From an uncultured Acidobacteriota bacterium (lineage in GTDB: Bacteria; Acidobacteriota; Vicinamibacteria; Vicinamibacterales; CAVVIG01), in contig CADEDC010000044.1 of assembly GCA_902825985.1 (NCBI GenBank), forward strand, positions 5,495 through 48,049: DNA of 42,555 nt, written 5' to 3'. A program made the position numbers and the translations under genes. Below the pieces are notes generated by a model, which worked only from the letters and a program-made list of their open reading frames with translations, did no database searches and was not told where the DNA came from. This document shows, piece after piece, positions 1-42,555 of the stretch; positions within the stretch are counted from its first letter, which is position 1; each line of letters opens with the position of its first letter.

Positions 1-2721
1 CCATCCGGCGACGAGCCGCCGCCCGCCGATCGCGATCCGATTCCGGATCCACGACCGGGCGACGACGACACGGCGGCGCCGTTCCGGTTGCGCCCGGGCC
101 TCGTCAGCGAGATGCTGCGGTTCTACGATCAGTTGCGCCGCCAGTCGCAGCGGCTCGAACGATTCCAGGAGCTGATCGAACAGACGCTCGGCGGCGGGTC
201 GGGCGATCGCGGCACCGATCGGCTGCTGGCCCAGACCCGCTTCCTCAACGAGACCTTCCGTGCCTACGAGCGCCGCGCCGCGCGATCGGGCGCCTGGGAC
301 GAGCACACGCTGCGGGAGCAGCTGATGGTGATGCCGCTCGCGCCCACCCTGCGTCACGTCATCGTCACCGTCGCCGACTGGATTGCCGAACCCGACGGGC
401 TGTACATCGGCGACTTCGATCTGCTGTCCCGGATGCCGGACCTGGAACAGATCGATCTCGTCTGCACGGAGCAGCTGCTCGGGTCAGAGTTTCACGAACG
501 GTTGCACAACTGGTGGCCCGGCATCGAGGAGGCGAACGCCATCGATCTGCTGGGCACCCGGCCGCGTCGGCGCCCGGTGCTCGAGACGCCGGGCGACGGC
601 ACCGATCAGCTGTGGTTCACCGTTCGCGACCGTGAAGAAGAGCTCATGGCGGTGGCTCAGCACGTGAAAGCGGTGTGCGGCCCGCAGGCCTCGAGCGGCC
701 CCGGGACGCTCGGAACTGCCACCCCGGCGCGGCCGGACGGTGCGGATGACGACGCCGTGCCGCTGGACCGGATTGCGGTCGTGTTCAAGCGTCCGCTGCC
801 GTACCTCTATCTGGCCGGCGGCACTTTTGGGGCGGCCGGCATCTCGTACCAGGCGGCCGACGCGATGCCGCTGGCCGGCGAGCCGTTCGTCGCGACGGTC
901 GACCTCGTCATCGGGGCGGTGGAGTCTGCGTTCAGCCGCGACGCGTTGCTCGCTTTGCTGCGCTCGCCGCACTGGCAGGCGGCGCGGCCTGAACCGTCGC
1001 CAGATGCAGTGCGCGCCCTCGATGTCGCCCTGCGCGAGCGCGGCTACATCGGCGAGATCGCGCGCCTCGAGGAGCTGGCCGGCCAGTGGAGTGATGCCGC
1101 GGCGAAGCCGGCGCTGGATGCCGCACTGTCCGTCGCCCGCGCGCTGGCGCCACTCGGCGAGCCGGCGCCGGCCGCGACACAGCTGCGCCGGGTGATGGCG
1201 GTGGTTCAGGACCGTCTGCGGCCGCTGGCCGACGGCGATCCGTTCGCCGCGCGCGAGGCGCGGGCGCGGGAGGCCGTCCTCGCCCTGCTCGCCGGCCTCG
1301 CCGACGCACACCAAGCCCATCACAATCCGACATCGACGATTCAGGAGGTCGGTGGCAGCATCCGTCGCTGGCTCGAGGAACAGACGTTCGCCGCCCAGGC
1401 ACCGGGCGCCGGCGTGCAGCTGCTCGACGACCGTGCCGCCCGTTACGGCAGCTTCGACGACCTGACAATCGTCGGCCTCGTCGACACCGACTGGCCGGAA
1501 CGCCAGGCGCGCAACATCTTCTACCCGTCAGGCCTGCTGAAGGCGCTCGGCTGGCCGTCGGAACACACGCGGCGGCGTGCCGCCGACGCCCGCTTCGTCG
1601 ACCTGCTGTCGTCGGCGACCCGCCGCGTCGCGGTCTCGACGATCACGCTCGACGATGAGGCGATCGTCATGCGGTCGATGCAGCTCGACGAGATCCCCCG
1701 CGCCGGCCTGTCCACGGCCCCGACGATCGCCCTACCGGCGCGGATCACGAGCGACGATGCGCTGTCGCTGGAGCCGGTGAGCCTGGCGCCGCTCGCGCCG
1801 CCGGCCCGTGACTGGGCCCAGCTCCGCATCCGCCGGCCGGCACGGACGGAGCCGCGCTATCACGGCGCCGCCGGCGCCCGCCCGCCGCGGCCCTGGTCGG
1901 TCAGTGCACTCGAGTCGTACCTGGCGTGCCCATTCAAGTTCTTCGCGCAGCACGTGCTGCGTCTCGACGAAGAAGCCGACGACAGCGACGTCATGAATCC
2001 CCGGCAGCAGGGACAGTTCGTGCATCAGGTGTTCGAGGTGTTCTTCTCGACGTGGCACGCGTCCGGCCAGGGTGCCATCACGCCAGACAACCTCGACGCG
2101 GCTCGCGAGGTCTTCACCGCGGTCGTGGAAGGGCAGCTCGGCGCGCTGCCCGAGGCGGAGGCCGGACTCGAGCGGACGCGGCTGCTCGGATCGTCCGCGG
2201 CAGCCGGCCTCGGGGAAGCGGTGATGCGCATGGAAGCCGAGCGTCCGGTCCGGGTGGTCGAACGGCTGCTCGAGCATCGGCTCGACGGCGACGTGGCGAT
2301 CGAGACGCCCGACGGTGCGCGGGTGGTCGCGCTGCGTGGCAAGGCGGATCGCATCGACCTGCTCGAGGACGGCACGTTCCGCCTCGTCGACTACAAGCTT
2401 GGCTGGCCGCCGCAGCGCGCCCGCGCCTTGCAGCTGCCGCTGTATGCGATCGCGGCGCAGCAGCGGCTGCGCGAGCGGCAGGGCAGGACGTGGCAGCTCG
2501 GGGAGGCGGCCTACCTGGCGTTCAAGGGACCGAAGCGCGTCGTTCCGCTGTTCGGCCAGCCGAGCGAGCGTGACAAGGTGCTCGGCGACGCGCAGCAGCG
2601 CGTCGCGGCGACGCTCGACGCCATCGAACGGGGCGAGTTCCCGCCGCGTCCGGAGGACGTGTTCCTGTGTGAGAACTGCAGCTTCGCGTCGGTCTGCCGC
2701 AAGGACTACGTGGATGACTAA
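1..2721 (+). CDS. addB: AddB-like PD-(D/E)XK nuclease subunit, 5' partial
   Basis: The reading frame is open from the first base of the window, so the N-terminal part lies off the left edge; 906 residues are visible. The C-terminal third carries a RecB-type nuclease: a lysine of the D-x-K catalytic signature sits in VDYKLG (visible residue about 799). A cysteine in YLACPFKFF (about 643) pairs with a terminal C-x2-C-x5-C group (about 890-899), the arrangement that holds the 4Fe-4S cluster in AddB nucleases. The upstream part resembles the degenerate helicase half of AddB. Known role: partner of AddA in resecting double-strand breaks for RecA loading. Its TAA overlaps the start of the helicase gene by 8 bp, so the two are translationally coupled. 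A related single-chain nuclease/helicase name is possible, but the gene pair argues for AddAB. Confidence 0.85.
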   Translation, partial: PSGDEPPPADRDPIPDPRPGDDDTAAPFRLRPGLVSEMLRFYDQLRRQSQRLERFQELIEQTLGGGSGDRGTDRLLAQTRFLNETFRAYERRAARSGAWDEHTLREQLMVMPLAPTLRHVIVTVADWIAEPDGLYIGDFDLLSRMPDLEQIDLVCTEQLLGSEFHERLHNWWPGIEEANAIDLLGTRPRRRPVLETPGDGTDQLWFTVRDREEELMAVAQHVKAVCGPQASSGPGTLGTATPARPDGADDDAVPLDRIAVVFKRPLPYLYLAGGTFGAAGISYQAADAMPLAGEPFVATVDLVIGAVESAFSRDALLALLRSPHWQAARPEPSPDAVRALDVALRERGYIGEIARLEELAGQWSDAAAKPALDAALSVARALAPLGEPAPAATQLRRVMAVVQDRLRPLADGDPFAAREARAREAVLALLAGLADAHQAHHNPTSTIQEVGGSIRRWLEEQTFAAQAPGAGVQLLDDRAARYGSFDDLTIVGLVDTDWPERQARNIFYPSGLLKALGWPSEHTRRRAADARFVDLLSSATRRVAVSTITLDDEAIVMRSMQLDEIPRAGLSTAPTIALPARITSDDALSLEPVSLAPLAPPARDWAQLRIRRPARTEPRYHGAAGARPPRPWSVSALESYLACPFKFFAQHVLRLDEEADDSDVMNPRQQGQFVHQVFEVFFSTWHASGQGAITPDNLDAAREVFTAVVEGQLGALPEAEAGLERTRLLGSSAAAGLGEAVMRMEAERPVRVVERLLEHRLDGDVAIETPDGARVVALRGKADRIDLLEDGTFRLVDYKLGWPPQRARALQLPLYAIAAQQRLRERQGRTWQLGEAAYLAFKGPKRVVPLFGQPSERDKVLGDAQQRVAATLDAIERGEFPPRPEDVFLCENCSFASVCRKDYVDD

Positions 2722-5707
2722 GCCAGCGCCCGGCGCGGCTGGCCGGCAGCCGGGCCGGCTTCCGTTCGATGCGCCTGTCGAAACGGCGGCCGGCCACGTC
2801 GCCGCATCGCCAGCGTCGGACGCGGCGGCCGCCGTGGTGCCACCGGCGCCGCCCGCGAGTCGGCAGCCGCCGGTCGATCAGGCGGCCCGCGATCACGCGG
2901 TGGATCCCGGCCGCAACGTCGTGCTCGAAGCCTCGGCCGGCACCGGCAAGACGCGGGTCCTCGTGGAACGCTACGTGAATCTGTTGCACGCCGGCGTCGA
3001 TCCCGATCACATCCTGGCGGTCACCTTCACGCGGAAGGCGGCGGCCGAGATGCGCGAGCGGATCATCGAGCGTCTGCGCGACGCGAGCCGCCGGTCGGCC
3101 GCCGATCTCATCCGCTGGCGTGACCTCAAGGACCGCCTCGGCGACATCGCGATCTCGACGATCGATGCATTCTGCCTGTCGCTGCTGCGCGAGTTCCCGC
3201 TCGAAGCGGACGTCGATCCGGCGTTCGAACTCGCCGACGACACCGAGGTGCCGCGCATCGTCCGTGAATCGCTCGATCGGACGTTCCGCATCTGCCGCGG
3301 CGTGGCCAGGGAGGACGACGACGTGGCGCTGGTGTTCGCCCAGCTGGGTGAACGCCGGTTGCGGGTCGGCATCGCCGCGCTGCTCGACCGCCGGCTCGTC
3401 GCGCCGCAGGCGCTGCGCCGCTATCTCGCGCACGGTCCGCGCGGCCTGACGGCGGCGCGCGCCTGCCGTCAGGCGGCGGAGCGGCTGCGCGAGCAGTTGC
3501 GCGCCGTCGAGGGCGGGCTCGACGCCTTCCTGCGTGATGGACCGACCCGGCATCCGCATTTCGCGATGCTGGCGGCCGACGTCCGACGGCTGGCGGCGTC
3601 GGCTGACGCCCTGGCGCTCGATACGCGCGCCGGTCAGGCGGCGTTTCGCGTCCTCGTGGATCGCCTGCGCAGCTACTTCCTGACGGCCGACGGGCGGCCG
3701 CGCGACCGGGTGTTTCGCGGCGTCGAGTATCGCGCGACGCACTGCGACGGCGACGCGGCGTGGAAACGCCACCGGCAGGCGGCGTCCGACATCGCCCCGG
3801 CCATCGGCGAGGCGCTCCGGGCGTTTCGCCGCGACCTCAACGTCATCCAGGCGCGCGGCGTCTGGCGCATCTTCGCCGTCGCCCTGCGGCAGTATCAGCG
3901 CAGTCTCGAGTCGCGCGCGCTGCTCGATTTCTCGGGCGTGCTCGAGCGCGCCGTGCAGCTCCTGAAGGGGATGGACGAGTTCGCGCAGAGCCGTTTCCGG
4001 CTGGAGGCGCGCTACCGGCACGTGCTGGTCGACGAGTTCCAGGATACCAGCCGGGCGCAATGGGAGCTCGTCGCGCAGCTGGTGCGCAACTGGGGCGAGG
4101 GGCTCGGCGCGTCAGCCGACGCCATCGCGCCCTCGATCTTCATCGTCGGCGATCGCAAGCAGTCGATCTACGGGTTCCGCGACGCGGACGTCGGCGTGCT
4201 CGACGAAGCGGTGACCTTCGTCCGCGCCCTGAGGCCGGACGGCGACCCGAGCCGCGCCATCTCGGTCAGCTTCCGGTCGGCACCGCCGCTCCTGGCGTTC
4301 GTCAACGACCTGTTCGGCGCGGTGGCGGGAGCCGGCGTCCCACGGCGTGACGCGTTCCTGTACCGCGCGAGCGATCGATTTCCGCTGGCCGAGGGCAGCC
4401 CGGCGAGCACCGCGCCCGTCGTCGCCGGCGGTGTGGCCGCGCCGCCGCCGGCCGGACCGGCGGCGACCGCGTTCGCGTCGGCGGCCATCGGACTGATTGC
4501 CGGCGCGAGCCTCGGTGATGCCGCCGGGCGGGTCGGCGACGAAGTGGTGCGGGCACTGACCGGTCTGACGGTTCGCGACCGCGCGCTCGGGACGCGCCGC
4601 CCGGCTCGTCCGGCTGATGTCGCCGTGCTCTTCCGCTCGCGCGACTCGCATCGCGAGTTCGAACGGGCGCTCGAGTCACGCGGTGTGCCGACGTACGTCT
4701 ACAAGGGGCTCGGCTTCTTCGAGGCCGACGAGGTGCAGGACACGCTGGCGCTGCTGCGCTATCTCGCCGATCCGGGGTCGGACCTGCGCGCCGCGGCGTT
4801 GCTCCGATCGCGGATCGTCCGGCTCTCGGATCCCGGCGTCGAGGCCCTCGCGCCGCGTCTCGCAGCCGCCGTCGGCGGCGCCGTGCCCGACGGGCTCGTT
4901 GCCGGGCTCGACCAGGACGATCGCAACATGCTGCTCCGGCTGCGCGCCGCCGTGCCGACGTGGCTGTCGTGGGTCGATCGTCTGCCGCCGTGGGAACTGC
5001 TCGGCCGCATCCTGCAGGAGACGGCGTATGCGATCGAACTCCGCGGGCCGGCGCGGCGTCAGGCGCGCGAGAACCTCAAGAAGCTCGGGTCGATGGTGCG
5101 GCGGTTCCAGAACCGCGGCTACGCAACCCTGACGCGCGTGGCAGACCATCTCGAACAGCTCGCCGTCGGCGACGAATCCAACGCGGCCATCGACGCACAG
5201 GACGCCGTGAGCCTGATGACCGTGCACGCCTCGAAGGGGCTGGAGTTCCCGATCGTCTTCGTCGTCAACGTCGGCCGCGGCACCGGCGGCGTGCGGGCGC
5301 CGATCCGGGTGGCGGCCAACGTCGGTGGCGAGGCGGCCATTGCGATTGCCGATTACCAGTCGGAGGCCGACGAGGATGCCCAGGCTCGCGATCGCGAAGA
5401 GACGAAGCGTCTGCTGTATGTCGCCATGACGCGGGCCCGCGACCGCCTCTACCTGTCGGGCTCGTTGAAGGACGGCGTGTGCCGGATGGGCCGCGGCAGC
5501 CTTGGCGACGTGATGCCGGCGTCGCTCCGCGACCTGTTCAGTGCGGCCCTCGGCGGCGACGACGATCAATGGCTGTCGTGGGCCGGGCCGGAAGGCCAGG
5601 TGCACCAGCTGTTGGTGCCACCACGGGCCGTCGAACCCCGCCAGCTGGCCGCGAGCCGCGCGGCGGCGACCGTCACGGACGACTTCGAGCCGCGGGTGGC
5701 GGGTTGA
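2714..5707 (+). CDS. addA: AddA-like UvrD/RecB helicase lacking a C-terminal nuclease domain
   Basis: This is a superfamily 1A helicase of 997 residues. Visible motifs: Walker A ASAGTGKT (K about 79), motif Ia TFTRKAAAEM, DEFQDT (about 440), GDRKQSIYGFR (about 480), SVSFRS, TVHASKGLEFP (about 836) and YVAMTRARDR (about 902). The ATG at 2714 is chosen because it overlaps the nuclease gene stop by 8 bp; the open frame further upstream is antisense-like composition within addB. Classical AddA (about 1230 residues in Bacillus) continues after motif VI into a PD-(D/E)XK nuclease. Here only about 95 residues follow and no nuclease motif is seen, nor any in other frames downstream. The complex therefore probably cuts DNA only with the AddB nuclease. 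Confidence 0.88.
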   Translation: MTKPAPGAAGRQPGRLPFDAPVETAAGHVAASPASDAAAAVVPPAPPASRQPPVDQAARDHAVDPGRNVVLEASAGTGKTRVLVERYVNLLHAGVDPDHILAVTFTRKAAAEMRERIIERLRDASRRSAADLIRWRDLKDRLGDIAISTIDAFCLSLLREFPLEADVDPAFELADDTEVPRIVRESLDRTFRICRGVAREDDDVALVFAQLGERRLRVGIAALLDRRLVAPQALRRYLAHGPRGLTAARACRQAAERLREQLRAVEGGLDAFLRDGPTRHPHFAMLAADVRRLAASADALALDTRAGQAAFRVLVDRLRSYFLTADGRPRDRVFRGVEYRATHCDGDAAWKRHRQAASDIAPAIGEALRAFRRDLNVIQARGVWRIFAVALRQYQRSLESRALLDFSGVLERAVQLLKGMDEFAQSRFRLEARYRHVLVDEFQDTSRAQWELVAQLVRNWGEGLGASADAIAPSIFIVGDRKQSIYGFRDADVGVLDEAVTFVRALRPDGDPSRAISVSFRSAPPLLAFVNDLFGAVAGAGVPRRDAFLYRASDRFPLAEGSPASTAPVVAGGVAAPPPAGPAATAFASAAIGLIAGASLGDAAGRVGDEVVRALTGLTVRDRALGTRRPARPADVAVLFRSRDSHREFERALESRGVPTYVYKGLGFFEADEVQDTLALLRYLADPGSDLRAAALLRSRIVRLSDPGVEALAPRLAAAVGGAVPDGLVAGLDQDDRNMLLRLRAAVPTWLSWVDRLPPWELLGRILQETAYAIELRGPARRQARENLKKLGSMVRRFQNRGYATLTRVADHLEQLAVGDESNAAIDAQDAVSLMTVHASKGLEFPIVFVVNVGRGTGGVRAPIRVAANVGGEAAIAIADYQSEADEDAQARDREETKRLLYVAMTRARDRLYLSGSLKDGVCRMGRGSLGDVMPASLRDLFSAALGGDDDQWLSWAGPEGQVHQLLVPPRAVEPRQLAASRAAATVTDDFEPRVAG

Positions 5708-5891
5708 GCCGGGCCGCCCACTGCCGTGCAATGGCCTCGACCTCGTCGCGCGAAGCAGCGACCAGGACGATGCCACGGTCGGGCTTTGTCTCTGCGCCAC
5801 GCGTCAGCCATGCCACCCAGTGCCGCCCGCGCGCTTCCGTGTGGATCTGACAGGTGTCGAGGCTCTCCACGAGCGCACACGTTAGCAGCAT
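5673..5891 (-). CDS. small hypothetical protein (72 aa)
   Basis: A 72-residue frame on the minus strand, convergent with and overlapping the last 35 bp of the helicase gene. The sequence (for example GRHWVAWLTRG, RGIVLVAASRDEVEAIARQW) has a sensible alternation of beta-strand and amphipathic helix, unlike the Arg/Ser-rich shadow frames nearby. The ATG at 5891 is preferred; an upstream ATG at 5957 would add 22 residues. No family is recognised. It is called on composition alone, so it could still be a chance frame. Confidence 0.5.
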   Translation of the reverse strand: MLLTCALVESLDTCQIHTEARGRHWVAWLTRGAETKPDRGIVLVAASRDEVEAIARQWAARLNPPPAARSRP

Positions 5892-5961
5892 TCCGGGACG
5901 CACCCACGGAAGACCCCGAAAATACGGCCGTTTTTGATTGCGCCCGGCCGCCGCCATTACA

Positions 5962-5967
5962 TAGAAT
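5962..5967 (+). promoter_or_regulatory. -10 element for the zinc-ribbon gene
   Basis: TAGAAT (5 of 6 matches to TATAAT) lies 49 bp before the GTG start at 6017. A possible -35 (TTGATT, 5934-5939) is at 22 bp, too far for a standard promoter, so only the -10 is suggested. Confidence 0.3.
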
Positions 5968-6016
5968 CAGGGCGTAACGGAGCAGCCCCCGACGTTCTGG
6001 GGCAAGGGAGTCGTAC

Positions 6017-6238
6017 GTGACGTTGACCTGTCCTAACTGCGGCAATGACCGGAACTTTCAGGTCAAGACGCTTCAGATGCATGTGGTGCATCTCGAAGAC
6101 GGCCGCGTCGAAGTGTCGGAAGAAAGTCGACCGGCCGTACTCGAAGTCTTGTGTGACGAGTGCGAGTCGGCGCTGAAGTTCGAGGAGTTCGAGGATACCC
6201 TCCGCAAGGAAGTCCTGCTCACGATTGGCGCACGCTGA
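6017..6238 (+). CDS. small zinc-ribbon protein (73 aa)
   Basis: A 73-residue protein with two paired-cysteine knuckles, CPNC near residue 5 and CDEC near residue 46, separated by about 38 residues: a typical single zinc ribbon. The C-terminal part is acidic and helical. The GTG start at 6017 is preceded by AGGGAG (6005-6010) at 6 nt, a good ribosome binding site. Function unknown; such proteins often bind nucleic acid or act as assembly factors. It is convergent with another tiny zinc-ribbon gene, with a GC hairpin between them. Confidence 0.75.
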   Translation: MTLTCPNCGNDRNFQVKTLQMHVVHLEDGRVEVSEESRPAVLEVLCDECESALKFEEFEDTLRKEVLLTIGAR

Positions 6239-6259
6239 CGCGCGCGGCGGTCGCGCGCG
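6239..6259. terminator. hairpin between convergent zinc-ribbon genes
   Basis: An 8-bp CGCGCGCG/CGCGCGCG stem with a 5-nt loop (GCGGT) occupies almost the whole gap between the two stop codons. There is no clean T-tract on either side, so it is a likely bidirectional pause or termination hairpin rather than a textbook terminator. The alternating CG arms could also form other structures. Confidence 0.5.
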
Positions 6260-6436
6260 CTACGTTCTCTCCTCGTCGGCCTCTTCGAAGTAGTCGCAAT
6301 CAGGACACACCCACTCGGTCGATTGCGTCGTGGTGGATCGCGGATTCCCCGGGACGCGGGTCTCGACTTGTGTGTGCTTCAGCTGCATGGAGCCGCCGCA
6401 CATCGGGCACTCGCGCGGGCCGTGTTCCTGACGCAT
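6260..6436 (-). CDS. small zinc-ribbon protein (58 aa)
   Basis: A 58-residue minus-strand gene starting ATG at 6436 and ending TAG at 6260. It has CPMC (residues 10-13) and CPDC (44-47), a classic two-knuckle zinc ribbon, followed by an acidic tail DYFEEADEE. The central stretch carries many Thr/Ser/Gln residues (about 33-40). It resembles the small YgiT-like or DUF-type zinc ribbons in general layout, but I do not assign a family. A promoter-like TTGTCA-17-TACGGT lies directly upstream (6473-6445), placing the transcript start almost at the ATG. Confidence 0.7.
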   Translation of the reverse strand: MRQEHGPRECPMCGGSMQLKHTQVETRVPGNPRSTTTQSTEWVCPDCDYFEEADEERT

Positions 6437-6444
6437 CTATCGCC

Positions 6445-6495
6445 ACCGTAACACTGTGCCGATTCCTTGACAAGGAGCAGCACGGCTCCTATCGT
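6445..6495. promoter_or_regulatory. divergent promoter pair with shared palindromic -35 and spacer dyad
   Basis: Plus strand: TTGACA (6467-6472), 17-bp spacer, TATCGT (6490-6495). Minus strand: TTGTCA (6473-6468), 17-bp spacer, TACGGT (6450-6445). The two -35 boxes overlap inside the palindrome CCTTGACAAGG (6465-6475). An inverted repeat AGGAGC-N6-GCTCCT (6473-6490) fills the plus-strand spacer, a plausible repressor or activator site. The -10 hexamers are only moderate matches. Confidence 0.5.
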
Positions 6496-6508
6496 AGCGG
6501 GACCAGTT

Positions 6509-6973
6509 GTGAGTCGCGAACGCTTCCGATTCCTGTCGCACGCCGAACGTGATCCGCTGAGCGCGCCGCTGGCGCCACGCGACTGCTTCGCCGACGAGAT
6601 CGCGATCGATTTTCCCTCGATTGCACCGCTCGTCCCGCACGTGCGCGACCGGTTCCTCGGCCTACACGCCGAGGCCGACACGCTGCTGACCGAAGTCTCG
6701 GTGTCCCGGGGCGAGGCGTCACGCGGCACCGTCGTCCCGGTCGAGGTGCCGCTGCGCAGCATGTGCCAGCGCTGCGGCGGACGCGGCGAAACCTGGGCCG
6801 AACCGTGCGCCGCCTGCCGCGGCACCGGTGATTCGCTCGTCCACCACCCGGTCCGCGTCTCGGTGCCGGCCGGCGTCGTCCACGGCGCCCGCCTCCGCTT
6901 CCGCGTCAACTCGCCGAGTGCGGCGCCGCTGCGCGTCGAGGTCCGCGTCGCCGTCCGCACGTCGGCGGCGTGA
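6509..6973 (+). CDS. DnaJ-type zinc-finger protein without J-domain
   Basis: A 154-residue protein. Around residues 85-110 it has CQRCGGRGE and CAACRGTGD, two CxxCxGxG repeats like half of the DnaJ cysteine-rich domain (DnaJ has four). A strand-rich region with SVPAGVVHGARLRFR follows, matching the start of DnaJ C-terminal domain I. No HPD-bearing J-domain is present. The N-terminal 80 residues are not recognised. The GTG at 6509 is chosen because the upstream TTG start in this frame (6467) is itself the promoter -35. It may be a substrate-binding fragment acting in protein folding or a structural zinc protein. Confidence 0.7.
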   Translation: MSRERFRFLSHAERDPLSAPLAPRDCFADEIAIDFPSIAPLVPHVRDRFLGLHAEADTLLTEVSVSRGEASRGTVVPVEVPLRSMCQRCGGRGETWAEPCAACRGTGDSLVHHPVRVSVPAGVVHGARLRFRVNSPSAAPLRVEVRVAVRTSAA

Positions 6974-6986
6974 GCCGGTCACGGTC

Positions 6987-7364
6987 GTGGCCTTTCACGT
7001 CGATCTTGCCGGCGTCCTGTTCATCGTCTGGGGCGCCCTCATCACCTTGATCGGCCTGTCGACACTGGCGCTCGGCGTCGCCGCCACGTCGCTGGCCGCG
7101 TCGCCCGCCGCCGAAGGGCAGTGGGCGGCCGGCGTCATCGCAGCCGCGTTCACCTCGCTTGCCGTCATCGCGATCCTGTGGGGCGTTGCGCACATCGCTG
7201 TCGGCGTGCCGCTGCGTCGCCACCGCCACTGGTCGCGTCTCGCGGCCCTGATGCTGAGCGCGGTCGATCTGCTGTTGCTCCCCTACGGCACCGCGCTCGG
7301 CTGCTACGCGATGTGGGTCCTGCTCCATCATGGCGGGCGGCGGCTGTTTCACACCGTCTCCTGA
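6987..7364 (+). CDS. small integral membrane protein (125 aa)
   Basis: A 125-residue protein with about four hydrophobic segments: residues 7-30, 43-65, 77-95 and 97-115. A basic loop with RRHRHW follows the second segment. The start is taken as GTG 6987, 13 bp after the preceding stop, because the hydrophobic N-terminus begins there. No family recognised; a general small multi-pass membrane protein. Convergent with the next gene at 13 bp. Confidence 0.6.
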   Translation: MAFHVDLAGVLFIVWGALITLIGLSTLALGVAATSLAASPAAEGQWAAGVIAAAFTSLAVIAILWGVAHIAVGVPLRRHRHWSRLAALMLSAVDLLLLPYGTALGCYAMWVLLHHGGRRLFHTVS

Positions 7365-7377
7365 CGCCACCGTCCGA

Positions 7378-7743
7378 TCAGGTCTGTCGTCGACTGAGCC
7401 GTGAGGCCAGCGCGCCGACGAACGGCACGGTGACCCGCGAGCCGGCGAGGGCGGCGACCAGTGCCGTCAGCTGCACGGCGAGCCCGGCCGCCCAGACGAG
7501 CCACGTGACGATGCCGAGCGCAATGCCGGCGGGCAGACCGGTCAACGCCGTCAGGCCGGTCATCGCCGTCAGGGCGCCGACGGTCGTCACCACCATGGCT
7601 GAGAAGAGCAGACCCTGCCACGCATGCCACGACACCTCGCCGTCGCCGCGTCCACCGCGCGACAGGACGAGCGGAATCACGGCCAGCGGCCCCAGGTAGG
7701 CGAGGATCACCAGGGGGAACCGTCGGGCTGGCGCGAGCGTCAT
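7378..7743 (-). CDS. DUF4870-like membrane protein (121 aa)
   Basis: A 121-residue minus-strand membrane protein with three or four hydrophobic segments (about residues 10-28, 44-65, 70-100). The pattern of a first helix with ILAYLGPLAVIPLVL, then a charged loop leading to VSWHAWQGLLFS, matches the DUF4870 (Tic20-like) family, where the H-A-x-Q-x-L-L motif is typical. Known members are small membrane proteins of unknown function. Divergent from mrp. Confidence 0.65.
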   Translation of the reverse strand: MTLAPARRFPLVILAYLGPLAVIPLVLSRGGRGDGEVSWHAWQGLLFSAMVVTTVGALTAMTGLTALTGLPAGIALGIVTWLVWAAGLAVQLTALVAALAGSRVTVPFVGALASRLSRRQT

Positions 7744-7778
7744 AGCTGTATTCTCCCGGATCCGGTGAGCCGGTCTCC

Positions 7779-7808
7779 TTGTTATTCCCGCGGCAATGCC
7801 GATATTCT
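7779..7808 (+). promoter_or_regulatory. candidate promoter of the mrp-M16 operon
   Basis: TTGTTA (7779-7784), an 18-bp spacer and TATTCT (7803-7808) end only 6 bp before the ATG at 7815. If correct, the mRNA would be essentially leaderless; no Shine-Dalgarno sequence is visible. Confidence 0.4.
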
Positions 7809-7814
7809 TGATTC

Positions 7815-8897
7815 ATGTCCGTCAGTGAAGCCGCCGTTCTGAACGCGTTGACCGTGGTTCGCGACCCCGACCTGCACCGGGACATCGTCGCCCTCGGCTT
7901 CATCAAGGACCTCGCGATCGACGGCGGGCGGGTGGCGTTCACCATCGAACTGACCACCCCGGCCTGCCCGGTGAAGGACCAGATGCGCGATCAGGCGCGG
8001 GCGGCGGTGCAGCAGCTGCCGGGCGTGACCGCGGTCGACGTGACGATGAGCGCCCGTGTGCGCGACGCCGGTCTCGGCGTCGATGGACCGCGGCAGCCGA
8101 TCCCTGGCGTCAAGAACATCGTCGCCGTCGGCGCCGGCAAGGGGGGCGTCGGCAAGACGACCGTCGCCGTGAACCTGGCGCTCGCGCTGGCCAGGTGCGG
8201 CAGCAAGGTCGGCGTGATCGACGGCGACATCTACGGGCCGAACGTGCCGATCATGCTCGGCATGAAGACGCAGCTCGTCACCGACGGCCAGAAGATCCTG
8301 CCGGCCGAGAAGTTCGGCCTCCAGGTGGTGTCGATGGGCTTTCTCACCCAGGACGACGCGCCGATCATCTGGCGCGGCCCGATGCTGCACGGCGCGCTGC
8401 AGCAGTTCTTCCGTGAAGTGCGCTGGGTCGATCTCGACTACCTCATCATCGACATGCCGCCGGGCACGGGCGACGTCGCGCTCAGCCTGAGCCAGACCGT
8501 GCCGACTGCCGGCGCGATTCTCGTGACGACGCCGCAGCAGGTGTCGCTGGCCGACACCCGGCGGGCGATTGCGATGTATCGCAAGCTGAACATCACGCCG
8601 CTCGGCGTCATCGAGAACATGAGCTATTTCGCCTGCCCGAGCTGCCGGCATGAGTCCGACATCTTCGGCCACGGCGGCGGCGAGCGGATGGCCGACGAAC
8701 TGGGCGTCCCCTTCCTCGGACGCATTCCGATCTATCAGCCGATTCGCGAGGGCAGCGACGCCGGCGTACCGCTGGTGATCGCCGAACCTGAATCCGCGGC
8801 GACGCGGGCGTTCATCGGAGTCGCCGAGCAGACGGCCGCACAGCTGTCGATTGCCAGTTATCAGAGGCCGACGATTCCGTTGACGCCCGTGCCATGA
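7815..8897 (+). CDS. mrp: Mrp/NBP35 family Fe-S carrier ATPase
   Basis: 360 residues. The N-terminal about 90 residues form a DUF59/MIP18-like domain (ALTVVRDPDLHRDIV), followed by a deviant Walker A GKGGVGKTT (about 109-117), DGDIYGPNVP and IIDMPPGTGD. A conserved CxxC (ACPSC, about 274-277) binds a bridging Fe-S cluster between subunits in this family. Role: cytoplasmic P-loop carrier that delivers Fe-S clusters to target proteins. Its TGA overlaps the ATG of the first M16 peptidase by 4 bp, so they form an operon. Confidence 0.93.
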   Translation: MSVSEAAVLNALTVVRDPDLHRDIVALGFIKDLAIDGGRVAFTIELTTPACPVKDQMRDQARAAVQQLPGVTAVDVTMSARVRDAGLGVDGPRQPIPGVKNIVAVGAGKGGVGKTTVAVNLALALARCGSKVGVIDGDIYGPNVPIMLGMKTQLVTDGQKILPAEKFGLQVVSMGFLTQDDAPIIWRGPMLHGALQQFFREVRWVDLDYLIIDMPPGTGDVALSLSQTVPTAGAILVTTPQQVSLADTRRAIAMYRKLNITPLGVIENMSYFACPSCRHESDIFGHGGGERMADELGVPFLGRIPIYQPIREGSDAGVPLVIAEPESAATRAFIGVAEQTAAQLSIASYQRPTIPLTPVP

Positions 8898-10201
8898 ACA
8901 TTCCGTTCGAGAAGTACACGCTCGCCAACGGCCTCGACGTGCTGCTGCACGAGGACCACGGCTGCCCGATCGTCGCCGTGAACCTCTGGTATCACGTCGG
9001 GTCGAAGAACGAGGTCCCCGGTCGCACCGGGTTCGCCCACCTCTTCGAGCACCTGATGTTCGAGGGGTCGGCTCACCACGATCACGGCTACTTCCAGCCG
9101 CTGCAGGGCGCCGGTGGCACGCTGAACGGCTCGACCAACGCCGATCGGACCAACTACTGGGAGGTCGTGCCGGCCAACGCGCTCGAACTCGCCCTGTGGA
9201 TGGAGTCCGATCGCATGGGCTTCCTGCTGCCGGCGCTCACCGACGCCAAGTTCACCAACCAGCGCGACGTCGTGCTCAACGAGCGGCGCCAGAACTACGA
9301 GAACCGGCCGTACGGGCTTGCCCCGATGGTGATGCTCGCGGCGCTGTTCCCGCCCGATCACCCGTATCACTGGACGACGATCGGCGAGATCGACGACCTG
9401 CACGCCGCCCGGCTCGACGACGTCCGGCAGTTCTTCAGCACCTATTACCATCCGGCCAACGCGTCGCTGGCGCTGGCCGGCGACATCGATCCCGGGCAGG
9501 CGCTGGCGCTGGCGCGCGCCTACTTCGAGGACATTCCGGCCGGTCCGGCGGTGGCTGCCGTCCGTCCACCGATGCCGACGCTGACCGGCGAGACCCGGCT
9601 GCTGCACGAGGACCGCGTCGAGCTGCCGCGGCTCTACATGGCCTGGCACACGCCGGCGATGTTCGCCGCCGGCGATGCCGACCTCGATCTCGCGGCCGAC
9701 ATCCTTGCGAACGGCAAGACGTCACGCCTGTACAAGCGGCTGGTGTTCGAGCAGCGCATCGCGACCGACGTATCGGCGGCCCAGAACTCGCGCGAGGTCA
9801 GCGGTTTCCTGCAGATCGCGGCCACCGCCGCACCCGGTCACCACCTCACCGAGATTGAGACCGCGATCATCGAAGAGGTCGCCGGCCTCGCCGTCGACGG
9901 GCCGTCGGCGGACGAGATGGATCGCGGCCGCGTCCAGGCCGAGTCGCAGTTCATGTTCCGCCTGCAGAGCGTCGGCGGCTTCGGTGGCAAGTCGGATCAG
10001 CTGAACGCCTACAATACCCTCCTCGGTGATCCGGCGTACTTTCCCCGCGATCTCGAGCGCTATCAGGTGGTCACCCGCGCATCGCTGATGGGCACGGTGG
10101 ACCGCTACCTGCAGAACAACCGGCGTGTCGCCTTGAGCGTCGTGCCGCGTGGCCGGCCGGAGCTCGGGCTCCCCGGTTCCACGACAGCGGAGGTTTCGTG
10201 A
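8894..10201 (+). CDS. M16 zinc metallopeptidase, catalytic subunit
   Basis: 435 residues, about the size of a single M16B half. The inverted zinc motif H-x-x-E-H appears as HLFEH (H49, E52, H53), with a third ligand candidate E130 in VVLNERRQ at the expected distance of about 77 residues. The second half shows the usual middle region with GKTSRLYKRLVFE. No signal peptide is evident at the chosen ATG, which overlaps the mrp stop. Such enzymes work as heterodimers with an inactive M16 partner, here the next gene. Substrate unknown; peptide degradation or processing is expected. Confidence 0.9.
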   Translation: MNIPFEKYTLANGLDVLLHEDHGCPIVAVNLWYHVGSKNEVPGRTGFAHLFEHLMFEGSAHHDHGYFQPLQGAGGTLNGSTNADRTNYWEVVPANALELALWMESDRMGFLLPALTDAKFTNQRDVVLNERRQNYENRPYGLAPMVMLAALFPPDHPYHWTTIGEIDDLHAARLDDVRQFFSTYYHPANASLALAGDIDPGQALALARAYFEDIPAGPAVAAVRPPMPTLTGETRLLHEDRVELPRLYMAWHTPAMFAAGDADLDLAADILANGKTSRLYKRLVFEQRIATDVSAAQNSREVSGFLQIAATAAPGHHLTEIETAIIEEVAGLAVDGPSADEMDRGRVQAESQFMFRLQSVGGFGGKSDQLNAYNTLLGDPAYFPRDLERYQVVTRASLMGTVDRYLQNNRRVALSVVPRGRPELGLPGSTTAEVS

Positions 10202-11589
10202 GCCGGATACCCGATCCGCGGGTCGCCGTTCCACCCGTCGATCGGTCGAAGCTGCCCGCGCCGGGCGCCGGGCGTGCCTTCCGGTTCCCGGACATCGAGA
10301 AATCGGTGCTGCCCGGCGGCCTCCGGGTGTGGACGATCGCCCATCCCTCGATCCCGCTGACGTCGCTGCTGCTGCTCATCAAGCGGGGCGCCGCCGCCGA
10401 TCCGCGCGGCCGCGAAGGGCTGGCGGCCATGACCGTCGACATGCTCGACGAGGGCAGCGGCGACCGCACCGCGATTCAGCTGCACGAGGCGCTGGCCGCC
10501 ATCGGAGCGCAGCTCGATTCGGACATCGGTCCCGACGCCGCGCTCATCGGCACCACGGTTCTCAGCCGGTTCGCCGAACGCGCGCTGCATCTGCTCTCGG
10601 ACATGGTGGTGCGGCCCTCGATGCGCGAAGCGGACTTCACCCGCGTCCGCCAGCTGCGCCTGCACCGTCTCGTCCAGCTGCGCGACATGCCGGCCGCGCT
10701 CGCCGACCGGACGTTCACGAACCTGTTGTACGGGTCGCACCCCTACGGCCATACGCCGCTCGGCAACGAGAGATCTCTCGCCGACATGTCGGTTGAGGAC
10801 GTACGGGCGTTCCATGCCGATGTGTTGCGACCGTCCGAGACGACGCTGGTCGCGGTGGGCGATTGCGATCACGCGACGATGGTCCGTCTCGCGGCCGATG
10901 CATTCGCCGACTGGCGCGGCACGGCGGCGGCGGCGGCGCCGTTCGACGACGAGCTGCCGCATCCAGCCCGGCTCAATGTCATTCCCCGCCCCGGTGCGCC
11001 GCAGTCCGAAGTGCGCATCGGGCACGTCGCCGTCCCGCGGAACACGCCGGACTATCACGCGCTGGTGGCGGCGAACATGGTGCTGGGCGGCCAGTTCGTC
11101 AGCCGCATCAACCTCAATCTGCGCGAGGACAAGGGGTTCACCTACGGCGCCCGGACGTCGTTCGACTTCCGTCAGCAACCGGGGCCGTTCATGCTGCAGG
11201 TCAGCGTCCATACCGAAGCGACCGGACGGGCGATCGAAGAATCGATCGCCGAGATCGGTGACATCCGCGGCAGACGACCGGTCACGGCAGACGAGCTGGC
11301 GATGGGCGTCGCCGCACTGACCCGCGGTTACGCGCGGAGCTTCGAAACCGCCGAACAGATCGCGCGGGCGGTGACCCAGCTCGTCCTGCACGACCTGCCC
11401 GACGACTATTTCGCGCAGTTCGTCCCGGCCGTCGAACGGATCACACCCGCCGACGTGATGCGCGCCGCCGAGCGCCATCTCCATCCCGACCGTCTCACGA
11501 CCCTCATCGTCGGCGACCTCGAGATCATCGGCGCCAGTCTCTCGGAGCTTGGCCTGGGGGAGCCGGTCGTGCTGCCGGCCGCCGTCTGA
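10198..11589 (+). CDS. M16 family protein, non-catalytic partner
   Basis: 463 residues with the M16 fold signature but no HxxEH: the equivalent stretch reads GLAAMTVDMLDEGSG. It does have the C-terminal R/Y-type region DKGFTYGARTSFDFR (near residue 311), which in M16B dimers completes the substrate-binding site of the active partner. The GTG start at 10198 overlaps the TGA of the catalytic subunit by 4 bp. The pair is thus a typical active/inactive M16B heterodimer encoded by coupled genes. Confidence 0.88.
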   Translation: MSRIPDPRVAVPPVDRSKLPAPGAGRAFRFPDIEKSVLPGGLRVWTIAHPSIPLTSLLLLIKRGAAADPRGREGLAAMTVDMLDEGSGDRTAIQLHEALAAIGAQLDSDIGPDAALIGTTVLSRFAERALHLLSDMVVRPSMREADFTRVRQLRLHRLVQLRDMPAALADRTFTNLLYGSHPYGHTPLGNERSLADMSVEDVRAFHADVLRPSETTLVAVGDCDHATMVRLAADAFADWRGTAAAAAPFDDELPHPARLNVIPRPGAPQSEVRIGHVAVPRNTPDYHALVAANMVLGGQFVSRINLNLREDKGFTYGARTSFDFRQQPGPFMLQVSVHTEATGRAIEESIAEIGDIRGRRPVTADELAMGVAALTRGYARSFETAEQIARAVTQLVLHDLPDDYFAQFVPAVERITPADVMRAAERHLHPDRLTTLIVGDLEIIGASLSELGLGEPVVLPAAV

Positions 11590-11675
11590 GCGCCGGGTTC
11601 GAAACTCGTCACGGCAGCGGGTGTCGTCGCGGCGGCGCCGGTCGATTCCGGTAAGATCGAATCGACCATGAGCCG

Positions 11676-11879
11676 ATGAGCATCCAACGCGTCGGTTTGA
11701 GCGTGGCGGGCGTGATTGCCCTCGTCGGCCTGGTGCTGGCGGTCGCGACGGCGTGGCTGTTCCTGACCAGCCCGGTGACCGTCGCGAACGCGGTGAGCGA
11801 AGGGGACGTGACGCCGTTCGTCCGCGATCTCGCCGCCGTGCTGCTCAGCGCCCTGGAAGGCCTGCTGAAGTATCTGTGA
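11676..11879 (+). CDS. single-pass membrane peptide (67 aa)
   Basis: 67 residues with a strong N-terminal hydrophobic helix (residues 8-32, GVIALVGLVLAVATAWLFL) and a second amphipathic helix at the C-terminus. The ATG at 11676 lies just after an out-of-frame ATG at 11668 that stops at once. It sits 7 bp before the next gene, so the two are probably co-transcribed. No family recognised. Confidence 0.6.
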   Translation: MSIQRVGLSVAGVIALVGLVLAVATAWLFLTSPVTVANAVSEGDVTPFVRDLAAVLLSALEGLLKYL

Positions 11880-11886
11880 ACGGACC

Positions 11887-12465
11887 ATGCTGCAACGACC
11901 TGCTGTCATTCCGGCGCTGAACGCCGGCGACGTCGTCGATCGGGACGTCGTGCTGGCGCACCTGCGTCAATGGCACGACGACACCAACCGCACGCGCGAC
12001 ACCCTGCAATCACTGCGGCCGCTCGTCGACACGAGCAGCCATCAGCTCGAGAACCCCAAGGCCACGTACGAGTATCTCGACTTCTTCGACGGCTTCTTCT
12101 CGCACGTCGCCGAGGCGCTGGCGACGATCGCCGGCGAGCTGTCGGAGACCTTCGTCGCTTCCCATGCCGACACGCTGCGTCAGCTGGCGGGCAGCGCGGC
12201 GGCCGAGATGCGGCGGACGGTCGTGTTCCGCGACAAGTGGGTCAACAAGCCGCTTCCCTACGACAGCGTGCGGCCGCTGCTGACGCAGCTGGCCAGTGAC
12301 GTCCGCGACCAGTTGACCGACTATCGCGAGATGACACTGGCGGCCAATGTCCTGGTGGACCTCAGCGCCTCGCCGGCAACGGCCGAGCCGAAGCCCGGCG
12401 GGCTCGGACGCCGCGAGCTGTTCTCGAAGCTCGTCCGCCCGCTCGGCGACGCCATCGACAAGTGA
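11887..12465 (+). CDS. hypothetical helical protein (192 aa)
   Basis: A soluble, strongly helical protein of 192 residues, rich in Leu, Asp and Arg heptads (for example residues 20-60 and 75-110). No signal peptide, no catalytic motif and no recognised family. The last 25 residues (GGLGRRELFSKLVRPLGD) look like a separate conserved tail. It probably works with the small membrane peptide just upstream. Convergent with the hydrolase gene, 3 bp apart. Confidence 0.6.
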   Translation: MLQRPAVIPALNAGDVVDRDVVLAHLRQWHDDTNRTRDTLQSLRPLVDTSSHQLENPKATYEYLDFFDGFFSHVAEALATIAGELSETFVASHADTLRQLAGSAAAEMRRTVVFRDKWVNKPLPYDSVRPLLTQLASDVRDQLTDYREMTLAANVLVDLSASPATAEPKPGGLGRRELFSKLVRPLGDAIDK

Positions 12466-12468
12466 GGG

Positions 12469-13512
12469 CTACGGCGCCAGCAGCGCGCGCTTGAGGAAGC
12501 GCGTCAGGATCCAGCCGTCGACGAACTTGAAGGGCGTCTTCCCGGTGCTGTAGTGCCCGCAGGGCAGCACCGCGAGGGCGTGCCGAATCCGGCGGCGCTG
12601 GAATTCGCGCACGAGATCCTCGGACAGGTCGGCCGGGAACGTCAGGTCGTAGCGGGCGTAGACGAGCAGCGTCTGTCGATCGCGGACCCGTTCGAGGAAC
12701 CACTGGGGGCTGATCGGTCGCCACAGCGCGCGCAGCCGCTCCAGGTCGATATGACCGTTCAACCCCTGGCGGACGTGCTGCGTCGACAGGCCGCGCCAGA
12801 CGACGTCGGCGAAGTACGGTGAGATGTGGTTCAGCGCCTGGGCGCGGATCAGCGGCTCGTGGGCCGTCGTGAGCAGCGACAGGCACGACCCGAGACTGCT
12901 CCCGAGGATGCCGATCCGCTCGAATCCCTGCGCGTGCAGCCACGCGATGGCGCGCCGGGCATCGAGCACCGCCTGACGGCACACCTGCAGGGTGCGGGCG
13001 ATGTTGGCGCTGACGATGTAGTCGGCGCGGCGCAGTTCCGGCGGCATGCGGCAGTCGTGGTACGGCAGGCTGAGGCGCAGCGCGTGCAGGCCGTTCATCG
13101 CCAGCAGGCGGCAGAGTCCGACGTGACCGCCTGCGTCGGCATTCCACTGCGGCAGCACGAGCACCGCCGCGCGCGGCCGGCGCGGCGCGTCGCGTTTCAC
13201 CGGCACGTAGCGACAGTAGACGGTGTTGTTGTCGGCGTGCGGCGTCGCCAGCGCGCTCGGAAAGCTCAGGACCCGGTCGCCCCTGGCGTCGGCCGGACCG
13301 AGCGTGTAATCGGTCGTCGGGGCCGGCGTGTAGAAGGCATCGGTGTCGGCCATCACCCCGGACACCCACCGGGAGACGGCCGCCGCGGCGTCGTCGCCGC
13401 TGGCGGTCGCGCCGCCGATCCAGTCCACGCCCCACTCGAACGGGCGGACGACACGGTCGGTGGTGACCGCGGCGAGCCGTCGCTCCCAGGCGTGGAAGAA
13501 CGCTTCAATCAT
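12469..13512 (-). CDS. alpha/beta hydrolase
   Basis: 347 residues. The nucleophile elbow G-x-S-x-G appears as GSSLG (in GILGSSLGSCLSL, about residues 199-205), after a strand/helix pattern typical of the alpha/beta hydrolase fold. A later DLTFPADLSEDL region and a late histidine in LPCGHYSTGK can supply the acid and base. There is no signal peptide. The ATG at 13512 overlaps the stop of the kinase gene by 4 bp, so they are co-translated. The longer frame upstream is a shadow of the kinase gene. Substrate unknown; an esterase or lipase-like role is possible. Confidence 0.75.
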   Translation of the reverse strand: MIEAFFHAWERRLAAVTTDRVVRPFEWGVDWIGGATASGDDAAAAVSRWVSGVMADTDAFYTPAPTTDYTLGPADARGDRVLSFPSALATPHADNNTVYCRYVPVKRDAPRRPRAAVLVLPQWNADAGGHVGLCRLLAMNGLHALRLSLPYHDCRMPPELRRADYIVSANIARTLQVCRQAVLDARRAIAWLHAQGFERIGILGSSLGSCLSLLTTAHEPLIRAQALNHISPYFADVVWRGLSTQHVRQGLNGHIDLERLRALWRPISPQWFLERVRDRQTLLVYARYDLTFPADLSEDLVREFQRRRIRHALAVLPCGHYSTGKTPFKFVDGWILTRFLKRALLAP

Positions 13513-15251
13513 GCACGGGGCGGACTCTGACCGAGCCCGCGGTCCAGCAGACCGCGCACGCGTTCGAGCAGTTCGGCCGGCGTGAACGGCTTGCCGATGA
13601 AGTCCGAATCGGGACCGAGACCGAGGCTTTCGGGGTTGTTCGTGTACCCCGACATGTAGAGTACTCGGGTGTCGGGCCGGGTCGGGAGCAGGCGCCGCGC
13701 GAGGCCGGCGCCGGTCATGCCGGGCATCACCACGTCGGTCAGCACGAGGTGAATCGGCCCGGGCTGGCGCGCGGCGAGTGCCAGCGCATCGAGACCGTTC
13801 GAGGCCTCGAGCACCCAGTAGCCATGCCGGCGGAGGATCGAGGCCGCGAGATCGCGCAAGGCCTGTTCGTCCTCGACGAGCAGGATGGTCTCCGAGCCGC
13901 GCGGCGTCATGTGCGGCAGCGCGGACGCCGGGTTCTCGAGCACCGATGCGGGAATCAGCGGCAGCAGGACGGTGAACGTCGCGCCGTTGTCCTCGGCCGA
14001 CGTGACGCGGATGTGACCGCCGCTCTGCGCGATGATGCCGTAGACCGTCGACAGGCCGAGCCCGGTGCCCTTGCCGACCTCCTTGGTCGTGAAGAACGGC
14101 TCGAACACCCGCGACTGGACGTCCTGCGACATGCCGTGCCCGGTGTCGGAGACGACCAGCGCGACATAGCGGCCGGGCTCGACGTTGCCCCACTCGTGCG
14201 CCTCGCTGCTGCCGATGTCGAGTGTCGACGTGTCGATCCGGAACGTGCCGCCGTCGGGCATCGCGTCGCGTGCGTTGATGGCGAGGTTGAGGACCACCTG
14301 CTCGATGTGCGCCGGATCGACGCGGACCGGACACTCGTCACGCGACAGCGTCAGCACGACGCGGACGTTCTCGCCGATGATGCGCGCCAGCATGCGCTCC
14401 TGCCGCGCCAGCAGGCGATTGAGATCGACGAGCTGCGGCGTCAGCCGCTGGTGGCGGCTGAAGGCGAGCAGCTGGCGGGTGAGCAGGGCGGCGCGATCGG
14501 CCGACTCGGCGATGCGCCGGACATCGCTGCGCCGGGGGTCCTCCTTGTCGAAGTCGACTTCGAGCACCGACAGGTAGCCGAAGATCACCGTGAGGATGTT
14601 GTTGAACTCGTGCGCGATGCCGCCGGCGAGCTGTCCGACGGCCTGCAGTTTCTGCGACTGCACCAGCTGCTCCTGGCTGCGCCGCAGCGCTTCTTCCACC
14701 GACTGCCGTTCGCGGACTTCGGCGCGCAGGCTCATCACCGCCCGCTCGAGTTCGGCCGTGCGATCGCGGCGCAACTCCAGCTGCTGCATCACCTGGCGGG
14801 CGAGCGCCTCGAGGGCGGCGAGCTGGTGGTCGGAGAAGGTGCGCGGCCGATGGTCCTCGAGGAACATCGTGCCGATGACGTGCCCGGCCTTCGTGGCCAG
14901 CGGCACTCCGGCGTAGAAGCGGATGCCGGCGGGAATCCGGGCCCGGCGGTGCCAGTCGGGGTCGGCCTCGATGTCGTTGACGACGATCGGACGGCGCGCC
15001 TGGACGACCAGCTCGCACAGGCCGACGCCGGTCGCGACCTCGGGCGAATCGATGCCGACGCGCGCCTTGAACCACTGGCGGTCGCGGTCGATGAAGCAGA
15101 TGACGGCGATGGGCGTGTCGAAGGCGGTCGCAGCGATGAGCGCGAGATCGTCGAAGGACTGTTCGGGAGCCGTATCCAGAATCTGCTCGTCGAGGAGGGC
15201 GCGGATCCGGGCCGCCTCTTTCAGTTGCGCATCGTCCACACTGATCTCCAC
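13509..15251 (-). CDS. GAF-histidine kinase-receiver hybrid sensor
   Basis: 580 residues with no transmembrane segment. Order: GAF domain (about 25-165), a coiled-coil linker (165-205), a HisKA domain with H214 in GGIAHEFNN, an HATPase domain with the N-box (INARDAMPDGG) and G-boxes (SDTGHGMS, GKGTGLGLS), and a receiver domain (about 455-570) with D506 in LTDVVMPG. It is a cytosolic hybrid kinase that can autophosphorylate and pass the phosphate to its own receiver; no DNA-binding output is fused or adjacent. Starts at GTG 15251; a second GTG at 15239 has a better GGAG site and may be the true start (576 aa). Confidence 0.88.
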   Translation of the reverse strand: MEISVDDAQLKEAARIRALLDEQILDTAPEQSFDDLALIAATAFDTPIAVICFIDRDRQWFKARVGIDSPEVATGVGLCELVVQARRPIVVNDIEADPDWHRRARIPAGIRFYAGVPLATKAGHVIGTMFLEDHRPRTFSDHQLAALEALARQVMQQLELRRDRTAELERAVMSLRAEVRERQSVEEALRRSQEQLVQSQKLQAVGQLAGGIAHEFNNILTVIFGYLSVLEVDFDKEDPRRSDVRRIAESADRAALLTRQLLAFSRHQRLTPQLVDLNRLLARQERMLARIIGENVRVVLTLSRDECPVRVDPAHIEQVVLNLAINARDAMPDGGTFRIDTSTLDIGSSEAHEWGNVEPGRYVALVVSDTGHGMSQDVQSRVFEPFFTTKEVGKGTGLGLSTVYGIIAQSGGHIRVTSAEDNGATFTVLLPLIPASVLENPASALPHMTPRGSETILLVEDEQALRDLAASILRRHGYWVLEASNGLDALALAARQPGPIHLVLTDVVMPGMTGAGLARRLLPTRPDTRVLYMSGYTNNPESLGLGPDSDFIGKPFTPAELLERVRGLLDRGLGQSPPRA

Positions 15252-15273
15252 GTCGGCCGCGACCCCGCCGACC

Positions 15274-15298
15274 GCTCGACATCGACCGGATGTCGAGC
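15274..15298 (-). promoter_or_regulatory. perfect 10-bp dyad upstream of the hybrid kinase
   Basis: GCTCGACATC and GATGTCGAGC flank a 5-nt centre, a perfect inverted repeat of 25 bp ending 22 bp before the kinase start. It lies between the kinase gene and its likely -10 box. No T-tract follows on the minus strand, so an operator or mRNA hairpin is more likely than a terminator. Confidence 0.5.
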
Positions 15299-15354
15299 AG
15301 GCATCACCCGTCGGCCAGCGGTATCGGTCCAGTTTGGGGGAGTGAGAGGGGTGT

Positions 15355-15360
15355 ATTGTA
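15355..15360 (-). promoter_or_regulatory. -10 element for the hybrid kinase gene
   Basis: TACAAT (5 of 6 matches) on the minus strand, about 100 bp before the kinase start. No good -35 is visible at 16-18 bp. The dyad at 15274-15298 would lie in the 5' leader. Confidence 0.35.
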
Positions 15361-15398
15361 GTCCAGAACAGCTCGGCCGCCGTGCCGGGCGCCCGCGG

Positions 15399-15427
15399 TT
15401 GACCTTTGCCCGGCTCGTCTCTATACT
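15399..15427 (+). promoter_or_regulatory. strong sigma-70-like promoter of the asd-dap leader
   Basis: TTGACC (15399-15404; 5 of 6), exactly 17 bp, then TATACT (15422-15427; 5 of 6). The predicted transcript start is about 15434-15436, a few bases before the first arm of the structured leader. Confidence 0.75.
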
Positions 15428-15439
15428 AACTGCCTACAT

Positions 15440-15515
15440 GCGTCCCGCAGCCCACACGCGAAAGTGCACCACTCGAAAGCGGGTCACCCGTGTCGGAGGT
15501 TTGCTGCTCGGACGC
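15440..15515 (+). ncRNA. riboswitch-like leader domain of the asd-dap operon
   Basis: About 76 nt that can fold into one long closed element by hand pairing: GCGTCC 15440-45 with GGACGC 15510-15; GCAG 15447-50 with CTGC 15504-07; ACACG 15454-58 with CGTGT 15489-93; GTG and ACC (15464-66, 15468-70) with GGTCAC (15482-87). Unpaired CGAAA (15459-63) and a CGAAAG-containing terminal loop lie inside. The 3' side contains CCCGTGTCGG (15487-96), which can instead pair with the terminator arm downstream. No known riboswitch class is recognised. An alternative reading is a short leader peptide frame (15438-15518). Confidence 0.55.
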
Positions 15516-15561
15516 TAAGTCTTTTCCCTCTCAGTTCGCGAGCGCTCACGGCCGACACGGG
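15487..15561 (+). promoter_or_regulatory. candidate antiterminator pairing
   Basis: CCCGTGTCGG (15487-15496) is the exact 10-nt reverse complement of CCGACACGGG (15552-15561). The second segment is also most of the 5' arm of the terminator stem, so the two pairings exclude each other. Forming this helix would block termination and allow asd transcription. Confidence 0.6.
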
Positions 15562-15584
15562 ACATCCGCGTCGGCTTTTTTTTT
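15551..15584 (+). terminator. intrinsic terminator/attenuator in the asd leader
   Basis: The stem 15551-15560 with 15566-15575 has 9 base pairs and one A-C mismatch (GCCGACACGG against CCGCGTCGGC), a 5-nt loop, and is followed directly by nine T residues (15576-15584). It lies about 115 nt upstream of asd and about 120 nt after the promoter, so it acts as an attenuator or ends a small RNA. Confidence 0.8.
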
Positions 15585-15586
15585 GA

Positions 15587-15608
15587 CTGCCGGACCCCAG
15601 GCCGGCAG
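15587..15608 (+). promoter_or_regulatory. second hairpin after the attenuator
   Basis: CTGCCGG (15587-15593) and CCGGCAG (15602-15608) form a perfect 7-bp stem with an 8-nt loop directly after the T-tract. It may stabilise read-through mRNA. The remaining 89 nt to the asd start contain no other clear element except the ribosome binding site. Confidence 0.45.
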
Positions 15609-15697
15609 CCGGACCGGATCGGACCGTGGGCACGCGAATCGCCGCTGCCACGGCTTCACAGGTCGTGGGATTTGGGGCCACACGACAGAGGACAACC

Positions 15698-16735
15698 ATG
15701 ATTCCCGTTGGCATTCTCGGCGCGACCGGCATGGTCGGCCAGCAGTTCATCGCCTGTCTCGCCAATCACCCGTGGTTCACGGTCGACTGGCTCGGCGCCA
15801 GCGAGCGCTCGCAGGGCAAGGCGTTCCGCGATGCCGCCGCCTGGCGGCTGGCGGCGGCCTGCCCGGACGACATTGCGACCAAGATCGTCGAGCCGGCGGC
15901 GCCCGGCAACGCTCCGAAACTCGTGTTCTCGGGCCTCGATTCGTCGGTTGCCGGCGAGATCGAAGCGGCGTTTGCCGCCGCCGGTCACGTGGTCGTCAGC
16001 AACTCGCGCAACTATCGCATGGAGCCGACGGTGCCGCTGCTCATCCCCGAGGTCAACCCCGACCACCTCGAGCTGCTGAAGGCGCAGAGCGCCGCGACCG
16101 GCTGGAAGGGCAGCATCGTGACCAACCCGAACTGCTCGACCGTCGTGCTGGCGATGGCCCTCGCGCCCCTCCGCCAGTTCGGCCTGAAGACCACCCTGGT
16201 GACGACGCTGCAGGCGATTTCCGGGGCCGGCTATCCTGGCGTGCCGTCGTGGGACATCCTCGGGAACGTGATCCCCTACATCGGCAGCGAGGAGGACAAG
16301 GTCGAGAGCGAACCGCGCAAGATCCTCGGCGCGCTCGCCGGCGACCGGATCGAGAACCATCCGGTGACGATCAGCGCCACGACGACGCGGGTGCCGGTGC
16401 AGAACGGCCACACGATGTCCGTGTCGGTCGGGCTCGAGCACAGGCCGACCGCCGAGGCGATGATTGCCGCGTGGAACTCGTTCCGCGGGCTGCCCCAGGA
16501 ACTCGGACTGCCGACCGCGCCGGCGCAGCCGATCGTCTATCGCACCGAGCCGAACCGGCCGCAGCCGCTGCTCGACGTCAACCGCGACAATGGCATGACG
16601 GTCACGATTGGCCGGCTGCGCGAGTGCCCGTTGTTCGACTACAAGTTCGTCGCCCTGGGGCACAACACGATTCGTGGGGCCGCCGGCGCCGCGATTCTGA
16701 ATGCCGAGCTGATGCACACGCGGGGAATTCTGTAA
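15698..16735 (+). CDS. asd: aspartate-semialdehyde dehydrogenase, archaeal/fungal type
   Basis: Reduces L-aspartyl-4-phosphate to aspartate semialdehyde with NADPH, the branch point of lysine/diaminopimelate, threonine and methionine synthesis. 345 residues. N-terminal nucleotide-binding GATGMVGQQF (about 8-17), catalytic Cys146 in TNPNCSTVV, and a histidine in GLEHRP (about 248). The stretch GYPGVPSWDILGN and the overall pattern match the archaeal/fungal-like subfamily rather than the E. coli type. The ATG at 15698 has AGAGGA (15687-15692) at 5 nt; an upstream GTG at 15626 lacks such support. First gene of the dap operon behind the attenuator. Confidence 0.93.
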   Translation: MIPVGILGATGMVGQQFIACLANHPWFTVDWLGASERSQGKAFRDAAAWRLAAACPDDIATKIVEPAAPGNAPKLVFSGLDSSVAGEIEAAFAAAGHVVVSNSRNYRMEPTVPLLIPEVNPDHLELLKAQSAATGWKGSIVTNPNCSTVVLAMALAPLRQFGLKTTLVTTLQAISGAGYPGVPSWDILGNVIPYIGSEEDKVESEPRKILGALAGDRIENHPVTISATTTRVPVQNGHTMSVSVGLEHRPTAEAMIAAWNSFRGLPQELGLPTAPAQPIVYRTEPNRPQPLLDVNRDNGMTVTIGRLRECPLFDYKFVALGHNTIRGAAGAAILNAELMHTRGIL

Positions 16736-16789
16736 CAATGAAGGCGATCTCAGTTTGACAGGCGCCGGCCGCAGGGCGGGCCGCAGGTG

Positions 16790-17485
16790 ATGCGCATCCT
16801 GATTGTCGGATACGGGAAGATGGGTCGGCTCGTCGAGAGCCTCGCGCCGCAGTACGGGGCCGAGGTCGTCGGCGTGGTCGATCCGCAGTCCTCGGTGCAC
16901 GACGCCGCGGCCGACGACGATCGGTGGGCCGGGGCCGTCGATGTCGCCATCGATTTCTCGATGGCCGACGCGGTGACCGCCAACGTGCCGGCGCTCGCGA
17001 CGCGGGGTATCGACATCGTCCTCGGCACCACCGGATGGCAGCAGCACGAGGCGGCGCTGCGCGCGGCGGTTGCGGCGGCCGGCACCGGCATCGTCGCCGC
17101 GCCGAATTTCGCGACCGGCGTCGTCCTTTTCGAGGCGATCGTGCGCTATGCGGCGCAACGGTTCGCCGATCAGCCCGACTTCGGCGCCTGGCTGCACGAG
17201 TCGCACCACGGGGCGAAGAAGGATGCGCCGTCGGGAACCGCGCTGTTCCTCAAGAAGGCGATGCAAGCCGGCGGCTTCACCCGCCCGATCGACATCTCGG
17301 TGACGCGGGCCGGTTTCATTCCCGGCACGCATACCATCGGCTTCGACGGGCCGTCGGACTCGATCACCCTGACCCATGCGGCGCGTGACCGCGGCGCCTT
17401 CGCCCGCGGCGCCCTCGCGGCGGCGCGGTGGGTGCACGGCAGGCACGGCTGGTTCGACATGCACGACGTGCTCGGACTTCGATAG
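16790..17485 (+). CDS. dapB: 4-hydroxy-tetrahydrodipicolinate reductase
   Basis: 231 residues. Converts hydroxytetrahydrodipicolinate to tetrahydrodipicolinate with NAD(P)H. Visible: Rossmann motif GYGKMGRLV at the N-terminus, GTTGW near residue 80, PNFATGVVLF, and the signature H-E-S-H-H-G-A-K-K-D-A-P-S-G-T-A (about 136-152) containing the catalytic His and Lys. Slightly shorter than the usual about 270 residues. ATG 16790 follows a GCAGG site; an in-frame GTG lies one codon upstream. Second gene of the operon; the asd-dapB gap is 54 bp. Confidence 0.93.
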   Translation: MRILIVGYGKMGRLVESLAPQYGAEVVGVVDPQSSVHDAAADDDRWAGAVDVAIDFSMADAVTANVPALATRGIDIVLGTTGWQQHEAALRAAVAAAGTGIVAAPNFATGVVLFEAIVRYAAQRFADQPDFGAWLHESHHGAKKDAPSGTALFLKKAMQAGGFTRPIDISVTRAGFIPGTHTIGFDGPSDSITLTHAARDRGAFARGALAAARWVHGRHGWFDMHDVLGLR

Positions 17486-17522
17486 GCCCGGCGGGCCGGG
17501 CAGGAGAAGACAGGTATCAATC

Positions 17523-18431
17523 ATGAGAACCCGATGGACTGGCGTGGGGACGGCGCTCGTCACCCCATTCACCCGCAGTGGTGAACTGGACGAGCCGGCG
17601 GTCCGCCGACTGGGTCGGCGACAGATCGACGCCGGCGTCCATTTCCTCGTGCCGTGCGGCACGACCGGCGAGAATCCAACCCTGTCGCTGGGCGAACGCA
17701 TCCGCATCGTCGAGATCCTGGCCGAGGAAGCCGCCGGCCAGGTGCCGATTCTCGCCGGCGCCGGCGGCTACGACACACGCGAGATCATCCACCTGGCCGC
17801 CGAGATGCTGAAGGCCGGTGCCTCCGGCCTGCTCTCCGTCACCCCGTACTACAACAAGCCGACCCAGGAAGGGCTGTATCAGCACTTCCACGCCATCGCG
17901 TCGAGCACGCCGCTGCCGATCGTTCTCTACAACGTGCCGGGACGCACGGGCGTCAACCTCGAGCCGGCCACCGTCGCCCGCCTCGCCGCCCTTCCCAACA
18001 TCGTCGGCATCAAGGAGGCGTCCGGCAACATCTCGCAGATGTGCGAGGTCTGCCACGTCGTGCCGTCGGAGTTCATCGTGTTGTCGGGCGACGATGCGAT
18101 CACGCTGCCGTTGATGGCGGTCGGCGGCCGCGGCGTCATCTCGGTGGCGTCGAACGAGGTGCCGGCGGAGATGGTGCAGATGGTCGAGGCGGCCGAGCAT
18201 GGCGACTTTGCCACGGCCCGTCTCGTTCACGATCGACTGCTGCCGCTGATGCAGATCAACTTCATCGAATCCAACCCGGGACCGGTCAAGGCCGCCATGG
18301 CGGCGATGGGGCTCCTCGACGAGCACTTCCGCCTGCCGATGGTGCCGCCCAGGGCCGACTCGAAGGCGCGCATCGTGCGCGTGCTGAAGTCGCTCGAGCT
18401 CCTTCGGCAGGCCGCGCCGCACGTGCACTAG
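17523..18431 (+). CDS. dapA: 4-hydroxy-tetrahydrodipicolinate synthase
   Basis: 302 residues, a TIM-barrel aldolase condensing pyruvate with aspartate semialdehyde. Schiff-base Lys164 in VGIKEASGN; catalytic tyrosines Y110 in TPYYNKPTQEG and Y136 in LYNVPGRTG; GTTGEN (about 45-50) holds the third member of the triad. Start ATG 17523 follows an AGGAG (about 17500) with longer spacing. In the operon it lies 37 bp after dapB. Feedback inhibition by lysine is usual in the family but cannot be judged here. Confidence 0.95.
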   Translation: MRTRWTGVGTALVTPFTRSGELDEPAVRRLGRRQIDAGVHFLVPCGTTGENPTLSLGERIRIVEILAEEAAGQVPILAGAGGYDTREIIHLAAEMLKAGASGLLSVTPYYNKPTQEGLYQHFHAIASSTPLPIVLYNVPGRTGVNLEPATVARLAALPNIVGIKEASGNISQMCEVCHVVPSEFIVLSGDDAITLPLMAVGGRGVISVASNEVPAEMVQMVEAAEHGDFATARLVHDRLLPLMQINFIESNPGPVKAAMAAMGLLDEHFRLPMVPPRADSKARIVRVLKSLELLRQAAPHVH

Positions 18432-18438
18432 GCGTCAC

Positions 18439-19452
18439 GTGGCCGTACAGACCGCGATCGATCCCGTTGCGCTCACCTGCGCCCTCGTGGATATCGACTC
18501 CACGACCGGCTGCGAGGCGGCGGTCGGCCAGTGGTTGGCCCGCTACCTGCGCGACCTCGGCTACACCGTCACCGAGCAGCGGGTCGACGGCACCCGCTTC
18601 AACGTGCTGGCGACCGTCGGCCCGCCGACGGTCGTCTTTTCCACCCATTTCGATACCGTGCCGCCGTTCTTCCCGAGCCGGGTCGAGAACGGCCGGATCT
18701 ACGGCCGTGGGTCGTGCGACGCCAAGGGCATTCTCGCGGCGCAGGTCACGGCGGTGGAGCAGCTGCGTGCCGCCGGTGAAGGGCGCGCCGGGCTTCTCTT
18801 CGTCGTCGGCGAGGAGCGCGGCAGCGACGGTGCCCGGGTCGCCAACGAGACCGCCGCCGGGTGCCGCTATCTGATCGACGGTGAGCCGACCGATCTGCGG
18901 CTCGGGGTGGCGACGCGCGGCGTCCTGCGGCTCAAACTGCGCGCCGCCGGCCGGGCCGCCCATTCCGCCTTTCCCGAGCTCGGTGCGTCGGCGATCGACG
19001 CGTTGATCGACGCGCTGATCGAGCTGCGCACGATCGCGCTGCCCGCGGATGCGGTGCTCGGCCGCACCCACTACACCATCGGCCTCATCAACGGCGGCGT
19101 CGCACCGAACGTCGTGTCGCCGTCGGCCTGGGCCGAGGTGATGTTCCGCACCGTCTCCGATGCCGCCGACGTGCTGACGGCGGTTGCACCGCTGCGCCAG
19201 CGCGTGGACATCGAGCAGCTGCTCGACGTGCCGACGGTGCGGCTGCTGACGGTCCCCGGGTTCGACAGCGCGGTGTTCCACTACACGACCGACGTGCCCT
19301 TCCTGACGAAGTGGGGACAGCCGCTCCTCTACGGGCCCGGCTCGATCCAGGTGGCGCATACCGCCGACGAATCGCTCTCCATCGACGAGCTGTATGCGGC
19401 GATCGACGGCAACGTCCGCCTCGCCCGCCAACTGCTGGCCAGGCCCTCGTGA
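18439..19452 (+). CDS. M20 family deacylase, candidate DapE
   Basis: 337 residues of the M20 di-zinc peptidase family. Ligand and catalytic residues: H70 and D72 in STHFDTVPP, D94 region in GRGSCDAKG, the E-E pair in VGEERGSDG (about 128-129), D about 152 in DGEPTD and a C-terminal H in QVAHTADES. The central dimerisation domain starts near RAAHSAFPE. Placed directly after dapA, it most likely removes the N-acyl group in diaminopimelate synthesis (DapE-like), although ArgE- or LysK-type specificity cannot be excluded. GTG start 7 bp after dapA. Confidence 0.78.
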   Translation: MAVQTAIDPVALTCALVDIDSTTGCEAAVGQWLARYLRDLGYTVTEQRVDGTRFNVLATVGPPTVVFSTHFDTVPPFFPSRVENGRIYGRGSCDAKGILAAQVTAVEQLRAAGEGRAGLLFVVGEERGSDGARVANETAAGCRYLIDGEPTDLRLGVATRGVLRLKLRAAGRAAHSAFPELGASAIDALIDALIELRTIALPADAVLGRTHYTIGLINGGVAPNVVSPSAWAEVMFRTVSDAADVLTAVAPLRQRVDIEQLLDVPTVRLLTVPGFDSAVFHYTTDVPFLTKWGQPLLYGPGSIQVAHTADESLSIDELYAAIDGNVRLARQLLARPS

Positions 19453-21284
19453 CCGCCTCGACGATCGGCGTCAACCCCGGCCCGCCGCCGGTCGGCGACG
19501 AACCCCGCGCCGAATATGCCGCCCGCATCGCCCGCTGGGAGCGGGCCATCGCCGACGGCGATCGGCGGCATTTGCTCATCTCCAACCTGCGGCTCGCCAC
19601 GGCGCTGGCCGCGGCGGCGGCCGGGTGGCTGGTCTTCTTCAAGGCGGCCGCCTCGATCGCCCTGTTCCTCGTCCCGGCGCTCGGATTCCTGGCGCTGCTG
19701 GTCGTGCACGCGCTGGTGCTCCAGCGGAACGAGCGCGCGGCGCGTGCCAAGCGGCTCTACGTCCGCGGCCTCGAACGGATGGACGGCCAGTGGTCGGGGA
19801 AAGGGCCGGACGGCGAGCGGTTCACGGCCCACCACGCCTATGCGCGCGATCTCGACCTGTTCGGCCCCGGGTCGCTCTTCCAGCTGCTGTCGGTTGCGCG
19901 GACGGAGGCCGGCGAAGAGACGCTCGCCGACTGGTTGCGCGGACCGGCGGACGTCGTCGAGGTCAGGGCAAGGCAGCAGGCGGTCGGCGAACTGCGACCC
20001 AAGCTCGATTTCCGCGAGGACCTGGCGGTGCTCGCCGCCGAGACCCACGTCGGCCGCACGAGCGGCCTGGCGAACTGGGCGACGCGGCCGCCACAGGGAT
20101 TGCCGGCGTTCGCGGCGGTGTTGTTCGCCGGGCTGGCCGCCGGCACGGCGGCGTTGATTGCCCTGGCCTTCATGGACCGCGTGCCGATCGAACTGCCCCT
20201 GGTCTGGCTGGTGCTGCAGATCGGCTGCGTCGCGGTGTGGCGGCGCCAGATTGGCGACGTCATCCATCACATCGAGGGACCGTCGCTCGACATCCGGCTG
20301 TTGACGGCACTCCTGGCGCGGCTCGAACAGGAGCCGTTCACCTCGCCGCGACTGACCGACATCCATGCCAGGCTGATCGCCGGCGGCGTCCGGCCGTCGG
20401 CGCGGCTGCGCCAGCTGCAGCGGCACGTGTCGTGGCTCGACTCGATGCACAATCCGCTGTTCGCGCCGGTTGGCGCGGCGCTGCTCGTCCGGGCCCAGGC
20501 CGCCGTCTGGATCGATCGCTGGCACGCGGCGAACGGCCGCGCGCTGGCGGCCTGGCTGGCCGCCGTCGGCGAACTCGAAGCGCTCAGCTCGCTTGCGGCG
20601 TTCGCCTACGAGCGGGCCGAGAATCCGTTCCCGGTGCTGCTCGACGATCCGGCCCACGGACCCCGCTTCGATGCGACGGCGCTCGCGCACCCGCTGATCG
20701 TCGGGCATGCCGCCGTCGCCAACGACGTGCGTCTCGGGGGCGGCGATCCGCAGGTGCTGCTCGTCAGCGGTTCCAACATGTCCGGGAAGAGCACGCTGTT
20801 GCGCGCCGTCGGGTGCAACGTCGTCCTCGCGCTGGCCGGTGCGCCGGTGCGGGCCGCGGCGCTGACGCTGTCGCCGCTGGCGATCGGCGCGACGTTGCGG
20901 GTCGAGGATTCGCTGCAGGCGGGCATCTCGCGGTTCTATGCGGAGGTGCTGCGCATCCGTGCGATTGTCGAGACGGCTCGCGGTCCGCTGCCGCTGCTGT
21001 TCCTGCTCGACGAGATCCTGGCCGGGACCAACTCCCACGATCGCCGCATCGGAGCCGACGCCATCGTCCGCTCCCTGGTCGCCGGCGGCGGCATCGGCCT
21101 GGTGACGACGCATGACCTGGCGCTGACCGAATTGCCGAAGGCGCTCGGCACGCGCGCGGCCAACGTCCATTTCGAGGATCGGATCGAACAGGGCAGGATG
21201 GTGTTCGACTACCGCATGCGTCCGGGCGTCGTCGAACACAGCAATGCGTTGGAGTTGATGCGCGCGGTTGGGCTCGACGTCTAG
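19449..21284 (+). CDS. membrane-anchored MutS-family ATPase
   Basis: 611 residues. The C-terminal ATPase is clearly MutS-like: Walker A SGSNMSGKSTLLR (about 439-451), Walker B LLFLLDEILAGTNSHDR (about 516-532) and the H-loop TTHD (about 556). Unlike MutS there is no mismatch-recognition domain; instead there are two hydrophobic segments at about 48-85 and two at about 215-262, so the protein is probably in the inner membrane. It starts with GTG overlapping the M20 gene stop by 4 bp. The family is known from several phyla without a settled function; recombination or DNA-end control at the membrane is one idea. Confidence 0.8.
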   Translation: MTASTIGVNPGPPPVGDEPRAEYAARIARWERAIADGDRRHLLISNLRLATALAAAAAGWLVFFKAAASIALFLVPALGFLALLVVHALVLQRNERAARAKRLYVRGLERMDGQWSGKGPDGERFTAHHAYARDLDLFGPGSLFQLLSVARTEAGEETLADWLRGPADVVEVRARQQAVGELRPKLDFREDLAVLAAETHVGRTSGLANWATRPPQGLPAFAAVLFAGLAAGTAALIALAFMDRVPIELPLVWLVLQIGCVAVWRRQIGDVIHHIEGPSLDIRLLTALLARLEQEPFTSPRLTDIHARLIAGGVRPSARLRQLQRHVSWLDSMHNPLFAPVGAALLVRAQAAVWIDRWHAANGRALAAWLAAVGELEALSSLAAFAYERAENPFPVLLDDPAHGPRFDATALAHPLIVGHAAVANDVRLGGGDPQVLLVSGSNMSGKSTLLRAVGCNVVLALAGAPVRAAALTLSPLAIGATLRVEDSLQAGISRFYAEVLRIRAIVETARGPLPLLFLLDEILAGTNSHDRRIGADAIVRSLVAGGGIGLVTTHDLALTELPKALGTRAANVHFEDRIEQGRMVFDYRMRPGVVEHSNALELMRAVGLDV

Positions 21285-21351
21285 CCGTCCCGGACCTGAA
21301 CCGCCGGCGCCCCATGGCGATGACGGCAGCGTCGTTGCAACGGTGGCGGGG

Positions 21352-21516
21352 ATGAGCATCGAACAACCGCCCCATCCGGAATTCCCGCGGCCTCCCGACC
21401 CGATCGACAAGCCGCCGCCCGACATCAAGCCGGTACCGCCGCCCGACATCCCGCCGCCGGCGGGACCGCCGGACATTTCCCCGCCGGCGAATCCGAATCA
21501 GCCGCTCGTCATCTGA
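21352..21516 (+). CDS. proline-rich small protein (54 aa)
   Basis: 54 residues, about 40% proline, with three PPDI repeats. GGCGGGG precedes the ATG at 21352 as a possible ribosome binding site. It lies 67 bp after the MutS-like gene on the same strand. Low complexity makes coding status uncertain; similar tiny proline-rich frames occur in GC-rich genomes. Confidence 0.4.
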   Translation: MSIEQPPHPEFPRPPDPIDKPPPDIKPVPPPDIPPPAGPPDISPPANPNQPLVI

Positions 21517-21571
21517 GCCGCTGTTCGGGGCGTATAGGCCGCGTCGGCGGACTTCCGCTCCTCGACGGCGG

Positions 21572-23182
21572 TCAGGAAAGGCTGCGCTCGACGCCGAGGG
21601 CGATGTGCATCAGCACGTCGGTTTCATGCCGACGGCCGACGAGCTGCAATCCTACCGGCCATCCGGCCGATGTCGTGCCGCACGGCAGCGAGATCGCCGG
21701 ATGACCGGTGATGTTGAACAGCTGGGTCAGCCGCAGCATCAGCGAGCGCACGGCATGCGCTTCACCGTCGATGTCGACCGTCGCCGCGCCGAGCGGCGGC
21801 GCGACGATGGGCACCGTCGGCAGCATCAGCACGTCATACCACGACAGGGCGGCATCCACCTCGCGCCGCAACGCCGCTCGTCCGGCCATCGCCCGCAGGT
21901 AGTCTTCGGCGAGCACGTAACGTCCCATCTCCAGCCGCAGGCGGACGGCCGCCGTGTACTGCTCGGCCCGCGCGTCGAGTGTCGCGGCGTGGTAGGCCGC
22001 CGCCTCGGCAAGCACGATCGGCAGGTAGACCGTCGCGACGTAGTCGGCATGTGCGATGTCAACGGTGGCGACGTGCGCGCCGGCCCGTTCGAGCGCGGCG
22101 ACGGCGGCGTCGAAGGCGGCCCGCACCTCGGGCTCGAGCAGGCTGCAGAAGTAGCGGTGTGGAACGCCGATACGGAGCCCGCCAAGCGGCGACGCGGTGA
22201 GCGGTCTGGGCCCGGGGTGCCCGACCAGCGCCTGGTGCAAGTACCACGCGTCGGTCACCGTCTGGGCGAGAGGCCCGACGTGGTCCAGCGTCTGCGAGAG
22301 CGGCACGACGCCGTCGGCGGACGTCTCACCGGCCGTCGGCTTCAGTCCGACCAGTCCACAGACGGCGGCCGGGATGCGGATCGAGCCGCCGGTGTCGGTG
22401 CCCAGTGTGCCGAGCGCCATGCCGGTGGCGACGCTGATCGCCGACCCGCCGCTCGAGCCGCCCGGCGATCGCACCGGGTCGAGCGGGTGGCGCGCCGGGC
22501 CGAAACCCGAGTCTTCGTTGGTGGTCCCGAACGCGAACTCATGGAGGTTGGTCTTGCCGACGATGACCGCGCCGGCCTGGCGAAGCTGGACGACCGCGGC
22601 AGCATCGTGTGCCGCGACGTCGGTGGCGCGCACCTTCGAGGCCGCGGTGGTGGCGACGCCGCGCAGGTCGAACAGGTCCTTGAGCGACAGCGGCACGCCG
22701 TGCAGCGGACCGCGGTCGTGTCCGGCGGCGAGTTCGGCATCGGCCTGCCGGGCCTGTGCGAGCGCCGGCGCACCGAGCACCAGGATGAACGCGTTCAGCG
22801 CCCGATCGTGCGCCGCGATGACCTGCAGGCAGGCCTCGGTGGCCGCGACCGATGACGTGCCGCCGCGACGGAGCTGCCGGCCGAATTCCTGGATCGTGTA
22901 CGGGCGCGGCCGGGCCGGGCCGCCGGGCGAATCGCCGGCCGGTGCCGCGGCGGCCGGCACCGGCGGCGGCGCCGCCGCCGCTGCCGACTGGGTGCCGGGC
23001 CGTGCCGCGGCGCTGGCGCGCTCGGCCGCGTCGCCGGAGCGCGGCGTCGCGTGCATCGTGAAGTCGCCACCGCGCAGCTGCGTGAGCGACGCGGCGAGAC
23101 CCTCCAGCAGCGGCGCCAACTGCGGCAGGGCGCGCCGGTCGGCATCGGCGGTCGCCATCTTCAGCCAGGCGTCCACAGTCAT
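21572..23182 (-). CDS. amidase with fused N-terminal GatC/AtzG-like segment
   Basis: 536 residues. The amidase-signature domain covers about 95-530, with the Ser-cisSer-Lys triad visible: K168 in VPLSLKDLFD, the cis-serine in SPGGSSGGSA (about 242) and the nucleophile in TDTGGSIRIPA (about 266). The first about 45 residues form two helices (for example PQLAPLLEGLAASLTQLR) resembling the small GatC/AtzG partner proteins, joined by an Ala/Pro linker (about 50-92). No gatB is nearby, so this is probably a small-molecule amidase rather than the tRNA amidotransferase. Followed upstream by a methyltransferase gene at 6 bp or more. Confidence 0.82.
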   Translation of the reverse strand: MTVDAWLKMATADADRRALPQLAPLLEGLAASLTQLRGGDFTMHATPRSGDAAERASAAARPGTQSAAAAAPPPVPAAAAPAGDSPGGPARPRPYTIQEFGRQLRRGGTSSVAATEACLQVIAAHDRALNAFILVLGAPALAQARQADAELAAGHDRGPLHGVPLSLKDLFDLRGVATTAASKVRATDVAAHDAAAVVQLRQAGAVIVGKTNLHEFAFGTTNEDSGFGPARHPLDPVRSPGGSSGGSAISVATGMALGTLGTDTGGSIRIPAAVCGLVGLKPTAGETSADGVVPLSQTLDHVGPLAQTVTDAWYLHQALVGHPGPRPLTASPLGGLRIGVPHRYFCSLLEPEVRAAFDAAVAALERAGAHVATVDIAHADYVATVYLPIVLAEAAAYHAATLDARAEQYTAAVRLRLEMGRYVLAEDYLRAMAGRAALRREVDAALSWYDVLMLPTVPIVAPPLGAATVDIDGEAHAVRSLMLRLTQLFNITGHPAISLPCGTTSAGWPVGLQLVGRRHETDVLMHIALGVERSLS

Positions 23183-23188
23183 GCGTAG

Positions 23189-23842
23189 CTACTCCGGACC
23201 ACGCACCGACACCGCCACGCCGTCCCGCAGCGGCACGATGGACGTTGTCAGCCGGGGGTCACTGTTGATCCGGCGGTTGTACTCGACGATCGCGGCGGTG
23301 TCCGCGGGGTCGCGGCGCGGCGGCTCGACGTAGCCGGGTACGACTTCGCCGTCCCACAGGACGTTGTCGGTGACGAGCAGGCCGCCGGGCCGCAGCAACG
23401 CGATCAGGCGGTCGAGCATCGGGACGTAGTGCTGCTTCGGTCCGTCCTGGAAGATCAGATCGAACGGGCCGGCGACCTTGTTGACCAGCAGGCTGGCGTC
23501 GCCGGTCATGACGTGCACCCGCTCGGCGACGCCGGCGCGCTCGAAGTTGGCGCGCGCCATCGTCACCCGTTCCGGCGCCAGCTCCATGGTGAGCAGCAGG
23601 CCGTCGGCCGGCAGGGCTCTGGCGATCCAGATACCGGAGTATCCGGCCGCGGTGCCGATTTCCAGGACGCGCCTCGCGCCGACCGCGGTGACGAGGACGC
23701 GCAGCAGCACGCCAACTTCGGCATCGATGAGCGGCAAGTCGGCGGTCGCGCCGGCGCGCGCGATATCGAGGAGGACCGCGTCGCTCTGCCGATTGAGCGA
23801 GGCAAGGTAGCGCTCGACGGCGCCTGGCACGATCTGGCCCAT
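23189..23842 (-). CDS. class I O-methyltransferase
   Basis: 217 residues of the caffeoyl-CoA/catechol O-methyltransferase-like family (Methyltransf_3). SAM-binding motif I VLEIGTAAGYSGIW (about 60-73), the acidic residue in LTMELAPERV, FDLIFQDGPK with the metal-ligand Asp, and LLVTDNVLWDGEV with the D-N metal pair. Predicted to methylate a catechol-like hydroxyl with divalent metal. The ATG at 23842 is chosen; a GTG at 23851 adds three residues. Upstream partner of the amidase gene in a minus-strand pair. Divergent from pyruvate kinase by only 17 bp. Confidence 0.85.
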   Translation of the reverse strand: MGQIVPGAVERYLASLNRQSDAVLLDIARAGATADLPLIDAEVGVLLRVLVTAVGARRVLEIGTAAGYSGIWIARALPADGLLLTMELAPERVTMARANFERAGVAERVHVMTGDASLLVNKVAGPFDLIFQDGPKQHYVPMLDRLIALLRPGGLLVTDNVLWDGEVVPGYVEPPRRDPADTAAIVEYNRRINSDPRLTTSIVPLRDGVAVSVRGPE

Positions 23843-23858
23843 AATTGACACGATTCTA
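23840..23858. promoter_or_regulatory. compact divergent promoter region (methyltransferase/pyk)
   Basis: Plus strand CATAAT (23840-23845) lies 14 bp before the pyk ATG; minus strand TAGAAT (23858-23853) lies 10 bp before the methyltransferase ATG. Convincing -35 boxes are not seen for either. The 17-bp gap forces both transcripts to have very short leaders unless they start inside the opposite gene. Confidence 0.35.
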
Positions 23859-23859
23859 C

Positions 23860-25278
23860 ATGCGCCATACCAAGATCATCGCTACAGTCGGCCCGGCGAC
23901 GGACAACGACACGATGCTCGATGCGATCATCGCGGCCGGCGTGGATGTGGTCCGTCTGAACTTCTCGCACGGCACCCACGAAACCCAGGGAGCGGCGTTC
24001 GCCCGCGTCCGGGCAGCCGCGAAGCGGGCCGGTCGCGAGGTCGCCATCCTGCAGGACCTCAGCGGTCCGAAGATACGCACCGGGCGTCTGGAGAACGGCC
24101 AGGCGCTCGATCTGCACGCCGGGGACCGGCTGGTCATCGGCACCGGCGATTTCGTCGGCGGCCGCGGCCGGGTGTCGACGACGTTCGACGGGTTGGCGCG
24201 CGGCGTCCACCCCGGTGACAAACTGCTGCTTGCCGACGGCTCCATCGAGCTGCGGGTGGAGGCCAGTGACGGCGGCGACATCCTGACGACGGTGACGGAA
24301 GGCGGCGTGCTCGGCGAGCACAAGGGGATCAACGCTCCGGGCGTCGAACTGCAGGCCGGAGCGCTCACCACCAAGGACATCGGCGACTTGCGCTTCGGTC
24401 TGTCGCTCGGCGTCGACATGGTGGCGCTGAGCTTCGTGCGCAGTGCGGCCGACCTGCGGCAGGCGCGCCAGATCATGGCCAGTGACGGTGCCGCCGACCT
24501 CCCGCTCATCGCCAAGCTCGAACGACCGGAAGCCATCCAGCACCTGAGCGAAATCCTCGCCCACTGTCAGGCGGTGATGATCGCGCGAGGCGACCTCGGC
24601 CTCGAGATCCCGCTCGAGCGGGTGCCGCGCGTCCAGAAGGACATCATCCGGCGGGCCCGCATGCGCGGCATCCCGGTCATCCTGGCGACGCAGGTGCTCG
24701 AGTCGATGACCAAGGAGGCGCGGCCGACGCGCGCCGAGGTCAGCGATGCGGCCAACGCGGTGGGCGAAGGGGTCGACTCGATCATGCTGGCCGCCGAGAC
24801 GGCGGCGGGGGCGTTTCCGGCGCGGGCGGTGCAGACGCTCGACACGATCATCCGCGAGGCGGAGCTGACGCCGCCGGACGAAGCCGCCATCGTCACCCGG
24901 CGGCTCGCCGACGACCACGATCACGTGCGGGCGTTGTGCGCCGCCGCCGTCACCCTGGCGAACCGCGGCGATGCGCGGGCCATCGTCGCGCTGACCCGCG
25001 GCGGCAGCACCGCCCGGCAGCTGTCGGCCCTGCGGCCCAAGGCGCCGATCTTCGCCGTGACCACCAGCGACCTCACGGCGCGGCGCCTGGCGCTGCACTG
25101 GGGTGTCGTCCCGGTGGTGATTCACGAGAACGATGTCGTCGACGCTCGCGGCAGCAAGTCGGGCCAGCAACTCGTATCGTTCGGCCACGCCGCCACGGGC
25201 GAGACGGCGGTGTTCATCAACGTCAACCCCGATCTCACGTTGGCGGACGCCAACTACCTGCGGATCCAGCGCCTGTGA
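23860..25278 (+). CDS. pyk: pyruvate kinase
   Basis: 472 residues; transfers phosphate from phosphoenolpyruvate to ADP in glycolysis. Visible: KIIATVGPA at the N-terminus, RLNFSHGTHE, QDLSGPKIRTG, a catalytic Lys in IAKLERPEA (about 220), GDLGLEIP and ATQVLESM (family signature region), then a C-terminal domain. The ATG at 23860 is used; a TTG 15 bp upstream in frame is unlikely. No Shine-Dalgarno is visible, in line with a near-leaderless mRNA. Confidence 0.95.
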   Translation: MRHTKIIATVGPATDNDTMLDAIIAAGVDVVRLNFSHGTHETQGAAFARVRAAAKRAGREVAILQDLSGPKIRTGRLENGQALDLHAGDRLVIGTGDFVGGRGRVSTTFDGLARGVHPGDKLLLADGSIELRVEASDGGDILTTVTEGGVLGEHKGINAPGVELQAGALTTKDIGDLRFGLSLGVDMVALSFVRSAADLRQARQIMASDGAADLPLIAKLERPEAIQHLSEILAHCQAVMIARGDLGLEIPLERVPRVQKDIIRRARMRGIPVILATQVLESMTKEARPTRAEVSDAANAVGEGVDSIMLAAETAAGAFPARAVQTLDTIIREAELTPPDEAAIVTRRLADDHDHVRALCAAAVTLANRGDARAIVALTRGGSTARQLSALRPKAPIFAVTTSDLTARRLALHWGVVPVVIHENDVVDARGSKSGQQLVSFGHAATGETAVFINVNPDLTLADANYLRIQRL

Positions 25279-25907
25279 GTGAGGCGGCGAACGACTTCCA
25301 CGTCGTCACGCGGTGGCGGGTGGATGGCACGTGCGGTGAAGTGGCCGACGTGCTCGGCGATCCGCTCGCCCTGGCCCGCTGGTGGCCGGCCGTGCATCTG
25401 TCGGTCGACGAGACGGCCGCCGTGGCGGACGCGAGCGCCCGCCGCTTCCGCCTCCGCACACGCGGCTGGCTGCCCTATACCCTCGTCTGGGACCTCGTCA
25501 TCGCCGAGCACTACTACCCGAACCGACTGGTGTTCGATGCGGCCGGCGATGTCGTCGGCCGCGGCTCGTGGACGTTCGTGCAGAACGGTCCGGCGGTCGA
25601 CGTCATCATCGACTGGCGGATGCGCGCCGGCACCCGTGTGCTGCGCGGGCTGTCGTTCCTCCTGAAGTGGATCGTCGCCGCGGACCTCCGCTGGGCGATG
25701 GCGCAGGGCGAGGAGAGCCTGCGGCTCGAGGTGCGCCGCCGCCGCACGCTGAACGATGCGCAGCGGGCGGCGATTCCGCCGCCGCCCGGCCCGGTCACCT
25801 ATGCGGCGGCTGCGGTGCTCGGCGGCGCGGCCGTCGTCGCGGCCGCGGCTGCGTATCTGCTCGTCCGCGCCACGCGGGCGAAACGCCGCCGCCGGGTCCG
25901 TCACTAG
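25275..25907 (+). CDS. SRPBCC-like lipid-binding protein with C-terminal membrane helix
   Basis: 210 residues. Residues about 5-145 match a START/Bet v1-like (polyketide cyclase/SRPBCC) fold: FHVVTRWRVDGT, ALARWWPAVH, GSWTFVQNGPAVDVIIDWR. A hydrophobic alanine/valine helix at about 176-200 followed by a basic tail (RAKRRRRVRH) suggests a tail anchor. The GTG start overlaps the pyk stop by 4 bp. It may bind a hydrophobic ligand at the membrane; the link to glycolysis is only positional. Confidence 0.7.
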   Translation: MSEAANDFHVVTRWRVDGTCGEVADVLGDPLALARWWPAVHLSVDETAAVADASARRFRLRTRGWLPYTLVWDLVIAEHYYPNRLVFDAAGDVVGRGSWTFVQNGPAVDVIIDWRMRAGTRVLRGLSFLLKWIVAADLRWAMAQGEESLRLEVRRRRTLNDAQRAAIPPPPGPVTYAAAAVLGGAAVVAAAAAYLLVRATRAKRRRRVRH

Positions 25908-26185
25908 CCACACGAACGCGCCGCCCGGCACACCGCTGCAACCGCCGCACGAAGAGCGATGTCGGCGATCTGCGCGCCTTTCGGGCGCGGATGGGGCGAG
26001 TTCGCAGCCACCACGCATCAAGACGTCTCGACGCGTAGACCCTTCGCTGTCAGTGGATTGGGCGCGAATCGCGCGGCGTTGGCGGCGGCTGCACCATCGG
26101 GAACCGGTCTTGCGCACTGGCCGCACGGCCCATGCTCTTCCTCCCGCGCCCGTGAACCGCGCCTTCGACGGAGATACCGATCACG
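25908..26185 (+). other. intergenic region before the M36 protease
   Basis: 278 bp without a convincing gene. It holds one hairpin, CGCGCC-tttcg-GGCGCG (25973-25989), which may end the pyk operon though it has no T-tract. No clear promoter was found. A GGAG site lies near 26169, rather far from the M36 ATG. Confidence 0.45.
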
Positions 26186-29100
26186 ATGTCTACCCGCATG
26201 CCTGCACAACCTGGAAGACCCTCCCGTCGGCGAGGCGCCGCGACATGGCTGTCGATTGTTCTCGTGACGACCGCCGCGGCGCTCGGCGGCGGCCTGCTGG
26301 CCCAGCGCACCGATCCGGCGAGCGGCACCGCCAACTTCGACATCCGCGTCAGCCCGGGAGACGGCGTGCGGGGCTATCTGGTACGGGTCGGGGCGCGCGG
26401 CACCGGCGGCGATGCATCGGCGGCGCGCGTCGCTGAACAGCAGCAGGCGGTGGCACGGCTGGCAGCGGACCGTCCGAATGTCGACGTCATCCCGAGTCAG
26501 GAGCTCCACACGCCGGAGATCGTCACGACGAAGTTGGGCAGCGGCTTTCTGACCGGGCCGGCACCCGACCGGGTCGGTACGCTGCGCACCTTCCTCACGG
26601 CCAATGCCACGGCGTTCGGCCTGCGCAGTGCCGAGATCGCCGAACTGGTCGTCGTCGCTGACTACGAGAATCCGGCCGGCAACATGGCGTGGGTCGAACT
26701 CGAGCAGCGCATCAACGGGCTGCCGGTGTTCCGCGGCCGCATCCGGGGCGCCTTCACGCGGAGTGGCGAGCTCGTGCAGACGTCGGGGACGCTGGCCCCG
26801 GCGGTCGATGCGACAGCCCTGTCGGTGTCGCCGGCGGTGAGTGCGCCGTCGGCGATCGTCACGTCGGCGGCGCGCGTCGGGTGGACGGTGCCGGAGAGCG
26901 GTCTCGTCGCACGGCCGGCCGCCGCCAACGGCACGCTCGTCTTCGAGCGCGGACCGCTGGCCGACGAGCCGCGGGCCTGGCTGTTGTACTTCCCGCTCGC
27001 CTCGGGCGTGGCGCGGCTGGCCTGGGCCACCGAGATCTGGGGCGCCTCCGACTCGTTCCTGTCGGTCATCGACGCCGAGACCAGCGATCTGCTGTTCCGC
27101 AAGAACATGACGGAGTACCAGTCCCAGGCCGCCACCTACAACGTCTACCTGGATGACAGTCCGGCGCCGATGTCGCCGTCGACTGCGCTGCCGACCAACG
27201 GAGCGCAGGCGGGCTTCATCGCCCGGACCAGCGCGACGCTGGTCGGCAACGAAGCGCCGAACACCTTCAACAACCTCGGCTGGATCACCGACAACACGAA
27301 CGGCGTCAACGGCCTCACCGATGGCAACAACGTCGAGGCCGGCCTCGACCGGGTGGCGCCAGACGGCGTGGACAGCACGGTCGCCGGCGTCGGGCGGGTG
27401 TTCAACTTCGCCTACGATCCGGCGACGCAGGAACCGCTGTCACCGGCGTCGCAGAACGGCGAAGTGACCGACGCGTTCTACTGGACGAACCTCTATCACG
27501 ATCGCCTCTACCGCCTCGGCTTCACCGAGTCGTCCGGCAACTTCCAGAACGACAACTTCGGTCGCGGCGGCGTCGCCGCCGACCGCATCCGCGCCGAGAT
27601 GCAGGACAGCTCGAGCACGAACAACGCCAACTTCACGACCCCGGCCGACGGCGGCCGCGGCCGTATGCAGATGTACCTCTTCCCCAATCCGGCGCCCGAC
27701 CGGACGTCGGGTCTCGATCACGACGTCCTGCTGCACGAGCTGACGCACGGCCTGTCCAACCGCCTGCATGTCAACGGCGCCGGGCTCACGTCGACGATGG
27801 CACGGGCGATGGGCGAGGGGTGGTCGGACGTCTACGCCCGCGCCCTGTTGTCCACCGCCAGCGAACCGGTCGCCGCCGTCTATCCGACCGGCGGCTGGGT
27901 GACCTACCTGTTGGCCAGCGGCTACACCAGCAACTACTACTACGGGATTCGCCGGTTTCCCTACGCACCGCTGTCGGTGACCGGCGTCAACGGCCGGCCG
28001 CACAACCCGCTGACCTTCGCCGACATCGACTCGACGCAGATGAACCTCGCGGACGGCGCCTACCCGAACAACCCGATTCTCGGGACGACCGCCTTCCAGG
28101 TGCACAACGCCGGTGAAGTATGGGCCAGTGCCCTGTTCGAGGTGCGGGCGCGCCTGATTGCGCGACTGGGCTTTGCCACCGGCAACGAGCGGTTCCTGCA
28201 GTTCGTCACCGACGGCATGAAGCTCGATGGCGCCAATCCGACGTTCCTGAGCGGTCGCAACGCGATCCTGACGGCGGCGCTCGCCGGTGGCGGTACCGTT
28301 CAGGACCTCGCCGACATCTGGGCCGGCTTCGCGGTCCGCGGCATGGGGGTCAGTGCGCAGATCACCGACGTCCTGAACGGCCGTGTCGTTCAGGCCTTCG
28401 ACGTGCCCGGCATCACGGCTGGCGCCAGCGCGCTGCTCTCCGAATCGCTGCCGAACGGCCGCCTCGACCCGACCGAGGTGGTCGGCGTGTCGCTGTGCAT
28501 CGTCAACAACGGCGCGGCGGCGTCAGGCAGCGTGCTGGCGACCCTGCAGGCGAGCGGCGGCGTCACTGCGCCGTCTGCGGCGCAGTCATACGGCGCGATT
28601 GCGGTGGGGGCGACCGTCTGCCGCACCTTCACGTTCACCGTCAGCGCCGCGTGCGGCGCGCAACTCGTCGCCACCCTGGCGACCACCGAGTCGGGCGGCT
28701 CACCACGAAGCCTGACCTACACGATGGATGTCGGCAGCCAGACGGTGATGCTTGCGCAGGCCTTCGATGCGGTGGCCGCGCCGGCGCTGCCGGGCGGCTG
28801 GACGAGTGTCGTCGTCTCGGCGGTCACGGTGAACGCATTCGCGACCAGCACGGCAACGCCCGACACCGCGCCGAACCGCGCGTTTGCCGCCAATCCGAAC
28901 GTCGTCACCGACAACGCCCTGGTTTCGCCGGTCTTCCCGGTTCCGGCCACTGGCGCGACGGTGTCGTTCCGCAACTCCTACAGCACGGAACCCGGCTTCG
29001 ACGGTGGCGTGCTGGAGCTCGCCATCGCCGGCGGACCCTGGCAGGATGTCGTCGCGGCCGGCGGCACCTTCCTCCAGAATGGCTACAACGCCTCGATCAG

Positions 29101-30523
29101 TGCGGTGTCCAGTCCGCTCAACGGCCGCTCCGCTTGGACCGGCAGTTCCGGCGGCTACGTGACGACCAGCGTCCGATTGCCGGCTGCCGCCTCGGGACAG
29201 AACGTACAGCTGCGCTGGCGCCTGGCGACCGACGATTCGGTGTCGGCGACCGGCTGGGGCATCGACACGACTCAGATCCTCACGTATACGTGTGGTGGCA
29301 GTCTGCCGCCGCCGCCCGCGGCCTTCGCCAAGACGGCGCCGGGCAATGGCGCGACCGGGCAGTCGGTCGCACCGACGCTGACCTGGGCGACCGCGGTCGG
29401 GGCCACGTCGTACGAGTACTGCGTCGACACCTCGAACAACAACACCTGCAACACCGCCTGGGTGAATGTCGGATCGGCTACCAGCGCCTCTCTCGCAGGC
29501 CTGCTTCCGGGCCGTCCCTACGTGTGGCAGGTGCGGGCCGCCAATGCCGGCGGCAGCACCGAGGCCAACGCCAACGCCTGGTTCTCGCTGACCACGGCGG
29601 CCGTCGCCAACCCGCTCGCCGACCTTGCCATCGACTTCGGTGCCGGTGTCGGCCTGTGGATGCACTACGACAACGGCGGCGGCGCGCCGACGTGGGCACA
29701 GCTGCACGGCGTCTCGCCGACCGGCCTGGCCCGCGCGAATCTGAACGGCAACCAGGCATCGGACCTGGCCGTCGCCTTCGCCGGCTCCGGTCTCTGGGCC
29801 TATCTGGACAACGCGACGTGGCAGCAGCTTCACCCGCTGACGCCAAGCCTGATCAGGTCTGGCGATCTCGACGGCAACGGCCGCGATGAACTCGTCGTCG
29901 AGTTCCCCGGTCAGGGGCTGTGGATTCGCTACGACAACGCCAGCTGGGCGCAGCTGCACCCGCAGGGCGCGGTTGCGATAGCGGTCGGCAACGTCGACGG
30001 CAGCGCCGGCGGCAAGGCCGACGTCATCGTCAGCTTCGCCGGCTTCGGCACCTATGCCTATCTGAACAACTCGTCGTGGACGCCGGTCCACAATTTCGTG
30101 GCGCAGGCAATCCAGCTGGGCGACATCGACGGCAACGGCACCGCCGATGCGGTGATGCAGTTCGCCACCTACGGTGAGTACATCCTCTACAACAACACCA
30201 CCTGGGTCGGCCTGCACCCGTCCCAGGCGTCGTCGTTCGTCACCGGAAACCTCGACAACGACGCGGCGGGCAAGAGCGACGTCCTGATGGTGTTCCCGGG
30301 ATTCGGCACCTACGTCTTCCTGAACGGCACCACCTGGGTCGGACTCCATCCGTTCCAGGCGTCGGTCATGACCACGGGCGACCTCGATGGGAACGGGGCA
30401 GACGATGCGGTGTTCGCGTTCCCGGGCAACGGCATCTGGTCGCTGAAGAATCTGACGACCTGGGCGCCGGTCCACCCGTTCATGCCGGAAGCGATGGCAG
30501 CCGGTCGGGTGAACAGCAACTAG
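26186..30523 (+). CDS. secreted M36 (fungalysin) metalloprotease with C-terminal seven-repeat domain
   Basis: 1445 residues. A basic N-terminus and hydrophobic stretch (about 20-41) form a signal peptide. An FTP-type propeptide covers about 110-215. The catalytic domain (about 290-735) has HELTH (H517, E518, H521) and a downstream EGWSD glutamate (E544), the zinc site of family M36. Then come a CARDB-like region (about 750-860), a MAM/jelly-roll-like region (880-1035) and a fibronectin-III-like domain (1044-1140). Residues 1146-1445 contain seven repeats of about 42 residues, many with a D-x-D-G-N-G loop. Extracellular protein degradation is expected. Confidence 0.9.
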   Translation: MSTRMPAQPGRPSRRRGAATWLSIVLVTTAAALGGGLLAQRTDPASGTANFDIRVSPGDGVRGYLVRVGARGTGGDASAARVAEQQQAVARLAADRPNVDVIPSQELHTPEIVTTKLGSGFLTGPAPDRVGTLRTFLTANATAFGLRSAEIAELVVVADYENPAGNMAWVELEQRINGLPVFRGRIRGAFTRSGELVQTSGTLAPAVDATALSVSPAVSAPSAIVTSAARVGWTVPESGLVARPAAANGTLVFERGPLADEPRAWLLYFPLASGVARLAWATEIWGASDSFLSVIDAETSDLLFRKNMTEYQSQAATYNVYLDDSPAPMSPSTALPTNGAQAGFIARTSATLVGNEAPNTFNNLGWITDNTNGVNGLTDGNNVEAGLDRVAPDGVDSTVAGVGRVFNFAYDPATQEPLSPASQNGEVTDAFYWTNLYHDRLYRLGFTESSGNFQNDNFGRGGVAADRIRAEMQDSSSTNNANFTTPADGGRGRMQMYLFPNPAPDRTSGLDHDVLLHELTHGLSNRLHVNGAGLTSTMARAMGEGWSDVYARALLSTASEPVAAVYPTGGWVTYLLASGYTSNYYYGIRRFPYAPLSVTGVNGRPHNPLTFADIDSTQMNLADGAYPNNPILGTTAFQVHNAGEVWASALFEVRARLIARLGFATGNERFLQFVTDGMKLDGANPTFLSGRNAILTAALAGGGTVQDLADIWAGFAVRGMGVSAQITDVLNGRVVQAFDVPGITAGASALLSESLPNGRLDPTEVVGVSLCIVNNGAAASGSVLATLQASGGVTAPSAAQSYGAIAVGATVCRTFTFTVSAACGAQLVATLATTESGGSPRSLTYTMDVGSQTVMLAQAFDAVAAPALPGGWTSVVVSAVTVNAFATSTATPDTAPNRAFAANPNVVTDNALVSPVFPVPATGATVSFRNSYSTEPGFDGGVLELAIAGGPWQDVVAAGGTFLQNGYNASISAVSSPLNGRSAWTGSSGGYVTTSVRLPAAASGQNVQLRWRLATDDSVSATGWGIDTTQILTYTCGGSLPPPPAAFAKTAPGNGATGQSVAPTLTWATAVGATSYEYCVDTSNNNTCNTAWVNVGSATSASLAGLLPGRPYVWQVRAANAGGSTEANANAWFSLTTAAVANPLADLAIDFGAGVGLWMHYDNGGGAPTWAQLHGVSPTGLARANLNGNQASDLAVAFAGSGLWAYLDNATWQQLHPLTPSLIRSGDLDGNGRDELVVEFPGQGLWIRYDNASWAQLHPQGAVAIAVGNVDGSAGGKADVIVSFAGFGTYAYLNNSSWTPVHNFVAQAIQLGDIDGNGTADAVMQFATYGEYILYNNTTWVGLHPSQASSFVTGNLDNDAAGKSDVLMVFPGFGTYVFLNGTTWVGLHPFQASVMTTGDLDGNGADDAVFAFPGNGIWSLKNLTTWAPVHPFMPEAMAAGRVNSN

Positions 30524-30538
30524 GCGGGCGCGGTCACC

Positions 30539-30577
30539 GGCGTGCCGGCGATCAGCGCGACGCTGATCCGGCACGCC
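30539..30577. terminator. long hairpin between convergent M36 and membrane hydrolase genes
   Basis: GGCGTGCCGG (30539-48) pairs with CCGGCACGCC (30568-77), and ATCAGCG (30551-57) with CGCTGAT (30561-67): 17 pairs with a 2-nt bulge and 3-nt loop. It fills the gap between the two stop codons. No T-tract, but placement supports bidirectional termination or mRNA end protection. Confidence 0.6.
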
Positions 30578-30583
30578 GCCGCG

Positions 30584-33034
30584 TTATTGCGGCAGAATCG
30601 GCATCCGATACGCGCTGTCACCGAGGATCGCGTAGACCTCGAGATCACCATCGCCGGCGAGAATCGTGCTGACCTGCAGCCCGCAGGCGCGCAGCGCCGG
30701 CATCTTGAAGTACGCCGCCACGTCGTCGCGCGGCCAGGGCAGCGACGTCGCCACGATGCGGCGGCGCTGCGTCACCAGGAACAGGTCCGGGGTCCGGCGG
30801 CCCGGCAGGTCGAGCACCCAGCCGCCCAGCTGCCAGGTCGAATCGGTCCGCGCTATCCGCTCGACGTGCCCCTGCACGGTGCCGGCCTGCACCGGCAGCG
30901 TCTGCCCATCCGGCGTCAGGATGCCGGTGACCGGCGCCCCCGGCCGCTCGACGACGAGCTGGTAGTCGGCCTGGCGCGAGCGTCCGATCAACGACAGCGA
31001 ACGATTCGCCTCCACGCGATACACGGCGACGGCATTGCGACCGGGACGGAAGAACCGCGGCGCCAGCATCACCGTGAGCCGCGCGTTCCCATCGCCGCCA
31101 AGCGTCCAGCCGAGGCCGGCCACGGTGTCGTTCACCGTCACCGCGACCGGTGTCCCCGGTGGCAGCGGCCCGACGATCGACGCAGTCAGCATCGCCGGAA
31201 CGAGCGCCCCGCCCGGGTCGACATTCGCGAGCGCCTCTGGCTGATCGATGCGAAGGTCCAGACCTGGCGGCGACGGGACGCCGCCGGGCGCGACGGCGAG
31301 GCCGAGCAGATCGCGATGCGGTCCCATCCGGTACAGGTCGTCCGCCTGACCGCCGGCGCCGAAGAGCGCCTCGATCCGCGACGACAGTTGCAGGCGTTCG
31401 CCGGGAACGTGCGCCGGGAGCACCAGGCCCTGCAGCCGGGTGAACAGATGTCGGGGCCCCTCGGGCGCCGCGGACCGCCGCAGCGACTGGCCATCCACCG
31501 GCCATGGGAGCGGCATGTCGAGGACATCCGCGATCGTCGGCACGACATCGACGAGCCCGGCCGCTCGTGCGTCACGCCGTCCTTCGGACTGTCCGGGATA
31601 GCGCACGAACAGCGGCACCGGGAGGATGTCCTCCGGATGCGCAGCGTCGTAGTCGCGCCGCGACGCCCCGGCGCGGAACGAGGCGCCGTGGTCGGCGGTG
31701 ACGACGACGAGCGCGTTGGCGTCCAGCCCCGTCTCATGCAGACGATCGAGCAGCTGGCCGAGCAGGCGATCGACTGCCGACAACTGCAGCAGGAAGCGCT
31801 GCAGTCCATGATCCACGGCCCGCTGATCGGGCTGCCAGATCTCCTGCGGCGTGAGCCCGCCGACGACCGCACCGTGATACGCCTGGCCGTCGGGCAGCAG
31901 GTGCCACGGTACGTGCGGCAGGCCCAGATGGAGGTACCACAGGCGCGGCGTCGTCGCCGGTGCGAGCGCGCGCACCAGGCGCTGGAAGCGTTCCGGTTCG
32001 TTCGTGGCAGCGGTGGCGGCCTCAATCGCCGAGGCGACGGTCGTCGGCGATGCGACTGCCTCGCCGTCATCCCCGTCGAATCCGGCCCAGCGGCTGCCGA
32101 TTGACGGCAGGTACGCGGCGGCGAGTCGGGTGGGCAGCGTGGCATGGAGGTAGACGACCGCGGTGTCCTTCAGCAGCCCCGCCAGCCCGAACGACGCCTG
32201 TGTCGCACCACACACATCCTCTGCACACAGTGCCGTGACGAACTCCGACGCGTGCATCGGATACGAACGGCCGAAGTAGGTGAGCAGGTTGTTCGGGTGG
32301 GCCTGCGCCGTCGGCAGCTGCTCGCTGCGCAGCCACCGTCCGGTCAGGATCGCCGGCAGCGCGTTGACCGTGCCGTCCGCGTTCGTGGTGGCATTCGGGT
32401 ACCACGTGGACTGCCGTGCGAGCCGCGCGAAGTTGGGAAAGCGCGCCTCATCGAGGCTGCCGTCTGGACGCAGCAGCGCTGCCAGCGGCAGTTCGTCGAA
32501 GACCAGCAGCACGACGGGAACCCGGGCGCGCGCAATCGCGCGAGCCCCACCGCTGGCCGGCGGGAACACGAGGTCGCGCACCGGGCTGCCGAGCAGGAAC
32601 ATCACGGCGAAGCCGGCCGGCGCCACGAGCGCCCAGGAGGCGGCGCTGCGCAGCCGAGACCAGCGGGCGTGCGTGACGACGGTCAGGGCCGTGAGGCCCG
32701 CAACCACCAGCACCCAGCCGATCCACTCGAGCGGCAGCGCCCGCGCCAGCGGCGGCGCGACCGTCAGTCCGGCGAGGAGGCCGAGACTCGTACGGTGCCA
32801 CGCAAGACCAAGCCGCTCCGACACGAGGCTGAGGAGCCTGACGGCACCCAACAATACGAGCGGCGGCCCGAGCAGCAGCACCGCTGCGAACACCAGGATG
32901 CCGGGCGCGCTGGTCCGGTGCGCCACGAAGAACGTCGCCTGATGACCGAGGAGATCGAACAGCGGCTGCGCGCATGCGAATGCCGACAGGACCGCCAGCT
33001 CGAGCCCCTGCGTCATCCACGGTCGCCGGCTCAT
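30584..33034 (-). CDS. membrane alkaline-phosphatase-superfamily (sulfatase-like) enzyme
   Basis: 816 residues. The first about 160 residues hold four or five membrane helices; a periplasmic catalytic domain of the sulfatase/phosphoglycerol transferase superfamily follows. VVLLVFDELP (about 173) gives the metal Asp, and VVVTADHGAS (about 435) the D-H pair. By spacing to the LTGR motif, the nucleophile position is a threonine (TVNALPAILTGR) rather than the sulfatase C-x-P-x-R. It may transfer or hydrolyse phospho-groups on an envelope glycan. Between its start and the next gene are about 150 bp with nothing clear. The last about 200 residues are a beta-rich region. Confidence 0.75.
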   Translation of the reverse strand: MSRRPWMTQGLELAVLSAFACAQPLFDLLGHQATFFVAHRTSAPGILVFAAVLLLGPPLVLLGAVRLLSLVSERLGLAWHRTSLGLLAGLTVAPPLARALPLEWIGWVLVVAGLTALTVVTHARWSRLRSAASWALVAPAGFAVMFLLGSPVRDLVFPPASGGARAIARARVPVVLLVFDELPLAALLRPDGSLDEARFPNFARLARQSTWYPNATTNADGTVNALPAILTGRWLRSEQLPTAQAHPNNLLTYFGRSYPMHASEFVTALCAEDVCGATQASFGLAGLLKDTAVVYLHATLPTRLAAAYLPSIGSRWAGFDGDDGEAVASPTTVASAIEAATAATNEPERFQRLVRALAPATTPRLWYLHLGLPHVPWHLLPDGQAYHGAVVGGLTPQEIWQPDQRAVDHGLQRFLLQLSAVDRLLGQLLDRLHETGLDANALVVVTADHGASFRAGASRRDYDAAHPEDILPVPLFVRYPGQSEGRRDARAAGLVDVVPTIADVLDMPLPWPVDGQSLRRSAAPEGPRHLFTRLQGLVLPAHVPGERLQLSSRIEALFGAGGQADDLYRMGPHRDLLGLAVAPGGVPSPPGLDLRIDQPEALANVDPGGALVPAMLTASIVGPLPPGTPVAVTVNDTVAGLGWTLGGDGNARLTVMLAPRFFRPGRNAVAVYRVEANRSLSLIGRSRQADYQLVVERPGAPVTGILTPDGQTLPVQAGTVQGHVERIARTDSTWQLGGWVLDLPGRRTPDLFLVTQRRRIVATSLPWPRDDVAAYFKMPALRACGLQVSTILAGDGDLEVYAILGDSAYRMPILPQ

Positions 33035-33185
33035 GCCGTGACCTCGCGACCCGTGCCGCGGTGCGGCCGGCCGCCAGCGTGCCGCCCAAGCGCAAGGAAG
33101 ATGCGCCCCTCGCAGGTGAACACCCGTCCGTCGCGGTCGCGATGTGAGCCAGGAACGAACGAAGCGGCGGGCACGGCGACGGCAG

Positions 33186-33419
33186 TCAGGGCTGGTTGGC
33201 GGAAGGAGGTTGCGGGAGGTGATTCGGCCTGAGCCGGCGGATGATGTGGCGCCAGCCGAGCCGGATGAGCACCGCCAGTCCAGCGGCGCCGCCCATCAAC
33301 ACCTGCAGGGCCAAGCTGCCGCCGCCCGGGTCGACATACGCCTGGGCCGGCGATGCGTGGACCACCAACAACGCGATGAGGATGGCCACAGCCAGCCTGG
33401 GAGGGGGTGGGGGTACCAT
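33186..33419 (-). CDS. small YVDPG membrane protein (77 aa)
   Basis: 77 residues. A signal-like hydrophobic helix (about 9-27, ending SPAQA) is followed by YVDPGGGSLALQ, a motif common to small proteins near polysaccharide and sulfatase-like genes, then a second membrane helix and a basic tail. If the signal is cleaved, the mature protein begins close to YVDPG. Upstream partner of the membrane hydrolase on the same strand. Function unknown. Confidence 0.65.
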   Translation of the reverse strand: MVPPPPPRLAVAILIALLVVHASPAQAYVDPGGGSLALQVLMGGAAGLAVLIRLGWRHIIRRLRPNHLPQPPSANQP

Positions 33420-33568
33420 TCCGGACTGAACGCCCCATTGTGTGTGTTTACAAGGGGTGGCGCAAGCTCAGCTTTCCCTTTATCCCCTGCCTTGTCAGTG
33501 AATTACCGACACGCCGTCGATCTGGACCGTCGGCCGGCGGCACCCGGTTCGGCCGCCGCCGCGGGCCA
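33420..33568 (-). other. structured intergenic region before the YVDPG gene
   Basis: 149 bp, locally less GC-rich than its surroundings. It holds nested dyads: ACAAGG (33450-55) with CCTTGT (33490-95), around the palindrome AAGCTCAGCTT (33464-74). On the minus strand, TTGCGC (33465-60), 17 bp, CACAAT (33442-37) is a weak promoter candidate for the small gene. No gene is apparent. Confidence 0.4.
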
Positions 33569-34810
33569 TTACGCCGCCGTGAGGCGATCCACAAGCGCCG
33601 TGCAGGCTCGCGCGAACCGCGCGATGGCGAGCGGGTCGATGGCGTGCGGGCCGCGATCGCTGAGGTTGTGGAAGAGGGCGTTCCCGCCGATGATCGACGC
33701 GTAGCGCCCACCGCCGCGATGGACCGCCTCCGCTTCGCCGTTTGGGACGCGATCTCGCGGGTTGCGTCGATTGACCGTGAGACCGGCGGCCGCCATCTCG
33801 CGCGTGAGCGCGGCGTCGATCTCGTCATGCGACGCCTGGAGCGTATTGCCCGGGTCGACCGCCGCGCCGATGTTCGCCCCCAGGTGCAGCCATCCGGCGG
33901 CGCGCGGGACGATGCCGGGCCGCATGGTGATGAAGGCATCGATGCCCAGGTGTCCGAGCTCGTGGCCGCTCGACGCCACGAAGAGGACGGAGCGCGGCCG
34001 TGCCGTGGCCCGCAGGGCCCGCATGATCTCGAGCCACACCACCAGGCCGCCGCCGCGTTCGCTCGCACACCCGTACCAGCCGCTGCGCGGCGTCATGACG
34101 ACGAATGGCGGCAGCGCCGGATTCGTTCCGCGAATCTCCGCCACCACGTTCATCGCCGACGCCGGCGTCCGGGCGACCTGCGCGATGAGCCGGGCGCTGA
34201 CGCCGCGCGCGACGGCATCACCCAGCCACCCTTCCTCGGCGCTGTCGACCTGCAGCACCGGCGGACCGAACGGTGCGAGAAACTCGTCGGCGTTGCTCGG
34301 ACACAGCCCCGGCTGGCGGCCGTTCGTCAGCGCGACGATCGCCTTGTGGCGACCGCTCCGGCGTGCCTGGCCGAGCGGTCCAGCGCCGGCCGCATTGGTC
34401 GCTGTCGCCGTGACCGCGATATCGGCGCCGGAGTCTGCGGTGCCGAGACGTCCGCCAATCCCGTCCGGGCCGGTGAAGGCGCCGTCGTAGAGCGGCAGGC
34501 CCGCGATCCGCCGGCCGTCGACGACGAGCACGCAGGTCACCGGGTCGACGCGGTCGACCGGGAACCGCTCTTTCATCGGCGTCAGTCCGGCAGCGGCGAC
34601 CTGGCTCGCCAGCCAGTCGCCGGAGGCCCAGTCCACCGCCGTCGCGGTGCGGTGGTAACCCTGGCTCTCGAACTCGGCGATCAGCCGGGCGGCGCGCCGT
34701 GCGATCTGTTCCGGGCCGCTGCCATGCGCGTCGACAGCGCGGGCGGCGGTGAACGGCGCGGCGGCGCTGGCGAGGCTGAGGGCGAACCATTCGCGGCGGG
34801 TCAGAGTCAT
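33569..34810 (-). CDS. divergent M28-like peptidase family protein, exported
   Basis: 413 residues. The N-terminus TRREWFALSLASAAA has a twin arginine followed by a hydrophobic stretch, suggesting Tat export. The body resembles M28 aminopeptidases with an inserted PA-like region. However, where the family has H-x-D, this protein reads MTPRSGWYGC; the glutamate-bearing motif appears as SGHELGHLG. So the usual zinc ligands are at least partly missing, and activity may be lost or altered. Starts 9 bp after the stop of the AHSA1-like gene and is likely co-transcribed with it. Confidence 0.65.
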   Translation of the reverse strand: MTLTRREWFALSLASAAAPFTAARAVDAHGSGPEQIARRAARLIAEFESQGYHRTATAVDWASGDWLASQVAAAGLTPMKERFPVDRVDPVTCVLVVDGRRIAGLPLYDGAFTGPDGIGGRLGTADSGADIAVTATATNAAGAGPLGQARRSGRHKAIVALTNGRQPGLCPSNADEFLAPFGPPVLQVDSAEEGWLGDAVARGVSARLIAQVARTPASAMNVVAEIRGTNPALPPFVVMTPRSGWYGCASERGGGLVVWLEIMRALRATARPRSVLFVASSGHELGHLGIDAFITMRPGIVPRAAGWLHLGANIGAAVDPGNTLQASHDEIDAALTREMAAAGLTVNRRNPRDRVPNGEAEAVHRGGGRYASIIGGNALFHNLSDRGPHAIDPLAIARFARACTALVDRLTAA

Positions 34811-34819
34811 GGGGTGATC

Positions 34820-35341
34820 CTAGCGCTCCAGCAGGCCTTTCAGCGTCTGCAGCGCGCGCTCCCAGCCGGCGCCGAAAACGGCATAGTAGCGGCGCCAGCG
34901 CGGGCTCTCTTCGAACCCCGTCTGGTGGACGCGCAACAGCGTCAGTTCGCCGTCGACCGGATGTCCGGGGTCGGGCGGGGCCTTGCTGGTGGTGACCTCG
35001 ATCGCCATCGGACCAATCGGGTCGCCGTCCGGCGGCAGCCAGTAGACGTCGGCGAGAAAGAACCCCTCCCCCGCATCGATCTGCACCACCGTGCCACGCA
35101 GCACGCCGCCCAGGCGCCCGAGCACCTCGTCGCGGAAGTCGGTCGCCCGCCACTCCACGACATACGGCCCGAACGGCCGCGCGACCGTTACCGACGCGTG
35201 CGCCTGCCACCAGGCGCCGAGCGCCGCCCGGTCGAAAAAGGCCCGCAGCACTCGCGCCTGCGGCGCCGCGATGACAATCGACACGTCGGTCTTCGAGATG
35301 CGGTTCGCGGCTGGACCGGAGGACGGTATCGATTTGGCCAC
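34820..35341 (-). CDS. AHSA1/SRPBCC-like protein (173 aa)
   Basis: 173 residues with the activator-of-Hsp90 homolog (START-like) pattern: an N-terminal strand SIVIAAPQARVLRAFFD, a WWQAH tryptophan pair typical of the family, EVTTSKAPPDP and a long C-terminal helix GWERALQTLKGLL. Probably a cytosolic ligand-binding or stress protein. It lies 7 bp after the amidohydrolase gene on the same strand. Confidence 0.78.
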   Translation of the reverse strand: MAKSIPSSGPAANRISKTDVSIVIAAPQARVLRAFFDRAALGAWWQAHASVTVARPFGPYVVEWRATDFRDEVLGRLGGVLRGTVVQIDAGEGFFLADVYWLPPDGDPIGPMAIEVTTSKAPPDPGHPVDGELTLLRVHQTGFEESPRWRRYYAVFGAGWERALQTLKGLLER

Positions 35342-35348
35342 GAGACCT

Positions 35349-36944
35349 CTAGGGCTGGGTGGTGGAGCGAGACCGCTGTCGCGCGGCGGACACCATGTCC
35401 TTCACCTCGAGCAGCAGCGTCGGCACGTGGTACGGGATGCCGTCCTTGATCGTCCATTCGATGCCGCCGCCGTGCACGGTCGCCACCGTGTCGGTGGGTG
35501 CGACGGTCGTGTAGTTCGAGACGACGCGGCCGTTGACGGTCATGAGATCGGTGCCGCCCGGATTGAGCAGCTTGAGGTTCTCGAGCGGGTTGCCGTTCAC
35601 GACGAGCAGGTCGGCGATGTAGCCTTCGCGAACCTTTCCGAGCCGGTCGCCGAGGCCGAGCAGCGTCGCGCCGTTCCACGTTGCGTGCTCGAGCACTTCG
35701 ATCGGTTCGAATCCGGCTTCCTCCTGCAGCTCGAGCTCGCGCGCGATGCCGAAGCCGTACACGGAGTAGAGATAGCCGGCGTCGTCGCCGGTCGTGACGA
35801 GACCGCCCTTGTGACCGAAATCGCGCAACGCGTCCATCCACAGCCGGAACTGCTGCTTCCAGCGCGCTTCCTGCGTACTCGTCCAGCCGAGGAAGAACGA
35901 GCCATGGTTGTCGAGCGACGGCCGGAAGAACGCGTCGAGCGCCGGGTGCAGGTAGTCGCGGAACCAGGGCACGGTACGGGCACGCTGGACGTCGCGGGCC
36001 GCGTCGTAGATCGACAGGGTCGGCGTCCACGCCACCTTTCGCTCGACCATCGCGTCTATCACTCTGGTGAGCCTGACCGGGTCGGCCTGCGCCCACAACT
36101 CGCCGGCGTGACCGAATCGGTGGATCTCGTTGTTGAAGTTGATCGCCGGACGGTAGCGCTGGGCGCCGATCAGGGCCGCATCGGCGATGCCATAGAAGTG
36201 TTCGATCGAGGTGACGCCGAGGTCGATGTAGTCGGTGGCGGTCGTCTCCTCGGTGCCGATGTGGGCGGCCGTCCGCAGACCGAGCCGATGCGCTTCATCG
36301 AGGGTCGCCTCGAGCTGGTCGCGGTCCATCGCGATGATCTTCAGCCCGTCGGCGCCCTGGCGGGCGATGTTGCGGATCCAGGCGCGAATCTCTTCCGGGC
36401 GGCCGGTGTCCCCCTTGCTGACAACCGGATACACCAGGATGCGCGGTGAGATGGCCGTGTGATCGTTGGCTTCGGCCTGCCAGCGTTTGGAGGTGTCGAA
36501 GTCGCCGCCCACTTCACGCGTGGTGGTGACACCCGCGGCGAGGTAGAGGTTCCGTTCGTACTGCACCGGCTGCGGCAGCCCGGCCTGCCGGTTCTCGTGC
36601 CAGTGCATGTGGGTGTTGACGATGCCCGGCATCACGTACTTGCCGGTGCCGTCGATGACGCCGTCGGCCGTGCCGGCGCCGGCCCAGCTGCCGGTCGGGC
36701 CGATATAAGAGATGACGCCGTTCTCGACGACAATGTCCATGGGCCCTGCCGGCGGCCGGGCACTGCCGTAGATGACGGTCACGTTGCGCAACGTCAGGCG
36801 ACGTGATGTTCGGTTGTGCAGCGACGGTACTGCCGATCCCGGGGCGCCTTGAGCCGTCACCGGGGGACCGCTGGTCAGCCCGATGAGGACCGTCGCGGCC
36901 ACGGCGAGCAGGACGGCGAGGGTGAGGGGGCGGCGGGTGAACAT
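35349..36944 (-). CDS. secreted amidohydrolase
   Basis: 531 residues from the ATG at 36944; the longer frame upstream adds an Arg/Thr-rich stretch that looks non-coding. An N-terminal signal peptide (about 6-30, ending PPVTAQG) precedes an amidohydrolase barrel: HxH in TMHWHEN (about 117-121), a lysine in DGLKIIAMDR, HIGTEE and EHFYG histidines, and the terminal Asp in TTGDDAGY. The layout resembles imidazolonepropionase/prolidase-type enzymes. Substrate unknown, likely a cyclic amide or dipeptide in the periplasm. Confidence 0.85.
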   Translation of the reverse strand: MFTRRPLTLAVLLAVAATVLIGLTSGPPVTAQGAPGSAVPSLHNRTSRRLTLRNVTVIYGSARPPAGPMDIVVENGVISYIGPTGSWAGAGTADGVIDGTGKYVMPGIVNTHMHWHENRQAGLPQPVQYERNLYLAAGVTTTREVGGDFDTSKRWQAEANDHTAISPRILVYPVVSKGDTGRPEEIRAWIRNIARQGADGLKIIAMDRDQLEATLDEAHRLGLRTAAHIGTEETTATDYIDLGVTSIEHFYGIADAALIGAQRYRPAINFNNEIHRFGHAGELWAQADPVRLTRVIDAMVERKVAWTPTLSIYDAARDVQRARTVPWFRDYLHPALDAFFRPSLDNHGSFFLGWTSTQEARWKQQFRLWMDALRDFGHKGGLVTTGDDAGYLYSVYGFGIARELELQEEAGFEPIEVLEHATWNGATLLGLGDRLGKVREGYIADLLVVNGNPLENLKLLNPGGTDLMTVNGRVVSNYTTVAPTDTVATVHGGGIEWTIKDGIPYHVPTLLLEVKDMVSAARQRSRSTTQP

Positions 36945-37190
36945 AATGGTGACCGGTGGTTCTGGTTCTCGTACCCGTGCGCTCAGGTGCCCGGCGTCGG
37001 CTACCCGGGTGGTGCGTGGTGCCCGCCGATGCGTGGTATTGCCGGGCGACGCGACCGTTGCCGAGCGCCCGGCCCCAGCCATCGCGGGGCGAGCCGGCCG
37101 TCACGAGACACGGCACCCGGAACCGAGCGCCGATTGCCGAAGCATCCGAAAATTGCCCCGATCATAACCTGAGCGAGCCCGAGAGAGCCT
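36945..37190. other. divergent intergenic region (amidohydrolase/LOG)
   Basis: 246 bp between divergent genes. A CATAAC hexamer (37163-37168) on the plus strand could be a -10 for the LOG gene, with an AGAGAG ribosome binding site near 37181-37187. No strong -35 or structure was seen. Confidence 0.35.
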
Positions 37191-38054
37191 ATGTCCCACC
37201 AGCCGCTGGCCTATCTGTTTCCGGAGTTCCTGGAAAGCAACGAAGCGCGACCGATCCGCATCCTGGCCGAGTATCTCGAGCCGCTGCGGCGCTTCAAGGA
37301 TCAGAAGATCCAGGACACCGTCGTCTTCTTCGGATCGGCGCGGGTGGACAGTCGCGAGCGCGCCGAACGGGCGTTGCAGACCTTGCGGGCGCGCGGCGTC
37401 CACGACGCTGACGACCACTACCAGGCAGAGCTGAAGAAGACGCGCAAGGCGGTCGAGTGGGCGCGCTACTACGAGGACGCGCGCGAGCTGTCGCGCCAGC
37501 TCACGGCGTGGAGCCGCACCCTGCCCGGCGAACATCACCGCTTCGTCGTGACGTCGGGCGGCGGACCCGGCATCATGGAAGCCGCCAACCGCGGCGCCCG
37601 CGAAGCCGGGGGGAAGACGGTCGGCCTGAACATCCGGCTGCCGTTCGAGCAGGGCGCCAATCCGTACATCACCGACGGCCTGCACTTCGAGTTCCACTAC
37701 TTCTTCATGCGCAAGTTCTGGTTCGCCTACCTCGCGAAGTCGCTCGTGATCTTTCCTGGCGGCTTCGGCACGCTGGACGAATTCTTCGAAATCCTCACGC
37801 TGGCGCAGACCGACAAGCTGTCGAAGAAGATCCAGGTCATCCTCTACGGCCGGGAGTACTGGCAGCAGGTGTTGAACCTGGAGCCGATGGTGGAGTGGGG
37901 TGCGATATCCGAGAAGGATCTCGAACTGCTCAACTACGCGGACACGCCGACGGAGGCGTTCGACTACCTGAAAGACCACCTCATCGCCCACCATCTCGAA
38001 CCGGCGAGCGAGCAGGAAGCCGCAGCCCCCGGCATCGCGCGAACCCGCGGCTGA
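37191..38054 (+). CDS. LOG family protein (cytokinin riboside phosphorylase-like)
   Basis: 287 residues. Contains VFFGSAR near residue 45, GGGPGIMEAANRGA (about 124-137) and PGGFGTLDEFFE (about 188-199), the PGGxGTxxE signature of LOG phosphoribohydrolases. Longer than plant-type LOG (about 200 residues) because of an N-terminal extension. Known activity is release of free base from nucleoside monophosphates; in bacteria a nucleotide-salvage role is common. AGAG site before the ATG. Confidence 0.85.
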   Translation: MSHQPLAYLFPEFLESNEARPIRILAEYLEPLRRFKDQKIQDTVVFFGSARVDSRERAERALQTLRARGVHDADDHYQAELKKTRKAVEWARYYEDARELSRQLTAWSRTLPGEHHRFVVTSGGGPGIMEAANRGAREAGGKTVGLNIRLPFEQGANPYITDGLHFEFHYFFMRKFWFAYLAKSLVIFPGGFGTLDEFFEILTLAQTDKLSKKIQVILYGREYWQQVLNLEPMVEWGAISEKDLELLNYADTPTEAFDYLKDHLIAHHLEPASEQEAAAPGIARTRG

Positions 38055-38072
38055 GCCGGCGCGCGGCGGCGA

Positions 38073-38549
38073 TCAGACCGGCTTGTTGGCGTTCCGTGCG
38101 ATCCGGATCTGCTGGGCGTGCGCATGCGCGTGCGCCGCGTAGATTTCGAGCCAGCGCGCAATCGTGTACGGGCCGATGTCGCTGTGCGTGCCCTCGCGCA
38201 GCCATTCGGTCTCGGTCAGCCGTTCCAGAATCGCCGCCGAGGCCGCACGCGCCGCTCGAAATGCGTCCAGCGACGGTTCAATCGGCCGATCGTAGTGCAG
38301 CCGGGCGGCAAACGCCTCCTGATCGTAGCCGACGATGTGTGGATTCGGCGTCGCCACGAGCAGCCGCAACCGAACGGCGCCGGTCATCTCGCTGTCAGCC
38401 AGGTGATGCACGATCTCACGCGCCGACCACTTGCCGGCAGCCGGCCTCGCATCCAACTCGGCCTCCGTGGCGCCGCTCAGTGCTTCGGCCACCACACGAT
38501 AGCCCTCTTTGTATTGTTCGATCAGCTGCTGCCGCGTCTGGATGTCCAT
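38073..38549 (-). CDS. DinB-like metal-dependent protein
   Basis: 158 residues, a four-helix bundle of the DinB/YfiT type: AREIVHHLADSE (metal His at about 57) and HAHAHAQQI (about 145-150) supply the His ligands. Start ATG 38549 is preferred over the longer frame. The known family includes bacillithiol-dependent and other thiol transferases; the specific role here is unknown. Convergent with the LOG gene at 18 bp. Confidence 0.8.
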   Translation of the reverse strand: MDIQTRQQLIEQYKEGYRVVAEALSGATEAELDARPAAGKWSAREIVHHLADSEMTGAVRLRLLVATPNPHIVGYDQEAFAARLHYDRPIEPSLDAFRAARAASAAILERLTETEWLREGTHSDIGPYTIARWLEIYAAHAHAHAQQIRIARNANKPV

Positions 38550-38706
38550 GGTCGAGCCGTTCTGCCGCTGTCCTCGGCTGTTCTCCGAATGGTCGGAAGC
38601 CTGATGGTCCGGTTCCCACGCGCCAGCACAGAGCATGCCCGTCGGCCAGCCCCCAGTGCTCCGCAGCACCCGCCGATGGGCGAGACCGAGGCGGGCGGCA
38701 GGCCGC

Positions 38707-39879
38707 TCAGTACATCAGATAGCGTCGACGAATGGCATCGAACGCTGCCACGCCGGACTCCCACGAGCGGCCGATGTCGGCGACCGGTACGCCGGCTTCG
38801 ATTTGTTGGCGCAGCTCGGACGAGCCCGCGAGAATGTCGAAGGGCAGCTTGATGGCTTCGTATTCGTACGGCGGTTGCCGCCAGCTGAACTGCGGATCGG
38901 ACGCGTGGAACGCGGCGGTCACGGCGACGCCGGCAAGCACCGGCCGAAAGCGCTCACGATCGCGCACGTGGATCTGGCAGCCGCCACACGTCTGCTTCGC
39001 GTGCTTGTGAAACGTCGGCTCGAAAATCGCCGGCCGGAAGAAGACGCCATCGAGGTCGAGCCGGTTCAGGCCGTCGGCGAACGTCTCTGGACCCACCCCC
39101 GGTGCCCCGACCAGCTCGAACGGTCTGGTCGTGCCCCGCCCCTCGGAGACGCTCGTGCCCTCGAACAGCACGGTCCCGGGATATACCACGGCGCTCTCCA
39201 GCGTCGGCAGGTTCGGCGACGGCAGCACCCACGGCACCTCCGTCTCGTCATGGAACATCGTCCGTTCCCAGCCGGCCATCGCCACGACCTCGAGGTCGGC
39301 GCCGATACCGAAGTGCTCGTTGAACAACCGCGCGATCTCGCCGATCGTCATCCCGTGACGCATCGGAATCGGATACATGCCGACGAACGACTCGTACCCG
39401 GCCATCAGCATCGGGCCCTCGACAGCGGCACCGCCGATCGGATTCGGCCGATCGCAGACGATGACCTTCACACCGTGCCGCCGGCCGGCGATCAGGCAGT
39501 TCGCCATCGTGTAGATGTAGGTGTAGATGCGCGTGCCGACATCCTGGAGATCGACGACCAGGACGTCCACGTCGCGCAGCATCTCGGCGGTCGGCTGCCG
39601 CGTCTCGCTGTAGAGCGAGTAGACCGGCACGCGCCGACGATCGTCGTGCGCATGGTCGGTTTCGATCATGTTCTCCTGCACGTCGGAGCGGAACCCGTGC
39701 TGCGGTCCGAAGATCGCCGCCAGCGTCATGCCGTGCGCTCCGCCCTGCCTCGCCGCGATGCGGTCGACGATGTGGGCGTAGCCGTTGTCGAGCGACGCCG
39801 GGTTGGAGACGATGCCGACCCGCTTGCCATTGAGGAGCGGCGACTCGAGGAGCCGCTCGGATCCAAGCTGCACGCGCAT
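38707..39879 (-). CDS. namZ: NamZ-type exo-beta-N-acetylmuramidase (DUF1343)
   Basis: 390 residues of PF07075. Conserved blocks: GKRVGIVSNPASLD near the start, IFGPQHGFRSDVQE, DLQDVGTRIYTYIYTM, RPNPIGG, EGRGTTRPFE and CGGCQIHV. Members include NamZ, which removes terminal N-acetylmuramic acid from peptidoglycan fragments. No clear signal peptide from the chosen ATG at 39879; it may act in the cytoplasm or use another export route. A perfect TATAAT on the minus strand lies 7 bp upstream, implying a leaderless transcript. Confidence 0.85.
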   Translation of the reverse strand: MRVQLGSERLLESPLLNGKRVGIVSNPASLDNGYAHIVDRIAARQGGAHGMTLAAIFGPQHGFRSDVQENMIETDHAHDDRRRVPVYSLYSETRQPTAEMLRDVDVLVVDLQDVGTRIYTYIYTMANCLIAGRRHGVKVIVCDRPNPIGGAAVEGPMLMAGYESFVGMYPIPMRHGMTIGEIARLFNEHFGIGADLEVVAMAGWERTMFHDETEVPWVLPSPNLPTLESAVVYPGTVLFEGTSVSEGRGTTRPFELVGAPGVGPETFADGLNRLDLDGVFFRPAIFEPTFHKHAKQTCGGCQIHVRDRERFRPVLAGVAVTAAFHASDPQFSWRQPPYEYEAIKLPFDILAGSSELRQQIEAGVPVADIGRSWESGVAAFDAIRRRYLMY

Positions 39880-39886
39880 GACGGCG

Positions 39887-39894
39887 ATTATAGT
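39887..39894. promoter_or_regulatory. overlapping divergent -10 elements (namZ/TolB-like)
   Basis: In the 24-bp gap, ATTATAGT reads TATAGT on the plus strand (39889-39894; 9 bp before ATG) and TATAAT on the minus strand (39892-39887; 7 bp before ATG). The two promoters overlap and would exclude each other. No good -35 boxes. Confidence 0.5.
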
Positions 39895-39903
39895 GGGTGG
39901 CTG

Positions 39904-40887
39904 ATGGCGACGCGCGTTCCCACCGCCGGGCTCGTCCTGCTGACGATGCTGGCGATCTCCGTCACGACCGCGGTATGGCACCTCCGGCCTCTCTCCGGCG
40001 GGACGGCCGCGGCGGGTGGTGGCGACCGCGACGTCGATCGCGAGTTTGCCGACCCAGCGGCCCGCCGGCGGCTGGCCTGGATCGACCGTGCCGGACGGCA
40101 GACCCCGATCGACGCGCCGCCGCGTGGCTATGTCTACCCGCGGCTGTCACCGGACGGCCGCCAGGTTGCGGTGGACATCAGAGACGACCAGCATGGTCTG
40201 TGGATCTGGGACGTCGCCGGCGCCGTGCTGTTGCCGCTCTCGATCGGTCGCGCCAGCGACATCGCGCCGGTCTGGAGCCGCTCGGGCGGCTGGTTGCTCT
40301 TCGCGCGCGGCCGTGGCGTCTCCCCCGGCCTCTTTCGTCTCGTCGTCGGGAGCCATCGTCGCGGGACCGGAGACACCGCCGGCGGCGGCGAGCGGCTGCC
40401 GGGCGGGTCGAACAGCCTCCTCATGCCGTCATCGCTCGCGCCGGACGACCGCCACGTCATCGTCACGGCCAGCGTCGCCAGCGGCTTCGACATCCTCGCG
40501 ATCGACCTGGCGGATCGTGGCACGCCGATGCCGCTGGTCACCGGAGCGGCTGATGACCTCAACGGCGAGCTGTCGCCCGATGGGCGCTGGCTGGCGTACC
40601 AGTCGCGCCGCTCCGGACAGTTCGAGATCTGGGTGAAGCGCTGGGGCAGCGACGGCCCCGGCCAGCCGGTGACGTCGACCGGCGGAACGCGTCCGGTGTG
40701 GACGCGCGGCGGACGGGAGATCGTCTATCTGACACACGACGGCGACATGATGGCGCTGGCGTTCTCCGACCTGCCGGTCGGCATCCCGCAGCGCCTGTTC
40801 AAGGCCGACATCTATCGCGACCTCGTCGGCCGGACCTTCGACGTCACGCCTGGCGGCGAGCGGTTTCTCGTCGTCGTCGGACTCTAG
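39904..40887 (+). CDS. TolB-like beta-propeller protein, membrane-anchored
   Basis: 327 residues. An N-terminal hydrophobic helix (about 7-25) serves as a signal anchor. The rest has PD40/TolB-type repeats, for example YPRLSPDGRQVAV, DIAPVWSRSGGWLLFA, NGELSPDGRWLAYQS and GTRPVWTRGGREIVYL, consistent with a six-bladed propeller. Such domains often end serine/threonine kinases in Acidobacteriota; here it stands alone. Probably periplasmic, binding or sensing a partner protein. Confidence 0.75.
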   Translation: MATRVPTAGLVLLTMLAISVTTAVWHLRPLSGGTAAAGGGDRDVDREFADPAARRRLAWIDRAGRQTPIDAPPRGYVYPRLSPDGRQVAVDIRDDQHGLWIWDVAGAVLLPLSIGRASDIAPVWSRSGGWLLFARGRGVSPGLFRLVVGSHRRGTGDTAGGGERLPGGSNSLLMPSSLAPDDRHVIVTASVASGFDILAIDLADRGTPMPLVTGAADDLNGELSPDGRWLAYQSRRSGQFEIWVKRWGSDGPGQPVTSTGGTRPVWTRGGREIVYLTHDGDMMALAFSDLPVGIPQRLFKADIYRDLVGRTFDVTPGGERFLVVVGL

Positions 40888-41244
40888 CGGACAGAGCGGG
40901 GCGGAGCCGATCCGGCGGGCGCTCACGGCCGGGCTGGGCGGCCGCTTCCCCGAAAACCCGTGATCTGCGGCTTGCGGTTGTGTCGGGCCATTGGTAGACT
41001 ACGCGCCTGTTGGTGGCCAGCCCCGCCTGCTTCGCCCTGTGCAGAGAGTGCAGTGAGCCCAGAGAGCCGATCGAGCCTCGGTGCCGACTCGTTCCCTCCT
41101 CCTCGCCTCCGCTGAGCCGACGAGCAACCACCGCGTCCAGGGCGTGGGAGCCTGGATACGCGCCGGGGACGTAGGACACCCGGTACCGTCGTTAGCGTCC
41201 TGCATCGGCTGCCCAGCGGTTCGGTGCATTGTGAAGGAGCGAGT
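40888..41244 (+). promoter_or_regulatory. promoter and long 5' leader of the RRM gene
   Basis: 357 bp without a gene. TTGCGG (40972-40977), 17 bp, TAGACT (40995-41000) is a moderate promoter. It would give a leader of about 240 nt, long for this genome, ending in AAGGAG (41234-41239) 5 nt before the ATG. Weak dyads occur (for example CCAGG...CCTGG near 41139-41157; GGACG...CGTCC near 41168-41202). Such leaders are known for cold-shock genes; control by RNA structure is an inference. Confidence 0.4.
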
Positions 41245-41580
41245 ATGGGTCGAAGGCTTTACGTCGGGAATCTTCCCTACACCACGGGCGAAACGGAGCT
41301 GCAGGAGCTTTTCAGCCGTGCCGGTAACGTCGAATCGGTGCGGGTGATGCGCGATGCCGCAACCGGACGTGCGCGCGGCTTCGCGTTCGTCGAGATGTCG
41401 ACGGACGAGGAAGCGCAGAAGGCGGCCACCGAATTCAATCAGTACCAGATGGGTGGCCGTAGCCTGACGGTCAACGAGGCCCGGCCCAAGCCGGAAGGCG
41501 GCTTCGGCGGCGGCGGCGGTGGTGGTGGCTTCGGCGGTAATCGTGGAGGCGGTGGCGGACGTCGCGAGCCCCGGTGGTAG
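41245..41580 (+). CDS. RRM RNA-binding protein with glycine-rich tail
   Basis: 111 residues. A single RRM with RNP2 LYVGNLPY (residues 4-11) and RNP1 RGFAFVEM (about 45-52), then a Gly/Arg-rich tail (about 85-111) resembling RGG boxes. Similar proteins in cyanobacteria and other bacteria are cold-induced RNA chaperones. Start ATG 41245 has a strong AAGGAG. Two bases after its stop the next gene begins, so the pair is coupled. Confidence 0.92.
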   Translation: MGRRLYVGNLPYTTGETELQELFSRAGNVESVRVMRDAATGRARGFAFVEMSTDEEAQKAATEFNQYQMGGRSLTVNEARPKPEGGFGGGGGGGGFGGNRGGGGGRREPRW

Positions 41581-41582
41581 CG

Positions 41583-41849
41583 ATGAAAGCATGGGCCAAG
41601 GGTGACCGCGTCGTGCAGCCGACCTACGGGTCGGGCACGCTCGTGGAAGTGAACGAGCACCACACGGTGATCGAATTCGACGAGCACGGCCGCAAGACGT
41701 TTGCCACTCGCTTGGTGACGCTCCAGGCGACCAGCGAGCCGGCTCCCGCCAAGGCACCGCGCAAGCGGGCGACCAAGGCGAAGCCGAAGGCAGAGAAGGC
41801 AGAGAAGGCCGCCAAGAAGGCCGCCGCCGACGTGGAAGACGACGACTGA
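41583..41849 (+). CDS. SH3/Tudor-like protein with Lys/Ala tail (88 aa)
   Basis: 88 residues. Residues 1-47 (KGDRVVQPTYGSGTLVEVNE, IEFDEHGRKTF) look like the small Tudor/SH3-like domain found at the C-terminus of UvrD/PcrA helicases and in CarD-like proteins, which contact nucleic acid or RNA polymerase. Residues 50-82 are Lys/Ala/Pro-rich like histone H1 tails, ending in an acidic DVEDDD. A nucleic-acid-binding role alongside the RRM protein is likely. Coupled by a 2-bp gap. Confidence 0.72.
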   Translation: MKAWAKGDRVVQPTYGSGTLVEVNEHHTVIEFDEHGRKTFATRLVTLQATSEPAPAKAPRKRATKAKPKAEKAEKAAKKAAADVEDDD

Positions 41850-41851
41850 GC

Positions 41852-41873
41852 CATCGGGAACCAGTTCCCGATG
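41852..41873 (+). terminator. hairpin after the RRM operon
   Basis: CATCGGGAAC (41852-41861) and GTTCCCGATG (41864-41873) form a perfect 10-bp inverted repeat with a 2-nt centre, starting 2 bp after the TGA. No T-tract follows, so it works together with the next hairpin or protects the mRNA 3' end. Confidence 0.5.
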
Positions 41874-41884
41874 TCACGCCCGAC

Positions 41885-41919
41885 AATGAGAGGCGGTCCG
41901 GTTGCGGCCGCCTCTTATT
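41885..41919. terminator. bidirectional terminator overlapping the methyltransferase stop
   Basis: The arms 41885-41896 and 41908-41919 (AATGAGAGGCGG and CCGCCTCTTATT) pair over 12 positions with one G-U, loop 11 nt. The A/T-rich outer ends give short U-rich 3' sides in both directions. It overlaps the TAA of the minus-strand gene (41915-41917). Confidence 0.65.
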
Positions 41920-42550
41920 GCGTACGCCCGCTCACCAGCACGTTCCCCGGCGACAGCACCGGTCGCGCAACCCGGATCCCGACGAATCCGGCCTCACGCA
42001 TCCACGCCGCATAGTCGTCGCCGTGAAAGGCGCCCGCCGACGACGTCAGCCTGAAGTACAGCGCCGGAATGTCACCACCGCTCGCCCGGGTTCCCGCCCG
42101 CGGCGCTTCCACCTCCCAGATCGCGACAACCCCTCCGGCGCCTGGCGCATCCCCGGTCCGCGTCGCCGCCCTGACCCGGCGCAGGATCGACACGATGACC
42201 GCCGGCGTGAAGTGGTGGAGGATCTGCGATAGCAGCACGATGTCGCGATTCCGCCCGAGGTCCGTGTGCAACAGGTCGCCGGTCTGGTGCGTGACGACGT
42301 CCGCGATCCGTTCGCCGGCGGCGAGTGCGCGGGCATGCTCGATCGCCTGCGGCAGGTCGATCACCGTCGAGCGCAGCGGCGGGTGACGACGGCAGATCGC
42401 CGCGCCCATCAGCCCATGTGAGCCGGCGAGGTCCAGCAGGTCGCGGGCACCGTCGGGCACCGGCACGCGAGCGGCGAGCACGGGCGCATCGAAGCGCGCG
42501 AATTCGAGCATCGCGCGCTGGTAGGCACGCCACTCGTCGGGCCTGTCCAT
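41915..42550 (-). CDS. SAM-dependent O-methyltransferase, 5' partial
   Basis: About 211 residues visible; the frame stays open to the right edge, so the N-terminal dimerisation domain (usually about 100-130 residues) is outside. It matches the Methyltransf_2 family: DLLDLAGSHGLMGAAI as motif I, STVIDLPQAIEHAR, and VLLSQILHHF typical of the catalytic region. The protein ends RPVLSPGNVLVSGRTQ. Substrate unknown; these enzymes methylate phenolic or polyketide hydroxyls. Confidence 0.75.
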   Translation of the reverse strand: MDRPDEWRAYQRAMLEFARFDAPVLAARVPVPDGARDLLDLAGSHGLMGAAICRRHPPLRSTVIDLPQAIEHARALAAGERIADVVTHQTGDLLHTDLGRNRDIVLLSQILHHFTPAVIVSILRRVRAATRTGDAPGAGGVVAIWEVEAPRAGTRASGGDIPALYFRLTSSAGAFHGDDYAAWMREAGFVGIRVARPVLSPGNVLVSGRTQ

Positions 42551-42555
42551 GGTCC

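Follow-up and report, generated by a model that had tools for sequence, protein, structure and literature searches.

A probable lysine-codon leader peptide attenuator upstream of asd-dapB-dapA in the acidobacterial order Vicinamibacterales

The genes asd, dapB and dapA of an uncultured acidobacterium lie together in a 42,555-nucleotide stretch of DNA (contig CADEDC010000044.1 of assembly GCA_902825985.1, positions 5,495 to 48,049), the whole of which we refer to as the window. The genome from which the window comes comprises 5.85 Mb in 174 contigs. Among the acidobacteria, Luteitalea pratensis has been placed in subdivision 6 (PMC5900883). An earlier note, made from the letters of the sequence, had named these three genes and described a strong promoter and a terminator in front of them. 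The gene identities were borne out by TIGRFAM matches above the respective cut-offs, and the promoter (TTGACC at 15399-15404 and TATACT at 15422-15427, separated by 17 nt) and the terminator (15551-15575, followed by nine T at 15576-15584) are both present in the sequence. The features of the locus are as follows.

15399..15427, + strand: sigma-70 type promoter, TTGACC-17-TATACT, identified from the sequence and from the spacing in relatives, most of which have TATACT 9-13 nt 5' of the leader ATG
15438..15518, + strand: predicted, nearly leaderless leader peptide gene, MRPAAHTRKCTTRKRVTRVGGLLLGR; frame kept in 23 of 23 testable genomes of the family, with like frames in 11 families
15456, 15468, 15471 and 15486, + strand: Thr codons near the Lys codons, from codon positions
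15462..15464, + strand: first putative Lys control codon, AAG, from codon position and Lys enrichment
15477..15479, + strand: second putative Lys control codon, AAG, 13 nt 5' of the antiterminator arm and 39 nt 5' of the stop codon, a spacing common to most of the family
15490..15496, + strand: 5' strand of antiterminator helix A, GTGTCGG, pairing with 15552-15558
15506..15510, + strand: 5' strand of antiterminator helix B, GCTCG, from the fold; it would lie under a ribosome standing at the stop codon
15539..15543, + strand: 3' strand of antiterminator helix B, CGAGC, from the fold; helix conserved in relatives
15551..15584, + strand: intrinsic terminator, hairpin plus nine T, -17.3 kcal/mol
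15552..15558, + strand: segment shared by the 3' strand of helix A and the 5' arm of the terminator, from helix pairing and folds
15698..16735, + strand: asd, aspartate-semialdehyde dehydrogenase of archaeal type (TIGR00978, 426 bits, cut-off 301)
16787..17485, + strand: dapB (TIGR00036, 127 bits, cut-off 122)
17520..18431, + strand: dapA (TIGR00674, 335 bits, cut-off 206)
18439..19452, + strand: ArgE/DapE-like M20 deacylase (top matches TIGR01892 and TIGR01910, both under cut-off)

The usual gene row in the relatives checked was asd, aspartate kinase, dapB, dapA, a DapD-like protein and an M20 peptidase; dapB, dapA and the M20 protein were named by similarity to the window's proteins, and the kinase and the DapD-like protein from their sequences, without HMMs. 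In the window's genome an aspartate kinase gene is on a separate contig and has no leader, and no leader of the asd type was seen before either lysC or hom. Two families (f8 and f14) have asd after lysC in a longer row, with no leader between the two genes, and a search directly upstream of lysC inside that row found none. A terminator followed by a small open reading frame, starting MHANQAPGTTTIRTT and ending GYGYGV, lies upstream of the homoserine dehydrogenase gene of the window's genome (locus L215, about positions 790-990), and this frame is perhaps a peptide precursor. WhiB was absent from the window's genome, though it was found in an actinobacterial control.

Between the promoter and the terminator lies a predicted short open reading frame, running from an ATG at 15438 to a TAA ending at 15518, which the earlier note had overlooked. 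In a BLAST comparison of relatives, most of the family proved to have this region in front of asd. All of these genomes contain a short frame there, which would encode a peptide such as MQPAQFTRKRTTRKRVTRVGGMLLGR (in the sister genome), MTFLTSDTRKWTGRKRVTRVGGVVLDR or MRFTSDAAILSLKKSKCIGRKRAGRVGECVLEQ. One family member (G003) has asd without leader or terminator. When 27 genomes were scanned with a covariance model built on the family's element, 24 gave a single strong hit each, located in front of asd; no second copy was convincing in any of the family genomes, the next best match having an E value of 3e-4.

We used the changes in leader length among relatives to examine the reading frame. 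The anchors (the -10 box, the ATG after it and the GTCGG of the antiterminator arm) were chosen blind to frame and could be set in 22 relatives, giving 23 genomes with the window. The distance from the ATG to the antiterminator arm took eight values (48, 54, 57, 63, 66, 72, 75 and 93 nt), all of them divisible by 3, with the proviso that a few of these genomes have a second GTCGG-like word elsewhere, out of frame. The distance from the stop codon to the arm had no bias toward multiples of 3. The ATG lies 10 nt past the -10 box in the window and 8 to 13 nt past it in 21 of the 23 genomes. The transcript is therefore probably nearly leaderless and, judged from the position of the promoter, would start at about 15434.

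To count codons, we selected leaders by a stop codon 15 to 50 nt 5' of a terminator, ignoring Lys, which gave 49 leaders. Three of these picks (G055, G084 and G112) were wrong or doubtful; for later tests, two were swapped for the frame consistent with their family and one was dropped. Lys made up 8.6% of the residues of the 49 leaders versus 1.1% in six neighboring proteins of the window, a 7.6-fold enrichment in an amino acid of the downstream pathway, and at least one Lys was present in 48 of them. In the remaining two frames of the leader regions, Lys accounted for 0.9% and 4.9%. Thr was enriched 2.2-fold (10.6% in the 49 leaders versus 4.8% in the neighboring proteins). The number of Lys codons per leader is low, with two in the window. 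In the window and in other leaders, most Lys codons are directly preceded by the rare Arg codon CGA (CGA-AAG).

Arg itself occurs in all 49 leaders and is enriched 1.6-fold, and CGA is overused about 2.3-fold (it makes up 70 of the 224 leader Arg codons versus 37 of 273 in neighboring genes). These numbers would suit a leader that senses arginine, or one in which translation slows at rare CGA codons, with lysine incidental. We think this unlikely: the enrichment of Lys is much above that of Arg, the genes downstream make lysine, and several leaders (in families f10 and f2) have KR or PKR without CGA. Arg, or slow decoding of CGA, may nevertheless contribute to the signal.

The position of the Lys codons also pointed to lysine. 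The Lys codon nearest to the arm on its 5' side stands, in most of the family, exactly 13 nt 5' of GTGTCGG and 39 nt 5' of the stop codon; in one member (G010), a Thr codon, ACG, occupies its position. A ribosome covers about 12 to 13 nt downstream of the codon in its A site, so a ribosome stalled at this Lys codon would free exactly the antiterminator arm.

Stalling might instead be caused by the peptide itself, the basic sequence RKRxxRVGG arresting in the ribosome tunnel upon a small molecule and not for want of a charged tRNA. The RKR..RVGG sequence is well conserved inside the window's family. However, RVGG overlies the GTCGG of the antiterminator arm, which can account for its conservation, and the leaders of other families have lost the RVGG part and retain Lys codons. 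Nascent-peptide arrest therefore appears improbable.

The intrinsic terminator lies between the leader frame and asd. A terminator was present in 49 of the 49 selected leaders by selection. As the earlier note had observed, CCCGTGTCGG at 15487-15496 is exactly complementary to CCGACACGGG at 15552-15561, in the 5' arm of the terminator. Folding bore out its view that the terminator and the antiterminator are mutually exclusive. Free RNA from 15490 to 15562 adopted the antiterminator fold (-28.5 kcal/mol), and with a ribosome placed at the stop codon the terminator alone remained in the window's fold. Over 18 relatives, 88% of the cells of helix A were paired versus 27 to 68% in slid controls, and a B-type helix of 5 to 10 bp was found in all 18. 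Across 48 leaders the antiterminator was better than in shuffled sequences (mean z of -1.8; mean rank of 0.14). At least half of the terminator arm was paired upstream in 44 of the 48, and the paired share of the arm averaged 0.66 in real leaders versus 0.48 in shuffled ones. The antiterminators of families f3 and f7 were not above shuffles. Swapping leaders and arms between families, a weak test, gave a suggestive P value of about 0.06. Since no compensatory base changes were found in the antiterminator helices within the family, the sharing of the terminator 5' arm by an antiterminator is supported by conservation and energy. In equilibrium folds the terminator was usually favored, even with a ribosome at Lys, and a kinetic advantage of the antiterminator therefore has to be assumed, as is customary for such switches.

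The earlier note had taken the folded region at 15440-15515 as a domain closed by four helices and had proposed an attenuating riboswitch or leader with a lysine, threonine or other aspartate-family signal. The attenuator with its tie to lysine or threonine is supported, and so is the leader, its frame with Lys and Thr codons being conserved; the riboswitch is not, the helices of the supposed aptamer being unconserved. In the window the region does close on itself by a GCGTCC/GGACGC helix, and its fold was slightly better than shuffles (z score of -1.94, with 10 of 200 shuffles equally good). In relatives, though, this closing helix is as a rule absent: the longest head-to-tail helix averaged 5.9 nt over 24 genomes versus 5.7 nt in shuffles, which led us to reject an aptamer. 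The length of the region varies freely among relatives, in steps of 3, and what other families have in common with it is the codons and the layout alone. Scanning against Rfam, at the gathering score and at E values up to 10, gave no match to any family, in agreement with the earlier view that the element is not a known lysine riboswitch, T-box or SAM class; T-boxes were ruled out in this way. The covariance model of the lysine riboswitch (RF00168) matched neither at the element nor anywhere in the window's genome. It is thus very doubtful indeed that these 76 nt serve as an aptamer that binds lysine, threonine or a further aspartate-family compound.

Although regulation at this locus is deduced from sequence, a plain upstream terminator accompanied by a chance reading frame and without regulation is hardly credible, because about 61 genomes, from 11 families, have retained the frame, codons, terminator and spacing.

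The reading that we favor, and regard as likely from the sequence comparisons, is that the element is a translation-coupled transcription attenuator of the trp/thr type, mediated by a ribosome on a leader peptide, which would sense lysyl-tRNA, probably together with threonyl-tRNA, and control asd-dapB-dapA. Transcription would begin at about 15434, and a ribosome would load at the nearly 5'-terminal AUG. When lysyl-tRNA is scarce, the ribosome would stall at the Lys codon at 15477 (or at that at 15462) and cover the RNA to about 15489. The segment 15490-15510 could then pair with 15539-15558 through helices A and B, which would consume the 5' arm of the terminator and allow readthrough into asd-dapB-dapA. 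When lysyl-tRNA is plentiful, the ribosome would reach the stop codon (15516) and mask the 5' strand of helix B, leaving the antiterminator unseeded, so that the terminator at 15551-15584 would form and transcription would end. Threonyl-tRNA is probably a second signal, read through the Thr codons that adjoin the Lys codons; this fits asd, whose enzyme stands at the branch leading to Lys, Thr and Met.

We looked across the order for similar leaders and found a leader and terminator before asd in about 61 genomes from 11 families, a count made up of the selected leaders and further genomes read by eye. The frames in the 11 families are homologous or analogous to the leader of the window. Lys codons were present in 57 of the roughly 61 leaders despite the divergence of the other residues, as in LPVTIIRKRMPKRAMLKKAGAGGVRL (f2), AMRKEMKIKRASRKRVPRAAAVYIHV (f10) and TRKSDAKKCDERKKRVHRVGGVVLER (f1). 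Four leaders, in G030, G052 and G061 (f5) and G087 (f11), had Met codons instead of Lys codons, for example MSMPMMAMRMTSIGG. It looks as if these Met-rich leaders are a methionine-reading form of the same switch. In G061 no dap genes follow asd. Met-rich, Lys-free leaders before asd were observed at loci L112, L140 (G061), L155 (G030), L159 (G052) and L160 (G087), and include MRMMAMRM, MSMPMMAMRM and RLMSMRSYSIGG. Several leaders of family f4 were rich in Thr and Ile and had one Lys (TIITITVTTRKR); at L060, L062, L063 and L101 of this family, Thr/Ile-rich leaders (MTRTIITITVTTRKRELDSARGWLVYAS) precede an asd-kinase-dapB-dapA row. Upstream of asd in G090 (L077) is a frame built of repeats, MTRVVTGLPVKKCGPVRKCGPVKECGPVKKCPPAINFS, in which Lys and Cys codons are numerous; a terminator was not found there. 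Of 40 genomes examined from outside the order, G199 (L194) alone had a comparable leader; it belongs to a distant family of the phylum (f45) and has MSAACARKRKTAKKTTPQGGRGSVL and a terminator before asd. This leader may be either ancestral or newly arisen.

Leader-peptide attenuators are classical for amino acids other than lysine, and T-boxes are among the controls of lysine genes. The lysine riboswitch is another (PMC1262725). Like the element described here, that riboswitch (L-box) puts lysine-pathway genes under transcription attenuation, but it does so through a large aptamer (182 model positions) and without translation. At the lysine operons of Actinobacteria, no conserved RNA regulatory structure was seen (PMC1262725). 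We found no lysine-codon leader peptide in the open-access literature searched, and one may be described in other literature.

The thrABC leader of enterobacteria, thrL, with its Thr and Ile codons, is similar in that its short peptide contains codons for amino acids of the pathway it regulates, in that antiterminator and terminator have one arm in common, and in that a single leader reads several amino acids; the f4 leaders even resemble thrL of E. coli in composition. The present element differs in that asd(-lysC)-dapB-dapA follows, in that Lys is the constant codon, and in its nearly leaderless start and its phylum; no sequence relation was found, Rfam giving no match. With the trp attenuators of Proteobacteria and Actinobacteria (PMC1262725) it would share the freeing of the antiterminator by a stall at control codons and its blocking by a ribosome at the stop codon, but those have Trp codons in a run, whereas here one to five Lys codons are dispersed, with Thr between them. 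The polycysteine short open reading frames of mycobacteria, in the account of Canestrari et al. (2020) cited in PMC9094748, are likewise leaderless and rich in codons for the amino acid of the downstream genes, cysteine there and lysine here. No conserved terminator hairpins were seen there (PMC1262725), in contrast to the strong intrinsic terminator found here. In its working, the acidobacterial element would be trpL- or thrL-like, and it shows those features of such attenuators that can be read from sequence; what would be new is the amino acid sensed and the taxon.

We suggest, more tentatively, that it is possible for one leader to read several amino acids of the aspartate family (Lys with Thr here, and Thr/Ile with Lys, or Met, elsewhere), and for related families to have exchanged one control codon for another within a switch that was itself retained, making the signal evolvable codon by codon. 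Attenuators have been predicted in Acidobacteria, and a function has been associated with almost none of them (PMC2965389). If our reading is right, it would give a function to an acidobacterial attenuator that spans a whole order, and the leaders would form a natural series, from Lys through Lys with Thr and Thr/Ile to Met, for how such sensors switch their signal.
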